Below, in pieces: positions 1 to 64,000 of a DNA stretch of 64,000 bases (position 1 is its first letter; every line of letters begins with the position of its first letter). Origin of the DNA: Leptonema illini DSM 21528 (lineage in GTDB: Bacteria > Spirochaetota > Leptospiria > Leptospirales > Leptonemataceae); contig NZ_JH597773.1 in the NCBI RefSeq assembly GCF_000243335.1, positions 827,989 through 891,988 of the forward strand, in the 5' to 3' direction. Both the position numbers and the translations under genes were made by a program. Below the pieces are notes generated by a model. The model saw only the letters and a program-made list of their open reading frames with translations. It was not told the DNA's origin and did no database searches.

Positions 1-31
1 GTAGTTATGTCCGTATGGAACGAGGATACAC

Positions 32-361
32 ATGTCTACAAAACTCTACGTCGGCGGTCTCAGCTGGGATACGACCGATACCACTCTGCGTCATTCTTTC
101 GAAGCGCATGGCTCCGTTCACGAAGCCATCGTCGTTATGGATCGCTATACCGGAAAATCTCGCGGCTTCGGCTTCGTGACTTTTGCCGATGAGAACTCTG
201 CTCGCACCGCAATCTCTGCCATGAACGGCACCGATCTCGACGGACGCAGCATCACCGTTTCTGAGGCGCAAGAGCGTTCTCGCAACGACGGTGGATTCTC
301 GGGCGGCGGACGCGACAACAATCGTGGCGGCGGACGCCGCGACAACCGTAACCGCTGGTAA
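32..361 (+). CDS. RRM-type single-strand RNA-binding protein with Gly/Arg-rich tail
   Basis: This 109-residue protein is one RNA-recognition motif with a short disordered tail. RNP2 (LYVGGL, residues 5-10) and RNP1 (KSRGFGFVTF, about 43-52) are both intact, with the aromatic residues that stack on RNA bases. After about residue 85 the chain becomes Gly/Arg/Asn/Asp rich, like bacterial and cyanobacterial RRM proteins induced by cold. A GAGG ribosome site lies about 6 bases before the ATG, and a GC-rich hairpin follows the stop. The role as RNA chaperone or post-transcriptional regulator is inferred from the family. The promoter lies outside the window. Confidence 0.93.
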   Translation: MSTKLYVGGLSWDTTDTTLRHSFEAHGSVHEAIVVMDRYTGKSRGFGFVTFADENSARTAISAMNGTDLDGRSITVSEAQERSRNDGGFSGGGRDNNRGGGRRDNRNRW

Positions 362-368
362 GAAAAGC

Positions 369-402
369 GGGCCCGGCACTCTCCTGAGTTCCGGGCCTTC
401 TC
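369..402 (+). terminator. Rho-independent-type terminator after the RRM gene
   Basis: GCCCGG (371-376) pairs with CCGGGC (391-396) around a 14-base loop. A pyrimidine-rich stretch follows, and the stem begins 9 bases after the stop codon. Confidence 0.6.
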
Positions 403-534
403 ATCTTGATAAAGTCTTTCCGTCAGCACCTCAGAGCGCCTTCCGGTGCAGTCGCTTCAGCCAGTGATCCGCAGTTTCCCGCCCGCCACAGCCGAGCCTC
501 GCAATCATACTTCATCTCATCACAGGAGCTGCAC

Positions 535-798
535 ATGGCAAATAAGGGACGACTGAGCTTTGAAAAACGCCAGAAAGAAATCAAAAAGAAAGAAAAACGG
601 CAGGAAAAGCTCGAACGCCGAACGCTTCGTAAAGAAGCAAAGCTGAACGGCGATACCGTCGAGCAGGATACGTTAACCGCAACCGACGCCACAGAAACAA
701 CAGACCAGGCCTCTGCTACAGAAGCACAAGGCGAAACGCAAGAAAACCCCTCTGAGGAACCCTCTTCGGGAGAATCCTCTGATTCCTCGCCGGAATAA
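535..798 (+). CDS. Small charged protein, basic N-half and acidic C-half
   Basis: An 87-residue protein of unknown function. Residues 1-37 are strongly basic and look like a single helix (runs such as KEIKKKEKRQEKLERR). Residues 40-87 are Thr/Glu/Ser/Gln rich, acidic and probably disordered. The frame stays open upstream to 406, but the ATG at 535 has a good AGGAG site 6 bases before it, so it is taken as the start. The lack of cysteines, signal peptide or membrane segment suggests a cytoplasmic protein. The basic helix could bind nucleic acid, but nothing in the sequence proves it. Confidence 0.6.
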   Translation: MANKGRLSFEKRQKEIKKKEKRQEKLERRTLRKEAKLNGDTVEQDTLTATDATETTDQASATEAQGETQENPSEEPSSGESSDSSPE

Positions 799-1029
799 TC
801 TGCTCCAGACCGTCATTGCCGACCGCTGAAATTTCAGAGGATGCAGAGTTAAAAAGTCTCCGCGTAAATCCGTATCGGCGGCTTCGTCATGCACTTCCCG
901 GCAGCGTCAGAAGGCGTTTTCCAGCGCTCGCTGCTTTACAGAAAAAATCTGAGAACACTGGCCGGGATGCGGTTTTATTTTCTACTTGCAGCCAGAGGAA
1001 GTACAAAAAAACCGGAACTGCAATCGCCT

Positions 1030-1476
1030 ATGAATCAGATCCACGCTCCTATCGAAACGCCGGAAGCGATCCGCAGCTCGCTCTCAGAACCCGAGTTCTA
1101 CGGCTATGTGCTCCAGCATACGATTCCCGATCCTGATCCGGATTACGAACAGCTTCATAAGAAGCTGAAAAAATCCAAGCTTGAGCTGACGCGGGATCAC
1201 GGCATCAAGGGCCGCCAGCACTTTATCCTTTTGAAAGATCCCGACGTCGTCATCTACCCCGTTATCCGCAAGACCCGTTTCATGATGAAGGACGGGAAGA
1301 AATTCCTTGAACTGCATTCAGCCATCAGCGATTTCTTCGGCGAGAACGGCGCCTACATGCCTCGTGCGTGGATTGTGATGACGTCGACGCTCTGCTCAAA
1401 GACCGGTCGGTTCCTGCTTGAGAACGATTTTATGATCAGCTCTCTCATCCAGGACGGCCAGATGTACGAAGACTGA
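1030..1476 (+). CDS. Conserved hypothetical protein, about 148 aa
   Basis: A soluble-looking protein that I do not assign to a named family. It begins with a Pro/Asp-rich stretch, then a Lys-rich segment (LHKKLKKSKLEL, about 41-52), then a compact region with alternating hydrophobic residues and an aromatic-rich end. The frame is open upstream to 889, with an alternative ATG at 967. The ATG at 1030 was chosen because the upstream translation (RFYFLLAARGSTKK) does not look like a normal N-terminus, but no strong ribosome site decides it. The 231 bases between 798 and 1030 show no other gene or clear promoter. It is not a nucleotidyltransferase, so it does not look like a MntA partner for the HepT-like gene downstream. 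Confidence 0.55.
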   Translation: MNQIHAPIETPEAIRSSLSEPEFYGYVLQHTIPDPDPDYEQLHKKLKKSKLELTRDHGIKGRQHFILLKDPDVVIYPVIRKTRFMMKDGKKFLELHSAISDFFGENGAYMPRAWIVMTSTLCSKTGRFLLENDFMISSLIQDGQMYED

Positions 1477-1556
1477 CCTGTTTATTCAGGCAGGTTGAAT
1501 ATCGCTTCTTCCGTCCGTAATGCTTGACCGCTTTCTTCGCCGGATTACGATCCGGC

Positions 1557-1886
1557 ATGCGCTCGAACTCCACCGTTGAAATCCTCTTTGAACAGATCCT
1601 CGAATCGATCGAGGCGACGACGCAGTGGTCCGATCGGGTCGAGAGCGTCGTCGAGATCCCGCAAGATGTAGAGCGCCATCTTCTGCGCACGGCAGAGCTT
1701 GTTCGTATGCTTCCCGAGACGAGCCGGCTGCGCCTCGAAACCACCAACTACCGGCGCATCATGGCCATGCGCAATGCTATCGTACATAGCTTTCTCGGCC
1801 GAAACGTTCCCGGCCTGATGCAGATGATCCGCAACGACATACCGATCTTGAAAAAGCAGATCGGCATGCAGATGAGTCGCACCTGA
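1557..1886 (+). CDS. HepT-like (DUF86) HEPN-domain protein, orphan
   Basis: About 109 residues, all alpha-helical. The C-terminal half carries the HEPN signature RNAIVH (R72-x4-H77), followed by a segment ending in RNDIPILKKQI. This matches the HepT/DUF86 pattern in which the R-x4-H pair forms a ribonuclease site. In MntA-HepT toxin-antitoxin pairs a tyrosine two residues after the His is AMPylated; here that position is Phe (HSF), so the canonical acceptor is missing. No MNT-type nucleotidyltransferase antitoxin is adjacent. A TTG at 1524 would add 11 residues, but the ATG at 1557 fits the usual family start. Function as a toxin or remnant is uncertain. Confidence 0.6.
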   Translation: MRSNSTVEILFEQILESIEATTQWSDRVESVVEIPQDVERHLLRTAELVRMLPETSRLRLETTNYRRIMAMRNAIVHSFLGRNVPGLMQMIRNDIPILKKQIGMQMSRT

Positions 1887-1890
1887 AATA

Positions 1891-1912
1891 CCGATTCCTG
1901 AAAGGGAATCGG
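1891..1912. terminator. Hairpin between convergent genes
   Basis: CCGATTCC (1891-1898) pairs with GGAATCGG (1905-1912): eight perfect pairs around a six-base loop. It lies between the stop of the HepT-like gene and the stop of the glgX-malQ fusion. There is no U-run on either strand, so termination is probable rather than certain. Confidence 0.4.
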
Positions 1913-1917
1913 GGCCG

Positions 1918-4900
1918 TCAGGAGTCTCGTTGCCAGAGTTCGGCATCTCCGGATAACCTTTCTTTAATGGCCTTATTGATGGCCAGCCAGTATGGATTTT
2001 CCTCGATATCTTCAAGATACACCTGATTGCGCAGCTTCCAGCAGGGATATTCATCGACCGTTCCCGGAAGGTTAGGCTGATCCATCTCTCCCGTCAGATC
2101 ATACAGCGAGACGATGAAAAGCCTTGAGCCGCTCAGCGAAACGTAGCGGTGGATGGCCGACGACAGCTCGGGGTCCATCGTCATCGTTTCGTCCATCTCT
2201 TCGGTTTTCAGGTCGTTCGCCTCAAGCGCTCGCAGCATGGCGTTACGGTCGCTCTTTCTTTCGAGGCGAGCCTGCTCGGCAGCACCGTCGGTCAGGATAT
2301 TCAGGCGATGTCGCTCTTCGATGTCGCGGCCCAGCCAGAATCCGGCAAGCGTCGGCAGATCATGCGTGTTGATCGTCGCAATCGAATCGCGCTTGTATTG
2401 ATCCGGTCGCAGGAATTCGCCCGAGCCGTACTCTTTCTCGAAATACAGCACCTTCCAGGAATATATATTGCGGCGCTCCATCTCGAGGCGCACCTCATGA
2501 GGAACCGTTCCCAGATCTTCGCCGATAATGGCCGTGCGATTGCGAACGCTTTCCAGCGCGAGAAGCGAGAATAGCTCTTTTGATGGATAACGCACATACG
2601 TGCGCGAGATACCGTTCACCTCTTCGACGATCCAGAACAATCGGTACAGCCACATCACATGGTCGATGCGCAGAATACCGTTTCGCAGCATATTCGCACG
2701 CAGAAGCTCGATAAATGGTCGGAACTGATACCGTTTGAGCGCCTCGGGCACCCAGACGCTCAAGCCCCAGTTCTGACCCGACGGCGAGAACGGATCGGGC
2801 GGTGAGCCGGCCCGGGCCGATCTCGAGATCAATCCCGGTCTGTACAGATGATTCGTCTTCACCTCGGCGCCGTCAGGAGCGGCACCGACGGCAAGATCGA
2901 TATAGAGCGATAATCCGATCTCGCGCAGCTCTTCGCGCACATCTTCAAACTGAAGACGCACACGCCAGAAGAGATACATATAAAAATGTATCTGATCTTC
3001 ATGGTCCTGAACGAAGGCCTGGTACCAGACCGATCCGGGTTGAAAGAGGTCTTCGGGCGGATCGATCGAACCGAAGACGTCGGCGGCGACTTCATACAGC
3101 GCATGGATAAAGACGTCGGGGTTCGCCGTCTTCCAGTGTTCCAGTTGCTCCCGTTCGCGCTCAAACTGTGGATGCGTTTTAAAGCAATGATACAGATCTT
3201 CGAGAAGATCCTTCTTCCAGTCGTAGATCAGATCGTAGTTGATCACATCCTTCTTCTTCTCCGCTTCCATCACGTCATGCAAAGAGGCGAATCGCATGCG
3301 TGCCTCGTCGCAGGCCTTCCATTCCTGCATGCTCTGCAGATGCAGGAAGAGCGGATGAATAGAGATGCGACTCGACGGATAATAAGGGCTGCGCAATCCC
3401 GGACGATTGAGAAAGAGGGCATGAAAGGGCGATACGCCGATGACGCGATAGCCCGCTGCGGCCGCCTTGCGCCCGAGAAGCAAGAGATCGTTAAAATCGC
3501 CGATGCCCATATTCTGCCGCGAACGCAGAGCATACATCTGCACCGCAATGCCGGCAGCCTGCGGCAGATCGCCGTGCAGATCAAAAAAGTCGAAGGCCCG
3601 AGCCGGAGCAATGGCGAGTACGCTCTTCCCGATCTGAACGTCTTCGTGAAAATAGGTGATGTCATAATAACCCGTTTCAAGAGGAACGGGGATAACGGTC
3701 TTCAGATGCAGAATACGAACATGATGGTTATGCAGCTCTTCTCCGAAAAGGGAAGATACATAGCGCATGCGTCGGGATTCAATAAGCTCAATGTTCTGAG
3801 ATCCGTCTTTGCGATTCAGTTTAAAACGAGCTACTTCCCGTCCCGACTCGTCGCTGATAACGCAGGAGATCTCATCGACGACCGATTCAGGTATTCGCAG
3901 GTCCGGGCCAGGCGAGCGAAAGCGCTTCTCGCCCGTATGAGTCGTTACGACGACGGGATCGACCGGATTATGCCATATCTCAAACTCACGTCTCTGCGCC
4001 ACACGCTCAAGCGAAGCGGGATCGCGCACCGGAAATCCACAGGCGCGCAGAACGCGATACAGCTCGGAATGCGACAGAACCGTCTCTTTGCCCGAAAGAT
4101 CGACATACGACGTTTGAATGCCCACTTCATCCGAAAGATCGAGAAGCACTCGTTCGCGAAGCCCGCGCCGGACGTGCGCTTCTTTCCACCCGCGTTCGGC
4201 CTTGAGAACTACGACCGTATATGCAGGGAGCTCTACCTGCTCTCTCGGCAGGAAGAAACGACCGTCGGCCATGCGGCTCTGCATGGTGCTCATGAAGGCG
4301 TCGATATCGGACTCGATAAAGTAGCGCACGTCATCCTGATCGAGCTTTTCCAGATCATCCGTTGTGAGAAGGGTTTGATCGGTACGCAGAAGCGTTTTCC
4401 ATCTTGCTGATGGATTTTCAGGAATCGTGAAATCGGCGGCTCGACCGGAATGATTGAAAAGGACGAAAAGCGTATCGCCCTGCATGGTGCTGTAGAAATC
4501 CGCACGCACGCCGAACTCCGAAGGCAGAAGCATTCCGAAGATGGCATCAGGCTGATTCCAGTCGTCGGCGCTCATTTCGCGTCCTTCGGGATGCATCCAG
4601 TATACGTCCTTCATGTCCATGACGCTTAACTTTTCGCCGAGAAAGAAATCCTTGCGGCGCAACACTTCATTATGTTTTCGCAGATGAATCAGAAAACGCG
4701 TGAAGGCCATTAGCTCGCGACCCGTATCGTCGGGATTCCAGTTCACGTAGCTGATCTCGTTCGCCTGACAGTAGGCGTTATTGTTTCCTTTCTGAGTGCG
4801 ATGCATCTCATCGCCGGCATGCAGCATGGGCACGCCCTGCGAGAAAAAGAGAGTCGTCAGAAGATTCTTCTGTTTCTGCAATCGTATGCGCAGGATTTCG

Positions 4901-6399
4901 GCATCATCGGTCTCGCCTTCAACTCCATGGTTCTCGCTGTAATTCTCAGGCGAGCCGTCCATGTTATTCCAGCCGTTCGGCTCGTTGTGTTTCTGTGAAT
5001 AACTCACAAGATCGCGAAGCGTAAAGCCGTCATGGCTGATGATATAGTTGATGCTCGCCTGAGGGCGGCGATCTTCACGGCTATAAAGATCGCTCGATCC
5101 GCTGATGCGCGTTACAAACTCAGGAAGGTTCCCGTGTTTGTCGTTTACGACGCGGCGCACCGTATCGCGATAGTGTCCGTTCCACTCCGCCCATCCCGGC
5201 GGGAAGTTCCCCACCTGGTATCCGCCTTCGCCGAGGTCCCAGGGTTCGGCGATAAGCTTCACTCGCGAAATAACGGGATCCTGTTGAATGATATCAAAGA
5301 AAGACGCAAGACGGTCGACTTCGAATAACTCTCGGGCAAGCGCCGAGGCGAGGTCGAAGCGGAAGCCGTCGACGTGCATCTCCTGGATCCAGTAACGCAA
5401 CGAATCCATGATCATCTGTAAGATGCGAGGATTGCGCAGGTTCAGCGTATTCCCGCAGCCGGTAAAATCCTGATAGAGATCGAGACGATCTGGATAATGA
5501 CGGTAGTACGATAGATTATCGATGCCGCGAAAGGACAGCGTCGGTCCCGTATGGTCGCTTTCGGCCGTGTGGTTATACACAACGTCGACGATGACTTCGA
5601 TGCCCGCCTGGTGCAGAATACGCACCATCGATTTAAATTCGTTAATCGAGTCCTCTCTGGAGCCGAGGCCATAACGACGGTTCGGAGCGAAGAAACTGAG
5701 CGGATTGTAGCCCCAGAAATTCTCAAGGCCTCTTTTTACGAGGTGATACTCTGAAATCGAATGATGTAGCGGCATGAACTCGACGGCGGTGACGCCCAGC
5801 CCTTTCAGGTAGTCGATGACAGGGTCTGAGGCGAAGCCCGTATAGGTGCCGCGTAACTCTTCGGGAATCAGCGGATGTAACTGTGTGAAGCCGGCAAGGT
5901 GGGCCTCATAGATGACGGTATCGCGCCAGGGGATGGCCGGCGGCCGGTCGTCGCCCCAGTGAAACGAAGGATCGACGACCGCTCCCAGAGGGGCGTAAGG
6001 AGCGCTATCGGTCGTGTCGGCTTCGTTAAAGCTATAAGGATAACGGTAGCCGAAAAGCGAAGGATGCCAGGTAAGATCGCGACCGATAGATAGGGCATAA
6101 GGGTCAAGCAACAGCTTCGCCGGATTAAAGCGATGCCCTGATGCCGGATCATACGGCCCTTTCACCCTGTAACCGTAAAGCTGTCCGGGCCGGACGCCCA
6201 TCACGTAACAATGCCATACGTGATGGGTCCGGTTTTTCATCGGAATGCAGAGCGACTCGGATTTTTGATTCGCCCCATCGAATAAACAGAGCGTGACGGC
6301 CTCGGCATGCTGGCTGTAGAGAGAGAAGTTCACACCGGCGCCATCCCAGGTGGCGCCGAGCGGGTATGGCTGGCCTTCAAGGATCTTTATCTGTAACAT
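1918..6399 (-). CDS. Fusion of GlgX/TreX glycogen debranching enzyme (GH13) and MalQ 4-alpha-glucanotransferase (GH77)
   Basis: A 1493-residue cytoplasmic bifunctional enzyme. Residues 1 to about 735 are an isoamylase-type debranching enzyme: an N-terminal CBM48-like domain, then GH13 motifs DVVYNH (272-277), GFRFD with nucleophile D349, acid/base E385 (AEPWD) and SHD (H456-D457). Residues from about 745 to 930 resemble the N-terminal extension of E. coli-type MalQ. The GH77 barrel follows, with D1246 (RIDH), E1294 (GEDLG) and D1347 (THDLPT) as catalytic residues. The first half would cut alpha-1,6 branches, and the second would recycle the released short maltodextrins by transfer. Both active sites look intact and the reading frame is unbroken. 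Divergent from a GT4/GH57 pair of related function. Confidence 0.95.
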
Positions 6400-6785
6400 T
6401 GCTGCTCTCGCACCTTATCGGGTGCCCCCTTTACGGTATTTGGATTTCTCGACGAGAGGGCGGGACTGTCTATCACATTCTGCCCGGCTCTCCTCTGGAA
6501 AACAGCCTTCAGCGAAGACACAATATATGTAACGAATTCAGCTTCTTTACAGGCTGTTCGAATATTTTTCCAGATTTCAGATCAGCTACCGTAAAATTTG
6601 ATTGAATTTCGACGGATAAACCTTTAGAATGCTTTCTCGATAGTGGAGCTTTTCCGCTATCGCTGTAAACAAAAGTCGGCCACAAAATTGACATAAAGAG
6701 AGCGAGGCCGCAGGCAACTCAGCGTTAAGACGGAGTCTCAACGCCATCCCCCCATAAACTGCCGGAGTTTTCACCGTTATCTAAG
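6400..6785. other. Intergenic region between divergent alpha-glucan genes
   Basis: A 386-base gap between the start of the glgX-malQ fusion and the start of the GT4 gene. It is more A+T rich than its surroundings in the middle. No convincing gene is present; short open frames lack ribosome sites and family likeness. It probably holds promoters in both directions, and one plus-strand candidate is listed separately. A TTGACA at 6688-6693 has no fitting -10 box. Confidence 0.6.
6602..6630 (+). promoter_or_regulatory. Candidate sigma70-type promoter for GT4-GH57
   Basis: TTGAAT (6602-6607) and TAGAAT (6625-6630) are separated by exactly 17 bases, matching 4/6 and 5/6 of the -35 and -10 consensus. 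Transcription would begin near 6637 and leave a leader of about 150 bases before the ATG at 6786. Recognised by eye only. Confidence 0.45.
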
Positions 6786-8084
6786 ATGAAGCGATATCGT
6801 ATTTTAATGATTGGTTGGGAATACCCCCCTCATATCACCGGAGGCCTTGCCGTGGCATCGCGAGGTCTGGCCCGCGCCCTTGGAGCTCTCGGCCATACGG
6901 TGTATTTTGTCGTGCCCAGGGTGACCGGCGATGAACCGCGCGACCCTAATGTGACCGTAATCGGCGTTAACTCGAAAGAAATCCCGCTTTCGCCCGAGGA
7001 ACTGCAGCAGTTTCTACTCGATACGATGCACCTATATGGAACGAGCGTCTATGCGCGTCCCGAAAGCCTCAGTGAAGCGCGCGAACTTGCGACTAAGGTG
7101 CTTCGCGGGCTTCCGATGAATGCCATGCAGAGCATGGCCGAGCTGCAGGGCGGCTACGGCGATCGACTGTATTCCGAAATCCAGGCCTTTGCCGAATTCG
7201 TTTCGCGTATCGCTGCCCATCTCTCTTTTGATCTTATCCATGCGCACGACTGGATGACGTATCCGGCCGGGCTCTATGCCGCCCATGTTTCGGGTAAACC
7301 TCTCTTTGCGCACGTTCATGCCACGGAATATGATCGATCGGGCGATCATCCGAACCAGTATGTCTATGATCTGGAGCGGCATACCTTCCTGAACTGCCAG
7401 GGCGTGATCACCGTCAGCAATTATACGAGATCCATTCTCATATCGCGATATGGCGTTCCCGCCGATCGCGTTCATCCGGTCTACAATGCCGCTGAGTTTG
7501 ATTTACAGTATCAGGGAGAAGTACAGCGTCCGCTGCGTGAGAAGATCGTACTCTTCCTTGGCCGAATCACCTTTCAAAAAGGGCCGGATTATTTTGTGCG
7601 GGCCGCACGCAAGGTCATCGAAGAATACGGCAACGTGCGCTTTGTGATGGTCGGCGCCGGCGACATGTATCATCGTATGATTGAGATGGCCGCCGACCTC
7701 GGTATCGGCCGCTATTTCCACTATACGGGCTTTCTCAAACGCCCCGATATCGACCGTATCTTCCGTATGAGCGATCTTTACGTGCTGCCTTCCGTTTCTG
7801 AGCCTTTTGGTATCTCCGTGCTTGAGGCGATGGTCGCCGGCGTTCCCGTTATCGTTTCGCGCCAGTCCGGGGTTTCAGAGGTCATCGATCACTGTATCAA
7901 GGTGAACTTCTGGGATGTGGACGAGATGGCCCATCACATTCTGCGCGTTTTACAGGATGACGGGCTGCATCGTCAGCTTGCCGATGGCGGTCGCTCCGAG
8001 GCACTCGGTCTTTCCTGGGAAGAAAGCGCAAAAAATATCGGCAATATCTACGGAAAGATCGTCAACGGTAAGAAGAGAATATGA
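6786..8084 (+). CDS. GT4-family glycosyltransferase, glycogen-synthase-like
   Basis: A 432-residue GT-B fold enzyme. The N-terminal Rossmann domain starts with ILMIGWEYPPHITGGLA, the Gly-rich acceptor/donor loop seen in starch/glycogen synthases and GT4 enzymes. The C-terminal domain has FLGRITFQKGPDYF (about 255-268) and the E-x7-E donor motif EPFGISVLEAM (about 339-349). It most likely transfers glucose from ADP- or UDP-glucose to an alpha-glucan. Its stop overlaps the GH57 start by 4 bases (ATGA), so the two are co-translated. A GT4/GH57 pair is known in mycobacterial methylglucose-lipopolysaccharide synthesis; whether the product here is glycogen or another glucan cannot be told from sequence. 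Confidence 0.88.
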   Translation: MKRYRILMIGWEYPPHITGGLAVASRGLARALGALGHTVYFVVPRVTGDEPRDPNVTVIGVNSKEIPLSPEELQQFLLDTMHLYGTSVYARPESLSEARELATKVLRGLPMNAMQSMAELQGGYGDRLYSEIQAFAEFVSRIAAHLSFDLIHAHDWMTYPAGLYAAHVSGKPLFAHVHATEYDRSGDHPNQYVYDLERHTFLNCQGVITVSNYTRSILISRYGVPADRVHPVYNAAEFDLQYQGEVQRPLREKIVLFLGRITFQKGPDYFVRAARKVIEEYGNVRFVMVGAGDMYHRMIEMAADLGIGRYFHYTGFLKRPDIDRIFRMSDLYVLPSVSEPFGISVLEAMVAGVPVIVSRQSGVSEVIDHCIKVNFWDVDEMAHHILRVLQDDGLHRQLADGGRSEALGLSWEESAKNIGNIYGKIVNGKKRI

Positions 8085-9274
8085 TATCAGTCTGTTTCTA
8101 TTTTCAAGTGCATCAACCCTACAGATTGAGGCATTACAGCTTCTTCGACATCGGCCAGGACAACTATTTCGACGATCAAAAGAATCGTGAAGTTCTGCTC
8201 AAAGTGGCGAATAAATGCTATCTTCCCATGAATCGCCTTTTGCTGAAGATGGCAAAAGAACATAAGGGCGAATTCCGTTTTACCTTCTCTCTGACCGGAA
8301 CGGTCGTCGAGCAGTACCGGCAATGGTGCCCCGAGGTGCTCGACCTGTTTCGTGCGCTCGCCGATACGGGGTCCGTTGAATTCCTATCTGAAACCTACTA
8401 TCACTCGCTGGCGGGCATCTACTCCGAAAAGGAGTTTCGCGAACAGGTCAAGATGCATGCGAAGCTCATGCGCGACGAATTCGGCGTTACGCCGACGTCT
8501 TTTCGCAATACCGAGCTGATCTTCAACAACCACATCGGCTGGGTCGCCGCCGATATGGGATTCCGCTCCATCGTCACCGAGGGCACCGAACGCATCCTCG
8601 GATGGCGCAGTCCGAACTTTCTGTACGTGCCGCGTTACAGTCCGCAGATTCGCACGATGCTGAAGAACTATCGACTGAGCGACGATATCGCCTTCCGCTT
8701 CTCGGATCGCGGCTGGACGGAATGGCCGTTAACCGTCGAGAAGTTCGCCCCCTGGGTGCATAACGTCGCCGGGAACGGCAACGTAGTCAACCTGTTCATG
8801 GACTATGAAACGTTCGGCGAACATCAATGGGAAGATACGGGTATCTTTCGTTTCATGGAGCACCTGCCCCGCGCCATCTGGACGCACCCGGATTTTCAAT
8901 TCCGCACGGTCACTGAGGCGGCTCGCAAACACGAGCCCGTCGGCGAGGTTGAAACGGATCATCCGATCTCCTGGGCCGATATGGAACGCGATCTTTCCGC
9001 ATGGACGGGTAACTCCATGCAGCGTGAAGCGCTTTCCACCATCTACGAACTCGAAGAGCCCATCAAGCGCATCGGCGATCCCCGGCTGCTTGAGAACTGG
9101 CGCAAGCTGCTTACATCCGACCACTTCTATTATATGAGCACGAAGTTCTGGCAGGATGGCGACGTTCACAAATACTTCAGCCCATACGGCACTCCGCATG
9201 AGGCCTATGTGTATTTTATGAACTGCGTCGCCGATCTGCGTCAGCGCGTGCAAAACGCCGTCGCATGGCAATGA
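8081..9274 (+). CDS. GH57-family glycoside hydrolase / alpha-glucan-acting enzyme
   Basis: A 397-residue GH57 protein. Conserved regions appear in order: HQP (11-13), SETYYHSL (about 103-110), the nucleophile segment FRNTELIF with E145, and MDYETFGEH (240-248) with catalytic D241. GH57 members include amylases, 4-alpha-glucanotransferases and branching enzymes. This one is shorter than the 500-plus-residue branching enzymes and resembles the short alpha-amylase-like subgroup. It overlaps the GT4 gene by 4 bases, which argues for joint action on the same glucan. No signal peptide, so cytoplasmic. Both catalytic residues are present. Confidence 0.9.
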   Translation: MISVCFYFQVHQPYRLRHYSFFDIGQDNYFDDQKNREVLLKVANKCYLPMNRLLLKMAKEHKGEFRFTFSLTGTVVEQYRQWCPEVLDLFRALADTGSVEFLSETYYHSLAGIYSEKEFREQVKMHAKLMRDEFGVTPTSFRNTELIFNNHIGWVAADMGFRSIVTEGTERILGWRSPNFLYVPRYSPQIRTMLKNYRLSDDIAFRFSDRGWTEWPLTVEKFAPWVHNVAGNGNVVNLFMDYETFGEHQWEDTGIFRFMEHLPRAIWTHPDFQFRTVTEAARKHEPVGEVETDHPISWADMERDLSAWTGNSMQREALSTIYELEEPIKRIGDPRLLENWRKLLTSDHFYYMSTKFWQDGDVHKYFSPYGTPHEAYVYFMNCVADLRQRVQNAVAWQ

Positions 9275-9324
9275 AAGCCTGTAACCTCACCGGTTGGTTA
9301 GCTTATAAAGGGCGTTCAGGCTTT
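9274..9324. terminator. Long-stem hairpin between convergent GH57 and phosphatase genes
   Basis: AAAGCCTG (9274-9281) pairs with CAGGCTTT (9317-9324), and TAACC (9282-9286) can pair internally with GGTTA (9296-9300). It sits exactly between the two convergent stop codons. The loop is long, so strength is uncertain. Confidence 0.35.
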
Positions 9325-11272
9325 AATTATGCCTGTAAATCAATAGAGCCAGGTCGTCGCGGAAGTCATGGTCGGTGAAGGCGTCGAGACGCCGCACGAT
9401 TCTTTCACAGAGAAGTGAGAGCGACTCGCTCCGATGCTCAAGGAGCAACGGAATGAGTTCGGCCTCGCCGAACGATACGAGCTGCCTGTTAAGAGCCTGT
9501 GTGAGCCCGTCCGTAAAAAGCAGAAGCGTATCGCCCGCGCTCATAGTGATCTCTTCGGGTGTGGCCGGAACATAGAACATCGTATGCAGGATCGTTCCCG
9601 GCGCATTCAGATACTCGATGCTTCCGTCGGCTCGAAGTAGAATCGGCTCTTCATGGCCTGCCCGCGCATAACGTAAGCGTCCGCTCTGGCGATCGATCCA
9701 TACGGCGCAGGCGGTCAGGTATTGATCGCCGAATTTGTCGGTTAACGATCTATAAAGTCGTCCGATCACTTCGGCCGGGCGATCGGCACAGTCGCTCCAG
9801 AAACCCGACAGCGACATCTTCACCATCGAAGAGAGCAGCGAGGCGCCGATACCGTGACCCGAAACGTCGCAGATAAAAAGCCCGAGTCCGTCCTTCGTAT
9901 CAAGGATATCGAGAAAATCGCCGCCGACCAGGTGCATGGGTCGAAAGGCATATTGCAGCTCTGTCGAACCGACGCTTTCAGGAAGCGCAGGCAGCAGGCT
10001 TTTCTGCAGATTGCGGGCGATTTCAAGCTGCATCTCATATTCGCGAGCGGTCACCCGTAGCTGACTGTATCGCTCCCCGAGTCCGAGAGAAAAGATCAGC
10101 ATATCGACGGCCGATCCGAAAAGCAGCATGTTCGACGTGAAGAGGTTATAGGGCAGGGCTCCGACCGACGCCAGGGCATAAAGGAAGGCTCCTGAGAGCA
10201 GCAGCACCCAGGCAGTCATCAGATAACGGGCTGGCCGCACCTTCAACATGAGTCCGCGAACGCTGACGACGAAAATCACCGGCACGGAGAGCAGCACGAC
10301 GGCCTGCGTGAGAATGGAAACCGTCCTGACATACGGACCGATGCTAACGATGGCAAGTAAAAGCGCGACATAGCGCAGAGCACTGAGAATCAAATCGAGC
10401 AGGTGAGCGTACCTGGCCGAGTCGATATAGCGCTGAATAAAGCGAATACCGAAGAAAAGGGCGATATTCATGAAGAACGGATGGGCCCGATCGGTCCAGT
10501 AAACGGCATCGGGCCAGAAGTACTCGTAGGCAAAACCCGTAAGCGAGGTGACGCCAAGGGCAAAAGCGACAAGGAAATTCAAATAGTCGACGGAAACGGC
10601 GTCACGAACGACGAGAAAGAGAACGGCGTTATACAGAAGCATGACGAACAGGATGCCGAAATAGATACCGTAAAGCAGCCGCTCATTTGCATTATGACGC
10701 TCATAGGCATGCTCTTCGTAGATCTGTAGCGGAAAACGCAACCCGTTCGTCGTTTCATAGCGAAGCATGACGTCGAGCGTTTCGGCCGGTTCCAGATGAA
10801 CGCGCAGGCTCTGAAGCCTGGAGTCTACTTCTCTCTCGTAAAAAGGAACGTTGTCGCCGAGCTGAAGCGTTCGCTCCGAACCCGTCGACGATCGCAGTCG
10901 CACGTCGACTCTATCGCATCCCTGTGGGGCGACGATCAAGGTGCCCGAAAAGGGACGATTCTTCTCAGCTTTGAGCTGTAATCTGATCCACCACGCAGAC
11001 TGCGTATAACCCACCTGTTTGCTTTTTGTAAGAGGCAGAGAAAAGGACTCTGCATCAATAGTATCGAAACTGAATTCGTGCTTCCTGTCTTCAAGAACAG
11101 AGGCGCAGTCATGCAGCGATTTTACATCGCTGCTCAGAAGGCAGGGCTCGGCCTGAAGAAGCCCACTCGTCAGCAACGCAATGACGACTGCCATCGGCCT
11201 CAGCAATGTCAGCAGCTCTTGAAGACGACGGGCAGTCACAGCACTACGGATTGGATCGCAAAATGACTTCAT
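9323..11272 (-). CDS. 7TMR-DISM receptor with SpoIIE/PP2C-type Ser/Thr phosphatase domain
   Basis: A 649-residue membrane signalling protein. After an N-terminal hydrophobic segment (about 26-42), residues 43 to 195 form a periplasmic 7TMR-DISMED2-like sensor. About 200-400 hold seven hydrophobic helices (7TMR-DISM). A short coiled coil (EYEMQLEIARNLQKSLLP) leads into a PP2C/RsbU phosphatase, with metal-binding motifs GGDFLD, CDVSGHG and FTDGL near the end. The family dephosphorylates anti-sigma antagonists or similar partners in response to an outside ligand. It is the last gene of the peptidoglycan operon and its start overlaps the murG stop by 29 bases. The ATG at 11272 has AGGA 10 bases upstream; the ATG at 11194 would give a cleaner signal peptide. 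Confidence 0.9.
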   Translation of the reverse strand: MKSFCDPIRSAVTARRLQELLTLLRPMAVVIALLTSGLLQAEPCLLSSDVKSLHDCASVLEDRKHEFSFDTIDAESFSLPLTKSKQVGYTQSAWWIRLQLKAEKNRPFSGTLIVAPQGCDRVDVRLRSSTGSERTLQLGDNVPFYEREVDSRLQSLRVHLEPAETLDVMLRYETTNGLRFPLQIYEEHAYERHNANERLLYGIYFGILFVMLLYNAVLFLVVRDAVSVDYLNFLVAFALGVTSLTGFAYEYFWPDAVYWTDRAHPFFMNIALFFGIRFIQRYIDSARYAHLLDLILSALRYVALLLAIVSIGPYVRTVSILTQAVVLLSVPVIFVVSVRGLMLKVRPARYLMTAWVLLLSGAFLYALASVGALPYNLFTSNMLLFGSAVDMLIFSLGLGERYSQLRVTAREYEMQLEIARNLQKSLLPALPESVGSTELQYAFRPMHLVGGDFLDILDTKDGLGLFICDVSGHGIGASLLSSMVKMSLSGFWSDCADRPAEVIGRLYRSLTDKFGDQYLTACAVWIDRQSGRLRYARAGHEEPILLRADGSIEYLNAPGTILHTMFYVPATPEEITMSAGDTLLLFTDGLTQALNRQLVSFGEAELIPLLLEHRSESLSLLCERIVRRLDAFTDHDFRDDLALLIYRHN

Positions 11273-12335
11273 CGAGAATACGTCCTGCAGCTTCGGGTTG
11301 TGCGAGCTGCCCTGCTCTCTCAGTCATTTTTTTATATTCGGATTTTTGCATCAACTTTTCAAGAGCCTCGGCCAGCTCTCGCGGATCCGTATCTTTGCGA
11401 TCGATGAGAAGGGCCGCCCCGCTTCGTACCGCAACCTCGGCATTGGCCCGTTGATGGTTGTCTGCGGCAAAGGGGTACGGCAGAAGTATCATCGGCAGAC
11501 GAAAGAGAACCGCTTCGGTGATGTTGCCGGCACCGGCACGGCTGAAGCAGATGTCGGCCTTCTCGAAATGCCTGAAGATATCGGCGTCAAAGCCGAATAC
11601 GGCGATGCGCTTACGAAGCGGCGCCTGAAGTAAAAAATCCACTCGCTTCTGAAGCTCATCAGCCAGCGATGCGCCGGCCTGCACGATCCAGTTCAGGCGC
11701 ATCGCAAGCTCGGGATACTCCACCCAGAGCCTCATGAGCATCTCGTTGAGCTGAGCGGCTCCCTGGCTGCCTCCCAGAGCAAGCACGGTGGGATGCGCAC
11801 GAAGCGTGCGCTTCTTCTTCAAATACGGTGCGGCGCGCTTTCGAAGTTTTATTCGCACAGGGTTGCCGGTCAGCATGCTTGAAGCGTCTTCTTCTCCGAA
11901 GGTCAGGAACGTCATTGCGGCAAATCGCTTGAGCATTCTCGTAACCTTTCCCGCTACGGCGTTCTGTTCGCACAGAAAGAGCGGCTTCTTTGCAAGGATC
12001 GCAGCGGCGGCGGCAGGCAGAGAAGGATAACCCCCGAGAGCGATCACGGCCGTCGGCTGAAAATGTCGGATTACCGCTGATGCCTGCTTCAGAGCTCGAA
12101 AAAAATCGAAGGGAAATCTCAAGACCATGCGAATGTCTTTTTTAAGAGCCGGTGCATCGTAGAATTCGACGGTAAAGGGCATTCCGGCAAATCCCGCATA
12201 ACCGCGATTACGGGGAATACTCAGGAAGAGCACCTCTGCCTTGCGGGCTACGGCCTCCTCAGCGAGGGCAAGGCCCGGAGATATGTGACCGCCTGTTCCG
12301 CCGGCCACAATGAGAAGTCGCGCCGTCTCCTTCAT
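11244..12335 (-). CDS. murG: UDP-GlcNAc:lipid I N-acetylglucosaminyltransferase
   Basis: A 363-residue GT28 enzyme that adds GlcNAc to undecaprenyl-PP-MurNAc-pentapeptide, giving lipid II at the inner face of the membrane. The N-terminal G-loop GGTGGHISPG (about 11-20), the second G-loop region LALGGSQGAAQLNE and the donor-site segment SRAGAGNITE are all present. The frame is open further upstream, but the ATG at 12335 overlaps the ftsW stop (ATGA) and fits the normal MurG start. It follows ftsW as in most division/cell-wall clusters, and its end overlaps the receptor-phosphatase gene. Confidence 0.95.
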   Translation of the reverse strand: MKETARLLIVAGGTGGHISPGLALAEEAVARKAEVLFLSIPRNRGYAGFAGMPFTVEFYDAPALKKDIRMVLRFPFDFFRALKQASAVIRHFQPTAVIALGGYPSLPAAAAAILAKKPLFLCEQNAVAGKVTRMLKRFAAMTFLTFGEEDASSMLTGNPVRIKLRKRAAPYLKKKRTLRAHPTVLALGGSQGAAQLNEMLMRLWVEYPELAMRLNWIVQAGASLADELQKRVDFLLQAPLRKRIAVFGFDADIFRHFEKADICFSRAGAGNITEAVLFRLPMILLPYPFAADNHQRANAEVAVRSGAALLIDRKDTDPRELAEALEKLMQKSEYKKMTERAGQLAQPEAAGRILDEVILRSNP

Positions 12336-13459
12336 GCTCTTTCTCCAGATAGAGGCAGAACGGCCCGCTGCCGGTTCTGCGAAGTGAAATTCAGTACCAG
12401 ACCTGCAAGTATATACTGAACGACAAGCGAAGATCCGCCATAGCTCATAAACGGAAGGCTGATGCCCGTCGTGGGCACAACGCCCGTAACGACGAACATA
12501 TTGATCAACGATTGCAGGCCGAAAAGGATCACGCATCCGGCGGCCGATAGCGAGGCGAAATCCTCGGGCAGCTTCGCTATCAGGCGAATGGCTCGGAAGC
12601 AAAAAAATCCGTACAGCAGCACAAGAGCGACAAGCCCGATATAACCGAAATCTTCATAGAACAGGGCGAGTACAAAGTCCGTATGACCGAAGGTCAGGTA
12701 ACGATGCGCCACGCCCGAAGCAAGATCGGTGCCGGTCCACCATCCGTCGCGAAAGGCGCGAAAGGACATCACAAGCTGATAACCCGCCTCGTAGCGATAG
12801 GCGTAGGGATCAAGCCATACCTTCAATCGTTCGAGGCGATACTCCCACAGATAGGCGAGCATAAAAAGAAGCGGCAAAGAGGCGACAAGCACGCCAAGAA
12901 GACGCATCACCGGAAAGCCGGTAATAAAAACAAGACAGGCCAGCACGGCGATCAGCGTCACCGTCGTTCCGTACTGAGGCTCAAGAATGATCAGAAGCAA
13001 TGCAAGCGGAACGGGAGTGCCTCGAATCAGCAGTCGACGCAGATCGCCGCCGCTCTGATAGCGATGCAGAACCCAGGCCGAATACAGAATCAGGGCGATC
13101 TTGGCGAACTCAGACGGCTGAAAGGAGACGGGACCGATCTCAACCCAGCGGTGAAAGCTTTCCCGCGACGATGAGACGCTTTTACCGGCTCCCGGCACAA
13201 AAACAAGAAGAAGGCCGAGTATGGCGATCATCATACCGGGAACCGTCAGGCGTTCTATAAGCGAAGCGGGAAGAAAGATGATGACAAGGAAGGCCGTCAG
13301 ACCGACGACGGTCCAGACGATCTGTCGGTTAACGTAGTAAAACGGATCTTTCATGTCGATGTCAGACATGACGGCAGAGGCGCTGTACAGGGCGATGAGA
13401 CCGACAAGGCCGATCATCAGCACGTTCAAAAAGAGCAGTCGGTCCACCCGCCTCGTCAT
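12332..13459 (-). CDS. ftsW: SEDS-family peptidoglycan glycosyltransferase FtsW
   Basis: A 375-residue polytopic membrane protein with about ten hydrophobic segments. The SEDS signature is clear: RWVEIGPVSFQPSEFAK (about 105-121), and near the C-terminus PTTGISLPFMSYGGSS. SEDS proteins polymerise lipid II together with a class B PBP; FtsW acts at the septum and RodA in elongation. The position between murD and murG identifies it as FtsW rather than RodA. It overlaps both neighbours by 4 bases, so expression is coupled to precursor synthesis. Confidence 0.94.
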   Translation of the reverse strand: MTRRVDRLLFLNVLMIGLVGLIALYSASAVMSDIDMKDPFYYVNRQIVWTVVGLTAFLVIIFLPASLIERLTVPGMMIAILGLLLVFVPGAGKSVSSSRESFHRWVEIGPVSFQPSEFAKIALILYSAWVLHRYQSGGDLRRLLIRGTPVPLALLLIILEPQYGTTVTLIAVLACLVFITGFPVMRLLGVLVASLPLLFMLAYLWEYRLERLKVWLDPYAYRYEAGYQLVMSFRAFRDGWWTGTDLASGVAHRYLTFGHTDFVLALFYEDFGYIGLVALVLLYGFFCFRAIRLIAKLPEDFASLSAAGCVILFGLQSLINMFVVTGVVPTTGISLPFMSYGGSSLVVQYILAGLVLNFTSQNRQRAVLPLSGERA

Positions 13460-14838
13460 TGCAGGGCCAGCCTTCGGAAGTGCTCCCCCCTCTCTTCATA
13501 GTTGCGATAGGCATCCTGCGACGCGCAGGCCGGGCTGAGCAGAATCACGGAATCGGGCTGCGTCGAACCGCCGAAATAGGCCGTCGATCGCCTTGCCTCG
13601 CGCAGCGCTTCATAAAAGGCCTCCTCAAGACCTGCAAAACGACGCGTCACCCCTGTCTGCTCGGCGATCTTATCGGCCGCCTTGCCGAACGGATAGATGC
13701 GCAATCCCTCGCCTTCTCGAAAAAGAGAGAAGTCCGAGTTCTTATCAAGGCCTCCAAGAAGCAGATATACCTTCTTACCTGGAAAGGAGGCCACGGCTGA
13801 AAGGGCCGCATGCACCGTCGTCGCCTTGCTATCGTTCACAAATATGACGCCTTCGCGTTCGACGACGATCTCCTGTCTGTGTGGAAGACCGCGAAAAGAT
13901 TTCAGACCGCGCAGAACCCTTTCATAAAAGGCCGTCGCCGCATAGCCCCCGTCGACGCCTTTTTTCAGAAGGGCCTCGATGCCGGCAAGTGTCATCACCG
14001 CATTGCGGCGATTGGTTTCACTGTTTACGGCAAACTCCGACCACGCGAGAGTAGCGTCGCCCAGGCGCGCCGCAGGTTTATCTTCGCCGACCTCGGTTAA
14101 CACAGAGTTCAGTCTACCGGGGAATTCGTCGGCGCCGATTCCGAGCTCATGGCATGTGGCTAAAATACCGGGGCCGATAACGGCGAAGTCCTCTTTTTCT
14201 TGCAGTGAAAAAAGATTCAGCTTTGCCCGCAGATAATCCGCCATGCCGGCATAGCGATCGAGATGATCGGGAGCGATGTTAAGAAGCAGACCGACATCGG
14301 GCTTGAAATAATGAAGATCTTCAAGCTGATATGAAGAGCATTCGCAAACAAAGACCGTCGTCGGCTGAAGAACGGCAGCCGAAAAAGGAAGGCCATAGTT
14401 TCCGCATTCAAGCGCCTGTATGCCCGCTTCACGCAGAAGATGGGCGATCAGAGCGGTCGTCGTCGATTTTCCGTCCGTTCCGGTGATGGCGACGATGCGG
14501 GCATTGCCGGTATTCTTCTTTAAGTAAAGGTAACCGAGGTCAAGATCTCCGATGATCGGGATGCTGAGATCCCGCGCCCGCGCGAAAAGCGGACCGGAAA
14601 GAGGAACGCCGGGAGAGACGAAGACGATCTCGATCTGGTGTTCGGTTAACAGATCGGCATCCTCGCGCGGACGCACGTCGATCATACCTTCGAGCGAGCC
14701 GTCGGTCTTGCGATCAGTTCCGTACACGACGGCGCCGAGGCCTGTCAGCAGATCGGCCATGGCACGCCCCGTTTTCCCGAGCGCTCCGGTAACGAGCACG
14801 CGGCGGCCTTTCAGATCGAGACTTGCAATATCAAGCAT
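13456..14838 (-). CDS. murD: UDP-N-acetylmuramoylalanine--D-glutamate ligase
   Basis: A 460-residue Mur ligase that adds D-Glu to UDP-MurNAc-L-Ala using ATP. The nucleotide loop GTDGKST (120-126), the conserved NIAPDHLDRY segment in the central domain and the C-terminal HEAD-type segment with NDSKATT and LGGLDK are present. The ATG at 14838 shares one base with the mraY stop (TGATG). The frame is open upstream, but that part lies inside mraY and is not needed. The 3' end overlaps ftsW by 4 bases. Confidence 0.95.
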   Translation of the reverse strand: MLDIASLDLKGRRVLVTGALGKTGRAMADLLTGLGAVVYGTDRKTDGSLEGMIDVRPREDADLLTEHQIEIVFVSPGVPLSGPLFARARDLSIPIIGDLDLGYLYLKKNTGNARIVAITGTDGKSTTTALIAHLLREAGIQALECGNYGLPFSAAVLQPTTVFVCECSSYQLEDLHYFKPDVGLLLNIAPDHLDRYAGMADYLRAKLNLFSLQEKEDFAVIGPGILATCHELGIGADEFPGRLNSVLTEVGEDKPAARLGDATLAWSEFAVNSETNRRNAVMTLAGIEALLKKGVDGGYAATAFYERVLRGLKSFRGLPHRQEIVVEREGVIFVNDSKATTVHAALSAVASFPGKKVYLLLGGLDKNSDFSLFREGEGLRIYPFGKAADKIAEQTGVTRRFAGLEEAFYEALREARRSTAYFGGSTQPDSVILLSPACASQDAYRNYEERGEHFRRLALQ

Positions 14839-15947
14839 CACTGAATCCGGAGCGTCGAAAGGCTGATCAGGCTGAGGATGATTCCGACCAGCCAGAAGCG
14901 AACGACGACGCGCGTCTCGGGCCATCCGCCTAACTCAAAATGATGATGTATCGGCGCCATACGGAAGATGCGCTTGCCGGTAAGCTTGAAAGAGGCGACC
15001 TGAAGAATGACCGAAAGCGCCTCGACGACGAAGATACCGCCGGCAATAACAAGCAGCAGCTCTTTCTTGATGAGAATCGCCGACATGCCAAGCGCTCCGC
15101 CCAGGCTTAACGATCCCGTATCGCCCATAAACACGCGGGCCGGAGGAGCATTGAACCACAGAAATCCGATGCCCGAACCGGCAAGAGCGGCCAGGAAGAC
15201 AGCGATCTCATGGGCGTTCTCAACATACGGAAGGTTCAGATAATCGGCCGTGCGCGGAGTACCGGCAAGATAGGCCATCGCTCCGAAGGTGACGGCGACG
15301 ATAGAGACGTTACCGATCGCAAGGCCGTCAAGGCCGTCGGTAAGATTCACCGCGTGTATAGAACCGAGAATGACGACGAACCAGAAGACAAGACCGATGA
15401 CAAGAGGAAGGGCGAAAAGCGGTTCTTTAAAGAAAGGCATGAAGATGGAGGTCAGTTCGTAGTCGATGCCCTTATCGCGGTTAACGACCTCGGGAGTCGC
15501 CCACCAGTAATTCAGCAAAAAGAAGCCGGCGATCAGAATCGTCAGACCCATCTTCATGCGGGCGCTGAGGCCTTTTTTATTTTTGAGCACGACCTTCGTA
15601 TAATCGTCGGCGAATCCGATCATTCCCAGAAAGATCGTGCAGAGCAGCAGCGTCAGAAACATCGGATGTTCGAGGTTGCCAAAAAGCAGACAGGCCACCG
15701 TAAGGCTTGTGAGAATCAGGATGCCGCCCATCGTCGGCGTACCGGCCTTCACCTGATGCGACTGCGGACCGTCTGACCGGATCGTCTCGCCGAATTTCAG
15801 AACGGTCAGCCAGCGAATCATGCGATCCCCGAAGAAAAACGCAACAAGCATGGCCGTTGTCGCCGCCAGCAGAGCGCGAAAGCTCACGTATCCGAACAGG
15901 CGAAAGAAGCCCGGCAGCTCGAAATGACTGTAGATCAACTCAAACAT
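14838..15947 (-). CDS. mraY: Phospho-N-acetylmuramoyl-pentapeptide transferase
   Basis: A 369-residue integral membrane enzyme that moves phospho-MurNAc-pentapeptide from UDP to undecaprenyl phosphate, making lipid I. Family marks are GTPTMGG (about 69-75), the Asp-rich FADDYTKV, the NLTDGLDGLA loop and MGDTGSLSLGGA. Length and about ten membrane segments match the family. Five bases separate it from the murF stop, and it overlaps murD by one base. Confidence 0.96.
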   Translation of the reverse strand: MFELIYSHFELPGFFRLFGYVSFRALLAATTAMLVAFFFGDRMIRWLTVLKFGETIRSDGPQSHQVKAGTPTMGGILILTSLTVACLLFGNLEHPMFLTLLLCTIFLGMIGFADDYTKVVLKNKKGLSARMKMGLTILIAGFFLLNYWWATPEVVNRDKGIDYELTSIFMPFFKEPLFALPLVIGLVFWFVVILGSIHAVNLTDGLDGLAIGNVSIVAVTFGAMAYLAGTPRTADYLNLPYVENAHEIAVFLAALAGSGIGFLWFNAPPARVFMGDTGSLSLGGALGMSAILIKKELLLVIAGGIFVVEALSVILQVASFKLTGKRIFRMAPIHHHFELGGWPETRVVVRFWLVGIILSLISLSTLRIQ

Positions 15948-15952
15948 ATTCC

Positions 15953-17473
15953 CTATCCTTTTCCAAGCAGCTCACGCAAAACGGGCAAAACCCGCTCCAT
16001 GCGCGCGCTGCGAGATCCCTTCACAAGAATACCGTCAAATCCGCCGACCTGATCCGGATGCTCTTTCAGGTACGTCGACAGACTGAGCGAATCAGAGAAA
16101 TACTTTCCTTCATCGCCGCCCGCTTTTCCGCCGGCTTTCCTGAAGGCGGCATGCATCCCCTTCACGTCGACATTCCCACAAACGAAAAGATCGGCAAAAC
16201 CGGCATCATACAGATCGTCCCCAACCTGCCTGTGACCGGCCTCGCTGAAATGCCCGAGCTCGGCCATATGCCCTGCCAGACAGAGCAGGCGCCCCGAGGG
16301 CAGCAGCTCCCGCAGCGTGCGAATCGACTGACGAAACGAATCCGGATTGGCGTTATAGGTATCGTCGACGATAAGCGTCGAGCCTGCTCTCTCCGTGCGA
16401 AAGCGACCGCGAGCCTGCGGCCTCAGAGCGGCCGTGCAGGCCTCAAGGCCTTCGCCGAACCCGGCATGCTGAAGCAGAAGCACACAGGCCAGGATGTTCG
16501 ACGTCATCGCAGCGCCGGCGTACTCGCCCGACGAATAAAGCGTGTCGTCCAGCCGGAATCCCGAGCCTTCGTAGAGGGCCCGGCGTATCTCCCCTCCCCC
16601 TTGTGAATCGGGTGCCTTTGCTATATCGTCGGTGATCAGCTCAAAGAGGATGGGGCGCACCTTCGCCTTTGCCGCCTGCTCCTGTAAGAGCGCATGGCCC
16701 GGGGCCACAGCCGGGTAGACAATCACACCGCCGCTCATGCCTGTGAGGATCTCAAGCTCGGCCGCCGCCACTTCCTCTATTGAAGAAAAGAACTCCATGT
16801 GCTCAAAGCCGATGCTCGGAACGACGCAATGATGCGCCCTCACGATGCGGCTCAGATGCTCGATCTCGCCCGCATGATTCATGCCGATCTCAAGCACGGC
16901 AACCGACGCCGTATCGGGAAGGGAGAGCAGCGAAAGCGGAACGCCCAGATGATTGTTCCAGTTACCGGGTGTTGCGAAAACGGCATCGTCACCAAGGCGG
17001 CATCGCAGAAGCGAGGACAGGATCTCTTTTGTAGACGTCTTACCGTTTGAGCCGACGACGGCAAAGATGGTTCCGTTATAATGACTTCGTCGGATGGCTG
17101 CCATGCGCTGTAGCGTATGCAGCACGTCGGCACAGCAGAGGATCGCAATATCGGAGCCGTCCGGATTCCCATTCCGGATGCCGTTCAAGTCCTGGTCCGG
17201 GCCGGTCGCTCTGATATCCTCTCTCATGGCCTCTTGCACGGCCACTCGCACCTCATCGACGCGGCCCTGCTCCACTAAAAGAGAAGTAGCGCCGTTTGCA
17301 ACGGCAGCCGCAGCATAAAGATGGCCGTCGGTGTTCTCTCCTTTCATGCAAACAAAGAGATCGCCTGCTCTGGCCTCACGCGAATCGAGCACCGCTCGCT
17401 CAATGCGAAGCTCGCTACGATCGAATCCGATCACGCCGGCAGAGGTCAGGTCGGCTGCCGAAAGAACACACAT
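15953..17473 (-). CDS. murF: UDP-N-acetylmuramoyl-tripeptide--D-alanyl-D-alanine ligase
   Basis: A 506-residue Mur ligase adding D-Ala-D-Ala to the UDP-MurNAc tripeptide. The ATP loop GSNGKTS (141-147), the central-domain NNHLGVPLSLL segment typical of MurF, and DDTYNANPDSF in the C-terminal domain are all seen. An insertion of about 25 residues near 85-110 makes it longer than most MurF proteins. It is the first gene of this mur operon within the window; murE, murC and the ftsQAZ genes are not adjacent. Confidence 0.95.
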   Translation of the reverse strand: MCVLSAADLTSAGVIGFDRSELRIERAVLDSREARAGDLFVCMKGENTDGHLYAAAAVANGATSLLVEQGRVDEVRVAVQEAMREDIRATGPDQDLNGIRNGNPDGSDIAILCCADVLHTLQRMAAIRRSHYNGTIFAVVGSNGKTSTKEILSSLLRCRLGDDAVFATPGNWNNHLGVPLSLLSLPDTASVAVLEIGMNHAGEIEHLSRIVRAHHCVVPSIGFEHMEFFSSIEEVAAAELEILTGMSGGVIVYPAVAPGHALLQEQAAKAKVRPILFELITDDIAKAPDSQGGGEIRRALYEGSGFRLDDTLYSSGEYAGAAMTSNILACVLLLQHAGFGEGLEACTAALRPQARGRFRTERAGSTLIVDDTYNANPDSFRQSIRTLRELLPSGRLLCLAGHMAELGHFSEAGHRQVGDDLYDAGFADLFVCGNVDVKGMHAAFRKAGGKAGGDEGKYFSDSLSLSTYLKEHPDQVGGFDGILVKGSRSARMERVLPVLRELLGKG

Positions 17474-17565
17474 AAACCCGATTTTTTCCTCTGCCCGGCG
17501 CGGGCAACTCTTCCCGTACAGGACAGCCGAATGCCGCCCGTATTCGCCGACAAATTAGCCTGCAA

Positions 17566-19155
17566 TCAGATGCGCGTAAAACGCTGCACGTCTGCCATCG
17601 CTCCTTTGCGCTGATCGGCCGGCTGCCAGATCGCCTTCACACGATCGCCGACGACAACGTCACCGTCGAGCAGATGATAGAAATGCGTGCTTGCTCCGTC
17701 GAGCTTGATGTATCCATACGTGTAGGGCGGCTTCGCCGGCTGTCCGGGGAATTCCAGATGAACGGTTGTGCAGCTTTCGACGACGCCCGTATCGGGAAGC
17801 GCCACAAACTCGAAGGCATCGGCAAAGCAAACGCCGCAGTATAACTTTGGCGGTACCTGAACTCTCTGGCACTTCGAACATACGGTTCCGTAGAAGCGTC
17901 CTTCATGCTGCAGGCCGTCATAGAAGCGCGAGAGCGCCGAACCGCAATGCCATTCATACTCGATGCGCAGACTACCCTCGACGACCGACACGCCTTCTCG
18001 AAGCCTGCGTTCCTCTTCAAGTAGAACGGAGGTATCGACTGAGCCATCTTCTTTTCGCAGAAAGGCATCTACGATCTGCACGTCGTCGACGACGATGCCC
18101 TTGCGTCTGTAGAACTCGCGCATCTGGCGCTCGTCTTCTTTTGCGTTCTGGCGCAGAATGACCATCCCCCTGTTTTTGCGCCCGCGAGCGACAACGGCAT
18201 CAATCACTGCCGGATGAGTGTAAAGCTGCTCGGTGAGCGGATCAACGTCCGCAGAGTCGCTCACCGAGGATACGGTCGCATAACGCTGCTCAAACTCCTT
18301 TTTCAGAGAGGGAGGAATTACGCCGCTCTGCACGAACGTCACACTATTGAATTTCCACAGATGCGTCGATCGAGCGGCAGCCTGATAAAAATAAGCCGGC
18401 GCAATGAGCAGAACCCGGCCATGCTGCTCGCAAAAGGCCTGCACCTCATAGAGAAGAGAATGCACCGAGAAGAGCTCTGCCTGAATCACGTGCGCTTTTT
18501 CAAGCAGCCCGTTGCCGCCCGCCCGCAGCGACTCCGGCTGTGGCGTGACGACGATCACCTGATCGACCTCGCCTGCCTTGCTTCGAATAACATCAAGCGC
18601 CGCTTCATCGATTGCTGCGACGGCTTCCCGTCTTGCATGCGCCGGTTCTGTCTGTGCCGGTTCTGCATGCACCGATTCCTCCTGGACCTGACCGGAGTTA
18701 TCCGCCACAAGAAAGCAAGGGCCGGCGAATACAAGCGCCGCTCCGGGCTTGAGTACATCAAGCATAGACTCGTCGGCACAGACGCGATGAACGAAGGGCG
18801 CCTTCAAATCGGGATGCGAGATCAGAGCAAGAAAGGAGCGCTGATCGTCCACGCCCTCAATACCGTTTCGCCCCGGCCAGCCGTCATAGAGAAGCGATCC
18901 TGCTTCAAACAAAAAGCCATGCACTGACAGAGGCCTTCGGTCGGGCTGCCCGGAGTCAGGAGACACATCAGATTGCGCAAAACCCGGATCCTGAGAAATG
19001 CCCGGATAGAACTGCCCATCCGTAGAAAAAAGCTCCTTTCGTTCGAGCGACTTCAGAAAGTCGCCGATCAAGCCGCCGGGCGTCCAGCGGTGCTGCAGTT
19101 CAACGGCGCCCTGTACGATACGCGGATGTTCCGTTACCGGAAGGTCTATCTTCAT
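17566..19155 (-). CDS. Tandem DUF35 (OB-fold/zinc-ribbon) protein, thiolase partner
   Basis: A 529-residue protein. The C-terminal DUF35 unit (about 390-529) is complete: a lead helix, a zinc ribbon with C426, C429, C440 and C443, then an OB fold. The N-terminal part (about 12-145) looks like a second DUF35 unit: GAVELQHRWTPG parallels GSLRIEYEWHCG, and its OB-like strand segment ends HRVCADESMLDVLKPG, but the four zinc cysteines are gone. Residues about 311-378 resemble the C-terminal subdomain of AMP-forming acyl-CoA ligases (HPAVIDAVV, then IVDAFLRKEDGSVD). DUF35 proteins bind acyl-CoA and bridge thiolase-fold enzymes. The ATG overlaps the upstream thiolase-like gene by 4 bases. Exact reaction unknown. 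Confidence 0.85.
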   Translation of the reverse strand: MKIDLPVTEHPRIVQGAVELQHRWTPGGLIGDFLKSLERKELFSTDGQFYPGISQDPGFAQSDVSPDSGQPDRRPLSVHGFLFEAGSLLYDGWPGRNGIEGVDDQRSFLALISHPDLKAPFVHRVCADESMLDVLKPGAALVFAGPCFLVADNSGQVQEESVHAEPAQTEPAHARREAVAAIDEAALDVIRSKAGEVDQVIVVTPQPESLRAGGNGLLEKAHVIQAELFSVHSLLYEVQAFCEQHGRVLLIAPAYFYQAAARSTHLWKFNSVTFVQSGVIPPSLKKEFEQRYATVSSVSDSADVDPLTEQLYTHPAVIDAVVARGRKNRGMVILRQNAKEDERQMREFYRRKGIVVDDVQIVDAFLRKEDGSVDTSVLLEEERRLREGVSVVEGSLRIEYEWHCGSALSRFYDGLQHEGRFYGTVCSKCQRVQVPPKLYCGVCFADAFEFVALPDTGVVESCTTVHLEFPGQPAKPPYTYGYIKLDGASTHFYHLLDGDVVVGDRVKAIWQPADQRKGAMADVQRFTRI

Positions 19156-20327
19156 TTCTCTGCCCTCACATCGTCGATCGAGCGTTCTTTTGAAAGGATG
19201 CTGATGCTGTGAAATTGAATGGCGCCGCCCCAGCCATGGGCCAGACCGATACGCACGTCGGGAATCTGTCGATCGCCGGCCCGTCCGGTTAACTGTAAGA
19301 CTATCTCTGCCTGACGTATCATCGAGCTCGCTCCGACCGAACTGTTTGAGAGAACGCCGCCCGACGGATTCACGGGAATCCCGCTCACAAGCCCCGGATG
19401 TCGTTCGACGGCCTGCCAGCCTTCGCCATGACCGCAAAGGCCGAGGCCTTCATACCAGATCATATGCTGGCTTGAGAAGGCATCATAGATCTCCATGATA
19501 TCGATCTCAGGCGTGGCGATGCCGGCGCGATCATAACAGAGCTGCGATGCCCGACGCAGCGCTTCGGGCCAGGTCCAGTCTCGATCCACGTGATTCATGC
19601 CGTCCGAGACGGCCGCCATCGCCTGAATATAGACGACGGGCAGACGCCGGCGCTCGGCCAGATCGGCTCTCTGCACGATCAGAGCGCAGGCGGCGTCGCT
19701 TGTGGGGCAGGAATCGAGCAGACGCAGCGGAGTGGATAACCAGTCCATACGAAGAGCGGCCTCTTCGGTCAGGCCGGGTAGACGTAGCTGTGCGTAAGGG
19801 TTATTCATAGCGTTTTCACGCATCTTCACGCCGATGCGGGCCAGATGATGACCGTCGGCATCGGGATAACGCTTCATGTACATCGATGCCTGATTGGCGA
19901 CGGCCGAAGGAGCGCCTGCGGCAAAATCCCGTCCGAGCAGCGGCGAATAAACAAGCGAAAGACCGTATTGTACGGCGCTCTCGCTGAGCTTGTCGCCGGC
20001 CACGGCAATTACCGTATCGTAGCCGCTGCGACACAGCACATCGGCGACCATCGTGGCCGCCGCTCCGACCGTTCCACCGGTAGCGACGCGAAACACCGGC
20101 ACGCCCGGAAGCGTCCATCCTGCGGCCCAGAGCTCGGGGTCGGCGACGCCCTCGAAAAACTCAGGGCCTGAACCGACGACGACGGCGTCGATGGCCGATG
20201 CGGGTAGCCCTGCATCCAGTAGTGCAAGCCGGCATGCCTCGCCGAGCAGCTCCGGATAACAGACATCTTTGCGCTTGAGCCGTGTGCGCGTCTGGCCTGT
20301 GCCGATGATCGCCGTCTCTGCCTTCAT
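19152..20327 (-). CDS. SCP2/Ltp2-type thiolase-fold protein lacking classical catalytic residues
   Basis: A 391-residue thiolase-fold protein of the SCP2 (sterol carrier X) branch. The nucleophile loop reads VATGGT (81-86), where thiolases have Cys-Ala-Ser-Gly. The NPSGG loop (320-324) continues VLSNSSVGAS, so the usual Gly-His-Pro is absent. The last Cys-Gly motif is replaced by GLAHGWGG (361-368). Ltp2-type steroid retro-aldolases, which also pair with DUF35 proteins, are thiolase-fold enzymes that do not do Claisen chemistry; the YDAF motif (281-284) would fit that group. An aldolase or aldol-type lyase on a CoA thioester is the best guess. It overlaps both neighbours by 4 bases. Confidence 0.85.
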   Translation of the reverse strand: MKAETAIIGTGQTRTRLKRKDVCYPELLGEACRLALLDAGLPASAIDAVVVGSGPEFFEGVADPELWAAGWTLPGVPVFRVATGGTVGAAATMVADVLCRSGYDTVIAVAGDKLSESAVQYGLSLVYSPLLGRDFAAGAPSAVANQASMYMKRYPDADGHHLARIGVKMRENAMNNPYAQLRLPGLTEEAALRMDWLSTPLRLLDSCPTSDAACALIVQRADLAERRRLPVVYIQAMAAVSDGMNHVDRDWTWPEALRRASQLCYDRAGIATPEIDIMEIYDAFSSQHMIWYEGLGLCGHGEGWQAVERHPGLVSGIPVNPSGGVLSNSSVGASSMIRQAEIVLQLTGRAGDRQIPDVRIGLAHGWGGAIQFHSISILSKERSIDDVRAEK

Positions 20328-21484
20328 TTCTCTGCTCCTGTATGTGATGCTGAAGCGGGTAACGCGGTCGTCTGTGAGCGATTGCTCAGATGAAAGCTTG
20401 ATACCGAGGCAAGGCCGGCAGAAGAAATCACAAGCGCGTCGGCCTCGTTTCCTTTCGCCGCCTCCTTCGTTAACAATTCATGGGCGGCCAGTATCCGGGC
20501 CGCTCCCGTCGCCGGAGGCGAATACACGCAGGGGCCCGTCGTATTGATGCGGCCGTCGTTCAGATAACTATCGGGATCAGACGTATCAAGAAGACCAAGA
20601 GACTCGGCAAGCATCCATTCATGATGAGCCCATCCGTCGACGAACTCAAGAAACGTTCGTCCGCGAAACAGTGCCTTCGCATCTTTTATAGCCACTCCCC
20701 CTGATGCTTTCCCTTCGCTGGATTCTTCCGGGCTCGCCGTGAATGACTGCATGGCGTCCTGTATGGCCTTTTCTGCCGTATGCCAGAAGGCAAACTCCGA
20801 AAACGGAAAGGCGGCCGTAGCAAGCCCCACCCCAGAAACGGCGGTGAACGAAAGCCCTTTCTTCTGAGCGAAATCCCCCGTAGAAAGAAGCAGGGCCACA
20901 CAGAGATCGCCATACTGCGGCAACATACCTTTGCGAAGCGGCAGAGCCACAGGAGCGGACTTCTCGACGATGTCGACGGCAACGCCGTGCCGGATCGCCC
21001 GACTGCGACATAGATGACTTTCGGTTAAACCTGTTCTTTTCAAGAACTCCGAAGCCTGCAATCCGGCCAGTGCGGTCACCGTTGCCCCGACAGGTCGTTG
21101 AAAAAAGGGATCGGTGCCCATCAGTTCAAGGGCCGCCGTATCGACCTGAGAGGCCTTGCCGTAGGCGACGATCAGGACGCATTGCGAAAGCCCGGCCTTC
21201 AAACGATGTAAACCATAGGCGACGGCCCGACCGGGCTCGCCTTCAAGCTTCGTCTCCTGCTTTAAAAAAGAGCCCGCCGCCTCTACCTGATAGACGTGCT
21301 GTATAGCGATACCTTCGAGGGCGTCGTCGGCATTCTGAACGACAAAATCGATATCGCCGACCGTCAGAGAGGCCGCCTGAAGCGCTCTCTTAACCGTAGC
21401 GTAGACGAGCTCGTCTGTGGAATACTCCGTTGCCTGAAGGGACTGAAACATGGCGCCGCCACAGATGCCCGTTCGGTCTGTCAT
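20324..21484 (-). CDS. Divergent thiolase-fold protein, probably non-catalytic or altered
   Basis: A 386-residue protein with the overall order of thiolase motifs but poor agreement. The nucleophile position falls in LEGEPGRA (80-87) with no cysteine, and the C-terminal loop reads NTTGPCVYSPPATGAA (314-329) instead of the Asn-Gly-His-Pro-Gly pattern. It may be the structural or substrate-binding partner of the next thiolase-like protein, as in heteromeric thiolase/DUF35 complexes. The ATG at 21484 has GGGAG 8 bases upstream; the frame extends to 21535 but would run into the palindrome. First gene of the operon. Confidence 0.75.
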   Translation of the reverse strand: MTDRTGICGGAMFQSLQATEYSTDELVYATVKRALQAASLTVGDIDFVVQNADDALEGIAIQHVYQVEAAGSFLKQETKLEGEPGRAVAYGLHRLKAGLSQCVLIVAYGKASQVDTAALELMGTDPFFQRPVGATVTALAGLQASEFLKRTGLTESHLCRSRAIRHGVAVDIVEKSAPVALPLRKGMLPQYGDLCVALLLSTGDFAQKKGLSFTAVSGVGLATAAFPFSEFAFWHTAEKAIQDAMQSFTASPEESSEGKASGGVAIKDAKALFRGRTFLEFVDGWAHHEWMLAESLGLLDTSDPDSYLNDGRINTTGPCVYSPPATGAARILAAHELLTKEAAKGNEADALVISSAGLASVSSFHLSNRSQTTALPASASHTGAEK

Positions 21485-21512
21485 ATTGAAATCTCCCTGT
21501 GGCTCGACAGAG

Positions 21513-21546
21513 CCAGAAATTGACTGACATGTCAATCAATTTCTGG
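21513..21546. promoter_or_regulatory. 34-bp near-perfect palindrome, candidate operator
   Basis: Two 17-base arms, starting CCAGAAATTGA and meeting at TGACA|TGTCA, match at 16 of 17 positions with no spacer. The centre lies 45 bases upstream of the first thiolase-like ATG. The minus strand reads TTGACA at 21535-21530, so a bound dimer would cover a possible -35 box, though I see no good -10. Size and symmetry suit a TetR- or FadR-like homodimer. No regulator gene is adjacent. Confidence 0.6.
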
Positions 21547-21695
21547 CCGAGTAACTCCCGGAGAGGCCGAATAAGCACGAAACAGAGAAGCGGTTGGACT
21601 GCCAGGTGCGGGGATTACTTTCGCGCTTTTCGTGTTTTTCGGGTTCAACAAAAGTTTCGATCAATGCTGCGGGCAAGCGCGGTGGAATGCGAAAG

Positions 21696-22445
21696 TCAGT
21701 GTGCCTGACGTTCTTCAAGCGAGCGGCGGTCGCGCACAAGCATACGCGGCAGCTTCATTTTGCGGATCTCATGGATGAGCAAAATAGTCCTCTCTGTACT
21801 CAGCAGCTCGAGCAATGCAAGAGAGCCCTCAAGCCCGTTCCAGTCAAAGAGCTTGATCAGATTCTCAGCTCCCAGAAAGCGAAAGAGTAGCACCGTTTCG
21901 TGCACGCTTTTGCCGGCAAACCAGCGTCGCAGCTGATCGGCGGGAAGTCGGTCGGCTAACCTTTCAACATCGGAGAACGGAACTCCATCCAGTAAATGAA
22001 GCAGACGCTCGGGCTCCACCGCTTCAAGAACGGGGATCCAGCGCTGCGAGCCACCCTGGGAAAGAAGACGCAACACCGAAGAGGCGCCGATACGGAGCAA
22101 TAGATCGACGTTGAACTGGATGCCAAATGCGGCGATGAAGCGATCGATCTCTTCGGGGTCGCCCTCCCTTACCATCAGGACCAGATCGTCGATCGGGCAA
22201 CGACCGATAATCGCGACAAGATCGTCGACAGTCAGTGTCTTCAGAAAGTGAATGTTACGTTCGAGATCGGCATCGGTTAACAATCTGAGGATCTTGGCAT
22301 GATCGGCGCGATCCGAAAGTTCCAGCAGGCGCTTCGGTTCGACGTTGCTGATCAATGTGAAAAGCTTGCTCCAGCCCAGGGTGGTCAGATAATCAAGCTG
22401 ACGCGCCAGTACGGGCGGGTTGGAATCGTGGCCCTTTTCCTGCAT
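21696..22445 (-). CDS. All-helical repeat protein of unknown function
   Basis: A 249-residue soluble protein made of short amphipathic helices, with no signal peptide or membrane segment. An internal repeat is visible: NVEPKRLLELSDRAD (about 34-48) and AVEPERLLHLLDGVP (about 145-159), each followed by a helix ending in a Leu-x-x-Ala-Asp-Leu type turn. The pattern of repeated Asp-Leu helices recalls MgtE N-terminal or FliG-like armadillo units, but this is only a structural guess. It lies 55 bases downstream of the PBP1C-like gene on the same strand and may be co-transcribed with it. The C-terminus is Arg rich. Confidence 0.65.
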   Translation of the reverse strand: MQEKGHDSNPPVLARQLDYLTTLGWSKLFTLISNVEPKRLLELSDRADHAKILRLLTDADLERNIHFLKTLTVDDLVAIIGRCPIDDLVLMVREGDPEEIDRFIAAFGIQFNVDLLLRIGASSVLRLLSQGGSQRWIPVLEAVEPERLLHLLDGVPFSDVERLADRLPADQLRRWFAGKSVHETVLLFRFLGAENLIKLFDWNGLEGSLALLELLSTERTILLIHEIRKMKLPRMLVRDRRSLEERQAH

Positions 22446-22500
22446 CTGACCAGAAAAGCCGGGCGGCCTTTGGCGGTAAATCGAATCATCGCACCTCGAT

Positions 22501-24315
22501 TTATCTTACCTCGAAGCGGCGCCGCGCGAACCGGCCGCTTTCATCGATAAGCCGAATCTCATACCGACCGCGTTTCAGGTTTACAAGCATGCGTCCTGCT
22601 TCCACCTTTCTACCGTCAAACCCCGGCACGACCGCTCCGTCGCGAAGAAGCGTCAGTCGCGCAGAGGCGTTCACCTCAAAAGGAATGCTCTGTCCTTCAC
22701 TTCTGTGCGGATCCAGATAGAAGATCTGCCCGGCCATGGGCGAAAGCAACAGGCCGTTCGAACGATCCAGGAGAATACGTCGCACCGTTTCATCGACATG
22801 CCTATCGCCGGGAAGCAGCAGCTCTTCTATTCGACTGCAATCGTCGCCTTCGTCGGGATGACGGCAGATCGACGCCGTTCGCCAATCAGACGGATAACGA
22901 AAGGTCGGATGCCCCTGCCCGGCCAGCATGCGCACGATTTGATGAAAGATACGAGCGGCGCCGCGAAGGCCCGATACGGCGTTCATGCTGGCGCCGCTGT
23001 AATTGCCGACCCAGACGGCGACGATATAGCGGTCCGTATAACCCGCCGTCCATGAATCGCGAAACGACTGCGACGTTCCCGTTTTCGCCGCTACATCGAA
23101 CGGAAAGTCGAGATAGTTCCGGCGACCGAAGCTGATGCGGCGGGCCTCGCGATCTGAAAGGACGTGTGTGATGAGAAGCGACGTCTCACGTGAAAAAAAT
23201 CGCTGCACAGGCGGGCGATCTCTTACAGGCCTGCCGGCTGCCGTCAGAAAGATGGGCCCATCATCGGTTCCCATATAGAGAGGTAAGAGCTCCCCGCCTG
23301 CTGCCGGTATAGAAAAGAGCATGGCCGTTTCAAGCACGGAGGCTCCGCCCGTTCCAAGGGCCATGCTGAGTCCGTATCTTTCCGGATGCTCGATATGATC
23401 CAGGCCGACGTTACGCAAGAAATCCCCGTATTCGCGCACCCCCACAAGCTGAAGCATACGCACGGCAGGGATGTTACGCGACGCCGCCAGGGCTTCCCGG
23501 ACCGTTATGCGACCGGCGAATTCGTTATCATGGTTGCGAGGCTCATACGCCTCGCTACCGTCGAGAATGCGCAGAGGCGTATCGTCCACCGCATCTCCAG
23601 GACGCACGGCGAATCGATCGAAGGCCATTGCATAGATAAAGGGCTTGAGCACCGATCCGGCCTGGCGAACGAGCAGGGCCCCGTTCAGGCCATGCGCCGC
23701 TCCCGTATCGACCATCGCTCGCAGCTGCAGATAATCGTTCTGTCTTTCAAGAACGACGACAGACGTCTGGTAGGCGCCCTGCTCGCGCAACACGGCCAGC
23801 TCGGATCGAACGATGGCGGCGATGCTCTGCTGCATCGCGTCGCTGATCGTCGAGCGGATCTCGCCACGAAAGCCGGTTCGCTCAAGCGTAAGCGCCGGAG
23901 CGTTACCCGCCGTGTGCGTCGCCGTTGAGCCTTCCCCCAACAGAAGAGCGAGATCGCGAATCTGGACCGGCATGAGCACTCCATCCAGAAAAAAAGCGCC
24001 CAGGCGGCTCATACCGGAGCGCAGAACGCCGCTCTGAATCCCCAGACGAACGAGTACGGGCTGCATCAGGTAATCGGCGACGCGAATACGCTCCTGCCAG
24101 CCCGGTTGTTCTCCCGAAAAGAGAACATCGACGTTCCGGACTGTGGCCGTATTAAAATAGATCGTCACTCCCTCTTCAGAGATCAAGCGAAGGGAGTTAA
24201 CAGGGATACGCCGAGCGCTGAGCGAGAGCAGAAGTAACACTAACAGGCCGGGAAGGGCGAGCAGAGTCACGCTCAGAAGCGCTTCTCTGCCCGATCCTGA
24301 AAGCCGCCCTCTCAT
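22501..24315 (-). CDS. PBP1C-like penicillin-binding transpeptidase without GT51 domain
   Basis: A 604-residue inner-membrane-anchored transpeptidase. One hydrophobic segment lies at about 13-33. The transpeptidase motifs are SVLK (S221, K224), SRN (S279-N281) and KTGTS (K411-G413). The last 90 residues match the BiPBP C-terminal beta domain found in PbpC. Typical PBP1C proteins are about 770 residues and begin with a GT51 glycosyltransferase carrying EDxxF-type motifs; none is seen in residues 35-180, so polymerase activity has been lost. Its start overlaps the alpha-2-macroglobulin stop by 4 bases, the well-known pbpC/macroglobulin pairing for envelope repair and protease trapping. Confidence 0.88.
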   Translation of the reverse strand: MRGRLSGSGREALLSVTLLALPGLLVLLLLSLSARRIPVNSLRLISEEGVTIYFNTATVRNVDVLFSGEQPGWQERIRVADYLMQPVLVRLGIQSGVLRSGMSRLGAFFLDGVLMPVQIRDLALLLGEGSTATHTAGNAPALTLERTGFRGEIRSTISDAMQQSIAAIVRSELAVLREQGAYQTSVVVLERQNDYLQLRAMVDTGAAHGLNGALLVRQAGSVLKPFIYAMAFDRFAVRPGDAVDDTPLRILDGSEAYEPRNHDNEFAGRITVREALAASRNIPAVRMLQLVGVREYGDFLRNVGLDHIEHPERYGLSMALGTGGASVLETAMLFSIPAAGGELLPLYMGTDDGPIFLTAAGRPVRDRPPVQRFFSRETSLLITHVLSDREARRISFGRRNYLDFPFDVAAKTGTSQSFRDSWTAGYTDRYIVAVWVGNYSGASMNAVSGLRGAARIFHQIVRMLAGQGHPTFRYPSDWRTASICRHPDEGDDCSRIEELLLPGDRHVDETVRRILLDRSNGLLLSPMAGQIFYLDPHRSEGQSIPFEVNASARLTLLRDGAVVPGFDGRKVEAGRMLVNLKRGRYEIRLIDESGRFARRRFEVR

Positions 24316-27300
24316 TTCGTCGCTTCGACTGCGCCGCCATCCGTTCGACCGAAGATCTCGGGCTCATACATGGCCTGGGCTTGCGCCGGTGGAAGCAGCG
24401 TTCGCCCTGCCTGGATCGGCCGCACAAGATAGATATACTCATGCACACCGGCCGAAAGATAGGGATCGGTGACGATGTAGGCGTCGTAACGCTTCTCGAC
24501 GATCTCGCCCGATCCAAACCATGGGTAATCCGACTGGCCCGTGCGTTCGAGGTCGGCAAGCGACAGCCCCTCGGTTTGAAAGGAGGTGTTAACGATCTCG
24601 GTCGCCGACGCTATCGGATCGCGAAGTAGAAAGTTCGCGATCGGTCTTCGCGTGATGATACGCAGACGCACGGGATAGACGTCTCCGCGCCTCAAGCCTT
24701 TAAGCGATACGGGCTTCATGCGTTCATCGAGAACCTCTCGCGTTATATAGATGCCTTCATCCTTTGCCTGGATTTTCGTGAAATCGACGGCATAGTCGAG
24801 CGTCGCATTGTAATACACCCTGCCCTGCTTCGAGGGGTTCATGATCTTCAACGACTTCGGCTTATCGAGATTCTTCAGGGAGAAGCGCTTGATCAGCGCC
24901 TCCGTATCGACGGAGGTCGAAAGCAGCGGGCTTTTCGCGTCAAAATCCGCTTTAAAAAGATCTTTGCCATCGAGCGAAACGGCGACGCCCGTCGGAATAC
25001 CTTTCTCATAGACCTCATGATAACGCCGTATCGCCATAGCCAGCGCCGCCTCATCATGACTGGACGATTGAAAAACGTTGCGATTCGCCGCTCCGAGCAC
25101 CATCTTCGAAACAAAATCGGGGTGCAGATTGCGTTCGGTTAAATAGCGGATCCAGACGCCCAGAGTCGAGCCGCTTGAATAATAGATACGCGAGGCCGAG
25201 AAGGGCAGCGTCTCGCGAAGCTCGATCTTACGGGTCGAGAAGCTCAGGCGATTCTTGAAATCGTCGATGATGCGATTGGCAGCCGGGCCCGTATCGACCT
25301 TCATGCCATGCGCCGTGAGAAGGGCGTATCCGCGACCGCGCAGCGATAGCTTATCGCTTTCGGCAAGAGCTGACTTCACGAGATCGGCGCGTCCTCGCCC
25401 GTACAGAGAGAGCACATAGTTCAGGTAGGTCATCGTCTCGATCTGATAGAACCTCGTCTCTCTACGCGGGTTATCTCTGTACGCGACAAGATAACTGAGC
25501 GCTCTCGGAACGATGGCGTCCACACGCCCTTTATAGGCGGCCGGAGCGGGCAGCTTGGTTAACGCCTCAAGCACATACGCCGTGAGATAAGGATCGGAGG
25601 ACGATTCGAGCTCCTTCCATAGACGCAGGCCTCCGTCTTCGTTCTGAAACGACGGCAGCGATCCATAGAAAAGATCATTCAGGCGGGCCGGATCATACTC
25701 GCCGCCCGTCTTCGTCGGAGCAAAGGGGCCGGCCATCACATGAACGACCGTCGCCGACGTGCGCTGTTCGAGGCACAGATACGGGTTCAGCGCAAAGAAG
25801 TCGTAACCTGATTTCAATCCCAGAAGCGCCGTGCCCGACATCTGCAGCGAAAGTTCGCCGGGGTTCTCATCGGGATCGGGCACAAGCAGGCCTTCCTCGG
25901 CCGTATCAACGGCTCCGCCTGAAACGGTGAAGGCCTCTCGCACAACTTCCTGCCGCAATGGAACGGAACGGCTCATACCATCGGCGATATCGCCCGTTCC
26001 TTTTGCCCTGAAGCTGAAGGCAATCGATCCGGCATCGAGACGAAACGACGGATTCATAGGATCGACCTTCTCTTTACGCAGGTCCTTCAAGAAGGACGGG
26101 CTTCGCGGAATCTTGCAATAGAACAGTATCTCGCGCGTTTCGCCCGCCGCCAGGCTAACCTCTTTCGTCAGCTTCTGCGGAATGGGTTCTTTTCCGTTCA
26201 GGCCCGATGGGTCGGCGGCGCAGAGAGCGGGGCTGCTCTGAAATTCGAAAACAAAGTCGGATTTCGCCCCCGTCTGGTTAATGACGAGAGCGCCGGCCCA
26301 GATGCCGTCGCCGGGTCGCACGAAGTTAGGCAGAACGGGCATGGTGACGACCGACTTCTGCACGCGAAACTCTTCTTCGGCCTTGCCGTAAAGACCGTCT
26401 TTTGCGGCAAGCGCCATGATACGGAAGGTCGTCAGGTTATCGGGCAGACGGAACTTCAGCGTGATCTTCCCGCCGGCATCGGCGACGAGCACCGGCTTCC
26501 ACTCTGCCGTATAACGAAAGTTCTTGCGCATGCCGTCTTCGCCATCAAGAGCAAAGCCGCCACTTGAGGATTCATCGCCGCCGCCACCAGGCTCGCCCTT
26601 GCCGGCTCGCAGGAACTGGTCGATCAGCGATCCGCGAATATCGAGAACGCGAATACCATAAGGCCTCGCATCATAGAAACGCGAGACGGGATCGGCGAAT
26701 CGATAGCCGACGAGATCAAGGATGGCGCGATCGGCAACGTCGAGAGCAACCTCCGCCCCTGGCGCCGTCTTGATATCGATCTGCATCTCCTGCCCGGGTC
26801 CGCACGGATCGCAGCTCTTTTTAATGGCGACGGGAATGCGCTTCGTGTCCGTGGCAAGGTCGACGTATAACGTGCCCATCTTCACGGCCGGCTTACCCGG
26901 ATCGGCTTCATCGGGAGAAGAGCTCACCTGCACGCGTGGCCTGAAAATCATGACCGATATCTGCACGCCCGGAATATACTCGGCTTTCAAAGGAATATCG
27001 ACGCTCTGCGAAGAGGACGTCATCTCGATGACGCGACGATCGAGTATGTCTTCGCGCTCCACCGTGATCACGGCCTTCGCCTTTTCATACGGCGATTTGA
27101 TCAGAATGCGCGCCGTATCTCCGGGACGGTACTGTCGCTTATCGGCAATCAGTTCGACGGAATCGTCTCCGCTGCCCCACCAGTACCCGTAGCCTTTACC
27201 CGATACGTAAACCGTCGTCTGCGCGAAGGCACCGTCGCCCGTTCTCACAAGGATCTCGTAGGAGCCCGGTTTCGTCGGTCGGAACGTATAAACCTTCGGC

Positions 27301-30146
27301 CCGGAGGCCTCTATAGAATCGCGGCCTTCAAGAATTCGAACAAGAGAGTTGATACGCTGCAGTGATCCGGAGGGGCCCTTCGTCTCGACAACGTTATACG
27401 CGTTTCGAAAAACGTAGACCTCGCCGCGACCGGGCGCCGCCTGTCCTTTGATGTCTACAAAGAGCACCTCGACCGATGCATCTTTATTCTCTTCGAAAAC
27501 ATAGCGCACCGGGCGCACGGCAGGAAAAACGGCCGATGCATAGTGCGTGTACTCGGCATTCTTCGTCACCGATCGGTTCGATGCGTCGAAGACCTTCGCC
27601 TCAAGGCGCATCTTGCGATGTGGACGCACTTCAAGCGTACGCTGCTCTGTCGAAACAAGCGAAATGACGTTGCCTTTTCTGGCCTTTTCGTATTCGGCGG
27701 CAAGCAGATAAGTCCGCTTCTCGGATTCAAAAGAACCGGCCGGCATCTGCATCGTGAAGGCGCCGGCATTATCGAGTCGCCCCTGCCCGCGCAGATGGAT
27801 GCGTTCGATGGAGTTCTCGGGATCGCCCGTTTCAAAGGCCGGGAATTGATTCAGATAAATAGAGGCCGCACGTTCATAGACGACGACGGAGGCGCGTGCC
27901 TGGCTCATCGGTGCGCCAAAAAGATAGCGACCTTCGACGCGCACGGGTGCGGGCGAACTCTGCAGTCGATCCTCCGTTCCCGACGCAAGCACCGTAAAGG
28001 TCAGAGGACGAAACTCCTCGACCTGAAAGTTATCCCATACGCCTCCCATACTATCGGGCGCCTTGCGTCCGACGAACATATTGGGAACGACCGAAATATT
28101 ATAATGGCCGAGAGGAGAGTTCTCAGGAATACGCACGGCGTCATAAACGCCGCCCTGCGCCGTCGGCTTGAGAATCTTTGAATAGATCTGTCGTCCGCGC
28201 GAATCGTTAATCGACACACGCACATCACCCGCCTTGAACGGCATGAGATTCCCGCGCTCAAGCACCGAGAGAACGGCTTTAAACTGCACGGTTTCACCGG
28301 GCCGGTAGAGCTTGCGATCAAACACAAGCATGCCTCTGATCTCGGGCAGGCCTGCGCGATGACTGCCCCACTGCACTCCGCTGTAAACGCGATCGAAGCG
28401 AGCCGTTACAAAGGCCATATCGCCGCCATGTCCGGCGCGACGATCAAGGGCAAGATAAAGCGTCTTATCGCCAAGCGACGGGCTTGCCTTCTCGATACGG
28501 CAATATCCGTTTTTATCGGTCTCGCACGTGCCGCCCTTTGTCGATCCATCGTACTGCCTGACAAGCGTTCCGGGAAGGGCCTCGCCGTTTGATAGCGAAT
28601 GCACCCACACATGGGCGGCAAACGGGCTTTCGCGAACGGTTAACCCGAGATCGGTGCTCTGCAGAATTCCGGGGAAGCTGGCCTTTTCTTTATTGCCCTC
28701 CCAGTCCAGAACGTCGCCTTCGAAGCGGTAGGCGATCCATCCCGTCTTCTTTTCGTTCTTGCCGTCGGGGCGGTTCACGTTCAGGAAGCTCGAAAAATCG
28801 AACTGCCGGGTAAAGACCTGCTCGGGCCCGGCGTTCACAGGCAGAGGAATCTTCTTGAAGTTCAGCTTTTTATGCGGATCGTTTTTATAGTTATCCAGGA
28901 AGGCAAGGATCGCATCGAGGCCGATCGGCGCCACCTCCACCCTGACCTCTTTCATGTTTCCATAGCGGTAGGGAATGCGCGGCGAAAGCATCGCCTCGCT
29001 TGCTCCCCATCCGGCGTTCAGGGTAAGAAACGGACGAACGGCGGGCATGCGAAAGCGAAAGTCTTTCTCAGCAGGCAGGGCATTGCCGTAAACGTCGGGC
29101 AATCCTCTGCGCACGAAAACCCTGTACGACTTACCAGGTTTGACGGGCCAGGAACTTGCCGAAATAAAAGATGTCGAATATCTTTCGTCGGGCTCGGGAA
29201 TCTTAATCTCGTTATTCTTCTCGTCGTACAGACGTATAAACGGATGCGCCTGAACAGGATCGATTTCATTGTTAAAGCGAAGCCCGGTCTCGTAACTATC
29301 CTGAAAGAATTTCGCCTCGTCTTCAAACGTCACCGATACGGGCCCGTAAGTCTGATACTTTCGCGTGAACTCCTGTGCGAGACCGCCTTCCTGGCCTGAG
29401 ATGGGTAACCCTTTTTTTAGAACAAGCGTTACCTGCGCCCCACGCGGAAGAGGCCTCGCCGGACGAATGCGCATATGCTGCTGTGGCACGTCGTCGTCGC
29501 CGATATACTGATCGGCGTCGGGGCCTTCCAGTTCGACGGGTACGGTCGTATTGCCGGCGCGCATCTCGACGAATGGTTTAGCCGTCGACGGATCGACCGG
29601 CAGATTGAAACGAACGCGAATCGACGGAGTGTAGTCGACGGTAACGCCGTCGGACGGGTACATATAATCGACTTTAAGAGCCTCGGTATGAAACGAAAAG
29701 GTGCGATCGGCCTTCAACGCCCGCCCCTGTAGATCTTTGAGCCCGGCCGGAACGATAATCGTATAATGCGTACCGGCCTTCAGCGGTCCGTCGGGTAAAA
29801 AGGCGGCCACCGAGCTTCCGTACCAGCGAAAGCGACCGGAAATCTCGGGCTCGATACGAAAGGGCTTCAGATCTGAAGAATCGACCTTGCCCAGTGGAAT
29901 CAACGCCTGATTGAAAGAAACGACGATCTCCTTCGCCGCCGTGGACGGAAGCTGCCCGGCAGGAACGGCCTGGATTACCTGAAGGCTGTTTGAGTCTATA
30001 TCGGGCTCGGGCAGGTAGCCGGGCGGAGTCTGCGCCTCCATCTTTGCCGTGAAAAACGCAAATCCACCGAGGGCGGTTGCGGCGATCAAGAATAGAAGAC
30101 GACTCTTCGAGGAGGAAAAAAAAGCGAGACGATTTTTCATTTGCAT
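24312..30146 (-). CDS. Bacterial alpha-2-macroglobulin (YfhM-like), thioester type
   Basis: A 1944-residue periplasmic protein. A membrane/signal segment is at about 16-33. Many immunoglobulin-like MG domains follow, then a bait-region section, and the thioester motif CLEQ (C1458-Q1461, bases 25764-25775) begins the alpha-helical thioester domain. A C-terminal receptor-like beta domain completes the family layout. In this family a cleaved bait region exposes the thioester, which traps attacking proteases. There is no lipobox cysteine after the signal segment, unlike the E. coli lipoprotein. Two ATG codons (30146, 30140) are possible. Four-base overlap with the PBP1C-like gene links it to peptidoglycan protection. 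Confidence 0.93.
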   Translation of the reverse strand: MQMKNRLAFFSSSKSRLLFLIAATALGGFAFFTAKMEAQTPPGYLPEPDIDSNSLQVIQAVPAGQLPSTAAKEIVVSFNQALIPLGKVDSSDLKPFRIEPEISGRFRWYGSSVAAFLPDGPLKAGTHYTIIVPAGLKDLQGRALKADRTFSFHTEALKVDYMYPSDGVTVDYTPSIRVRFNLPVDPSTAKPFVEMRAGNTTVPVELEGPDADQYIGDDDVPQQHMRIRPARPLPRGAQVTLVLKKGLPISGQEGGLAQEFTRKYQTYGPVSVTFEDEAKFFQDSYETGLRFNNEIDPVQAHPFIRLYDEKNNEIKIPEPDERYSTSFISASSWPVKPGKSYRVFVRRGLPDVYGNALPAEKDFRFRMPAVRPFLTLNAGWGASEAMLSPRIPYRYGNMKEVRVEVAPIGLDAILAFLDNYKNDPHKKLNFKKIPLPVNAGPEQVFTRQFDFSSFLNVNRPDGKNEKKTGWIAYRFEGDVLDWEGNKEKASFPGILQSTDLGLTVRESPFAAHVWVHSLSNGEALPGTLVRQYDGSTKGGTCETDKNGYCRIEKASPSLGDKTLYLALDRRAGHGGDMAFVTARFDRVYSGVQWGSHRAGLPEIRGMLVFDRKLYRPGETVQFKAVLSVLERGNLMPFKAGDVRVSINDSRGRQIYSKILKPTAQGGVYDAVRIPENSPLGHYNISVVPNMFVGRKAPDSMGGVWDNFQVEEFRPLTFTVLASGTEDRLQSSPAPVRVEGRYLFGAPMSQARASVVVYERAASIYLNQFPAFETGDPENSIERIHLRGQGRLDNAGAFTMQMPAGSFESEKRTYLLAAEYEKARKGNVISLVSTEQRTLEVRPHRKMRLEAKVFDASNRSVTKNAEYTHYASAVFPAVRPVRYVFEENKDASVEVLFVDIKGQAAPGRGEVYVFRNAYNVVETKGPSGSLQRINSLVRILEGRDSIEASGPKVYTFRPTKPGSYEILVRTGDGAFAQTTVYVSGKGYGYWWGSGDDSVELIADKRQYRPGDTARILIKSPYEKAKAVITVEREDILDRRVIEMTSSSQSVDIPLKAEYIPGVQISVMIFRPRVQVSSSPDEADPGKPAVKMGTLYVDLATDTKRIPVAIKKSCDPCGPGQEMQIDIKTAPGAEVALDVADRAILDLVGYRFADPVSRFYDARPYGIRVLDIRGSLIDQFLRAGKGEPGGGGDESSSGGFALDGEDGMRKNFRYTAEWKPVLVADAGGKITLKFRLPDNLTTFRIMALAAKDGLYGKAEEEFRVQKSVVTMPVLPNFVRPGDGIWAGALVINQTGAKSDFVFEFQSSPALCAADPSGLNGKEPIPQKLTKEVSLAAGETREILFYCKIPRSPSFLKDLRKEKVDPMNPSFRLDAGSIAFSFRAKGTGDIADGMSRSVPLRQEVVREAFTVSGGAVDTAEEGLLVPDPDENPGELSLQMSGTALLGLKSGYDFFALNPYLCLEQRTSATVVHVMAGPFAPTKTGGEYDPARLNDLFYGSLPSFQNEDGGLRLWKELESSSDPYLTAYVLEALTKLPAPAAYKGRVDAIVPRALSYLVAYRDNPRRETRFYQIETMTYLNYVLSLYGRGRADLVKSALAESDKLSLRGRGYALLTAHGMKVDTGPAANRIIDDFKNRLSFSTRKIELRETLPFSASRIYYSSGSTLGVWIRYLTERNLHPDFVSKMVLGAANRNVFQSSSHDEAALAMAIRRYHEVYEKGIPTGVAVSLDGKDLFKADFDAKSPLLSTSVDTEALIKRFSLKNLDKPKSLKIMNPSKQGRVYYNATLDYAVDFTKIQAKDEGIYITREVLDERMKPVSLKGLRRGDVYPVRLRIITRRPIANFLLRDPIASATEIVNTSFQTEGLSLADLERTGQSDYPWFGSGEIVEKRYDAYIVTDPYLSAGVHEYIYLVRPIQAGRTLLPPAQAQAMYEPEIFGRTDGGAVEATK

Positions 30147-30372
30147 TGCGGTGCAAGCCTCAGACGTTATTATTCAATAGAAATGGAAACTCACGAAGGT
30201 TTCTGCGAGCAAATCTCACACAAGAGATTCGCTTATGAAAGATTCTTACGTGGCCGATTCGATCATTACCAGGACGAGGAATCGGGCCAGCTTTTTTTAG
30301 CGCCTGCCGACCGTTTCCACCGATATTCATGATATCTGGCAGCATGCGAAGGCATGTTGCCTTCGACTCCTT

Positions 30373-31371
30373 ATGCGCCAGAAGGTTCAACTTTTTCTCT
30401 TTACAGGGCTTCTTGCCTGCCTGGCGCTTTTCCCGCATCGGGAGGCGGCGGCGCAGACCATCGATAGCACGGAGCTTAACTCGATGCTGGCACAGAACCG
30501 ATCCGACGTCGAATTCCTCGACATCGTCGCCTCCAATCTGCCGAAAGAGAGCGATCTACAGAAGCGTATCGTCGCTTCGCTTGAAGAATCGGTGCGACTT
30601 GATTTTTTCGCGCGGATGTGGCGGCTGCAGGGCCGATCGGGCGACAGCTTCCGTCAGCTGCGCGCCTCTCGCGTGGCGCTTCGCGAAGGCTACCGGCGCG
30701 CCCTCGGTTATTATATTGATACAGGCTGGGTGCTGCTTGAATCGTCGGCTCCCGGAATCGTTCGATCTGAAGATCCTGTCGCCGGCCACTATATGAAGCT
30801 CGGATTTCGAGATCTCGAAGCGGCGCGCATCCTCTACCGACAGGGCGTGCGTCATGCGCGCGAAACGCCGACGCTTGCCATCCGCGCCTACTCCGACGGG
30901 TTGCGTCGCATCCGTCGCGCACGGCGATACGGACTGCTCGCTCTGGTCGAATCGCGCACCCCCATGACAGAAAAGGATCGCTTCCGAACGGTCAGTCTCG
31001 ACGATCTGCGCGAGAACCCCGACGACGAGAAAGACACGCGCAGCCACTTTCAGATCGTGCAGGACCGACTGATCAATCTCATCTCGCGACGTATTCTGGA
31101 CGCTTCGGTTCAATCGGCGAGCCGGGGTTATCCGATCCAGCTTGATCTGCTTGAGCTGCACGAAGACAACTACGGACGGCTGCTCGGCGACCGTGAGGCG
31201 CAGCTCGATCGCATCTATGATGAGCTTGATGTCAGCTCTTTCCATAAAGAAGAAAGCCTGCCGAAACGCAATACGCTGAACCGTTTCGAGATTCCGGCCT
31301 CGGACTCCGATCCGATCGAGCCTTTGCGTGACGCGCAGCCGGGCGAAGAAAAACCGGATCAGAACCCATGA
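30373..31371 (+). CDS. Secreted Arg-rich helical protein, unknown function
   Basis: A 332-residue protein with a clear Sec signal (FLFTGLLACLALFPHREAAA, cleavage near residue 27). The mature part is mostly helical, with many Arg residues and a charged, Pro/Glu-rich tail. No enzyme motif is seen. Divergent from the macroglobulin gene across a 226-base gap that probably holds both promoters, though no clear boxes were found there. The stop overlaps the methyltransferase start by 4 bases. Probably lineage-specific to Leptospiraceae, as far as can be judged without a search. Confidence 0.7.
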   Translation: MRQKVQLFLFTGLLACLALFPHREAAAQTIDSTELNSMLAQNRSDVEFLDIVASNLPKESDLQKRIVASLEESVRLDFFARMWRLQGRSGDSFRQLRASRVALREGYRRALGYYIDTGWVLLESSAPGIVRSEDPVAGHYMKLGFRDLEAARILYRQGVRHARETPTLAIRAYSDGLRRIRRARRYGLLALVESRTPMTEKDRFRTVSLDDLRENPDDEKDTRSHFQIVQDRLINLISRRILDASVQSASRGYPIQLDLLELHEDNYGRLLGDREAQLDRIYDELDVSSFHKEESLPKRNTLNRFEIPASDSDPIEPLRDAQPGEEKPDQNP

Positions 31372-32276
31372 AACCGGGAAAACCGCATTCCAACCAGAAG
31401 CCCTTTCAAAAGCCCTCATATAAAAAGTCGCCTGAGAAGTCGCCCGATCTGAAGAAGCCCACCGACCACAGGAGATCGACCGCGCAGAGAAGAACGCCCG
31501 ATCGCTCCACCGCATGGGATGCCCAGGCCGCCTGGTATGATCGCCTGGTCGGCGAAGACGGGTCGGATTATCATAAAGAGGTCGTCCTGCCCGGGGCGAT
31601 GCAGCTGCTTGCGGCGAATGCCGGCGAGCGCATCCTTGATCTTGGCTGCGGCCAGGGCGTATTCTGCCGCCAGCTTGCTGCGGCCGGCATCGAGGTGACG
31701 GGCGTCGATCTTTCCTCAGAGCTGATTGCAAAGGCGCGGCGCTACGAAACAGAAAGCCACCTGAATCGTCATGCCGATACTCGTATCGACTATCGCATTG
31801 AAGATGCCTGTGCTCTGCCTGCCGATCTGCGTGCAGGCTCCTATGACGGCGCCGTAAGCATCCTGGCCGCCGGCAATATGGAATCCATCGACGGCTTCTT
31901 TGAAGGGGCGGCGCAGGCCGTAAAAAAAGGCGGACGTCTCGTCGTCGTCATCATGCATCCGTGTTTTCGCATTCCGCGACAGAGCCACTGGCAATTCGAC
32001 GAGGCGAAGAAGCTGCAGTACCGCCGCGTCGATCGTTATCTTTCGTCGTTAGCCATCCCCATCGTCACGCATCCGGGCAAGAGGGATTCTTCATACACGA
32101 CGATGTTTCATCGACCGCTGCATGAGATCGTAAGCTCCGCCTCCCGTGCAGGGTGGATGATTACGGCGCTTGAAGAGTGGACGTCTAACCGACGCAGCGT
32201 CGGAGCGAAGGCGAAGGCCGAGAACCGGGCACGCGAAGAGTTCCCGCTCTTTCTGGCCCTACGAGCGGTCACGTAG
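31368..32276 (+). CDS. Class I SAM-dependent methyltransferase with Lys/Pro-rich N-terminus
   Basis: A 302-residue protein. The first 48 residues are Lys, Pro and Ser rich and look disordered. The Rossmann core then begins: motif I ILDLGCGQG (about 88-96), acidic loop GVDLSS and the motif near EDACALP. The HPCF segment after strand 5 is seen in ubiquinone/biotin-type methyltransferases of small molecules. The substrate cannot be told. An ATGA overlap with the secreted-protein gene suggests co-expression. The basic N-terminal tail is not part of the family domain and could bind RNA, membrane or protein. Confidence 0.85.
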   Translation: MKPGKPHSNQKPFQKPSYKKSPEKSPDLKKPTDHRRSTAQRRTPDRSTAWDAQAAWYDRLVGEDGSDYHKEVVLPGAMQLLAANAGERILDLGCGQGVFCRQLAAAGIEVTGVDLSSELIAKARRYETESHLNRHADTRIDYRIEDACALPADLRAGSYDGAVSILAAGNMESIDGFFEGAAQAVKKGGRLVVVIMHPCFRIPRQSHWQFDEAKKLQYRRVDRYLSSLAIPIVTHPGKRDSSYTTMFHRPLHEIVSSASRAGWMITALEEWTSNRRSVGAKAKAENRAREEFPLFLALRAVT

Positions 32277-32292
32277 TTTAAGAGCCGGCCCC

Positions 32293-32317
32293 AAAACTCA
32301 AGGAGGAGTTTTGAGAC
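32293..32317. terminator. Short hairpin between convergent genes
   Basis: AAAACTC (32293-32299) pairs with GAGTTTT (32306-32312), loop AAGGAG. It lies between the methyltransferase and GNAT stop codons, the latter ending at 32298. The right arm and flank GTTTTGAGACG recur in the hairpin after the M23 peptidase gene. Confidence 0.4.
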
Positions 32318-32885
32318 GTGTTCTAAGAGACCGTTCATAACGGAGCATCGTTCCATGTGGACCGGCCTCTGATTTCGAACGCACACAGCGAAAACCGGCC
32401 TTCTCTAAGAGCCTTCGCGAGGCCTGATTCGCTTCAAGGGCGCGAGCGTAAAGCGAGCCCACCTGAAAGGTGCGACAGAATTCAATCAGAGCAAGAAGAC
32501 CTGTAGCGCCGATGCCGCGATACTGTGGAGCGATCCAGTAGCCCGTCTCGAAGCTCTCACGATGTCGATTGCGCAGCTCGTAGCATCCGGCGATACGCTG
32601 CCTGCCATCATCCGTTACGAGAAAAAAGACGTAGTGATCGTCTTCTTCCCAGCCTTCGTTGCAGTATTTAATGAACGAGACGGCATTGCGGCGCGTGTAC
32701 TTTGATCCGATCGGTACGCCTCCCTGACGTATCATCTGCATAATATCGGCGCTATTGCAGATGCGTACAAGATCGCCGATGCGGCTCTCTGAGAAATAGA
32801 GAGACGGAGCGGACAGAAGCACAAAGCGCTGCTCGGTTTTCGGATGAACGACACCTGCCTGTACGGATGGATCGGGTCGCTGCAC
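32298..32885 (-). CDS. GNAT-family N-acetyltransferase (RimJ/RimL-like)
   Basis: A GNAT domain of about 195 residues. The acetyl-CoA loop is in ETGYWIAPQYRGIGATGL (Q/RxxGxG/A type), followed by NQASRRLLEKAGF, typical of RimJ/RimL and related enzymes. The frame is open to an ATG at 32993, but that start lies only 12 bases from the divergent exchanger gene and adds a Cys-rich stretch with no family likeness. A GTG at 32885 has GAGG 9 bases upstream and starts just before the domain, so it is preferred. Substrate unknown. Confidence 0.7.
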   Translation of the reverse strand: MQRPDPSVQAGVVHPKTEQRFVLLSAPSLYFSESRIGDLVRICNSADIMQMIRQGGVPIGSKYTRRNAVSFIKYCNEGWEEDDHYVFFLVTDDGRQRIAGCYELRNRHRESFETGYWIAPQYRGIGATGLLALIEFCRTFQVGSLYARALEANQASRRLLEKAGFRCVRSKSEAGPHGTMLRYERSLRTRLKTPP

Positions 32886-33005
32886 GCTGCCATTCCTCGT
32901 TACGACAGCGAATCGTCCACGGAATTCGCGACAGGGCGCGCACGAATACAGTGAATCTCTGATTTTCGTGTCGCCGAAAAAGCCGGCCTGCATTTTTTGT
33001 GCTCG

Positions 33006-33968
33006 ATGCTTCTCACCCTCACCCTCTTCGTCATCGGATTTGTGCTGCTCATTAAAGGAGCTGACTTCCTTGTTGACGGCGCCTCTTCCATTGCACGCAG
33101 GTTTAATATCTCAGAGCTGGCCATCGGCCTGACCATCGTCGCCTTCGGCACGTCGTTGCCCGAGCTTACGGTAAATCTCTTTGCCAGCTTTTCAGGCAAT
33201 ACCGACATCGCCATCGGCAACGTGCTCGGCTCGAATATCGCGAACATCCTCTTAATTCTCGGTATTTCGGCGATGATCTACCCGCTGACGACGCAGCGCG
33301 GCACAGTGTGGAAAGAGATTCCGTTCAGTCTGCTTGCCGTTGTTTGTATTGCCATTATGGCAAACGACCGCTTCCTCGACGGCATGACGATGAACGATCT
33401 CGGTCGGGCCGACGGCCTGGTGCTCATCGCCTTCTTTATCATTTTTCTCTATTATACGTTCGGCCTATCGGCTACAGAGACGAGCGATGTCGACACCGAA
33501 GAGCATAAGACGCGTACTCTGCCCGTCTCTGCGTTGATGATTATCGGTGGACTCATCGCCCTTGTCGTCGGCGGTAAATGGATCGTAGACGGAGCCGTCG
33601 CCATCGCTCGTATTTTCAACATGAGCGAATCACTGATCGGTCTGACCGTCGTCGCCGTCGGTACCTCGCTTCCTGAACTTGCGACATCGGCGATGGCAGC
33701 CTACAAGCGACAGTCCGATATCGCAATCGGCAATGTGGTCGGTTCGAATATCTTCAATATCTTCTGGATTCTCGGCGTGAGCTCGACGATCACGCCGCTT
33801 CCATTTAATGAAGGGGCGAACTTCGATATCGCCACAGCGGTCGGCGCCACGCTGCTGCTCTTCTTCGCCCTCTTTGTCGGTCGGCGCCACATCATTGAAC
33901 GCTGGCAGGGCGGCGCTTTTATTCTAATATACGCCGCTTATACGACATTCCTCGTGATGCGCGGTTGA
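33006..33968 (+). CDS. Na+/Ca2+ exchanger of the CaCA family (YrbG-like)
   Basis: A 320-residue inner-membrane antiporter with about ten membrane helices in two inverted halves. Each half carries the alpha-repeat signature: GTSLPELTVN with GNVLGSNIANILLI, and GTSLPELATS with GNVVGSNIFNIFWI. These Glu and Asn/Ser residues coordinate the cations. An acidic loop between the halves (about 160-172, DVDTEEH) is usual. The ATG at 33006 is chosen over a TTG at 32997. Predicted role: calcium or other cation export driven by sodium or protons. Confidence 0.93.
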   Translation: MLLTLTLFVIGFVLLIKGADFLVDGASSIARRFNISELAIGLTIVAFGTSLPELTVNLFASFSGNTDIAIGNVLGSNIANILLILGISAMIYPLTTQRGTVWKEIPFSLLAVVCIAIMANDRFLDGMTMNDLGRADGLVLIAFFIIFLYYTFGLSATETSDVDTEEHKTRTLPVSALMIIGGLIALVVGGKWIVDGAVAIARIFNMSESLIGLTVVAVGTSLPELATSAMAAYKRQSDIAIGNVVGSNIFNIFWILGVSSTITPLPFNEGANFDIATAVGATLLLFFALFVGRRHIIERWQGGAFILIYAAYTTFLVMRG

Positions 33969-34042
33969 TTCTCTATTTGCTCCCGAATATGGCCGTCTCG
34001 CTCCGTTCTCACATGACGTAGCGAGCGCCAACTGGAGACCGG

Positions 34043-34100
34043 AATAAACCACAGAGTCCTCTGAGGGCACCCGAAATAAACCTCAGAGGACTCAGAGGCC
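34043..34100. repeat. Direct and inverted CAGAGGACTCAGAG-type repeat
   Basis: A 12-base stem, AGTCCTCTGAGG (34055-34066) and CCTCAGAGGACT (34081-34092), is perfect. It is embedded in a direct repeat, AATAAACC followed by A/TCAGAG. It follows the exchanger gene and may end its transcript, although no U-run follows. Confidence 0.55.
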
Positions 34101-34152
34101 GCCGAGAAAAAATATGCTTGCTTCATGAAGCTGATCGCCGACGGTCAGATTC

Positions 34153-35400
34153 ATGTTTTTGCGAACTGGACTTTTTTGCCTCCTTGCATTTTTCCCTTTA
34201 TCAGCATGCGCGAATAACGATTCACAGCCGGCCGACGAGCCCGTCGTGCTCTCTCCAGGGCTTCCCTTTCAGGAGCCGCCGGCTCGTTTCCCTGGCACCG
34301 AGTGGCCGAGGTCGACGCCCGAGGCCGAAGGCCTGGATCCGGTCGCCGTCGAGCGCCTGCGCACGTATTTGCTTTCGCGTCAGGGTGACGACGAGAACAG
34401 ACAGGGCATGCGCACGAACGCTTTTGTTATGATCCGTCACGGCAAGATCGTCATGGAAGAGTATGCCCGGGGTTATACAGCGGAGTCGTCCATGCTGACA
34501 TGGTCGGTGAGCAAGAGCGTCACAAACGCCCTTGTCGGTCGGGCCGCCATGACGAAAGGTCTTGATATCAATGCTCCGGCATCGAGCTGCATTCCCGAAC
34601 TGGAACGCAAATCACATCAGTCGATCTTACTGCGCCACATCCACCAGATGAGCTCCGGGCTTGGCTTCGACGAAAGCTACGAGGCTTCACCGGTTTTTTC
34701 AAGCGTTATCGCCATGCTTTACACGCGAGGCCGATCCGACATGGCGGCGTTTACGGCCTCGTTTGATCTCATTCATCCGGCGGGTTCTTACTGGAACTAT
34801 TCGAGCGGCGATACGAATCTGATGATGCGCTGTCTGAAGGCTTTTTATACCGAAGAAGAATATGCCTCCATGCCGTGGACGGAACTCTTTGATCCGTTGC
34901 AGATTCGCGGCGCCGTATGGGAACGCGACGCCGCCGGGACCTTTGTCGGCTCTTCTTATCTGTACATGCGACCGGTCGATCTCGCCCGTATCGGCTATCT
35001 GTATATGCATGACGGAGTCTGGAACGGAAGACGCCTGCTTCCCGAGGGATGGGTGCAATACTCGCTCAGCGTCGTGCCCGCTTATTATAATCGCAAAACG
35101 ATATCGGTGTCAGAAAGATCGGATAACCCCACCGCCTACTGGTATCGCAACGTCGGCAATCCCGGCCTGGGTATTGAAAAACCCTGGCCCGACGCCCCCG
35201 ATGACGCCTTCGCCGCTCTCGGCCACTGGGGAAAGGGCATGTGGGTCATTCCCTCGCTTGATATGGTCGTCGTGCGTCTTGGCGACGACCGTCGTTATGC
35301 ATGTCGGTGGGCCGAGGAAAAGAACTGCGAACCCGATGTAGAGAAGGCCTACAGCAAACACCATCTGATGAAACTCGTTACCGAGACGGTGAAAAAATGA
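34153..35400 (+). CDS. Beta-lactamase-family serine hydrolase lipoprotein
   Basis: A 415-residue class C beta-lactamase/DD-peptidase fold protein. A lipobox LSAC places the lipidated cysteine at C19. The SxxK motif is SVSK (S118, K121). The second motif is in YWNYSSGD, and HWGKG near the C-terminus fills the KTG position. The family includes esterases, D-aminopeptidases and nylon-oligomer hydrolases; true beta-lactamase activity is not implied. The mature enzyme would be tethered in the periplasm. Its stop overlaps a small membrane-protein gene by 4 bases. Confidence 0.88.
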   Translation: MFLRTGLFCLLAFFPLSACANNDSQPADEPVVLSPGLPFQEPPARFPGTEWPRSTPEAEGLDPVAVERLRTYLLSRQGDDENRQGMRTNAFVMIRHGKIVMEEYARGYTAESSMLTWSVSKSVTNALVGRAAMTKGLDINAPASSCIPELERKSHQSILLRHIHQMSSGLGFDESYEASPVFSSVIAMLYTRGRSDMAAFTASFDLIHPAGSYWNYSSGDTNLMMRCLKAFYTEEEYASMPWTELFDPLQIRGAVWERDAAGTFVGSSYLYMRPVDLARIGYLYMHDGVWNGRRLLPEGWVQYSLSVVPAYYNRKTISVSERSDNPTAYWYRNVGNPGLGIEKPWPDAPDDAFAALGHWGKGMWVIPSLDMVVVRLGDDRRYACRWAEEKNCEPDVEKAYSKHHLMKLVTETVKK

Positions 35401-35702
35401 AACGATCAAGACTCATTCGCAATATTCTGCTCGTAGCTGTACTCTTTGCAGGAGGCTGGGTTGCGAAGAATCACAGGGAGCTTTTCAGCTTTCCCGGCAT
35501 TATCTCTGCATATTACGCGAAAGAATTCTGCTCCTGCCACTTTGTCGAGAAAAGAGACGAAGCCTTCTGCCATGCCTATGCGCGGCAGTACATTCCCATT
35601 CAGGATTTCAAACTCGACGCTACGAAGGTAACGGTCCGCGGCCTCTTTATCACCAACTCGGCTTCTTATCTATCGGAACGAGAGGGCTGCCGCATCGACT
35701 GA
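35397..35702 (+). CDS. Small membrane-anchored Cys-containing protein, partner of the serine hydrolase
   Basis: A 101-residue protein with one N-terminal membrane segment (about 8-24) and a short periplasmic domain. The domain holds CSCHFVEKRDEAFC (about 44-57) and a further Cys near the end, likely disulfides or a metal site. It overlaps the beta-lactamase-like gene by 4 bases, so the two are translated together. Small proteins of this kind next to serine hydrolases suggest a membrane-bound partner, but the role is unknown. Confidence 0.7.
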   Translation: MKRSRLIRNILLVAVLFAGGWVAKNHRELFSFPGIISAYYAKEFCSCHFVEKRDEAFCHAYARQYIPIQDFKLDATKVTVRGLFITNSASYLSEREGCRID

Positions 35703-35734
35703 CCGACAGATGTCGAGTTATCTCGGGCGGATTA

Positions 35735-35758
35735 AGAACCCGCTCCGGGAACAGTTCT
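35735..35758 (+). terminator. Bulged hairpin after the small membrane-protein gene
   Basis: AGAA (35735-35738) pairs with TTCT (35755-35758), enclosing CCCG (35739-35742) paired with CGGG (35746-35749). It lies 32 bases after the stop. There is no strong U-run. Confidence 0.3.
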
Positions 35759-35835
35759 AAATCCAGAAATAAAAGTTGAACCCAGAGAGGCTATCCGGAA
35801 CTCTAATCCAGAAACGTGACCAAAAGGAGTTCTAT

Positions 35836-36657
35836 ATGCTTCGTTCTATTGCCGTCATGGCAGGGGTTCTGCTCTGCCTGCCTTTGCTCTCGCTGCATGC
35901 CCAGGAGAAAAGCGAACAGGATCGCTACCCCACTATCGAGTATCCTCCGGGTTATTATAAAGGCGCCTTTTTCTTCAGCTTTATAGGGGGGCGTTCTATA
36001 GCGCCGAGCGGAAGCTTCATCAGGCATGAAAAGGAATACGATAAAACGCTCGCCTTGCAGATCAGAAACGGAGACTACATAAACCCGCTCAGCGCCGCCA
36101 CATCGAACACCAACCTTCCCTCTTCGTTCGACGCCGAATACACCCCCGGTTACTCCTGGCAGATCGAGCTTGAATATGGCACCTTTTCCTACTTCGGATT
36201 CGGATTCACTGTAAGCCAGTTCTCTATTGAGGCCAAACGACAGGACGTTTTCCTGAGCGGCGCAAGTCCTGCCCTTGTCACGCCTGTACCTTTGAGCACG
36301 ACGCTTTACAACGGCACGTCTGCAATGGGTATGGCGGCCTTCCATCCCATTCAAAAATCCGTCTTTGACCCTTATGTTGTCGTGCGCGCAGGAATGGTCG
36401 GCTATAACGGGCAGGCTCATTCCTCAAGCATTCCTGATCCGAACCGCCTCAGCAACCGCATCCAGAACGGACTCGGCATGGCGACCGGCGCCGGACTTGG
36501 CGTGAATATTCACTTCACGCGCGTCGTCGGCATCAAGGCCGAGGCCTTTTATCACAAGCAGTTCTTGAAATCCGACAACTTCCCGACAAGAACGCTCGAT
36601 ACCTACACGGCGCAGATCGGTGTCGTCGTGAATACGACGAGGCTGTTTCCGAACTGA
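35836..36657 (+). CDS. Outer-membrane beta-barrel protein
   Basis: A 273-residue protein with a Sec signal (MLRSIAVMAGVLLCLPLLSL, cleavage after HAQ near 24). The mature chain has alternating hydrophobic/aromatic strands separated by polar loops, and the last strand ends in Phe-Pro-Asn, close to the usual terminal Phe of barrel proteins. The layout resembles small eight-stranded OmpW/OmpA-type barrels. AGGAG lies 6 bases upstream of the ATG, which fixes the start; the upstream open frame is not used. No ligand can be assigned. Confidence 0.7.
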   Translation: MLRSIAVMAGVLLCLPLLSLHAQEKSEQDRYPTIEYPPGYYKGAFFFSFIGGRSIAPSGSFIRHEKEYDKTLALQIRNGDYINPLSAATSNTNLPSSFDAEYTPGYSWQIELEYGTFSYFGFGFTVSQFSIEAKRQDVFLSGASPALVTPVPLSTTLYNGTSAMGMAAFHPIQKSVFDPYVVVRAGMVGYNGQAHSSSIPDPNRLSNRIQNGLGMATGAGLGVNIHFTRVVGIKAEAFYHKQFLKSDNFPTRTLDTYTAQIGVVVNTTRLFPN

Positions 36658-36669
36658 TCGAGCTTCTAA

Positions 36670-36770
36670 CAGGCTGCTTTTTCAGCAGCCTGCTAAGAAC
36701 ACGCCAGAGAAGCCTTTCATGGTCTTTCTGGCGGAACCTGACCTTTCTGAGCCGGTTTCCAGACCGGCTC
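36670..36770. terminator. Three successive hairpins between convergent genes
   Basis: First: CAGGCTGCT (36670-36678) with AGCAGCCTG (36684-36692), loop TTTTC. Second: CGCCAGA (36702-36708) with TCTGGCG (36727-36733). Third: GAGCCGGT (36749-36756) with ACCGGCTC (36763-36770). They fill the gap between the barrel gene and lysA, and likely end transcripts from both sides. Confidence 0.6.
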
Positions 36771-36775
36771 AGAAC

Positions 36776-38038
36776 TCAAGATAGATCGAGCTCAGCCGAG
36801 ATTAGACCATCAAGCGTTTCGCGGCGGCGAATCAATACAGGTTTGCCGCCTGCAATCATCACCTCGGCCGGCCGAGGTCGGCTGTTATAATTCGACGCCA
36901 TGACGAATCCATAAGCGCCCGTTGTGGCTAACGCGGCGATATCGGATTGCTCAAAATGTGGAAGGTCGCGATCGCGTGCGAGGAAATCCCCCGTCTCGCA
37001 AACGGGGCCAACAAGGTCGCCGCGCCGCAGCGGATTTCGATCACTCACGCGATCTTCTCGGGCAGGCAGGATCTCATGATACGCAGAATAGAGCGCAGGG
37101 CGGATCAGATCGTTCATCGCCGCATCGCATATATAAAACGTTTTCTCTTCGTTCTCTTTTCGAAAGAGGATGGTCGTCAGAAGCGCGCCCGCTGATCCGA
37201 CGATGCTGCGCCCGGGCTCGAATAGAATCGTCGTTTCGGGAAAATCGAGAATAGAAAGGATGCGTCGCACGTACTGCTCGGGCTCGGGCGGCGCCTCGCC
37301 TTTATAGCGAATCCCGAGTCCGCCGCCGGCATCAAGGAAGGGCAGCTTGCCCATCTTTTCAAGAAAGCGTCGCGCAAGTTCCTTGCCGCGCAGGGCAGCC
37401 TCTTCAAAGCCCGATACGTCGGTAAGCTGAGAGCCGATATGATAACCGAAGCCCGATAGCTCGATGCCCGGCAACGTTTGCGCATGGTCGATCATCGCAT
37501 CGAATTCCGTATACGGAATACCGAACTTGTTGGCCTTGAGGCCGGTGGAGATATACGGATGCGTTTTCGCATCGACGTCGGGATTCATACGAAGACTGAC
37601 CGGAGCCCGCTGCCCCGAACGAGCGGCAAGGGCCGAAAGACGGTTGAGCTCCTCGGCCGACTCCACTGAGAAAAGCATGATCTGTGCCTGAAGAGCTGCC
37701 TCGATCTCATCATCCGTTTTTCCCACGCCCGAAAAGACGATCTTTGACGACGGCATGCCGGCCTTCTGGCATCGATAGAGCTCGCCGCCGCTGACGATAT
37801 CGGCGCCGGCACCGAGGCCAGCGAGCAGGCGAAGCACCGACAGGTTGGAGTTTGCCTTTACGGCAAAGCAGATCTGAACTCGACGTCCTGCCGCTCCTCT
37901 GACGTAGGATTCATATCGCTCCTGAATCAGGCGCTCTGAATATACGTAAAGAGGCGTTTTGAACTGCGCTGCAAGCTTCGATACGCTCTGTCCATCGAAG
38001 TGAAGATCGCCGTTCAGGTACTCAAAACCGGGAAGCAT
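36776..38038 (-). CDS. lysA: Diaminopimelate decarboxylase
   Basis: A 420-residue PLP enzyme of the alanine-racemase-like fold III, making L-lysine from meso-diaminopimelate. The PLP lysine is K61 in CFAVKANSN. HIGSQ, the Gly-rich phosphate loop DAGGGLGI, the EPGRS motif, CETGD with the partner-subunit cysteine, and GAYGF near the end are all seen. The frame extends to a TTG at 38116, but the ATG at 38038 matches the usual LysA start. Diaminopimelate is also a wall component, but no other lys/dap gene is adjacent. Confidence 0.94.
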   Translation of the reverse strand: MLPGFEYLNGDLHFDGQSVSKLAAQFKTPLYVYSERLIQERYESYVRGAAGRRVQICFAVKANSNLSVLRLLAGLGAGADIVSGGELYRCQKAGMPSSKIVFSGVGKTDDEIEAALQAQIMLFSVESAEELNRLSALAARSGQRAPVSLRMNPDVDAKTHPYISTGLKANKFGIPYTEFDAMIDHAQTLPGIELSGFGYHIGSQLTDVSGFEEAALRGKELARRFLEKMGKLPFLDAGGGLGIRYKGEAPPEPEQYVRRILSILDFPETTILFEPGRSIVGSAGALLTTILFRKENEEKTFYICDAAMNDLIRPALYSAYHEILPAREDRVSDRNPLRRGDLVGPVCETGDFLARDRDLPHFEQSDIAALATTGAYGFVMASNYNSRPRPAEVMIAGGKPVLIRRRETLDGLISAELDLS

Positions 38039-38121
38039 GGCGGAAGCATTTTTCGAGTCACGACGCCGGGGAAGCCTTTTACGGCTCAAGAGAGCGAAAA
38101 ATCCGTCGATCTTCAAATGAT

Positions 38122-38955
38122 ATGAGACGGATTGCGATCAGCCTGATTCTGCTTTCAGGATCCCTCCAGGCACAGAACGGACATAACTTCTTCTTCTCAA
38201 AAGAGGCGAAAGAAGACGAGAAACAGGTGCTTGAAGCTACCTTTCCCGAAAGCTCTTCTGTCAGTGAAGAGGAGGCCACCTGGCCTGAAAGCGATATCTC
38301 GCCCGACTTTCCCGAGCTTCAGATCTTCGACCGGCTTGATCCTGAAAAATCCATGGAAGGCGTAAAAAAGGCCCGCCTGCTTTATCTCGAATCGGTAAAG
38401 GCGATCAAAGAAGGCGAGCATGAGGCGAAGGCCCTTGAAGAGAAGATCAACGCCCTTCCCGTCCAGCATGAGTGGCAGCGGCGCGAACGCGAGCAGAGCC
38501 TGGCCCGACAGCAATCCCTTGCACGGTTGCGAGCCCGCCGAAAGGCCATCGGATTCACGGTAAAGGCCCTCGAAGCGCTCGATAAAGTGAAGAACCCCGG
38601 CATCATGGCCTCTTCTTTTTATAAAGATCTCAAGGCGAAGACGATCCGCCAGTATGTGCGCTTGCAGCTCTCAACGGGTAACATCTCAGGCGTCATTGAG
38701 ATGATCCATGCCTACTTCGAGCTTAAAGAAAGCCATAAACAGGAATCCGAGCCTTACAGAGTTCTGGCCATCGTCTATCGCAAGCTCGAACTGATGGCAC
38801 AGCAGATGAAGGCCGAAAAGGAATTCAACGAATACAAACGCCTCAAGAACGAGAATCTTCTTAAATTCACCGAGATGGCCTACGGCAAAGACTCGAACGA
38901 GTACGACTATATTCGCGACCAGATCCGGCGCGACATCATGGAACGTCTGCCCTGA
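38122..38955 (+). CDS. Secreted helical coiled protein, leptospiral type
   Basis: A 277-residue protein with a short Sec signal (cleavage near LQAQ, residue 18). The mature part is nearly all helical and highly charged, with long Glu/Lys/Arg helices and no cysteine. An acidic linker (about 43-62) precedes the helical body. The build (small periplasmic all-helical protein of about 280 residues) resembles the flagellar-coiling sheath proteins FcpA/FcpB of Leptospira, but I cannot confirm this from sequence alone. A TPR-like helix pair near 190-235 is another reading. It starts 83 bases from the divergent lysA start and ends exactly against the chemotaxis-receptor stop. Confidence 0.7.
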   Translation: MRRIAISLILLSGSLQAQNGHNFFFSKEAKEDEKQVLEATFPESSSVSEEEATWPESDISPDFPELQIFDRLDPEKSMEGVKKARLLYLESVKAIKEGEHEAKALEEKINALPVQHEWQRREREQSLARQQSLARLRARRKAIGFTVKALEALDKVKNPGIMASSFYKDLKAKTIRQYVRLQLSTGNISGVIEMIHAYFELKESHKQESEPYRVLAIVYRKLELMAQQMKAEKEFNEYKRLKNENLLKFTEMAYGKDSNEYDYIRDQIRRDIMERLP

Positions 38956-40656
38956 TCAGGCCGCACCCGCTCTGAAGAACGATATCTTGCGATTGAGCTG
39001 CTCGGCCATAGCGGCGATCTCTTTCGCACTGAGAGCGATCTCGCCCGCCCCGCTTGAAATAAGTCCGGAGGTCGAGGCGATCGAACTCACCGTTCGCGCG
39101 ATCTCGTTCACGGCCATACGCTGTTGCTGCATCGACTCCGTGATCTCTTCGGCCTGACGGCGCACAAGGCCGGCCTCCTGACCGAATAGCTGCACGGATT
39201 GTTTCTGCTGCGACGAAGAATGACGCAGCTCGTCCATCATTTCAACGATTGCATTCATGTTCGAAACGATACGGCGCACAACATCCGAGGTCTGCTCGAC
39301 GTTCTTCAATCCTGAATCAATCTCTGCCTGGTTACCCGAGATCAGGCCGTCGATGTTTTTGATGCTTACCGCCGTCTGCTCGGCAAGCCTCGATATCTGA
39401 TCGGCGACGACGGCAAAGCCGCGGCCTGCATCGCCGGCTCGCGCCGCTTCGATCGCGGCGTTCAGCGAAAGCAGGTTGATCTGATCAGAGATGCCGTTGA
39501 TGATCTCGACGATTTCAAGCATCTGACCCGAGCTGCTTCCTATACGGCGCATACCGTCCGTCATACTTGCAAGGGACTGTTCGCCGAGCGACGTATGCGA
39601 TTGAATCTCGTCGACGGCCGACTGATTCTTTTCCACACGCCCCGCTGCCTCTTGAAGAATATGTAACAGCGCCGACGTGCCTTTATCGAGCCTCTGAATG
39701 CGCTCCGTCTGCTCCGCCGCCGACGATACGACCATATCCATACCGGCCGATATCTCTTCTGTCGTCGCCGATATCTCTTCCGTCGAGCCGGCCTGCGATT
39801 GCGCTTGATCGCTGAAGTTTTCAGACGCTGCGGTTAACTGCTCCGATGATGCGGCAAGCCGTGAGGCGATCATCTGAGCGTCCGAGATGACGGCGCGCAC
39901 GTTTTCGATCAACCCGCTCAACGCCTGAAACATCTGAGCAAATTCGTCTTTGCGATTCAGCGGAATCTGAACAAGCAGGTTCCCGGCGGCCAGCTCATCG
40001 GTAATGCGAGCAGCGTCGCGAATCGGATCTCTGATAGCGCGAATCAAATAGAGCGAGAGCCCGGCCATAAAAAGAAAGATCAGGAATGCAAATCCCGCGG
40101 CCGACCACCAGATCACTTCGATGCCGTGCATGGCGCGACTGTATTCTTCTTCAGAAGAAGTGAGATTCGCCTCGGTGAGCTGATCCATCGAGCCGCGCAT
40201 CGCTGCGAATTCTTTTGCGTAGGCTCCGTGATAGAGGGAGCGAGCCTCGTCGAAATCGTCCCGCTTCATCAGGGCCAGCAGACGGTCCGTCGACTGTGAC
40301 CATGCCGGATAGGTTTCGGCGAAGACCTGAAACGGCGGGATGTCGGGCTGACCGGCCTCATGCCAGAGGGCGGCGAATTTATCAAAGCGTTCTTTAACCT
40401 GAAGGCGGTTCTCATGGATCTCTTTTTCGAATCCCGATAGGTCGCGAGCATCCAGCGCCTGACTGACGGCCAGCGAAGACTGATAGGCGTCACGATCGGC
40501 CTCGATCAGATAATCGACGCTCCAGAGGCGCAGGCGATAAATACTATCGAGATCCCCTCGCACCAGGAACAGGGCGACAAAGAAGAGCGAGAAGCCGACT
40601 ACGATGGCAATGGCCACCGAAACGACTGAGAGGATGAGGCGAGTTCCGATCTTCAT
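38956..40656 (-). CDS. Methyl-accepting chemotaxis protein
   Basis: A 566-residue receptor. A first membrane helix (about 8-32) is followed by a periplasmic four-helix-bundle sensor (to about 185), a second membrane helix (about 186-206) and HAMP (about 207-262). The cytoplasmic coiled coil has the conserved tip [18 protein letters not shown], where CheA and CheW bind. Gln/Glu-rich methylation helices flank the tip. GGAG lies 7 bases before the ATG. No che genes are adjacent. The ligand is unknown. Confidence 0.95.
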
Positions 40657-40736
40657 TTTTATCTCCGCTGGACTTTCTGTTTATACGGCGATCACTGGAT
40701 CGGCCGCTTTTCAGAAGACGCAGGCGGGCAGAAGAA

Positions 40737-41363
40737 TCAAGAGTTTTTCTTTCGGAATTCGCGCACCATCATCTGCGTGATGCCGGGCAGATCCTTGATC
40801 TGCTCTCTGTATTCTTGCTTCTCCTGCGACACGCTGAACGAAAGACAGCTGTTGCGCACGTTTCTATCCTTCATCCACCAGTGCCGGCCGAGCTCGATAC
40901 GATCGTTCAGAGAACGCTCCCCCACATGCATGCGGTATTCGTCCATGTCGGCGGGGAAATTCCGGTCTTTTAAATAGAAGCCATAGGCGGAGTTGAAGTT
41001 GCGCACCGCATGTTCGAGCATCTCATTCAGATGCAGGCATCCTTCGGGCCTGGCAAACGGGTATTTACCGATCAGGCCTCGTTCGCTCATATCCTCACCG
41101 ATCAGGTAACGATAGGTAGCGACGGCAAGAGGGCAGCTGCTGTAGGGGACTCTATTCTCTTCTACGTCGACATCCTCGATCTTGCGGGTTTGCAGATTCA
41201 CCCTGAGAAAAAGGGCCATATCGTGATACGTATCAAGCAGCCGGGACTCAACGATGGCGTACGAAGGGCTTTGATCGGGGAACCAGAAAACGCGAGTCTC
41301 GTAGCGGCGCTCAAATCCGGCCAGCCGATGCCGGATCGCCTCTTTCATATCAGATAAAGCCAT
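40737..41363 (-). CDS. DUF2889 family protein
   Basis: A 208-residue cytoplasmic protein. The middle matches DUF2889: a lead segment on a DT-x-DM-type strand (LLDTYHDMALFLRV), a PYSSCPLAVATYRYL segment, and CLHLNEMLEHAVRNF, with conserved Cys, Pro and His. Members are widespread but of unknown function. The C-terminal 60 residues are charged and extend beyond the usual domain. On the minus strand, 230 bases from the divergent cysK. Confidence 0.75.
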   Translation of the reverse strand: MALSDMKEAIRHRLAGFERRYETRVFWFPDQSPSYAIVESRLLDTYHDMALFLRVNLQTRKIEDVDVEENRVPYSSCPLAVATYRYLIGEDMSERGLIGKYPFARPEGCLHLNEMLEHAVRNFNSAYGFYLKDRNFPADMDEYRMHVGERSLNDRIELGRHWWMKDRNVRNSCLSFSVSQEKQEYREQIKDLPGITQMMVREFRKKNS

Positions 41364-41541
41364 GACTGTTTTTTTCCCGGATGCTTATTCAGGAAAGCAA
41401 AATTGACAGAGGAGTCAACAAGCCCCGAACTCAGTTCACTGTTACAACATGGTTCCTTTGATGCTTACCTTGCATTTCTGTTTCCATGTCCGCAAAATGA
41501 GAAAAAAATACGTCAAAACAGACATTCGGGCAGAAAAAGAG

Positions 41542-41570
41542 TTGATTAATCCGCCCTATTCCTATATGTT
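41542..41570 (+). promoter_or_regulatory. Candidate promoter of cysK
   Basis: TTGATT (41542-41547) and TATGTT (41565-41570) are 17 bases apart, each matching 4/6 of consensus. The cysK ATG follows 23 bases later with GGAGG at 41583-41587. Further upstream, TTGAC (41403-41407) and GTCAA (41414-41418) form a short inverted repeat that could be a regulator site. No other gene is seen in the 41364-41593 gap. Confidence 0.3.
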
Positions 41571-41593
41571 TACTATGAAATCGGGAGGACACC

Positions 41594-42586
41594 ATGCAGG
41601 TTTACCAGGATAATTCATACACGATCGGAAAAACACCACTGGTCCGTATTAACAGGATCACCGACGGAGCGTATGCTACCGTCTACGCAAAGATTGAAGG
41701 ACGCAATCCGGCCTACTCTGTAAAATGCCGCATCGGCGCTGCCATGATCTGGGATGCCGAAAAGAGCGGCAAACTGAAAAAGGGAATGGAAATCGTCGAG
41801 CCGACGTCGGGCAACACAGGCATCGCCCTCGCCTTTGTCGCCGCCGCTCGCGGATACCGCCTGACTCTGACCATGCCCGAAAGCATGTCGCTCGAGCGTC
41901 GTAAGATTCTCAAGGCGCTGGGTGCGAATCTCGTACTGACCGAGGCGGCAAAAGGCATGAAAGGCGCCATCGAGAAGGCGCGTGAGATCGCCGAATCCGA
42001 TACGTCGAAATACTTCATGCCGCAGCAGTTTGAAAATCCGGCCAACCCGGCCATTCACGAAGAGACGACCGGCCCTGAGATCTGGAACGATACGGATGGC
42101 TCGATCGACATCTTCATCAGCGGCGTCGGAACAGGCGGAACGCTGACCGGAGTTTCGCGCTACATCAAGAATCAGAAAGGCAAGAAGATCACGACGGTTG
42201 CCGTTGAGCCGGTTCACTCGCCTGTCATCAGCCAGACTCGCGCAGGCGAGGCCGTAGCTCCGGGACCGCATAAAATCCAGGGCATCGGCGCAGGCTTTGT
42301 TCCCAAAAACCTCGATATCAGCCTTGTTGATGAAGTGGAGCAGGTAACGAACGACGAAGCGATTGAGATGGCACGACGTCTGGGCCGCGAAGAGGGCATC
42401 CTCGGCGGTATCTCCTGCGGTGCGGCTATGGTCGGCGCTCTGAATCAGGCAAAGAAGCCCGAGAACGACGGAAAGGTCATCGTCGTTGTGTTCCCCGATG
42501 CTGCGGAGCGTTATCTGTCCACGGCGCTGTTCGACGGCATGTTCAACGAGGTTGAGGCCGCTAAGGCAGGCGACTCCGTCCTCTGA
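41594..42586 (+). CDS. cysK: O-acetylserine sulfhydrylase (cysteine synthase)
   Basis: A 330-residue PLP enzyme making L-cysteine from O-acetylserine and sulfide. K44 in [11 protein letters not shown] is the PLP lysine, TSGNTG is the substrate loop, GTGGTLTG binds the phosphate, and GGISCGAA is near the C-terminus. Length matches the family. A strong GGAGG lies 6 bases before the ATG, and a classic terminator follows. The cytoplasmic role is standard sulfur assimilation. No cysE is adjacent. Confidence 0.95.
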
Positions 42587-42611
42587 GGACTTGCTCGAAC
42601 ACCGAAAAACG

Positions 42612-42643
42612 AAAGAGCCGGGTCATCCGGCTCTTTCTGCTTT
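42612..42643 (+). terminator. Strong terminator after cysK
   Basis: AAAGAGCCGG (42612-42621) pairs with CCGGCTCTTT (42627-42636): ten perfect pairs around GTCAT, followed by a T-rich stretch. Confidence 0.8.
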
Positions 42644-42675
42644 ACAGCATTGCGCAATGACCGATCATCGAGTCC

Positions 42676-43494
42676 ATGTCTGCAGTCGTTTTTTCACCGA
42701 TTGAGGTATCGGAACGCCTGCGCGAATACCGCCCCCGCCTCGAAGCAAACTGGAATGAGCTTCTTTCCGGACTTCCCGAGATGACCCGTCAGCAGTACAG
42801 GGCCGCTTTGAAGCAGGAACGCGATCCGGCGCGACAGCTGCTCTTTCTCTATTTCCTTTATTGCGGCGCCATAGAGGCCGAAATCCAGTCCCGCGGCAAT
42901 ACCTACTTTCACATGGGACTGCCTCTTGATGCCGATCGAATCCCCCTGCTTGACACGATTGACTCGGGGCCCGGCGATTTTCAGTGCCTGATGCGTCTGC
43001 ACCGCGGTAGCGTCGATGCGGTCCGGCCGATCTTCCAGAATGAGATCCTGCCGCTTGCACGGCGCATCCTGCTCTATGACACAAGCATTCCCGGGCGGAA
43101 CTGGATCGACTATCTGCACATTCTCGAATCGTTTGTAGCACGACGCACTCGCAAGCTGCTTGCGGAGGGTCAGCCCGTAACCTTCACGCATTTTCGCTTT
43201 CAGAATCTGAATCACTACTTCGGCCTGCTTGGCGAGGCCGGAGCCAGCGAGATGATCCATAACATCGAACTGACGATTCGCTCGAGGCTTCCTGAGGGCG
43301 ATCTTTCCATTGTGCTCTCACCCCACTCTTATATCGTTCTTTCGCCAGGACGTGAGCATGAAGAGGTCTATCAGCGCTTTCAAGCCATCTACTTCGAGAT
43401 TAAGTCTCTGATTCTCGACTATGCCATCCTCATCCATACGGTCCATGATCCGGACTTCTCGCTTTTCGACGTTTTTCGCGAACTGAAAATATGA
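42676..43494 (+). CDS. Uncharacterised protein with possible degenerate GGDEF-like C-terminal domain
   Basis: A 272-residue cytoplasmic protein. The first 170 residues are helical with no known motif. The rest reads like a GGDEF fold that has lost its catalytic loop: FRFQNLNHYFGLLGEAGASEMI resembles the start (FdxxNxxxGxxxGDxxL) and SIVLSPHSYIVLSPG sits where the R-x-GGDEF strand should be, with no GGEEF residues. If so, it would be a receptor or scaffold rather than a cyclase. It lies 35 bases before argH on the same strand. The ATG at 42676 has no strong ribosome site. Confidence 0.6.
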   Translation: MSAVVFSPIEVSERLREYRPRLEANWNELLSGLPEMTRQQYRAALKQERDPARQLLFLYFLYCGAIEAEIQSRGNTYFHMGLPLDADRIPLLDTIDSGPGDFQCLMRLHRGSVDAVRPIFQNEILPLARRILLYDTSIPGRNWIDYLHILESFVARRTRKLLAEGQPVTFTHFRFQNLNHYFGLLGEAGASEMIHNIELTIRSRLPEGDLSIVLSPHSYIVLSPGREHEEVYQRFQAIYFEIKSLILDYAILIHTVHDPDFSLFDVFRELKI

Positions 43495-43528
43495 TTCTCC
43501 GGCTGAGTGCTCTGCATAACGTGGAGCT

Positions 43529-44956
43529 GTGAGCGGACAACTCTGGCAGGGCAGATCCACAGGCCATGTGGAAGATATTATGATTCGCATGGGCGAATCG
43601 ATCAGCCTCGATATCGAACTCTACGGCGAAGATCTAAAAGGATCGGCGGAGCATGCGCGCATGCTTGCTCGATGCGGCATCATCAGCGAAGCCGATCTGA
43701 CGGCCATCATAGACGGACTGCGCACGATACGAAAAGAGATCGAAGCAGGTCAGATGCCGCTGCGGCCCGAGCTTGAAGACATTCATACTCATATTGAAAC
43801 GCGGTTAAAAGAACTGATCGGCGAGCCCGCCGGCAGGCTTCATACAGCCCGTTCGCGAAACGATCAGGTGGCCGTTGACACGCATCTTTTCGTCAAGAGA
43901 CGAAGCGCCGAACTGCGCTCCGCTCTGATCGATCTCTGTGATGCCCTGCTTGATCAGGCCCGCAAGAACGTCGACGTCATCATCCCCTCTTACACGCATA
44001 TGCAGGTGGCGCAGCCCGTTCGCTTCGCGCATCATCTGCTCGCCTATTTCTGGATGTTCCTGCGCGATGCGGATCGTTACGCACAGGCACATCATGGAGC
44101 CGATAGCATGCCCCTGGGCAGCGGCGCGGCAACGGGCGTGAATTACGCTACCGATCGCGAGTTTTTACAGGCGGCGCTCGGCTTCGAACGTATGTATGAA
44201 AACTCGATGGATGCCGTATCAAGTCGGGATCATATTCTCGATTATCTGTATGCCGGCTCGGTCTTCTCGGTGCATGCCTCGCGTCTGGCCGAAGAGATCA
44301 TTCTTTTTACGGGCGTGGAGTTCGGCTTTCTCGAACTGCCGGACGCCCTCACAACGGGATCGAGCATCATGCCACAGAAGAAGAATCCCGATCTTGCCGA
44401 GCTGACTCGCGGTAAAGCCGGTCGCGTCTCTTCTCTCCTGATGCAGCTTCTGATGACGGTAAAAGGCCTGCCTCTTACGTATAACCGTGATTTGCAGGAG
44501 GATCGATTCTCACTTCTCGATTCTGCCCGTCAGTGCAGTATGATCGTCGACGCTCTAACGGCGATGGTCTCACAGTTCGTCGTGCGTCCCGAACGCATTC
44601 GCAGATCGCTGGCGCAGGGTTATGCGACGGCTACCGACCTCGCGGACGCTCTCGTTTCAAACAAGGGCATACCTTTCAGGGAGGCGCATCACATTGCCGG
44701 GCGCCTGGTCGCCATATGCGCCGAAAAAGGAGTCTCACTTGAAGAGGCATCGGTCGATCTACGTTCCTCGGTTCATGAGGCGCTTGCAGATGACAATTTC
44801 TACACAGAGGCCGTCCGCGAAGAGACAAGCGTTGAGCGGAAAGTCAGTCAAGGCGGTACTGCCCGTCATCGAGTGATCGAGCAACTTGATCGCGCCGCCG
44901 CAGAACTGGAGAAGCGAAAGGCGATCACGGTGTCGGCACCGTCGCTTGATTTCTGA
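43529..44956 (+). CDS. argH: Argininosuccinate lyase
   Basis: A 475-residue member of the fumarase/aspartase superfamily that splits argininosuccinate into arginine and fumarate. Family marks are HTARSRNDQVA (about 106-116), the TH-containing YTHMQVAQPV segment, and the signature GSSIMPQKKNPD (about 279-290) with the catalytic serine. The start is a GTG at 43529; GGAG lies very close before it. It is followed 13 bases later by a helical protein gene. Confidence 0.95.
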   Translation: MSGQLWQGRSTGHVEDIMIRMGESISLDIELYGEDLKGSAEHARMLARCGIISEADLTAIIDGLRTIRKEIEAGQMPLRPELEDIHTHIETRLKELIGEPAGRLHTARSRNDQVAVDTHLFVKRRSAELRSALIDLCDALLDQARKNVDVIIPSYTHMQVAQPVRFAHHLLAYFWMFLRDADRYAQAHHGADSMPLGSGAATGVNYATDREFLQAALGFERMYENSMDAVSSRDHILDYLYAGSVFSVHASRLAEEIILFTGVEFGFLELPDALTTGSSIMPQKKNPDLAELTRGKAGRVSSLLMQLLMTVKGLPLTYNRDLQEDRFSLLDSARQCSMIVDALTAMVSQFVVRPERIRRSLAQGYATATDLADALVSNKGIPFREAHHIAGRLVAICAEKGVSLEEASVDLRSSVHEALADDNFYTEAVREETSVERKVSQGGTARHRVIEQLDRAAAELEKRKAITVSAPSLDF

Positions 44957-44969
44957 TCAGGAACCGACG

Positions 44970-45578
44970 ATGCAAAAAGAAATCGTTCAGGCCTACGTCG
45001 AGCTTTTGCATCAGATCATCCTGGCCGGCGATACGGCCGATCTTCCCGCTATTCTGAATCAGCTTGATGGCCTGAAAGACGGAACCGATGCCATGCTCGG
45101 TTCCTTTCAGAAAAAAGGCACCGAGATGCCCGCTTACTGGATATCGTACCTGCGCGTCGTGAAGTTCGCTCAGAACTACAGAGCTTCTTATATGCGGAAC
45201 TACGATTTCTATATTCGCCTCTACGATCATTTGCGAGGCCTGCCTTCGCGAAACACCGATCAGGAACGTATGGTTCAGGAAATCGGCGAAACGCTGTATG
45301 CCATGGATGATCTATCGGGCAGGTTGGATCGGGCCGTTGCAGGGCTTGTCGAGGCACTGCGCAGCGGGATTCTCGAGAACCATAACATCGTCACTGAATC
45401 GAGAGATCGCATTCTGGCCTCGAAAGTGGCGCAGAAGGCGATTCGATGGCTGGATGATCCCTATCACGAACTGACGGCCGTGACGACCGAGATCATCGCC
45501 TCTCTTGAACATGAGCACTCTCTCTACAGATTGAGCCGCCTCATGGCTCCGCCTGAGATTCAGGACGCTGACAGTTAA
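44970..45578 (+). CDS. Helical hypothetical protein downstream of argH
   Basis: A 202-residue all-alpha protein with no signal peptide, membrane segment or cysteine. I do not recognise a family. AGGA lies about 9 bases before the ATG at 44970, and the gene begins 13 bases after argH, so it is probably in the same transcript. Its stop TAA overlaps the convergent pcnB-like stop within TTAA. Confidence 0.6.
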   Translation: MQKEIVQAYVELLHQIILAGDTADLPAILNQLDGLKDGTDAMLGSFQKKGTEMPAYWISYLRVVKFAQNYRASYMRNYDFYIRLYDHLRGLPSRNTDQERMVQEIGETLYAMDDLSGRLDRAVAGLVEALRSGILENHNIVTESRDRILASKVAQKAIRWLDDPYHELTAVTTEIIASLEHEHSLYRLSRLMAPPEIQDADS

Positions 45579-47344
45579 CCCTCTTCGGACTCTGGCTGCT
45601 CGGGCTGAGCGCCGGCAGGCTTCCTGCGTCCTCTGCCGCGACGGCGCCTGCTTCGACCTTTTGCAGCGCCTTCTTTAGCGGCGCCCTCTTTTGTCCCCTC
45701 GTTAGCCACCGCCCCCGTTTCAGGCGTACTGACATCGGTCGCCGCCTGATCGGAGGCCGCTTTCACGGAGCTCTCGCGCCTGGCGTTTTCTTTCCGCGAA
45801 GTCGGTCGTCCCGTCGGCTGTGCTTCGACGGTTTCATCCTCTGAAAAATCTTCATCGGTTCGCCGCGAGGACCGTCCCTGAGACGATCGCTCAGCAGAAG
45901 ATCGTCCCGAAGAATCGCCGCGCTGTCGACCCCGGCCGCCGTTTCGACCCGATTCACGCCCGTTCGCTCCGTGTTCGCGCTCTTCGCGGAACTCTTCGCG
46001 ATCCATACGGCGATGTCGTGCCGGATTATAGAAAAGCGAGATCATGCGGTGCGATTCGGGCGGGCGGCTACGAGGACCGATCTCCCAGAACATGGCGCGC
46101 TGCACGGCTTCATCGTCGGCTTCGGCCAGTGAGTGAATCTTGAATACCATGAAGGCTTCGAAGAAATACACCTTCTCGCGAAAGGCGTCGGTACGTCGGT
46201 TCTTACGGCGTCCGTCGGTCTCGGATCGAAAGCGTATCTGACTGATGAAAATCTGTAGCAGCCGGCTACGATCTCTCCCCGGAAGCTTCATCTCGCTGCA
46301 GGCTTCGTCAAGCCGCGACTTCACGTATTCGGCGATATGCTCTTCACGCTTCCAGCGATCGACGGCAAAAACGTCCTCGACGAGATCACAGAACAGGAGC
46401 GCCAGATAGATGTCGACGGTAAGGTCTTCACGTTCCGCCAGCATGCGATCGGCGATGGACAGTCGCCTTCCGAGTGGCGTGTCTTCAAACGGCACGCCCG
46501 GCTCGGCTCGCTCAACGGATGCGGCGATGGCCGAGGGCATGAGCGTTTCGAGAAGACCGGTTTCGTACATCGAGCCGAAGATCTTTGCCGATTTTCCCGT
46601 TCTGAAAATCTTGAAGTACTCTTCAAGCAATCGGTTGGAGTTAGCCTTCGCTATCTCGAATCGGTTCTTTCGAATGCCTTTTGCACAGGCCGAATGCATG
46701 GAAAAACCGAGAAGAGGAGCGAACTTAGCGGCACGCAGCATACGGACCGGATCTTCTTTGAACGAAATATCGGGATCGCCGATAACGTTGATGCGCTGAT
46801 TCTTCATGTCTTCGAAGCCGCCGGTGTAGTCGATGATGCTTTCGTTCCGGGGATCGAAGTACAGCGAGTTGATGGTGAAGTCGCGCCGTGCCACATCTTC
46901 TTTGGGCGTGCCGAAGATGTTGTCGCGCTTCAGATACATATCGTCGGATTCCAGCGAGCTGTCGAGTCGATGCTCGGGCAGAGAGCGAAAGGTCGACACT
47001 TCGATGACCTTTCCGCCTCTGAAGACGACGTGCACGAGCTTGAAACGCCGGCCGATCACACGACTGTTAGAAAACAGTTTGCGAAGCTGCGTGGGCGTGG
47101 CGTTGGTTACGATATCAAAGTCCTTCGGTTTCTTTCCGAGAAGTAAATCTCTGATGCACCCGCCGACGAAATAGGATTTGTAGCCGTATCGGTTCAGACG
47201 GTTGATGACTTTCAGGCCGTCTGGATCCATTTGAGTATTTCGGATGGAATGGAACTCTCGATAAATCCGCTTTCCTTCCGGGTATTTGAGAAAGCGGTCC
47301 GGCCCACGGCGGAAGGAGAACCATCCCCTGATCATTTTGAACAT
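45575..47344 (-). CDS. pcnB: Poly(A) polymerase / tRNA nucleotidyltransferase family with charged tail
   Basis: A 589-residue class II nucleotidyltransferase. The catalytic head has GG at 61-62 (FVGGCIRDLLLG) and the metal-binding D75-F-D77, followed by the RRDFTINSL motif and the RNA-binding segment. The N-terminal basic patch and the neck match PcnB rather than short CCA enzymes. The last 143 residues (447-589) are low in complexity: Arg/Gly/Ser and Glu/Asp rich, ending in GRSRRRRGRGRRK and an acidic cap. Such tails usually bind RNA. The start could be the ATG at 47344 or 47335. It adds poly(A) tails, marking RNA for decay. Confidence 0.85.
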   Translation of the reverse strand: MFKMIRGWFSFRRGPDRFLKYPEGKRIYREFHSIRNTQMDPDGLKVINRLNRYGYKSYFVGGCIRDLLLGKKPKDFDIVTNATPTQLRKLFSNSRVIGRRFKLVHVVFRGGKVIEVSTFRSLPEHRLDSSLESDDMYLKRDNIFGTPKEDVARRDFTINSLYFDPRNESIIDYTGGFEDMKNQRINVIGDPDISFKEDPVRMLRAAKFAPLLGFSMHSACAKGIRKNRFEIAKANSNRLLEEYFKIFRTGKSAKIFGSMYETGLLETLMPSAIAASVERAEPGVPFEDTPLGRRLSIADRMLAEREDLTVDIYLALLFCDLVEDVFAVDRWKREEHIAEYVKSRLDEACSEMKLPGRDRSRLLQIFISQIRFRSETDGRRKNRRTDAFREKVYFFEAFMVFKIHSLAEADDEAVQRAMFWEIGPRSRPPESHRMISLFYNPARHRRMDREEFREEREHGANGRESGRNGGRGRQRGDSSGRSSAERSSQGRSSRRTDEDFSEDETVEAQPTGRPTSRKENARRESSVKAASDQAATDVSTPETGAVANEGTKEGAAKEGAAKGRSRRRRGRGRRKPAGAQPEQPESEEG

Positions 47345-47456
47345 TTTGCGATCAAATAGTATGGTACGGCCGGAAATCAAGTAATTTCCGTGGCACCAAC
47401 GAAAAAGCCCCGAGCTTTTCAATGGACAGACGAGGGGAAAGCGGCGAAGTGTTCCC

Positions 47457-48449
47457 GTGAATGGCCCCGCAAATCGCCCGGTAAATCGCAAAGAACGATG
47501 GCAGTACAGGCTCCAGGAATGGAGAAAAAAACTGCTGCGCCGCCATGAACATGGCTGGAAGGGCGTTTCGGTCCTGATCTACCCTCACCATGCCGGATCG
47601 CCCTACCGCATTCGCATCAACTACTACGCTTTGCTTTTTCCGGTCTCCCTTATCGCTATCGTGATCGGGCTCGCCGGTTTTTATGAGGTAAAACGCGTCA
47701 CAATCGACCGGGATCGGTACGAAAAGCTCCAGACATCAGAAATCCTGCTCTCCAACCACCATATTGTGCTCTCGCAAAAGACCGAGCTGCTACACCGCCT
47801 CGAAGAGCAGCGAGACCGACTCTACCGCCTATCGTGGAACCAGAAGCCCGATCCCGATCTGAACGAACATCTACAGCTGAGGCAGGTGGAGGAGAAGATC
47901 CTGAATACAGGATCTCGCTTTGATCTCGATCTTGAAAGATACCGTCAGTACCGCCAGCATGCCGATCTGCTGCTGCTTGGAGCCGGACAGGCCGCCCTGA
48001 AATCGCTGTGGCACAGGGTTCACATCTACTGGATCACGCCGAAGGGCTGGCCGGTGTATCCCGGAACGGCCTCCATTTCTTCGGGGTATGGCTCGCGTAT
48101 GGACCCGTTCCTGAAAACCGTCCCGGGAGACTTTCATGGAGGGGTGGACTTTGCCGCTGCCCCGAATACGCCCATCATCGCCACAGCGCCCGGAACGGTT
48201 GTACGCTCCGTCGACAAGGATCGCCCGGGATTCGGTCTGCACGTCGTCATCCATCACGGCCTCGGATACCAGACGCTTTATGCACACTGCAACAAGGTGC
48301 TCGTAAAGGCCGGCGACAGGGTACAGAAGGGTCAGGTGATCGCTCTGATCGGCCGCACGGGCCGGGCGACGGGCAACCACCTGCATTACGAAGTGCGCTT
48401 TGGCCTTGAACGGCCCGTTGATCCCGTCCCTTATATCTCGTTCAAATAA
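47457..48449 (+). CDS. M23 (LytM) family metallopeptidase
   Basis: A 330-residue membrane-anchored peptidoglycan hydrolase or regulator. One membrane helix (about 57-76) is followed by a coiled coil (to about 165) and a C-terminal M23 domain. Zinc ligands are visible in HGGVDFAA and in HLHYEVR, and the barrel begins SSGYGSRMDPF. All active-site residues look intact, unlike EnvC-type activators. The start is a GTG at 47457. It is divergent from the poly(A) polymerase gene, and the two start regions are only about 110 bases apart. Confidence 0.9.
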   Translation: MNGPANRPVNRKERWQYRLQEWRKKLLRRHEHGWKGVSVLIYPHHAGSPYRIRINYYALLFPVSLIAIVIGLAGFYEVKRVTIDRDRYEKLQTSEILLSNHHIVLSQKTELLHRLEEQRDRLYRLSWNQKPDPDLNEHLQLRQVEEKILNTGSRFDLDLERYRQYRQHADLLLLGAGQAALKSLWHRVHIYWITPKGWPVYPGTASISSGYGSRMDPFLKTVPGDFHGGVDFAAAPNTPIIATAPGTVVRSVDKDRPGFGLHVVIHHGLGYQTLYAHCNKVLVKAGDRVQKGQVIALIGRTGRATGNHLHYEVRFGLERPVDPVPYISFK

Positions 48450-48455
48450 GGGCCG

Positions 48456-48480
48456 GTCTCAGAACCAGGGGTTTTGAGAC
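48456..48480 (+). terminator. Hairpin after the M23 peptidase gene
   Basis: GTCTCAGAACC (48456-48466) pairs with GGTTTTGAGAC (48470-48480) with one G-T wobble and a three-base loop. Confidence 0.5.
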
Positions 48481-48553
48481 GCTAAGATCCCGCCGGGAAC
48501 GGGCATTACAGGAGATCAGCGGCACAGGCTTCCGTTTGCCTGTGCCGATAACA

Positions 48554-50764
48554 TTATGCCGTTCGGTCTGCGCTCTCTTCGAACGAGCATGAGGAACAAC
48601 CCAGATAACGTCCTTTCTCTCGCGATGACTTTTCGAGTAACATCTTACCGCAATCGGGGCAGTTTTTCTCAGCATGCGGCTTATCCCACGTGCTGAAATT
48701 GCAGTCCGGATAACGCGAGCATCCATAGAACGGGCGCCCTCTCTTCGCCGAGCGCTGCACCACGTCGCCTTCTTCACATACGGGGCAACGACCGAGCGGA
48801 ATCGAGCGCGCATTGCGACACTCGGGAAAGCCCGTGCAGGCGAGGAAATAGCCGTTGCGTCCGATACGCTTCACCATCGGTCGACCGCACTTCTCGCAAA
48901 CATAGTCGGTCGCTTCGTCAAGAGCGTTTTTCATCTCGCCGATATGCTCCATCGCATGCTGCACGGTATGATGAAATGGGTCATAGAAAGTACGCAGCAT
49001 CTCCACCCAGTTCAGATCGCTGCGGGCGACACGATCAAGATTATCCTCCATGCGGGCGGTAAAACTCAGGTCGACCATGTCTGGAAAGTTCTTTACGAGC
49101 ATATCGTTTACAAGTCGGCCGAGGTCGGTCGGCTTGAAGGCCCGCTGCAATCTCGTAACATAATAGCGCTTGAGCAGCGTCTGGATGGTCGGCGCATACG
49201 TAGACGGGCGCCCCACTCCGCTCTCCTCAAGCACCTTCACCATAGAAGCGTCCGTAAAGCGAGGCGGAGGTTGGGTAAAATGCTGTTCGGGCTTCAGATC
49301 GGTGAGTTTCACCACGTCGCCTTCGGCGAGCTCGGGCAGCTTTTTCTCGTCTTTCTCGTCGGAATCAAAAACCGTGGTGAAGCCTTTAAACTTCACGATC
49401 TTACCGCCGGCACGAAAGATGAAGCGACCGCTCTGAATATCGACTCGAATCTGATCGGCCACCTCATCAGCCATCTGTGAAGAAACGAACTTCTGCCAGA
49501 TCAATCGATAGAGCCGCATCTGGTCTCTGTTCAAATACGCGCTCAGACTATCGGGCGTGCGCGCCGGATCACTGGGACGGATGGCCTCGTGAGCATCCTG
49601 TGCAGACTTTGAGCTCGCATACTGCCGCGGTTCCTTTGAAAGATGATCGCCGCCATACTCTTTTGAAATGAACTCGCGAACGTTTTTCAGGGCGTCGGGG
49701 CTTATGCGCGTACTGTCCGTTCTCATATAGGTGATGAGTCCGATGGGTGTGCCGGCTACGTCGATGCCCTCGTATAACTGCTGTGCGACCATCATCGTCT
49801 TCTGTGACGTGAAACCCAGCTTATTCGATGCATCCTGCTGCAAACGCGACGTCGTATAAGGTCCTGTAGGCTGACGTCTTCTCTCACGAACCTGCACCGA
49901 AGCGACGCTGCAATCGGCCTTCGTCTTTTCGAGCTCGGCAAGTATTGCGTTCATCTGCGCTTCATTTTTGAGTTCGGGTTTCTTGCCGTCGACGAGAGCA
50001 AGCGGAGCGACAAAGCTCGCCTTATCCTTCTTGAATTTTGCGTCAAGAGTCCAGTACTCTTCGGGGACGAAGGCGTCGATTTCAGCCTCTCTTTCGCAGA
50101 TCAGTCGTAACGCTACGGACTGAACCCTTCCCGCCGATAGGCCGCGTTTGATCTTCTTCCAGAGAATGGGAGAGACGTTATAACCGACAAGGCGATCGAG
50201 AATGCGCCGCGCCTGCTGGGCGTTGACAAGGTTCTGATCGATCTCGCGCGGATGCTGTACCGCTTCAAGAACGGCGTTCTTCGTAATCTCGTTGAACTCA
50301 ATGCGCTTGATATTCGGATTCTTCGGCGCAATGGCTCGCGCAAGATGATACGATATGGCCTCGCCTTCGCGATCGGGGTCAGCGGCCAGTAACACCTGAC
50401 GCGCGCCTTCAGCGGCCTTCTTCAGACGATTCAAGATTGGAGCGCGACCGCGCACGGTAATATACTCAGGAGTAAAGTCGTTAGCCGTATCGACGGCGAG
50501 GCGCGACTTAGGCAGGTCGATGACGTGCCCCATAGAGGCTTCAATATGATAATCGCTACCGAGGTATTTATTGATGGTCTTTGCCTTGGCAGGAGACTCG
50601 ACAATAACGAGCGTTTTGTCTTTATAGAGAGCGGCCGAACGTCGGACGGGTTTCTTGCCCTCACCCTCCTGTGATGCCTTCTTTGAAGCCTTTTTCGACA
50701 ACTTCTCGGGGCCTTTCGCATCTACAGTGGATTTTTTCTTCGCTGGCACTTTCTTTTCTGACAT
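48554..50764 (-). CDS. topA: DNA topoisomerase I
   Basis: A 736-residue type IA topoisomerase that relaxes negative supercoils. E56 (VESPAKA) and the DxDREGE cluster (129-135) form the Toprim site. Y346 (ITYMRTDSTR) is the nucleophile. Three C-terminal zinc ribbons (CEKCG...C, CPVCE...C and CPDCG...C) follow. A Lys/Ser-rich extension of about 45 residues precedes the Toprim domain. A TATAGT at 50834-50829 on the minus strand could be a -10, but no matching -35 was found. The 222-base gap before it holds no gene. Confidence 0.96.
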   Translation of the reverse strand: MSEKKVPAKKKSTVDAKGPEKLSKKASKKASQEGEGKKPVRRSAALYKDKTLVIVESPAKAKTINKYLGSDYHIEASMGHVIDLPKSRLAVDTANDFTPEYITVRGRAPILNRLKKAAEGARQVLLAADPDREGEAISYHLARAIAPKNPNIKRIEFNEITKNAVLEAVQHPREIDQNLVNAQQARRILDRLVGYNVSPILWKKIKRGLSAGRVQSVALRLICEREAEIDAFVPEEYWTLDAKFKKDKASFVAPLALVDGKKPELKNEAQMNAILAELEKTKADCSVASVQVRERRRQPTGPYTTSRLQQDASNKLGFTSQKTMMVAQQLYEGIDVAGTPIGLITYMRTDSTRISPDALKNVREFISKEYGGDHLSKEPRQYASSKSAQDAHEAIRPSDPARTPDSLSAYLNRDQMRLYRLIWQKFVSSQMADEVADQIRVDIQSGRFIFRAGGKIVKFKGFTTVFDSDEKDEKKLPELAEGDVVKLTDLKPEQHFTQPPPRFTDASMVKVLEESGVGRPSTYAPTIQTLLKRYYVTRLQRAFKPTDLGRLVNDMLVKNFPDMVDLSFTARMEDNLDRVARSDLNWVEMLRTFYDPFHHTVQHAMEHIGEMKNALDEATDYVCEKCGRPMVKRIGRNGYFLACTGFPECRNARSIPLGRCPVCEEGDVVQRSAKRGRPFYGCSRYPDCNFSTWDKPHAEKNCPDCGKMLLEKSSREKGRYLGCSSCSFEESADRTA

Positions 50765-50986
50765 CAGATAACCTCACTGGCTCGTCAGAGAACTCGAACA
50801 GGGGCGAATTCTCCGAACAGGGCCTTGCACTATAAGGAAGAAACATAAACCAGAAGCGACGGTTCCTGTATAGACTTTTTTAGCTTACATGACACATCAT
50901 GGCAGCCCGGGGGCTTCTCGGTGCTTACAGTCCGCGCAGGCGGGTTCAAAAGTGTAAGTTGCTTCTTTAATTCAGTTTCAATAGAC

Positions 50987-51934
50987 TCAGGCTGCGAAAA
51001 GAGTCAGTCTGCTCGCTCCTTCGGCCAGCAGATGACGTGCCCCTTCGTTTTTTCCAACTCCGTAGAGATCCGGATGATCGAAAGCTGCGACATCACGGCC
51101 TTCTTCTATTGCAAAGCGAGCGGTGATCAAAGCTCCGCTGCGCGGACCGGCCTGAAAGACGACGCAGAGAGGCGACATGCCGGCGATAATACGATTGCGG
51201 CGCGGATACGCAAACTTACGAGGCGGATCGTCGGGAAAGAACTCGCTTACAAAAGCCAGCTCGGCGTTTCGTTCTTCGGCTTCATCAAGCAGATACCGGT
51301 TCGAAACGGGCGTGATCATCTCAAGGCCCGAGCCCAGAACGGCAAGCGTCGGTACCCTTCTGTAAATGGATGCTCTGTGGATCCGTTCATCCACTCCCAG
51401 AGCAAAGCCTGATACGGTAACAAGATCCACGCCATCCGCTACTTCTCGCTCTTCGGGAAAAAGAGAAGGCTGCGGTAAGCTCTCTTCGATACAGATACGG
51501 TACAGCGATGACACCGACGAGGCATCGATAAGGCAATCAGCAAAGCGATCGACGGCTTCGATCGTGATGCGATCGGGATACCGGGTTCCAACGACGGCGA
51601 CATACGTGACACCGGGTCCGTGCAGCTCCGAACCTTTCCAGAACAACACAGGCGGCGGATCAAAGATTCGCTTCAGCAGGGGCGGGTATGCTTCATCGGA
51701 ATTGAGCGTTAGTCGAAAGCGCATCGGACGAGATCCCTGGCGCTCGATATACTGATCGGCTCGATCAAGCGCGGCAAGCAACTCCTGCTTTGAGAAGAAG
51801 CGGCGCAGAAAAGTCGCGTAGACCTTCAGCGGCTCTTCTTCGGCGACGATAGAAGGCCATCCGCCTGAGCGATAGAGCTTTGTTCGAAAGGGAAGAGCGG
51901 CAAAGAAAAGCCCCGTACGAAACAGAGCGCTCAT
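50987..51934 (-). CDS. dprA: DNA-processing protein DprA/Smf, with insertion
   Basis: A 315-residue DprA. The Rossmann-like core has VVGTRYPDR (113-122), SGFALGVD (175-182; normally SGLARGID), the RRNRIIAG motif (245-252) and SGALITARFA (266-275), which bind ssDNA and RecA. About 36 residues (134-169, Ser/Glu rich) are inserted between the GTR and SGxAxGxD motifs. In transforming bacteria DprA loads RecA onto incoming single strands. The preceding TPR-lipoprotein stop is only one base from the dprA start, so the two are co-transcribed. Confidence 0.88.
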   Translation of the reverse strand: MSALFRTGLFFAALPFRTKLYRSGGWPSIVAEEEPLKVYATFLRRFFSKQELLAALDRADQYIERQGSRPMRFRLTLNSDEAYPPLLKRIFDPPPVLFWKGSELHGPGVTYVAVVGTRYPDRITIEAVDRFADCLIDASSVSSLYRICIEESLPQPSLFPEEREVADGVDLVTVSGFALGVDERIHRASIYRRVPTLAVLGSGLEMITPVSNRYLLDEAEERNAELAFVSEFFPDDPPRKFAYPRRNRIIAGMSPLCVVFQAGPRSGALITARFAIEEGRDVAAFDHPDLYGVGKNEGARHLLAEGASRLTLFAA

Positions 51935-51935
51935 G

Positions 51936-52850
51936 TCATTTCACCGATTTAAGGGTGCACTCCGGCTTGCCTTCGATACAGAGCTGGAGCTGCTCCATAT
52001 TATGTTCGGCGCTTCGGAACTGCGAGTTCTGACGGTAGTCGCCGCGTACTTTATTCGATTCAAAGAGTTGCTTTACCTTTTCGGTGATGCGAAGGTTTTC
52101 GTCAAAGGCGCCCTGCAGGTCTCCCGTCTCTGCAAGAATATTCGCACGCGCAAAGCGAGCGGGAATATTCGCGTCCTCTCGCTTTAAAAGAGCGTCCAGA
52201 AGCTCAAGAGCCCGATCCGTATCGCGATAACGATTCTCGGTCTTTCCGTATAACAGAGCAAGTTGATATAAAAAGCGCCCATCGGAAGGCTTCAACGTCA
52301 GCCCGCGTTCGAGCAGAAACAATGCCGTTCTGAAGCGATCCTCTTCCCATCCCATCGTTCGCGATGCGTTTGCATAACACAGGCCCGCGTCAAACAGAAG
52401 CTCGGGATCGATTACGTGCAGCTTCAAGGCTCGCTTAAAGTGCGGAAGCGCCTCTTCAAAGATCGCCGATTCGGCCTTCGGTACCTGGCCTGAATGCGAT
52501 TCGCCTTCAGGCAACTCACCGTTGACGGCTGCCTTATAGTAATCGGCCGCCGCCTCGAATCGGGATTCGGCCATCAATGCCTTGCCGATCTTCCAGGAGA
52601 GCTGGCCCTGCAGCTTCCGCTCAGAGACAAGGGCCTGCATGTTTTCATGCATTTCAAGCGCCTTCTCTTCGCTGAGCGCAAGATCGCGCTTCCACATTTC
52701 GAGCTCCGTCGCCGAGATCTGCTGTGTGCGTTTTTCGCGGTGCCGGCTGCCCCAGTTGCGCAGCCCGTCTCCTATATCGCAGCTCGATATCAAGAAGAGG
52801 CCTGCCGAAAACAGAATGGACGATGTATAAAGGTTACTGGATGCTTTCAT
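51936..52850 (-). CDS. TPR-repeat lipoprotein
   Basis: A 304-residue secreted lipoprotein. The lipobox LISSC places the acylated cysteine at C24. The mature part has several TPR-like helix pairs, clearest at ALPHFKRALKLHVIDPELLFD, GLTLKPSDGRFLYQLALLYG and AENGDLQG-type turns. TPR lipoproteins act as scaffolds for outer-membrane or envelope complexes. Immediately upstream of dprA, spacing one base. The ATG at 52850 is 82 bases from the divergent rimI start. No more specific role is visible. Confidence 0.8.
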   Translation of the reverse strand: MKASSNLYTSSILFSAGLFLISSCDIGDGLRNWGSRHREKRTQQISATELEMWKRDLALSEEKALEMHENMQALVSERKLQGQLSWKIGKALMAESRFEAAADYYKAAVNGELPEGESHSGQVPKAESAIFEEALPHFKRALKLHVIDPELLFDAGLCYANASRTMGWEEDRFRTALFLLERGLTLKPSDGRFLYQLALLYGKTENRYRDTDRALELLDALLKREDANIPARFARANILAETGDLQGAFDENLRITEKVKQLFESNKVRGDYRQNSQFRSAEHNMEQLQLCIEGKPECTLKSVK

Positions 52851-52932
52851 GTTCTACCTGCGCGGGTGCGGAAACGTACGATCTGTTACTTCTTTTATCG
52901 AGCAAAAACCTCGAAAAAACCGAAAAAAGAGC

Positions 52933-53373
52933 ATGCAGGCCAGGCTTTCGATGCTCACAGCCCTTGAGCGGGATTGTTTTGCGCATCCTTACTCCACACA
53001 GCAGATCGAGAGCCTGCTCGGCGATCCCGCTTACCTCGTTCTCACCATCGAGCCGGACGGTGAAGTCGAGACAATTGTAACAGAGGGCTCTCATCCCGTC
53101 GGATACCTCATCGCCTACGAGAACCATGCGGAGGGCATGTCGGATCTGCATCGCGTCGCCGTGCTGCCGGAGTTCCGACAGCGGGGCCTGGCGCACAGAC
53201 TGCTATCGGAATGGGTCATGCGTTCCGGCGGCCGGCGGCTCATGCTCGATGTCGCGGCGAAGAATACGGCGGCCATCGCCCTGTACCGACGCCACGGATT
53301 TGTGATGATAGCGACCAGGAAGCGCTATTATTCCGACGGCGACGATGCGCTGATCTTTGAGAGGGCGACGTAA
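52933..53373 (+). CDS. rimI: Ribosomal-protein S18-alanine N-acetyltransferase (RimI-like)
   Basis: A 146-residue GNAT enzyme. The acetyl-CoA loop is RVAVLPEFRQRGLAHRLL (Q/RxxGxA form), followed by NTAAIALYRRHGFVMIATRKRYY, the C-terminal pattern of RimI, including the late Tyr-Tyr and DALIFER end. RimI acetylates the N-terminal alanine of S18. The start at 52933 lacks an ideal ribosome site. The stop is 6 bases from the convergent YkgJ-type gene. Confidence 0.75.
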   Translation: MQARLSMLTALERDCFAHPYSTQQIESLLGDPAYLVLTIEPDGEVETIVTEGSHPVGYLIAYENHAEGMSDLHRVAVLPEFRQRGLAHRLLSEWVMRSGGRRLMLDVAAKNTAAIALYRRHGFVMIATRKRYYSDGDDALIFERAT

Positions 53374-53379
53374 CGACGA

Positions 53380-53895
53380 TCAGCGTGCGGCTTTTTTTGT
53401 GGATTTCTTTGCAGCCTTCTTTGCGGATTTCTTGATCGCTTTCTTTGCAGCTTTCTTTGCCGTTTTCCCGGCATTTTTTGGGGCCGTTTTTTTAGCCGTA
53501 GCGCTCTTCCGGCTTTCGAAATAGAGGTCGAACTCGGCCGGGGTCTTGAAAAGCTCGATGTAGTCCTTGCCCACCCTCGAACAGGCATCGGCCTTATAAT
53601 CCCGGCAGATCTGCGGCCGCGTTTCATAGACGGCGCACATCCCGTTGTCGAGCAGCTTGGTGCAGGGCGTTTTAAAGAGGATCTGCCACTGGCGATCATG
53701 ATCGATATAGATCTCAACGTTGCGGTGCAGCAGATACCATCGAAAGAGGTCTTTCTGGTCTTTTGAGCGCGGCGAGTCCAGCGGGACGGTCACATACATG
53801 CAGCACCCGTGGCAGCGAACGCAGATTTCGGACTCCGTCATCTTATCTTCGTCGGGAAACTTCGGGAATATCAGCTCGATCTCGCCTTTCGTCAT
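53380..53895 (-). CDS. YkgJ/UPF0153-type Cys-cluster protein with histone H1-like tail
   Basis: A 171-residue protein. The metal-binding domain has CVRCHGCC (C25, C28, C31, C32) and C78, C87, C97 and C105, the pattern of the YkgJ Zn/Fe-chelating family. After residue 128 the chain switches to a 40-residue Lys/Ala tail with repeats such as KKAAKKS and KKSAKKAAKKSTKK. These are like bacterial histone H1-like and Hc1-type DNA-binding tails. The metal domain's function is unknown; the tail should bind DNA or RNA. Coding of the tail is by near-identical codons, giving short direct DNA repeats at 53385-53510. Confidence 0.85.
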   Translation of the reverse strand: MTKGEIELIFPKFPDEDKMTESEICVRCHGCCMYVTVPLDSPRSKDQKDLFRWYLLHRNVEIYIDHDRQWQILFKTPCTKLLDNGMCAVYETRPQICRDYKADACSRVGKDYIELFKTPAEFDLYFESRKSATAKKTAPKNAGKTAKKAAKKAIKKSAKKAAKKSTKKAAR

Positions 53896-53981
53896 GATAA
53901 CCGAATCGCCGCAGGGCAGAGCGCTTACAACTCCGAAAAAAAGGATTGTCCGCCGGCATTCTCGCCGATCTAATAAATGTA

Positions 53982-54686
53982 ATGAAACGATTGGCCCTGC
54001 TTCTTTTTATCCTCTTTGCCGCCGCGCCTCTGTATGCCTTCGGCACCTACGGAGAAGGTAAGGCCTATGTGCTCTTGCGTGAAAGCGGGACCAAGGGCAT
54101 TTTTATTAAGTCGTATGAAGGGCTTTTCGAGATCGCCACCTACGACGACGGCGAGAAATGCGCAGAAGAGGATCAATGCTTCACTCCGCAGAAAGAAGAG
54201 CTGCGCTTCAGCGTACGGCTCGATAACAAAGACGTTATTCAATTCATGCAGAAGAACCTCGATCGTATGATGATCGTCGAGTACCGCATCCACCGCATCA
54301 AGCCGGTATCCCTTTCCACCGGCTTTGAGGTATTGAAGGCCTACCCCGTGCAGGCCAGTCATGGGCCCGATTTTCCCTGGAAATACGTCTCGAAGGTGAC
54401 GGGCTCGTCAGAGACCTCGGTTTACGGAAAGATCCTGCGTCTTGAGTATCGCGGCACGGCCGTCGGAACCTACGAAGGCCTGCTCTATGATCGGCGTCTT
54501 GATAAAGTCCGGCCTTTCTCGGTTACCGACGAGGCCATGGCGCGACATATCTATCAATGCATGGATGCGCAGCAGGAATATAACATCGGCCTTTCACGAT
54601 CGATCACGACGGCGCTGGAGTTCCGTGAAAGCAAATACGACGTTTTCGAGATCAACTACAGAGAGCGAGCAAGCAGCGTCGAATGA
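53982..54686 (+). CDS. Secreted protein of unknown function
   Basis: A 234-residue protein with a Sec signal (MKRLALLLFILFAAAPLYA, cleavage after residue 19). The mature chain is a mixed alpha/beta domain with two cysteines close together (about 59 and 64, possible disulfide). I recognise no family. The ATG at 53982 fits the signal; the frame is open to 53946. It is divergent from the YkgJ-type gene and its stop abuts the stop of the next gene. Confidence 0.7.
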   Translation: MKRLALLLFILFAAAPLYAFGTYGEGKAYVLLRESGTKGIFIKSYEGLFEIATYDDGEKCAEEDQCFTPQKEELRFSVRLDNKDVIQFMQKNLDRMMIVEYRIHRIKPVSLSTGFEVLKAYPVQASHGPDFPWKYVSKVTGSSETSVYGKILRLEYRGTAVGTYEGLLYDRRLDKVRPFSVTDEAMARHIYQCMDAQQEYNIGLSRSITTALEFRESKYDVFEINYRERASSVE

Positions 54687-55172
54687 TCAGCGGTCTCTGA
54701 ATTCCTGCACCTGAGCCGTCGCAAAACGCAGGAACTTGCCACATGTGCGGATGTCAAAGGGCGGACTTGCCGGATCGTCGCAATCATGGCCGCTCAGCAC
54801 CTTGCAGTGCGTATGGCCGAACTGTTGCTCGAACTCCTTATAAAAAACGGCTGCCTCGGCCATGACGGCCTTTTTATCAAGTCCCTTCTCGTAACCATAC
54901 CGTCCAAGCATCATCAGTCCCGCCGTGAGGGCGCCACAGGTAAAACCCTGCCCGGCAATGCCTTTGCCAAACGCCGTGGCATAGCCGATCACGTCGGCGG
55001 GGTTCTCACCATCAGCCTGAGCAAAGGCGGCCAGGATGGCCTCAGAGCAGTTGTAGGGGCGCTCCACAAAGTTCGCCTCGGCGAGTGCAGCCAGATTTTC
55101 CACCGTCAGATCAGATCCTTTCACAGATTCAGAGAAGGAATCCGGGCGCAGCCCGTCAAGCAATATACCCAT
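54687..55172 (-). CDS. C_GCAxxG_C_C family redox-type protein
   Basis: A 161-residue protein with the family signature: YNCSEAIL (C42), a Gly-rich stretch to FTCGALTAG (C79), HCKVLSG (C123), HDC (C131) and CGK (C144). Members are thought to be redox active or metal binding, often next to electron-transfer genes; no such neighbour is here. The ATG at 55172 is preferred over a TTG at 55193. The function is unknown beyond the cysteines. Its stop directly adjoins the convergent secreted-protein gene. Confidence 0.85.
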   Translation of the reverse strand: MGILLDGLRPDSFSESVKGSDLTVENLAALAEANFVERPYNCSEAILAAFAQADGENPADVIGYATAFGKGIAGQGFTCGALTAGLMMLGRYGYEKGLDKKAVMAEAAVFYKEFEQQFGHTHCKVLSGHDCDDPASPPFDIRTCGKFLRFATAQVQEFRDR

Positions 55173-55301
55173 TACCCGTATATGGTTTCGCAAAAAATCC
55201 GGTGGAGCCCGTCAAAATGGTTAAAAAAATTGACAATCTGCTCCCTTCGCTGAAAAACCACTCACGGGCCGGGCCTCAGCCTGTGAAACCGCGAGGACAG
55301 C

Positions 55302-55679
55302 ATGAGCAAGAGCATAGACGATATCATTAAATCCATCAAACAGACGAAGCTGTTTGCCGATCGGCCGATCTACAGCGAAGAAAGATTACAGACGATCGAG
55401 AAATCGATAGGCTTCACCTTTCCCGAGGACTACCGGAGCTTTGTAACGCGAATCGAGCCCGAACTGGCGAACTTCTATTTCATTGATCCGCATCGCAGCA
55501 AGAAGAACGCCGACCTTGTCATATTCAGCCGGTGGAACGACGACCGTTTTGCCTTCCGCAAGAACGGTGAGATCGCCACCATCCTGAACGATGAAGAAAC
55601 AGGGCATACCTGGAAGAACTTCACCGACTGGCTTCTCTATGTCTGGGGGATGAGTAACCGTCCCGTCAATCCCGAATAA
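55302..55679 (+). CDS. SMI1/KNR4 (SUKH) domain protein
   Basis: A 125-residue SUKH-fold protein. The hallmark helix-turn segment IEKSIGFTFPEDYRSFVTRI (about 31-50) holds the Gly-x-x-Phe-Pro-x-Asp-Tyr pattern, and a Trp/Phe-rich C-terminal end is typical. Bacterial SUKH proteins are often immunity proteins against polymorphic toxins. No toxin gene is adjacent, so it may be a stand-alone copy or serve another role. GAGGA lies 6 bases before the ATG. The 129 bases upstream contain a TTGACA (55230-55235) without a good -10. Confidence 0.75.
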   Translation: MSKSIDDIIKSIKQTKLFADRPIYSEERLQTIEKSIGFTFPEDYRSFVTRIEPELANFYFIDPHRSKKNADLVIFSRWNDDRFAFRKNGEIATILNDEETGHTWKNFTDWLLYVWGMSNRPVNPE

Positions 55680-55698
55680 GAATACGCCATTGGCCTGC

Positions 55699-55724
55699 CG
55701 TCAGGAGATCACTGCCTCCTGACG
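55699..55724 (+). terminator. Hairpin between SUKH and acyl-CoA synthetase genes
   Basis: CGTCAGGAG (55699-55707) pairs perfectly with CTCCTGACG (55716-55724) around an eight-base loop. It lies 19 bases after the SUKH stop and 10 bases before the GTG of the ligase. It could be a terminator without a U-run or could hide the upstream part of the next ribosome site. Confidence 0.45.
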
Positions 55725-55734
55725 CTCGAATTCC

Positions 55735-57270
55735 GTGACCTTCAACCTTACCGAGTTCCTGTTCCAAAAGAACCTCGAAGAACGTCCTGATGCTGCGGCC
55801 CTGCTTTTTCTGGATGAAACGAGGGTTATCCGGACGTTTACCTACGCAGAACTCTATAACGAGATCAGAGGCATGGCGTCGTTTCTACAGCGCCAAACGT
55901 CTGCCGGCGATCGCATCGTTCTGCGCCTCAAATCGGAGCCGCGCCTTGCCGCCCTCTTCTTCGGCTCAGTTTTATGCGGACGCATACCCGTGCCCGTATC
56001 GTCCATGCTTACAGCCGAAGAACTCGATTATCTCGTTACAGATTCAGGCGCTGCTTGCATGATCTATGACCCTGATCTGGCTACGGCGATAACATCTGCC
56101 GACAGCATCTCAGTCGACGGCATCAGATATGATACGCTTCTGCCCCTCCCTCATACGCAGGCCGATGATCCCGCCTATCTTATCTATACGTCGGGCACGA
56201 CGGGATATCCGCGGGGCGTACTGCACGCGCATCGCTCCGTTCTCGGTCGCATACCGATGTGCGAAGGATGGACGGGGCTCGGCCCGGGCGATCGCCTGCT
56301 GCATGCCGGCGAGCTGAACTGGAGTTATACACTCGGCGTCGGTCTGATGGACGCGTTCGCTGCCGGAGCGACGGCGCTTCTGTATACGGGCGACCGACAC
56401 AATCCGGCAATCTGGCCCGATCTTATAGAACGTCACCAGATCACGATCTTTGCTGCCGTTCCAGGGCTGTACCGTCGCATGCTGAAATACGGGCACGTCA
56501 GGCCGTGGCCGCACTTCCGGCATGGGCTGACGGCGGGCGACGCTCTGCCTGCCTCGCTGCTCGCCGAGTGGCAGGCGAAAACGGGCACCGCTCTTTACGA
56601 GGCCCTGGGTATGACCGAGATTTCAACCTATATCAGCACCGGCCCCGGCATGACGGTGAAGCCCGGAAGCCCCGGGCGTCCGCAAAAAGGTCGGCGCATC
56701 GCCCTGCTCGATCCTGAAACGGGAAGCCCCTTTTACGAATACGGGGACCTTCAAGACGAGAGGCACAAAAAAGACACAACAATGACGGCGCCGGGCCTGC
56801 TTGCCATACATCGAAGCGATCCCGGGCTGATGCTGCGCTACTGGAACACAGAGCAGTCCCCCTCTTTCGACGTCATCGATCCGCCTTTCTATGGCGAATG
56901 GTTCTCGGGAGGAGATCTTGCGCGTTTCGACGCCGATGGCTATCTGATCTATGAAGGGCGATCAAACGATCTCATGAACGCCGGAGGATATCGCGTCAGC
57001 CCGGCCGAGGTCGAGCGCGTGCTGCACCGGCATGCAGGGGTTGCCGACGTTGCCGTACTCGAAACGCCGCTGGACGATGGTTTATCCATCATCACAGCAT
57101 GCGTTGTACGAAACGACGATGTCGACGCAGAGACGCTCATCTTCTACTGTCACGAACACCTGGCCGATTACAAATGCCCGAAACGAGTCGTCTTCGTCGA
57201 CGCCCTTCCGAGAACGGCGGGCGGAAAGCTTCGCCGTCACGATCTGTTACGGCTGATCAGCGAAGCGTGA
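55735..57270 (+). CDS. AMP-forming acyl-CoA synthetase (benzoate-CoA ligase-like)
   Basis: A 511-residue ANL-superfamily ligase. A3 is YTSGTTGYPRG (about 153-163), the acyl/AMP motif ALGMTEIS sits near 290-297, the GGDLAR hinge region is present, and PRTAGGKLRR near the end carries the catalytic lysine. Two-step chemistry: acid plus ATP to acyl-AMP, then to acyl-CoA. The order of motifs resembles aryl-acid/benzoate CoA ligases, but the substrate is not certain. The start is a GTG at 55735. Its stop overlaps the convergent gene's stop by 14 bases. Confidence 0.88.
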   Translation: MTFNLTEFLFQKNLEERPDAAALLFLDETRVIRTFTYAELYNEIRGMASFLQRQTSAGDRIVLRLKSEPRLAALFFGSVLCGRIPVPVSSMLTAEELDYLVTDSGAACMIYDPDLATAITSADSISVDGIRYDTLLPLPHTQADDPAYLIYTSGTTGYPRGVLHAHRSVLGRIPMCEGWTGLGPGDRLLHAGELNWSYTLGVGLMDAFAAGATALLYTGDRHNPAIWPDLIERHQITIFAAVPGLYRRMLKYGHVRPWPHFRHGLTAGDALPASLLAEWQAKTGTALYEALGMTEISTYISTGPGMTVKPGSPGRPQKGRRIALLDPETGSPFYEYGDLQDERHKKDTTMTAPGLLAIHRSDPGLMLRYWNTEQSPSFDVIDPPFYGEWFSGGDLARFDADGYLIYEGRSNDLMNAGGYRVSPAEVERVLHRHAGVADVAVLETPLDDGLSIITACVVRNDDVDAETLIFYCHEHLADYKCPKRVVFVDALPRTAGGKLRRHDLLRLISEA

Positions 57271-59323
57271 TGCTGTTGATCTCGATCGTCTGATCGGCCG
57301 CCGATCCTGCGAGAGTGATCAGGCGTCCGTTATACAGATAGACGTCGTCCTGACGATTCAGACGCCAGGAAGGACCGAGCTCAAAACGCTCTGTGACCTT
57401 TCCGTCATCATCAAAGGCAAGCAGCTGCGTCGTACGATAGGCGTTACCCGACCAGATCTCGAACAGAACGATGTTCTGATCGGGGCCTGCGCGCAGGATC
57501 TTCGGGCGACTGGCGTTTTCTTCGACAGACGCAAAAGAAGTCAGCTTTTTTACGCCGGTATTTCGCTGCTCGTTCAGGCGACCTCCAAAGTCATAAAAGC
57601 GGCCGGTAACGGCATCGGAACGAAAAAGCATCATCTCGTCTTCGACGAAATTCCCTTTCTGCGCCACCTTCTCAAAGTCACGCCGAACATGAACAACGGC
57701 AAGGTTGCGCGGATCGATGAGATTTCCGCCCGTTCGGGCGTTATCCAGATCGGGAAGCTCCGTTGCAAAAAGAACGAGATAACCCTTCTCGGTCGGCACA
57801 AGGCCTCCGATTTCGGTGTAGGTTCGGTTGTCGTTCGACCACTGATAGTAGGTCTTTGCCGATGTGCTGATTTCTTTATAAACGGGGTACTGTTTGCCGG
57901 CGGGGCTTGAGGCCGACGTTCCATGCTGTGTTTTGAACGTAAAGACGACGCGGCTGCGACGTCCGGATCGATCGAGGCGATGCAGATGCACTCCGCGCGG
58001 ATAATTATCGCCGAGATCGACGGCGACAAAGCCGCCTTCTTCGGCATAGAGGAAGTTCCCAAAAGAATGCCCCGATGTCTGCCCGGAGTTCTTGATGAGA
58101 GCAAGCGAGGCCGCATCGACCGTGAAGGCGATGGCGCCCTGGTGATTTAAGCCGTCGCCTGATTTATGCATCGTGCGCGAGAGGATAACGCCGAGCATTC
58201 CCTGCGACCAGGCCATCGAAGAAACCGAAGACGACTTCAGCATATCAGCGCTGTAATTGAAAAGATTGAGGCCCGTCTTGCTCGAGTCGTACCGGTTCTC
58301 CTTCAGCGGACGCCCTTCACGTGAAAACTTCTGAATACGCACGATTCGTCCTTCACCGCTGCCCGTCTGGATGCGAAGAAGGTATACGTTGCCCTCCTGG
58401 TCGTCACAGGCGGCGGCCAGGATTTCGCCCGATGAGGCAGTCAGCGTTTTTTCGGACTGGAAGAGCAGCTCCTGATCGAGAGTCACAAGCTTAATGCCTC
58501 CCGACGCCTTATCCTGATAGACGATGCGCGGCCCGTCTGTAGCATTCGCTCCACTCATACTGAGGAAGAAGAACTGTCTGCCCGTTCCGTAAATGTTCTC
58601 ATGTGTGGCCGGGCCCGAGCTGTAATCCTTTACCGTATCAAAGGGACGACCCGAGACGCGAATCCGTCGCTTTTCCACAGAGCCGACAGGCGTGTCGGTT
58701 AAGAGCGCCCCTTCCGTGGCCTCGTTTAACCGATGATAGGCGGTAATCGGCTTCGTCGCAAGCACATAGACGATGCGCCCCGAAAGAACGCTGAGATCGG
58801 CGTCGGGCAGGCGAACAAACTCGCCGGACGTCAACTCACCCTTTTTCAGCATACCGATCTGGCGCAGCATGCCTCTGTCAAATGTGTAGATATAATAGTC
58901 GGATGGCTGCTCCACCTTATAGAAGAGATAATGATGGCTGGCCAGGAATTTCTGCGCCTTATCGGCCGGACCTTCGACCTGAACGGCTTCGTACGAGACG
59001 CCGTCCGTTCCGCTCAGCTTGCCTATCGTAAAGCGAAAGTTGCGATGATTGTAACGTCCGTCCGTATAACAGGCGTTCTGATAAAAAACAGCGGCGGCGG
59101 TGAAGTTACCGATCACGTCCTCTGTCGGGAAGCTGCCTTTACAGGAAGAGGCCGTGCCCTTCTCAGTGCTTTTTCCCTCGATGATCCTGCTCTCACCTGA
59201 TTCAAAGCGATACGATACGACGGGCGGCAATCCGACGTCGACGGATGTGCGCGCCGAACCCGAAGTAAGCGGCAGAAAGAGGATGCTCAAGAAAGTAACG
59301 GTGATCGTTTGAAATGCCTTCAT
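57257..59323 (-). CDS. Large secreted protein with beta-propeller-like repeats, unknown function
   Basis: A 688-residue protein with a Sec signal (cleavage near GSARTS, residue 25). The mature part is beta rich, with many short Asp/Gly-containing strands and turns that suggest propeller blades, though no regular repeat length was found. Four cysteines near the N-terminus and the middle may form disulfides. The C-terminal part has RPKILRAGPDQNIVLFEIW-type blades. A GTG at 59326 is also possible. It is not related by motif to the PQQ propeller gene upstream. No function assigned. Confidence 0.7.
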   Translation of the reverse strand: MKAFQTITVTFLSILFLPLTSGSARTSVDVGLPPVVSYRFESGESRIIEGKSTEKGTASSCKGSFPTEDVIGNFTAAAVFYQNACYTDGRYNHRNFRFTIGKLSGTDGVSYEAVQVEGPADKAQKFLASHHYLFYKVEQPSDYYIYTFDRGMLRQIGMLKKGELTSGEFVRLPDADLSVLSGRIVYVLATKPITAYHRLNEATEGALLTDTPVGSVEKRRIRVSGRPFDTVKDYSSGPATHENIYGTGRQFFFLSMSGANATDGPRIVYQDKASGGIKLVTLDQELLFQSEKTLTASSGEILAAACDDQEGNVYLLRIQTGSGEGRIVRIQKFSREGRPLKENRYDSSKTGLNLFNYSADMLKSSSVSSMAWSQGMLGVILSRTMHKSGDGLNHQGAIAFTVDAASLALIKNSGQTSGHSFGNFLYAEEGGFVAVDLGDNYPRGVHLHRLDRSGRRSRVVFTFKTQHGTSASSPAGKQYPVYKEISTSAKTYYQWSNDNRTYTEIGGLVPTEKGYLVLFATELPDLDNARTGGNLIDPRNLAVVHVRRDFEKVAQKGNFVEDEMMLFRSDAVTGRFYDFGGRLNEQRNTGVKKLTSFASVEENASRPKILRAGPDQNIVLFEIWSGNAYRTTQLLAFDDDGKVTERFELGPSWRLNRQDDVYLYNGRLITLAGSAADQTIEINSITLR

Positions 59324-59450
59324 CACAAATCAGACGTTTCTTTGCTGCACAAGTTCACGCAAGCGTAAAAGGCGCACAAATTCAGGAAACACCAACCAGC
59401 CGTTCCCCGCTTTAGCAATCAGATCAGAATTCATAATTGCCCTGCGGCGC

Positions 59451-60713
59451 TTATTGGATAAACGGAAGGCCGAGGATCTCTTCAAGGACATAGAAGTAGT
59501 TGCGGTCCGTTCCGAACATGATACGTCCTCGCGAGATGATGGGTGAGTTGAGCACGGCGCCGTCCGTTTCCATCTGCCAGAGCACGTCGCCGTTTCGCGC
59601 AGAAAGACAGAGCAGCATGGGCTCTGATCCGAAAAGGCCCATGTCGGTGGCCGTCTTCACGCCCTGAAGGCCCACATAGATTCGATCGCCGGCGATGGTC
59701 GGAGCACTGGAGAACGGATAATCGAACTGCCTCTCCCATTCTATGGCGCCCGTTTTGCGGTTGAAGGCGCGCAGTTTTGTATCGCCGCTTGCATAGATGA
59801 CGTAGTCCTTCCACAGCGACGGAGCCATATAATCAAGAAGCTGCACGTGATCGAGAAAGACCGTGTATTCGTCGGGCTCGACGCGACTGCCGATATCAAA
59901 GATATCGCTCATGCGCCAGACCTCCTGACCGGTGCGCCGATCGAGCGCATAGTAGTTCAGCTCCACCTCATACCCTTTAAAGAAGCTCGATGCAAAATAA
60001 ACGCGATCATCGTCAAGAGCGGGAAACGAATACCAGAGCGAATACGGAGCGTCGATAGGAACGGTCCAGAGGAAGTTGCGGCCTTCAATATCATAAGCGC
60101 CAAAGCTGCGACCGAGCGGAGCCCAATAGATGATGCCGTCATAGACCTGAAACGTATGATGCGACCAGACGGGATTCGGAAGTTGATGCACGGGCTGCCC
60201 GTTCAGATCAAGGAAGTAGGTCGCCCCCGTATCGCTTGTAAAGATGATCAGATCCTTGTAACGCAGAACCAGGGATTGCACCGTCTGTCCCGTATAGAAG
60301 TTCCATTTCTCCTGCCCGTCCTCGCGCGATACCGCATACACGCGGCCGTCGTTCGAGCCGAAATAGACGTTCTCATCGTCGGCATAGGGAACGGAGTTCA
60401 CGGCTCCCTTCGTCTTGAAGAACCACTTCATGTATCCGGTGTCGACGTCGAGGGCGTAGAAGTTGCCGTCGGGCGAGCCGAAATAGATGACGTTGTCGAT
60501 GACAAGGGGCGGATTGAAGGCCCGCGTCTTTTTCATCTCGTCAACCTGAAGCTTCAGCTTCCACTTCAGGCCAAGAGGCGGATGAATATTCTCGGGCGTA
60601 TAACCCGAGCCGAGCTCGCCCCTGTATTCGATCCAGTCAAACTGCTTCGAGCATGAAAAGAGAGCCGGCAAAAGCAGCAGGCAGAGAAACGGCAGATACG
60701 GTCTTCGAATCAT
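59451..60713 (-). CDS. PQQ-like beta-propeller lipoprotein
   Basis: A 420-residue lipoprotein; the lipobox LFSC places the acylated cysteine at C21. The rest is an eight-bladed PQQ/WD-like propeller, with repeats of the form YFGSPDGNFYALDVDTGYMKW and VYFGSNDGRVYAVSREDGQ. The usual Trp-docking residues and Ala-x-Asp-x-x-Thr-Gly turns are visible. No quinoprotein Ca or PQQ-binding residues are seen, so it is probably structural, like BamB. The start ATG overlaps the transglutaminase stop by 4 bases. Confidence 0.85.
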   Translation of the reverse strand: MIRRPYLPFLCLLLLPALFSCSKQFDWIEYRGELGSGYTPENIHPPLGLKWKLKLQVDEMKKTRAFNPPLVIDNVIYFGSPDGNFYALDVDTGYMKWFFKTKGAVNSVPYADDENVYFGSNDGRVYAVSREDGQEKWNFYTGQTVQSLVLRYKDLIIFTSDTGATYFLDLNGQPVHQLPNPVWSHHTFQVYDGIIYWAPLGRSFGAYDIEGRNFLWTVPIDAPYSLWYSFPALDDDRVYFASSFFKGYEVELNYYALDRRTGQEVWRMSDIFDIGSRVEPDEYTVFLDHVQLLDYMAPSLWKDYVIYASGDTKLRAFNRKTGAIEWERQFDYPFSSAPTIAGDRIYVGLQGVKTATDMGLFGSEPMLLCLSARNGDVLWQMETDGAVLNSPIISRGRIMFGTDRNYFYVLEEILGLPFIQ

Positions 60714-63118
60714 GGTCGGTACAGTATTCCTCTGAGAGTAAAGACGCGTTTGAGCGAGTTCCACGCTCCGGGACGACGCATCGAACGTCCCGTATCGCTA
60801 CCGAGACGACGCAGATCGGCATAGCTCTGTTTGCGCTGTTCGGCCGACCAGCTTTCGCGAAAACGAAGCTCCGTCAGCCGATCGGCAAAGGCCTTCGTCT
60901 CGGGAATCTGCTTCGCGTAATCAAGCGGCGTTTCATAAAACTGCCGTATTGGATAACCATCCTCCGCCAGCCTTATATACAGCAACGTGGCGACGGCATC
61001 GACCGAACGGCGATCAACTCCGCGGCCGGCGATCAGCGAATAGATGGTCAGCCGTATAAACCGGTAAAGATAGAGTGAGAGAAGAATCGATCCAACCAGA
61101 ATGCCGCTGAAGATGCCGAAAAGCATCCATGGAAAATCGAATTTCTTCTTCTCAGGGGGGAGCGGTTCTTCATCGATCAGCGGAATAACGACGTCCCTGG
61201 CATTCGGATCAAACTCCGGCTTCGGAGGTATGGCATAGGCCGTCGACTCGAAGTCCACCCAGCCATAGTCAGGCAGATAGAACTGAACCCATGCATGCCG
61301 CTGTGCATTCGTCACAAGATACAGCTCTTCCATCGGAAACTTTTGCAATGCGGGTATCTTATCGCGCAGATGTTTGATTCCGCCTCTGTGGGCTGGAGTC
61401 TGCAGATCGCGCGAGGCCAGATATCCCGTGACGACCCGCGAGGGGATTCCGGACAGACGACCGAGGATAGCCGCCGCCCGTGAGAATTCCGTACAGTCGC
61501 CTTCTTTCGTTTCAAAGAGGAATTTATCGAGGCCTTCGAGGGAGGTGTCTTCTTCGAATCCCATCTTGTATTGATGGGCTGAAAAGCCTTCCAGTATGCC
61601 GGCCAGTCGGTCAAAATAGCCGTGCTTGCCTTTCAGTCGACTGTTCAAAAAGGCCCGGTAACGTACCAGTCGCTTTTCATCGAGCGGTACATCGAGATAC
61701 TGCTTCATCGATTCATCGAAGTGAGGCTCGCGAATGTTCTTCCAGTCGTCGGGATTCGAGACGCTGACGGCCGAGCTTGCCGTATAACTCAAATCAAAAG
61801 GATGGTACTTCTGATCGAGGATGGTCGGCTGGATCGCAAAAGGCCGGTAGGCGACGACGCGTTCCCGCAATGTCGAAAGGTAATACACGTCAAAGAGCAC
61901 ACGTTTAGTATCGCGCTCGACCGATTTATCTTTCCAGGTTTCCAGAAGTCGCAGGTCGCGAAGCTCGTTCAAAGGCTCGTCAACGGACTGCTCAAAGCCC
62001 GTCTTTGCATCGAGCCTCCCCAGATACTGCTCGGCGGCATAGACGGGCTGGATCTTGCTTGCAATGATCATCACGGCCATCTGTTTGCCGTTTGCACCCG
62101 ATGAATTTTTGAAGTTATTCCACATTTCAGAGGGAACACCGTGCAGCTTGTTTTTCTGCTGGTTATCCTGCTGTTCCTTTTGCTCTTTCTGTTCGGATTG
62201 CCCTTCACCCGGTTTACCGGGACGGCCACCCTGCCCCTCGCCTGGCTTGCCCTCTCCGGGTCTGCCCTCGCCTGGTCGCCCCGGCTGGCCTTCCCGCCCC
62301 TGACCGTCGGCAGAATTCCCTTCGCCCTGAAGCTCAGACGGATACTTCTCCTCCCGATCACCAAGAGGTTTACCGTTACGGTTATGCCGCTCCTGTTCGC
62401 CCTCCCCTTCGCCGGGGCGCCGCCGTCCCTGACCTTCTCCATCGCGACGTCCGTCGCCATCGAGGCCCTTCAGAGGCGGCTCTTTTTCGAGTTCGTTCAT
62501 GACGATCTTATTCTGAACAAAATCCGAAGGAACAAAATGCCCGAAGATGAGAGCAAGCGGCAAGCCGACGGCAAAGAAAATGGCAAGTTCCGTTCGATTC
62601 CGTCTACCGCCCGCTCCCGGAAAAGCGGAGAAGTACAGAACAAGTCCGTGCACGAGAAAGAGCAGAACGGCAAAGGCAATAAGAAAAGTGGATAACCCTG
62701 CGCTGCGGGCGGCAATCTCTTCAGAGGCCCGTCCGTATTCGAGGATGCGCAGATAGATGATGGCAAGCCCGAACATCTCAATGGCGGCAAAGGCAGGGAA
62801 GCGCCCCTGACCACGAAAGACAAGCACCGTCCAGATGTAGCCGAGAACGGTAACAAGCAATGGAAGAAGGGCGCTGCGATCAAGGCCGGTAACAAAAAAT
62901 ACCGTGCCGGCATACAGCACGGCCAGTGCGGCCAGGCCATGCCATACGCGAAAGCGAGGACCTCTCAGATAGAAGGCCGCAAACATCGAAGCCGGAAGCA
63001 GAACAAAGAACATTACTCTGTTCAACCAGTCGTAGGCGACGGCAACGGCGGGATGAAATACCGGAATCAAGAAGGCGGAAAGATAGAGGGCCAGGCGTGT
63101 ATAGAAGAGTAATTGCAT
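60710..63118 (-). CDS. Membrane transglutaminase-like (TgpA-type) protein with long Gly/Pro/Glu linker
   Basis: An 802-residue inner-membrane protein. Several hydrophobic helices lie at about 5-195, then a low-complexity linker rich in Gly, Pro, Glu, Gln and Arg (221-325), a periplasmic domain and a transglutaminase core with C542 (EGDCTEFSRA), H608 (QRHAW) and D622 (DYGWVDFEST). One more membrane helix (about 663-686) and a basic C-terminal domain follow. The catalytic triad is complete, so it may be active as a protease or cross-linker. GGAGG lies 5 bases before the ATG at 63118. The DUF58 gene lies just upstream, the usual MoxR/DUF58/TgpA order. Confidence 0.88.
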   Translation of the reverse strand: MQLLFYTRLALYLSAFLIPVFHPAVAVAYDWLNRVMFFVLLPASMFAAFYLRGPRFRVWHGLAALAVLYAGTVFFVTGLDRSALLPLLVTVLGYIWTVLVFRGQGRFPAFAAIEMFGLAIIYLRILEYGRASEEIAARSAGLSTFLIAFAVLLFLVHGLVLYFSAFPGAGGRRNRTELAIFFAVGLPLALIFGHFVPSDFVQNKIVMNELEKEPPLKGLDGDGRRDGEGQGRRRPGEGEGEQERHNRNGKPLGDREEKYPSELQGEGNSADGQGREGQPGRPGEGRPGEGKPGEGQGGRPGKPGEGQSEQKEQKEQQDNQQKNKLHGVPSEMWNNFKNSSGANGKQMAVMIIASKIQPVYAAEQYLGRLDAKTGFEQSVDEPLNELRDLRLLETWKDKSVERDTKRVLFDVYYLSTLRERVVAYRPFAIQPTILDQKYHPFDLSYTASSAVSVSNPDDWKNIREPHFDESMKQYLDVPLDEKRLVRYRAFLNSRLKGKHGYFDRLAGILEGFSAHQYKMGFEEDTSLEGLDKFLFETKEGDCTEFSRAAAILGRLSGIPSRVVTGYLASRDLQTPAHRGGIKHLRDKIPALQKFPMEELYLVTNAQRHAWVQFYLPDYGWVDFESTAYAIPPKPEFDPNARDVVIPLIDEEPLPPEKKKFDFPWMLFGIFSGILVGSILLSLYLYRFIRLTIYSLIAGRGVDRRSVDAVATLLYIRLAEDGYPIRQFYETPLDYAKQIPETKAFADRLTELRFRESWSAEQRKQSYADLRRLGSDTGRSMRRPGAWNSLKRVFTLRGILYRP

Positions 63119-63132
63119 TCGATCCTCCACCG

Positions 63133-64000
63133 TTAAAAGAAACGCAACGAGAGTCTTTCTTCCACCAGTTTCCCGCGCTGCGGAGTGAGCGAGGCGCGCT
63201 CGGGCCTTTCCCGTCTGAAGATCCAGAGGCCAGGAAGAGCGCTGAGATCCGGGGATGGAAAGAGCCCGACACGACGATCCCGGCCCTTCATCGTTCTGAA
63301 AAGCTGCACCGATGACGGATGACGCCTCAGATAGTTGCCGAGGCCTTTATCAAAGGCCGTCGAAAACACAAATCTCTCCTGTACCGCCGTCGGATCGGCG
63401 AAATTCCCTGCCTCTGCCTGATACTCGCATACGGCCAGTCTTCTTGAAAAGGCAACAAGATCCTCTTCGCTTTCCAGAAGATGGCTTTCAAGGCCCATCG
63501 TTACCTGAAACCGATAACCCGGATGCGCCGCATGCACGGCTCTGAGAAAAGAGAGGGCCCAGCTTTTCATGAAGTTTAACTGTAGAATCGCCTCAGGCCC
63601 GTCCTTTCGTTCAGAGTGGAAGGCGCGGATGTCGACATGGATCAGATGCGACTCCTCGGGAGATTTAGGCGAAATGCGCGTGATAAGCTCGTCGATGCGA
63701 ATCGACGTCTTCCAGTTGATGTCTTTCAGACGATCCCCCGGAATATACTCTCGCATATAGTACTTTTCCTCTTCGGTTACCTGCAACTTGCGCGTGCTCT
63801 CCTGACTCGAAGACGGATCAAACTTAACGGGAGCCCGGTCCGGGAAGAGCGGCGGAAGAAAGGTCAGCTGAATTTCTTCGGGATCGGTGAGCAGGACTCG
63901 CGTCAACCCAAAGACGTCTCTAAGCATAAGACTTCCGCTTGCGCGAACAGGGCCGCAAAAAGGCAGACGAAGCGGAACGGTAATCACACCCGCCTCGCGA
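63133..64000 (-). CDS. DUF58 protein, 5' end outside the window
   Basis: At least 289 residues are encoded here and the frame is still open at the right edge, so the N-terminus (normally two membrane helices) is missing. The DUF58 signature is REYIPGDRLKDINWKTSIR, close to the family's G-x-REY-x-PGD-x-x-R-x-I-x-W. The downstream VWA-like part follows. DUF58 proteins usually work with a MoxR ATPase and a transglutaminase; the MoxR gene is expected just beyond the edge. It ends 14 bases before the transglutaminase start, so the two are in one operon. Confidence 0.9.
   Translation of the reverse strand, partial: REAGVITVPLRLPFCGPVRASGSLMLRDVFGLTRVLLTDPEEIQLTFLPPLFPDRAPVKFDPSSSQESTRKLQVTEEEKYYMREYIPGDRLKDINWKTSIRIDELITRISPKSPEESHLIHVDIRAFHSERKDGPEAILQLNFMKSWALSFLRAVHAAHPGYRFQVTMGLESHLLESEEDLVAFSRRLAVCEYQAEAGNFADPTAVQERFVFSTAFDKGLGNYLRRHPSSVQLFRTMKGRDRRVGLFPSPDLSALPGLWIFRRERPERASLTPQRGKLVEERLSLRFF

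Follow-up and report, generated by a model that had tools for sequence, protein, structure and literature searches.

A candidate heteromeric retro-aldolase operon with a DUF35 partner in the spirochaete Leptonema illini

The window, a stretch of 64,000 nucleotides from contig NZ_JH597773.1 of Leptonema illini DSM 21528, carries three genes, here called A, B and C, which follow each other in this order on the minus strand (Table 1). The 4-base overlaps between them, described in an earlier note made from the sequence, were confirmed. Both read ATGA, at 20324-20327 (A/B) and 19152-19155 (B/C). A tie to the neighbouring murF/mraY/murD/ftsW cluster was not supported; relatives have other neighbours.

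Table 1 Features of the A-B-C operon, with positions in the window.
Feature	Positions	Strand	Description
Operator-like palindrome TGACTGACATGTCAATCA	21521..21538		36 nt upstream of the A start codon
Gene A	20324..21484	-	386 aa, divergent A-type (Ltp4-like) thiolase-fold subunit; predicted non-catalytic partner
Gene B	19152..20327	-	391 aa, B-type (Ltp3-like) thiolase-fold subunit; predicted catalytic subunit
Codon of B Gly85, position of the thiolase nucleophilic Cys	20073..20075	-	Gly in 36/36 B-type proteins
Codon of B Tyr281 (Y-D-A-F)	19485..19487	-	Tyr in 36/36 B-type proteins
Gene C	17566..19155	-	529 aa: DUF35a, synthetase remnant, DUF35b
C residues 9-141, DUF35a, degenerate and lacking the cysteines of a zinc ribbon	18733..19131	-	E 5e-11 in hhalign with the DUF35a of relatives
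C residues 306-383, what is left of an AMP-forming acyl-CoA synthetase (C-terminal subdomain)	18007..18240	-	hhalign E 0.015
C residues 392-529, intact zinc-ribbon and OB-fold DUF35b	17569..17982	-	PF12172 and PF01796 over cut-off

B aligned over its whole length with SCP2-thiolases of known structure. At their motif positions it had Gly85 for the Cys, Y281DAF for HDCF and S-V for GHP. The genome's own thiolase (L005) retained the nucleophilic Cys and the HDCF and GHP motifs. With 322 bits, the best NCBIfam match of B was PRK08313, a group in which we place Ltp3; the cut-off of this model is 514 and was not reached. B was nearer to this group than to Ltp2.

The position of Tyr281 is that of the catalytic Tyr302 of CtSal, which also has a Gly at the Cys position, and of Tyr294 of TcLtp2, which serves as base (PMC12329534). 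By analogy with Sal and Ltp2, Tyr281 is most likely the catalytic base of B. The third motif residue in the B-type proteins was Ala or Pro, with neither the Cys of Sal nor the His of Ltp2 beside the Tyr. Near the position of Ltp2 Tyr344, B had Asn/Ser.

For A, no sequence match was found in the PDB. Its predicted structure (pLDDT 80.9) had a thiolase fold, with 6esq_A as best match (TM 0.78). LEGEPGRA stood at the nucleophile site and FVDGW at the HDCF site, with no Cys, catalytic His or CxG there. The best NCBIfam matches, PRK06066 and PRK07937, were all below cut-off. Two thiolase-fold proteins with altered active sites, as first noticed from the sequence, were thus confirmed by the structure matches of B and the predicted fold of A. 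Alignments agreed that the nucleophilic Cys, the GHP His and the CxG Cys are missing in both.

A mere shift of the alignment behind the missing Cys/His was rejected. The conservation comparison took in 71 relatives, and Cys was absent from the nucleophile column in 36/36 B-type and 35/35 A-type proteins. Membership of a catalytically normal thiolase subfamily was likewise rejected, since neither A nor B reached any NCBIfam cut-off. An SCP2-type thiolase was rejected as well, the nucleophilic Cys, HDCF and GHP all being absent in both proteins.

The A-type proteins varied at the positions equivalent to Tyr281 and Gly85 of B. At the former, the 35 proteins had Tyr (15), His (13), Gln (3) or, for the rest, V, C, S or A. 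The A of the window was the most eroded one, with 26 of the 57 residues invariant in other orthologues changed, a loop deleted and a 21-residue insertion gained. As judged from these residues, A is best read as a non-catalytic (pseudo-enzyme) partner.

C was the sole PF01796/DUF35 protein found in the genome. It had been described as a tandem DUF35, which was correct for the C-terminal unit and needs amending for the rest. The intact DUF35b matched the structures 3irb, 6ok1, 9myr and 7pxp, and its fold was close to the DUF35 domains of Ltp2-ChsH2, Sal-Shy and BbsAB. The N-terminal unit was divergent, zinc-less and beyond the reach of Pfam; profile comparison identified it as the counterpart of the free-standing DUF35a of relatives. 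The predicted structure of C had a pLDDT <40 over residues 1-180, so the assignment of DUF35a rests on the profile comparison. The two units are not contiguous, and between them lies the remnant of an acyl-CoA synthetase.

The usual layout in Leptospirales, found at most loci with enough sequence, was A-B-DUF35a-[acyl-CoA synthetase+DUF35b]. The remnant in C lined up with these synthetase-DUF35b fusions, in colinear order though with a weak score. Foldseek also led from it to acyl-CoA synthetases, starting from a weak model (pLDDT 52) whose alignment included synthetases. In six relatives (L009, L012, L013, L015, L016 and L017) the synthetase was intact, with YTSGTTGHPKG and GKIQK motifs. Its ATP-site residues were lost in four others (L007, L008, L010 and L011), and in the window it was nearly gone. 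The dock has thus lasted longer than the enzyme. The fusions of DUF35 given in PMC2954200 include no synthetase, and we found no report of a DUF35-synthetase fusion in the literature open without subscription. The Leptospirales fusion of the second DUF35 with an acyl-CoA synthetase, decaying stepwise and left only as a remnant in C, is new.

With 26 of its 57 invariant residues changed in A, the operon could itself be decaying. A non-functional remnant, of an ancestral enzyme that worked in relatives, would fit the deleted loop, the insertion and the lost residues of A, as well as the near erasure of the synthetase in C. We consider this unlikely, since no frame is interrupted and the overlaps are of the translational-coupling kind, B has changed at 21 of the 140 residues invariant in other orthologues and keeps 119, DUF35b is intact, and both the operator and the partner operon are retained.

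The operator-like palindrome upstream of A recurred in the genome. The 20-mer around TGACTGACATGTCAATCA was matched (≤3 mismatches) at five places in the whole genome, where chance would give 0.27 strand matches. One site lies upstream of A, and another upstream of a gene for a FadR-like TetR, which is followed by an acyl-CoA dehydrogenase pair. Sites were also found ahead of a cholesterol-oxidase-like gene (598 bits against a cut-off of 850) and of a Baeyer-Villiger monooxygenase gene, and a weaker one preceded another acyl-CoA dehydrogenase gene. Neither the palindrome nor the synthetase remnant in C figured in the earlier note.

In seven genomes, the pattern TGAnTGA-n4-TCAnTCA lay 18-42 nt upstream of the matched A start. 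In ten, it lay 653-838 nt upstream of ACAD1, a gene of the dehydrogenase pair. At the loci read, the TetR gene was situated between the palindrome and ACAD1. The acyl-CoA dehydrogenase pair adjoined an A-B-C-type operon in G005 and G022. ACAD1 was present in 16/16 B-positive vs 3/14 B-negative genomes, an association with a Fisher p of 7e-6, or 0.003 by genus, both inflated by shared ancestry. No hydratase was linked to the operon. The candidate operator common to the A operon and the TetR/acyl-CoA dehydrogenase locus is new. The FadR-like TetR would bind this palindrome, and it probably controls the operon together with the acyl-CoA dehydrogenase pair.

The genome scan gave twenty loci, and the search for relatives further ones. 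Among 30 Leptospirales genomes, A was present in 15/16 B-positive ones, and A and B were both absent in 14. The lone genome with B and without A was 67%-complete. In the genus g4, A and B co-occurred though placed on separate contigs.

The pairing itself is not new, although the earlier note had taken it to be undescribed. Tsukamurella and Streptomyces clavuligerus plasmid records carried the genes of an OB-fold protein, an A-type and a B-type protein, and the same layout was found by tblastn in Nocardia and Nonomuraea. The actinobacterial OB-fold protein was a tandem DUF35 with a first unit without zinc cysteines, as in C. In the tree, the first and second actinobacterial subunits grouped inside the A and B clades, respectively. 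The support was 0.82 for the B clade, 0.01 for the clade of all A-types and 0.97 for an A subclade with actinobacteria and Leptospirales. Precedents exist in the literature. A review describes Ltp3-Ltp4 as a “heteromeric aldol-lyase” that acts on sterol side chains branched at C24 (PMC6678751), and PhlABC combines a DUF35 with two thiolase-fold proteins, one active and one inactive (PMC2954200). Ltp3-Ltp4 is known there from gene deletions, and its assignment as aldol-lyase rests on Wilbrink et al. 2012, as cited in PMC4761994 and PMC10398937. In our literature search, neither a solved structure nor a catalytic assignment came up for this pair.

We infer the identity of A and B with Ltp4 and Ltp3 through actinobacterial triplets of the same layout. 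As in the ltp4/ltp3/Rv3521 layout, adjacent A-type and B-type genes stand with a DUF35 gene. The operon further shares with actinobacterial loci of this layout the lack of the nucleophile Cys, the zinc-less first DUF35 unit and the overlapping genes. It differs from them in its phylum, in the order of the genes, which runs A-B-C here and starts with DUF35 there, in the motif (YDAF here, YVPF there), and in the synthetase remnant in C and the FadR-like operator upstream.

The steroid aldolases Ltp2-ChsH2 and Sal-Shy have the Tyr at the HDCF position and a DUF35 partner of the same fold, and Sal also the Gly at the Cys position. However, the motif is YDHF in Ltp2 and YDCY in Sal, and both systems have one thiolase-fold subunit (central dimer) with the DUF35 on a hydratase protein, whereas two subunit types occur here. 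BbsAB, the benzoylsuccinyl-CoA thiolase, likewise combines an SCP2-thiolase-like subunit with a DUF35 subunit, but has one thiolase subunit and a thiolase reaction. Identity with BbsAB was rejected, the scores being far below both NCBIfam equivalog cut-offs (BbsA 30.8 of 250 bits required; BbsB, against B, 83.2 of 750).

We know of no biochemistry for any close relative. The heteromeric non-Claisen CoA enzyme with a DUF35 partner that the earlier note had proposed is still the best reading, supported by the residue patterns, the co-occurrence of A and B in the 30 genomes and the operator common with acyl-CoA dehydrogenases. We consider it fairly likely that the operon is the spirochaete counterpart of Ltp3-Ltp4-DUF35, a heteromeric retro-aldolase for a branched or isoprenoid/sterol-like beta-hydroxy acyl-CoA, with B as catalytic subunit.

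An alternative is a complex of several components for acyl transfer or condensation, like PhlABC/MucABC or the archaeal thiolase/HMG-CoA synthase, working with a new nucleophile. Its parts list would be identical, an active and an inactive thiolase-fold subunit plus a DUF35 protein, and the A model had 6esq as best match, with PhlABC and MucABC chains lower among the matches. PhlC has a catalytic Cys, and it matched B in the C-terminal part only. In contrast to these acyl-transfer enzymes, in which the active thiolase-fold subunit is reportedly PhlC, A and B have no Cys at the nucleophile site, nor do any of the relatives of either type (0/71), and the operator common with acyl-CoA dehydrogenases points to breakdown. 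We hold such a complex to be quite improbable; identity with PhlABC in particular was rejected, as B has Gly85 and no Cys.

The operon could also encode a carrier or lipid-transfer complex, which would bind acyl-CoA and catalyse no reaction. NCBIfam names A-type relatives “lipid-transfer protein”, and acyl-CoA binding has been proposed for DUF35 (PMC2954200). This name is historical, though, and also borne by the aldolase Ltp2, and the invariant Tyr and Gly of B match a proven aldolase site, which makes a mere carrier very improbable.

For the retro-aldolase, the following course can be proposed. An acyl-CoA would be dehydrogenated by the ACAD pair, and the enoyl-CoA hydrated by a hydratase to give the substrate of A-B-C. 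B would hold the CoA thioester in its thiolase-type pocket, where Tyr281 would draw the proton from the beta-hydroxyl and Gly85 leave room in place of the thiolase Cys. The alpha-beta bond would then be cleaved, with a short acyl-CoA and either an aldehyde or a ketone as products. A would be an obligate partner that keeps the thiolase fold, its active-site residues lost. C would dock on the A-B pair via DUF35b, and the zinc-less DUF35a would provide a second contact. A branched substrate is probable. The cholesterol-oxidase-like gene of the putative regulon is suggestive of a sterol, and the FadR-like regulator gives a hint of a fatty acid.

In relatives, a live acyl-CoA synthetase is tethered to DUF35b; here it has decayed, with the dock remaining. 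A more specific version of the retro-aldolase, which we put forward tentatively, at somewhat less than even chances, is that the dock was once a synthetase-DUF35 fusion by which the lyase loaded its own substrate. The tethered synthetase would be dead in some relatives and a scaffold here, and A an obligate pseudo-enzyme. The fusion and its decay show a dock that persists while the enzyme tethered to it disappears.

The comparison adds spirochaetes, planctomycetes and anaerobes to the organisms with the A/B pair, and links the pair to a small gene set, defined by the operator, which is open to testing. It also predicts which subunit and which residue of Ltp3-Ltp4-type aldolases would do the chemistry. 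In one spirochaete family (L042-L055), YDAF stood in the A-type protein and YLPY in the B-type, so that which of the two is catalytic may vary from group to group.

The palindrome TGAnTGA-n4-TCAnTCA marks out a putative small FadR-type regulon. One of its sites precedes the cholesterol-oxidase-like gene of a spirochaete genome (L081). A third recurrent site was found in genus g2, upstream of an SDR gene (L096) whose product resembles a 2,4-dienoyl-CoA reductase.

Besides the window, a second example of a degenerate A-type (Ltp4-like) subunit is the shortened partner on plasmid pLP1. Next to its gene stand a B-type (Ltp3-like) thiolase-like gene, a DUF35 gene, a CoA ligase gene and two genes each for ACAD and MaoC proteins. 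The thiolase-like pairs of spirochaete family f3 (L042-L055) were also accompanied by DUF35 genes. Their motifs were the opposite of those in the window, with YDAF in the A-type and YLPY in the B-type subunits.

Immediately downstream of A-B-C, on the same strand, lies what we take to be an ftsW, murD, mraY and murF cluster, with no sign of a functional tie between the two. Elsewhere in the window, a presumed penicillin-binding-protein-like ORF overlaps a presumed alpha-2-macroglobulin-like ORF (1944 aa), and such genes form a known type of pair.

Features in the window and at the compared loci
Feature	Locus	Position	Strand	Remarks
Palindrome	window	21521-21538		
Palindrome	L074	8396		
Palindrome	L081	6716		
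Palindrome	L082	6344		
Cholesterol-oxidase-like GMC oxidoreductase	L081	4917-6629	minus	NF058674, E 1e-179, below cut-off
Shortened A-type partner	L059	7090-8004		304 aa, annotated hypothetical; Rhodococcus qingshengii plasmid pLP1
Presumed ftsW/murD/mraY/murF cluster	window	12332-17473		genes named by eye
Presumed overlapping ORF pair	window	22501-30146		recognised by eye
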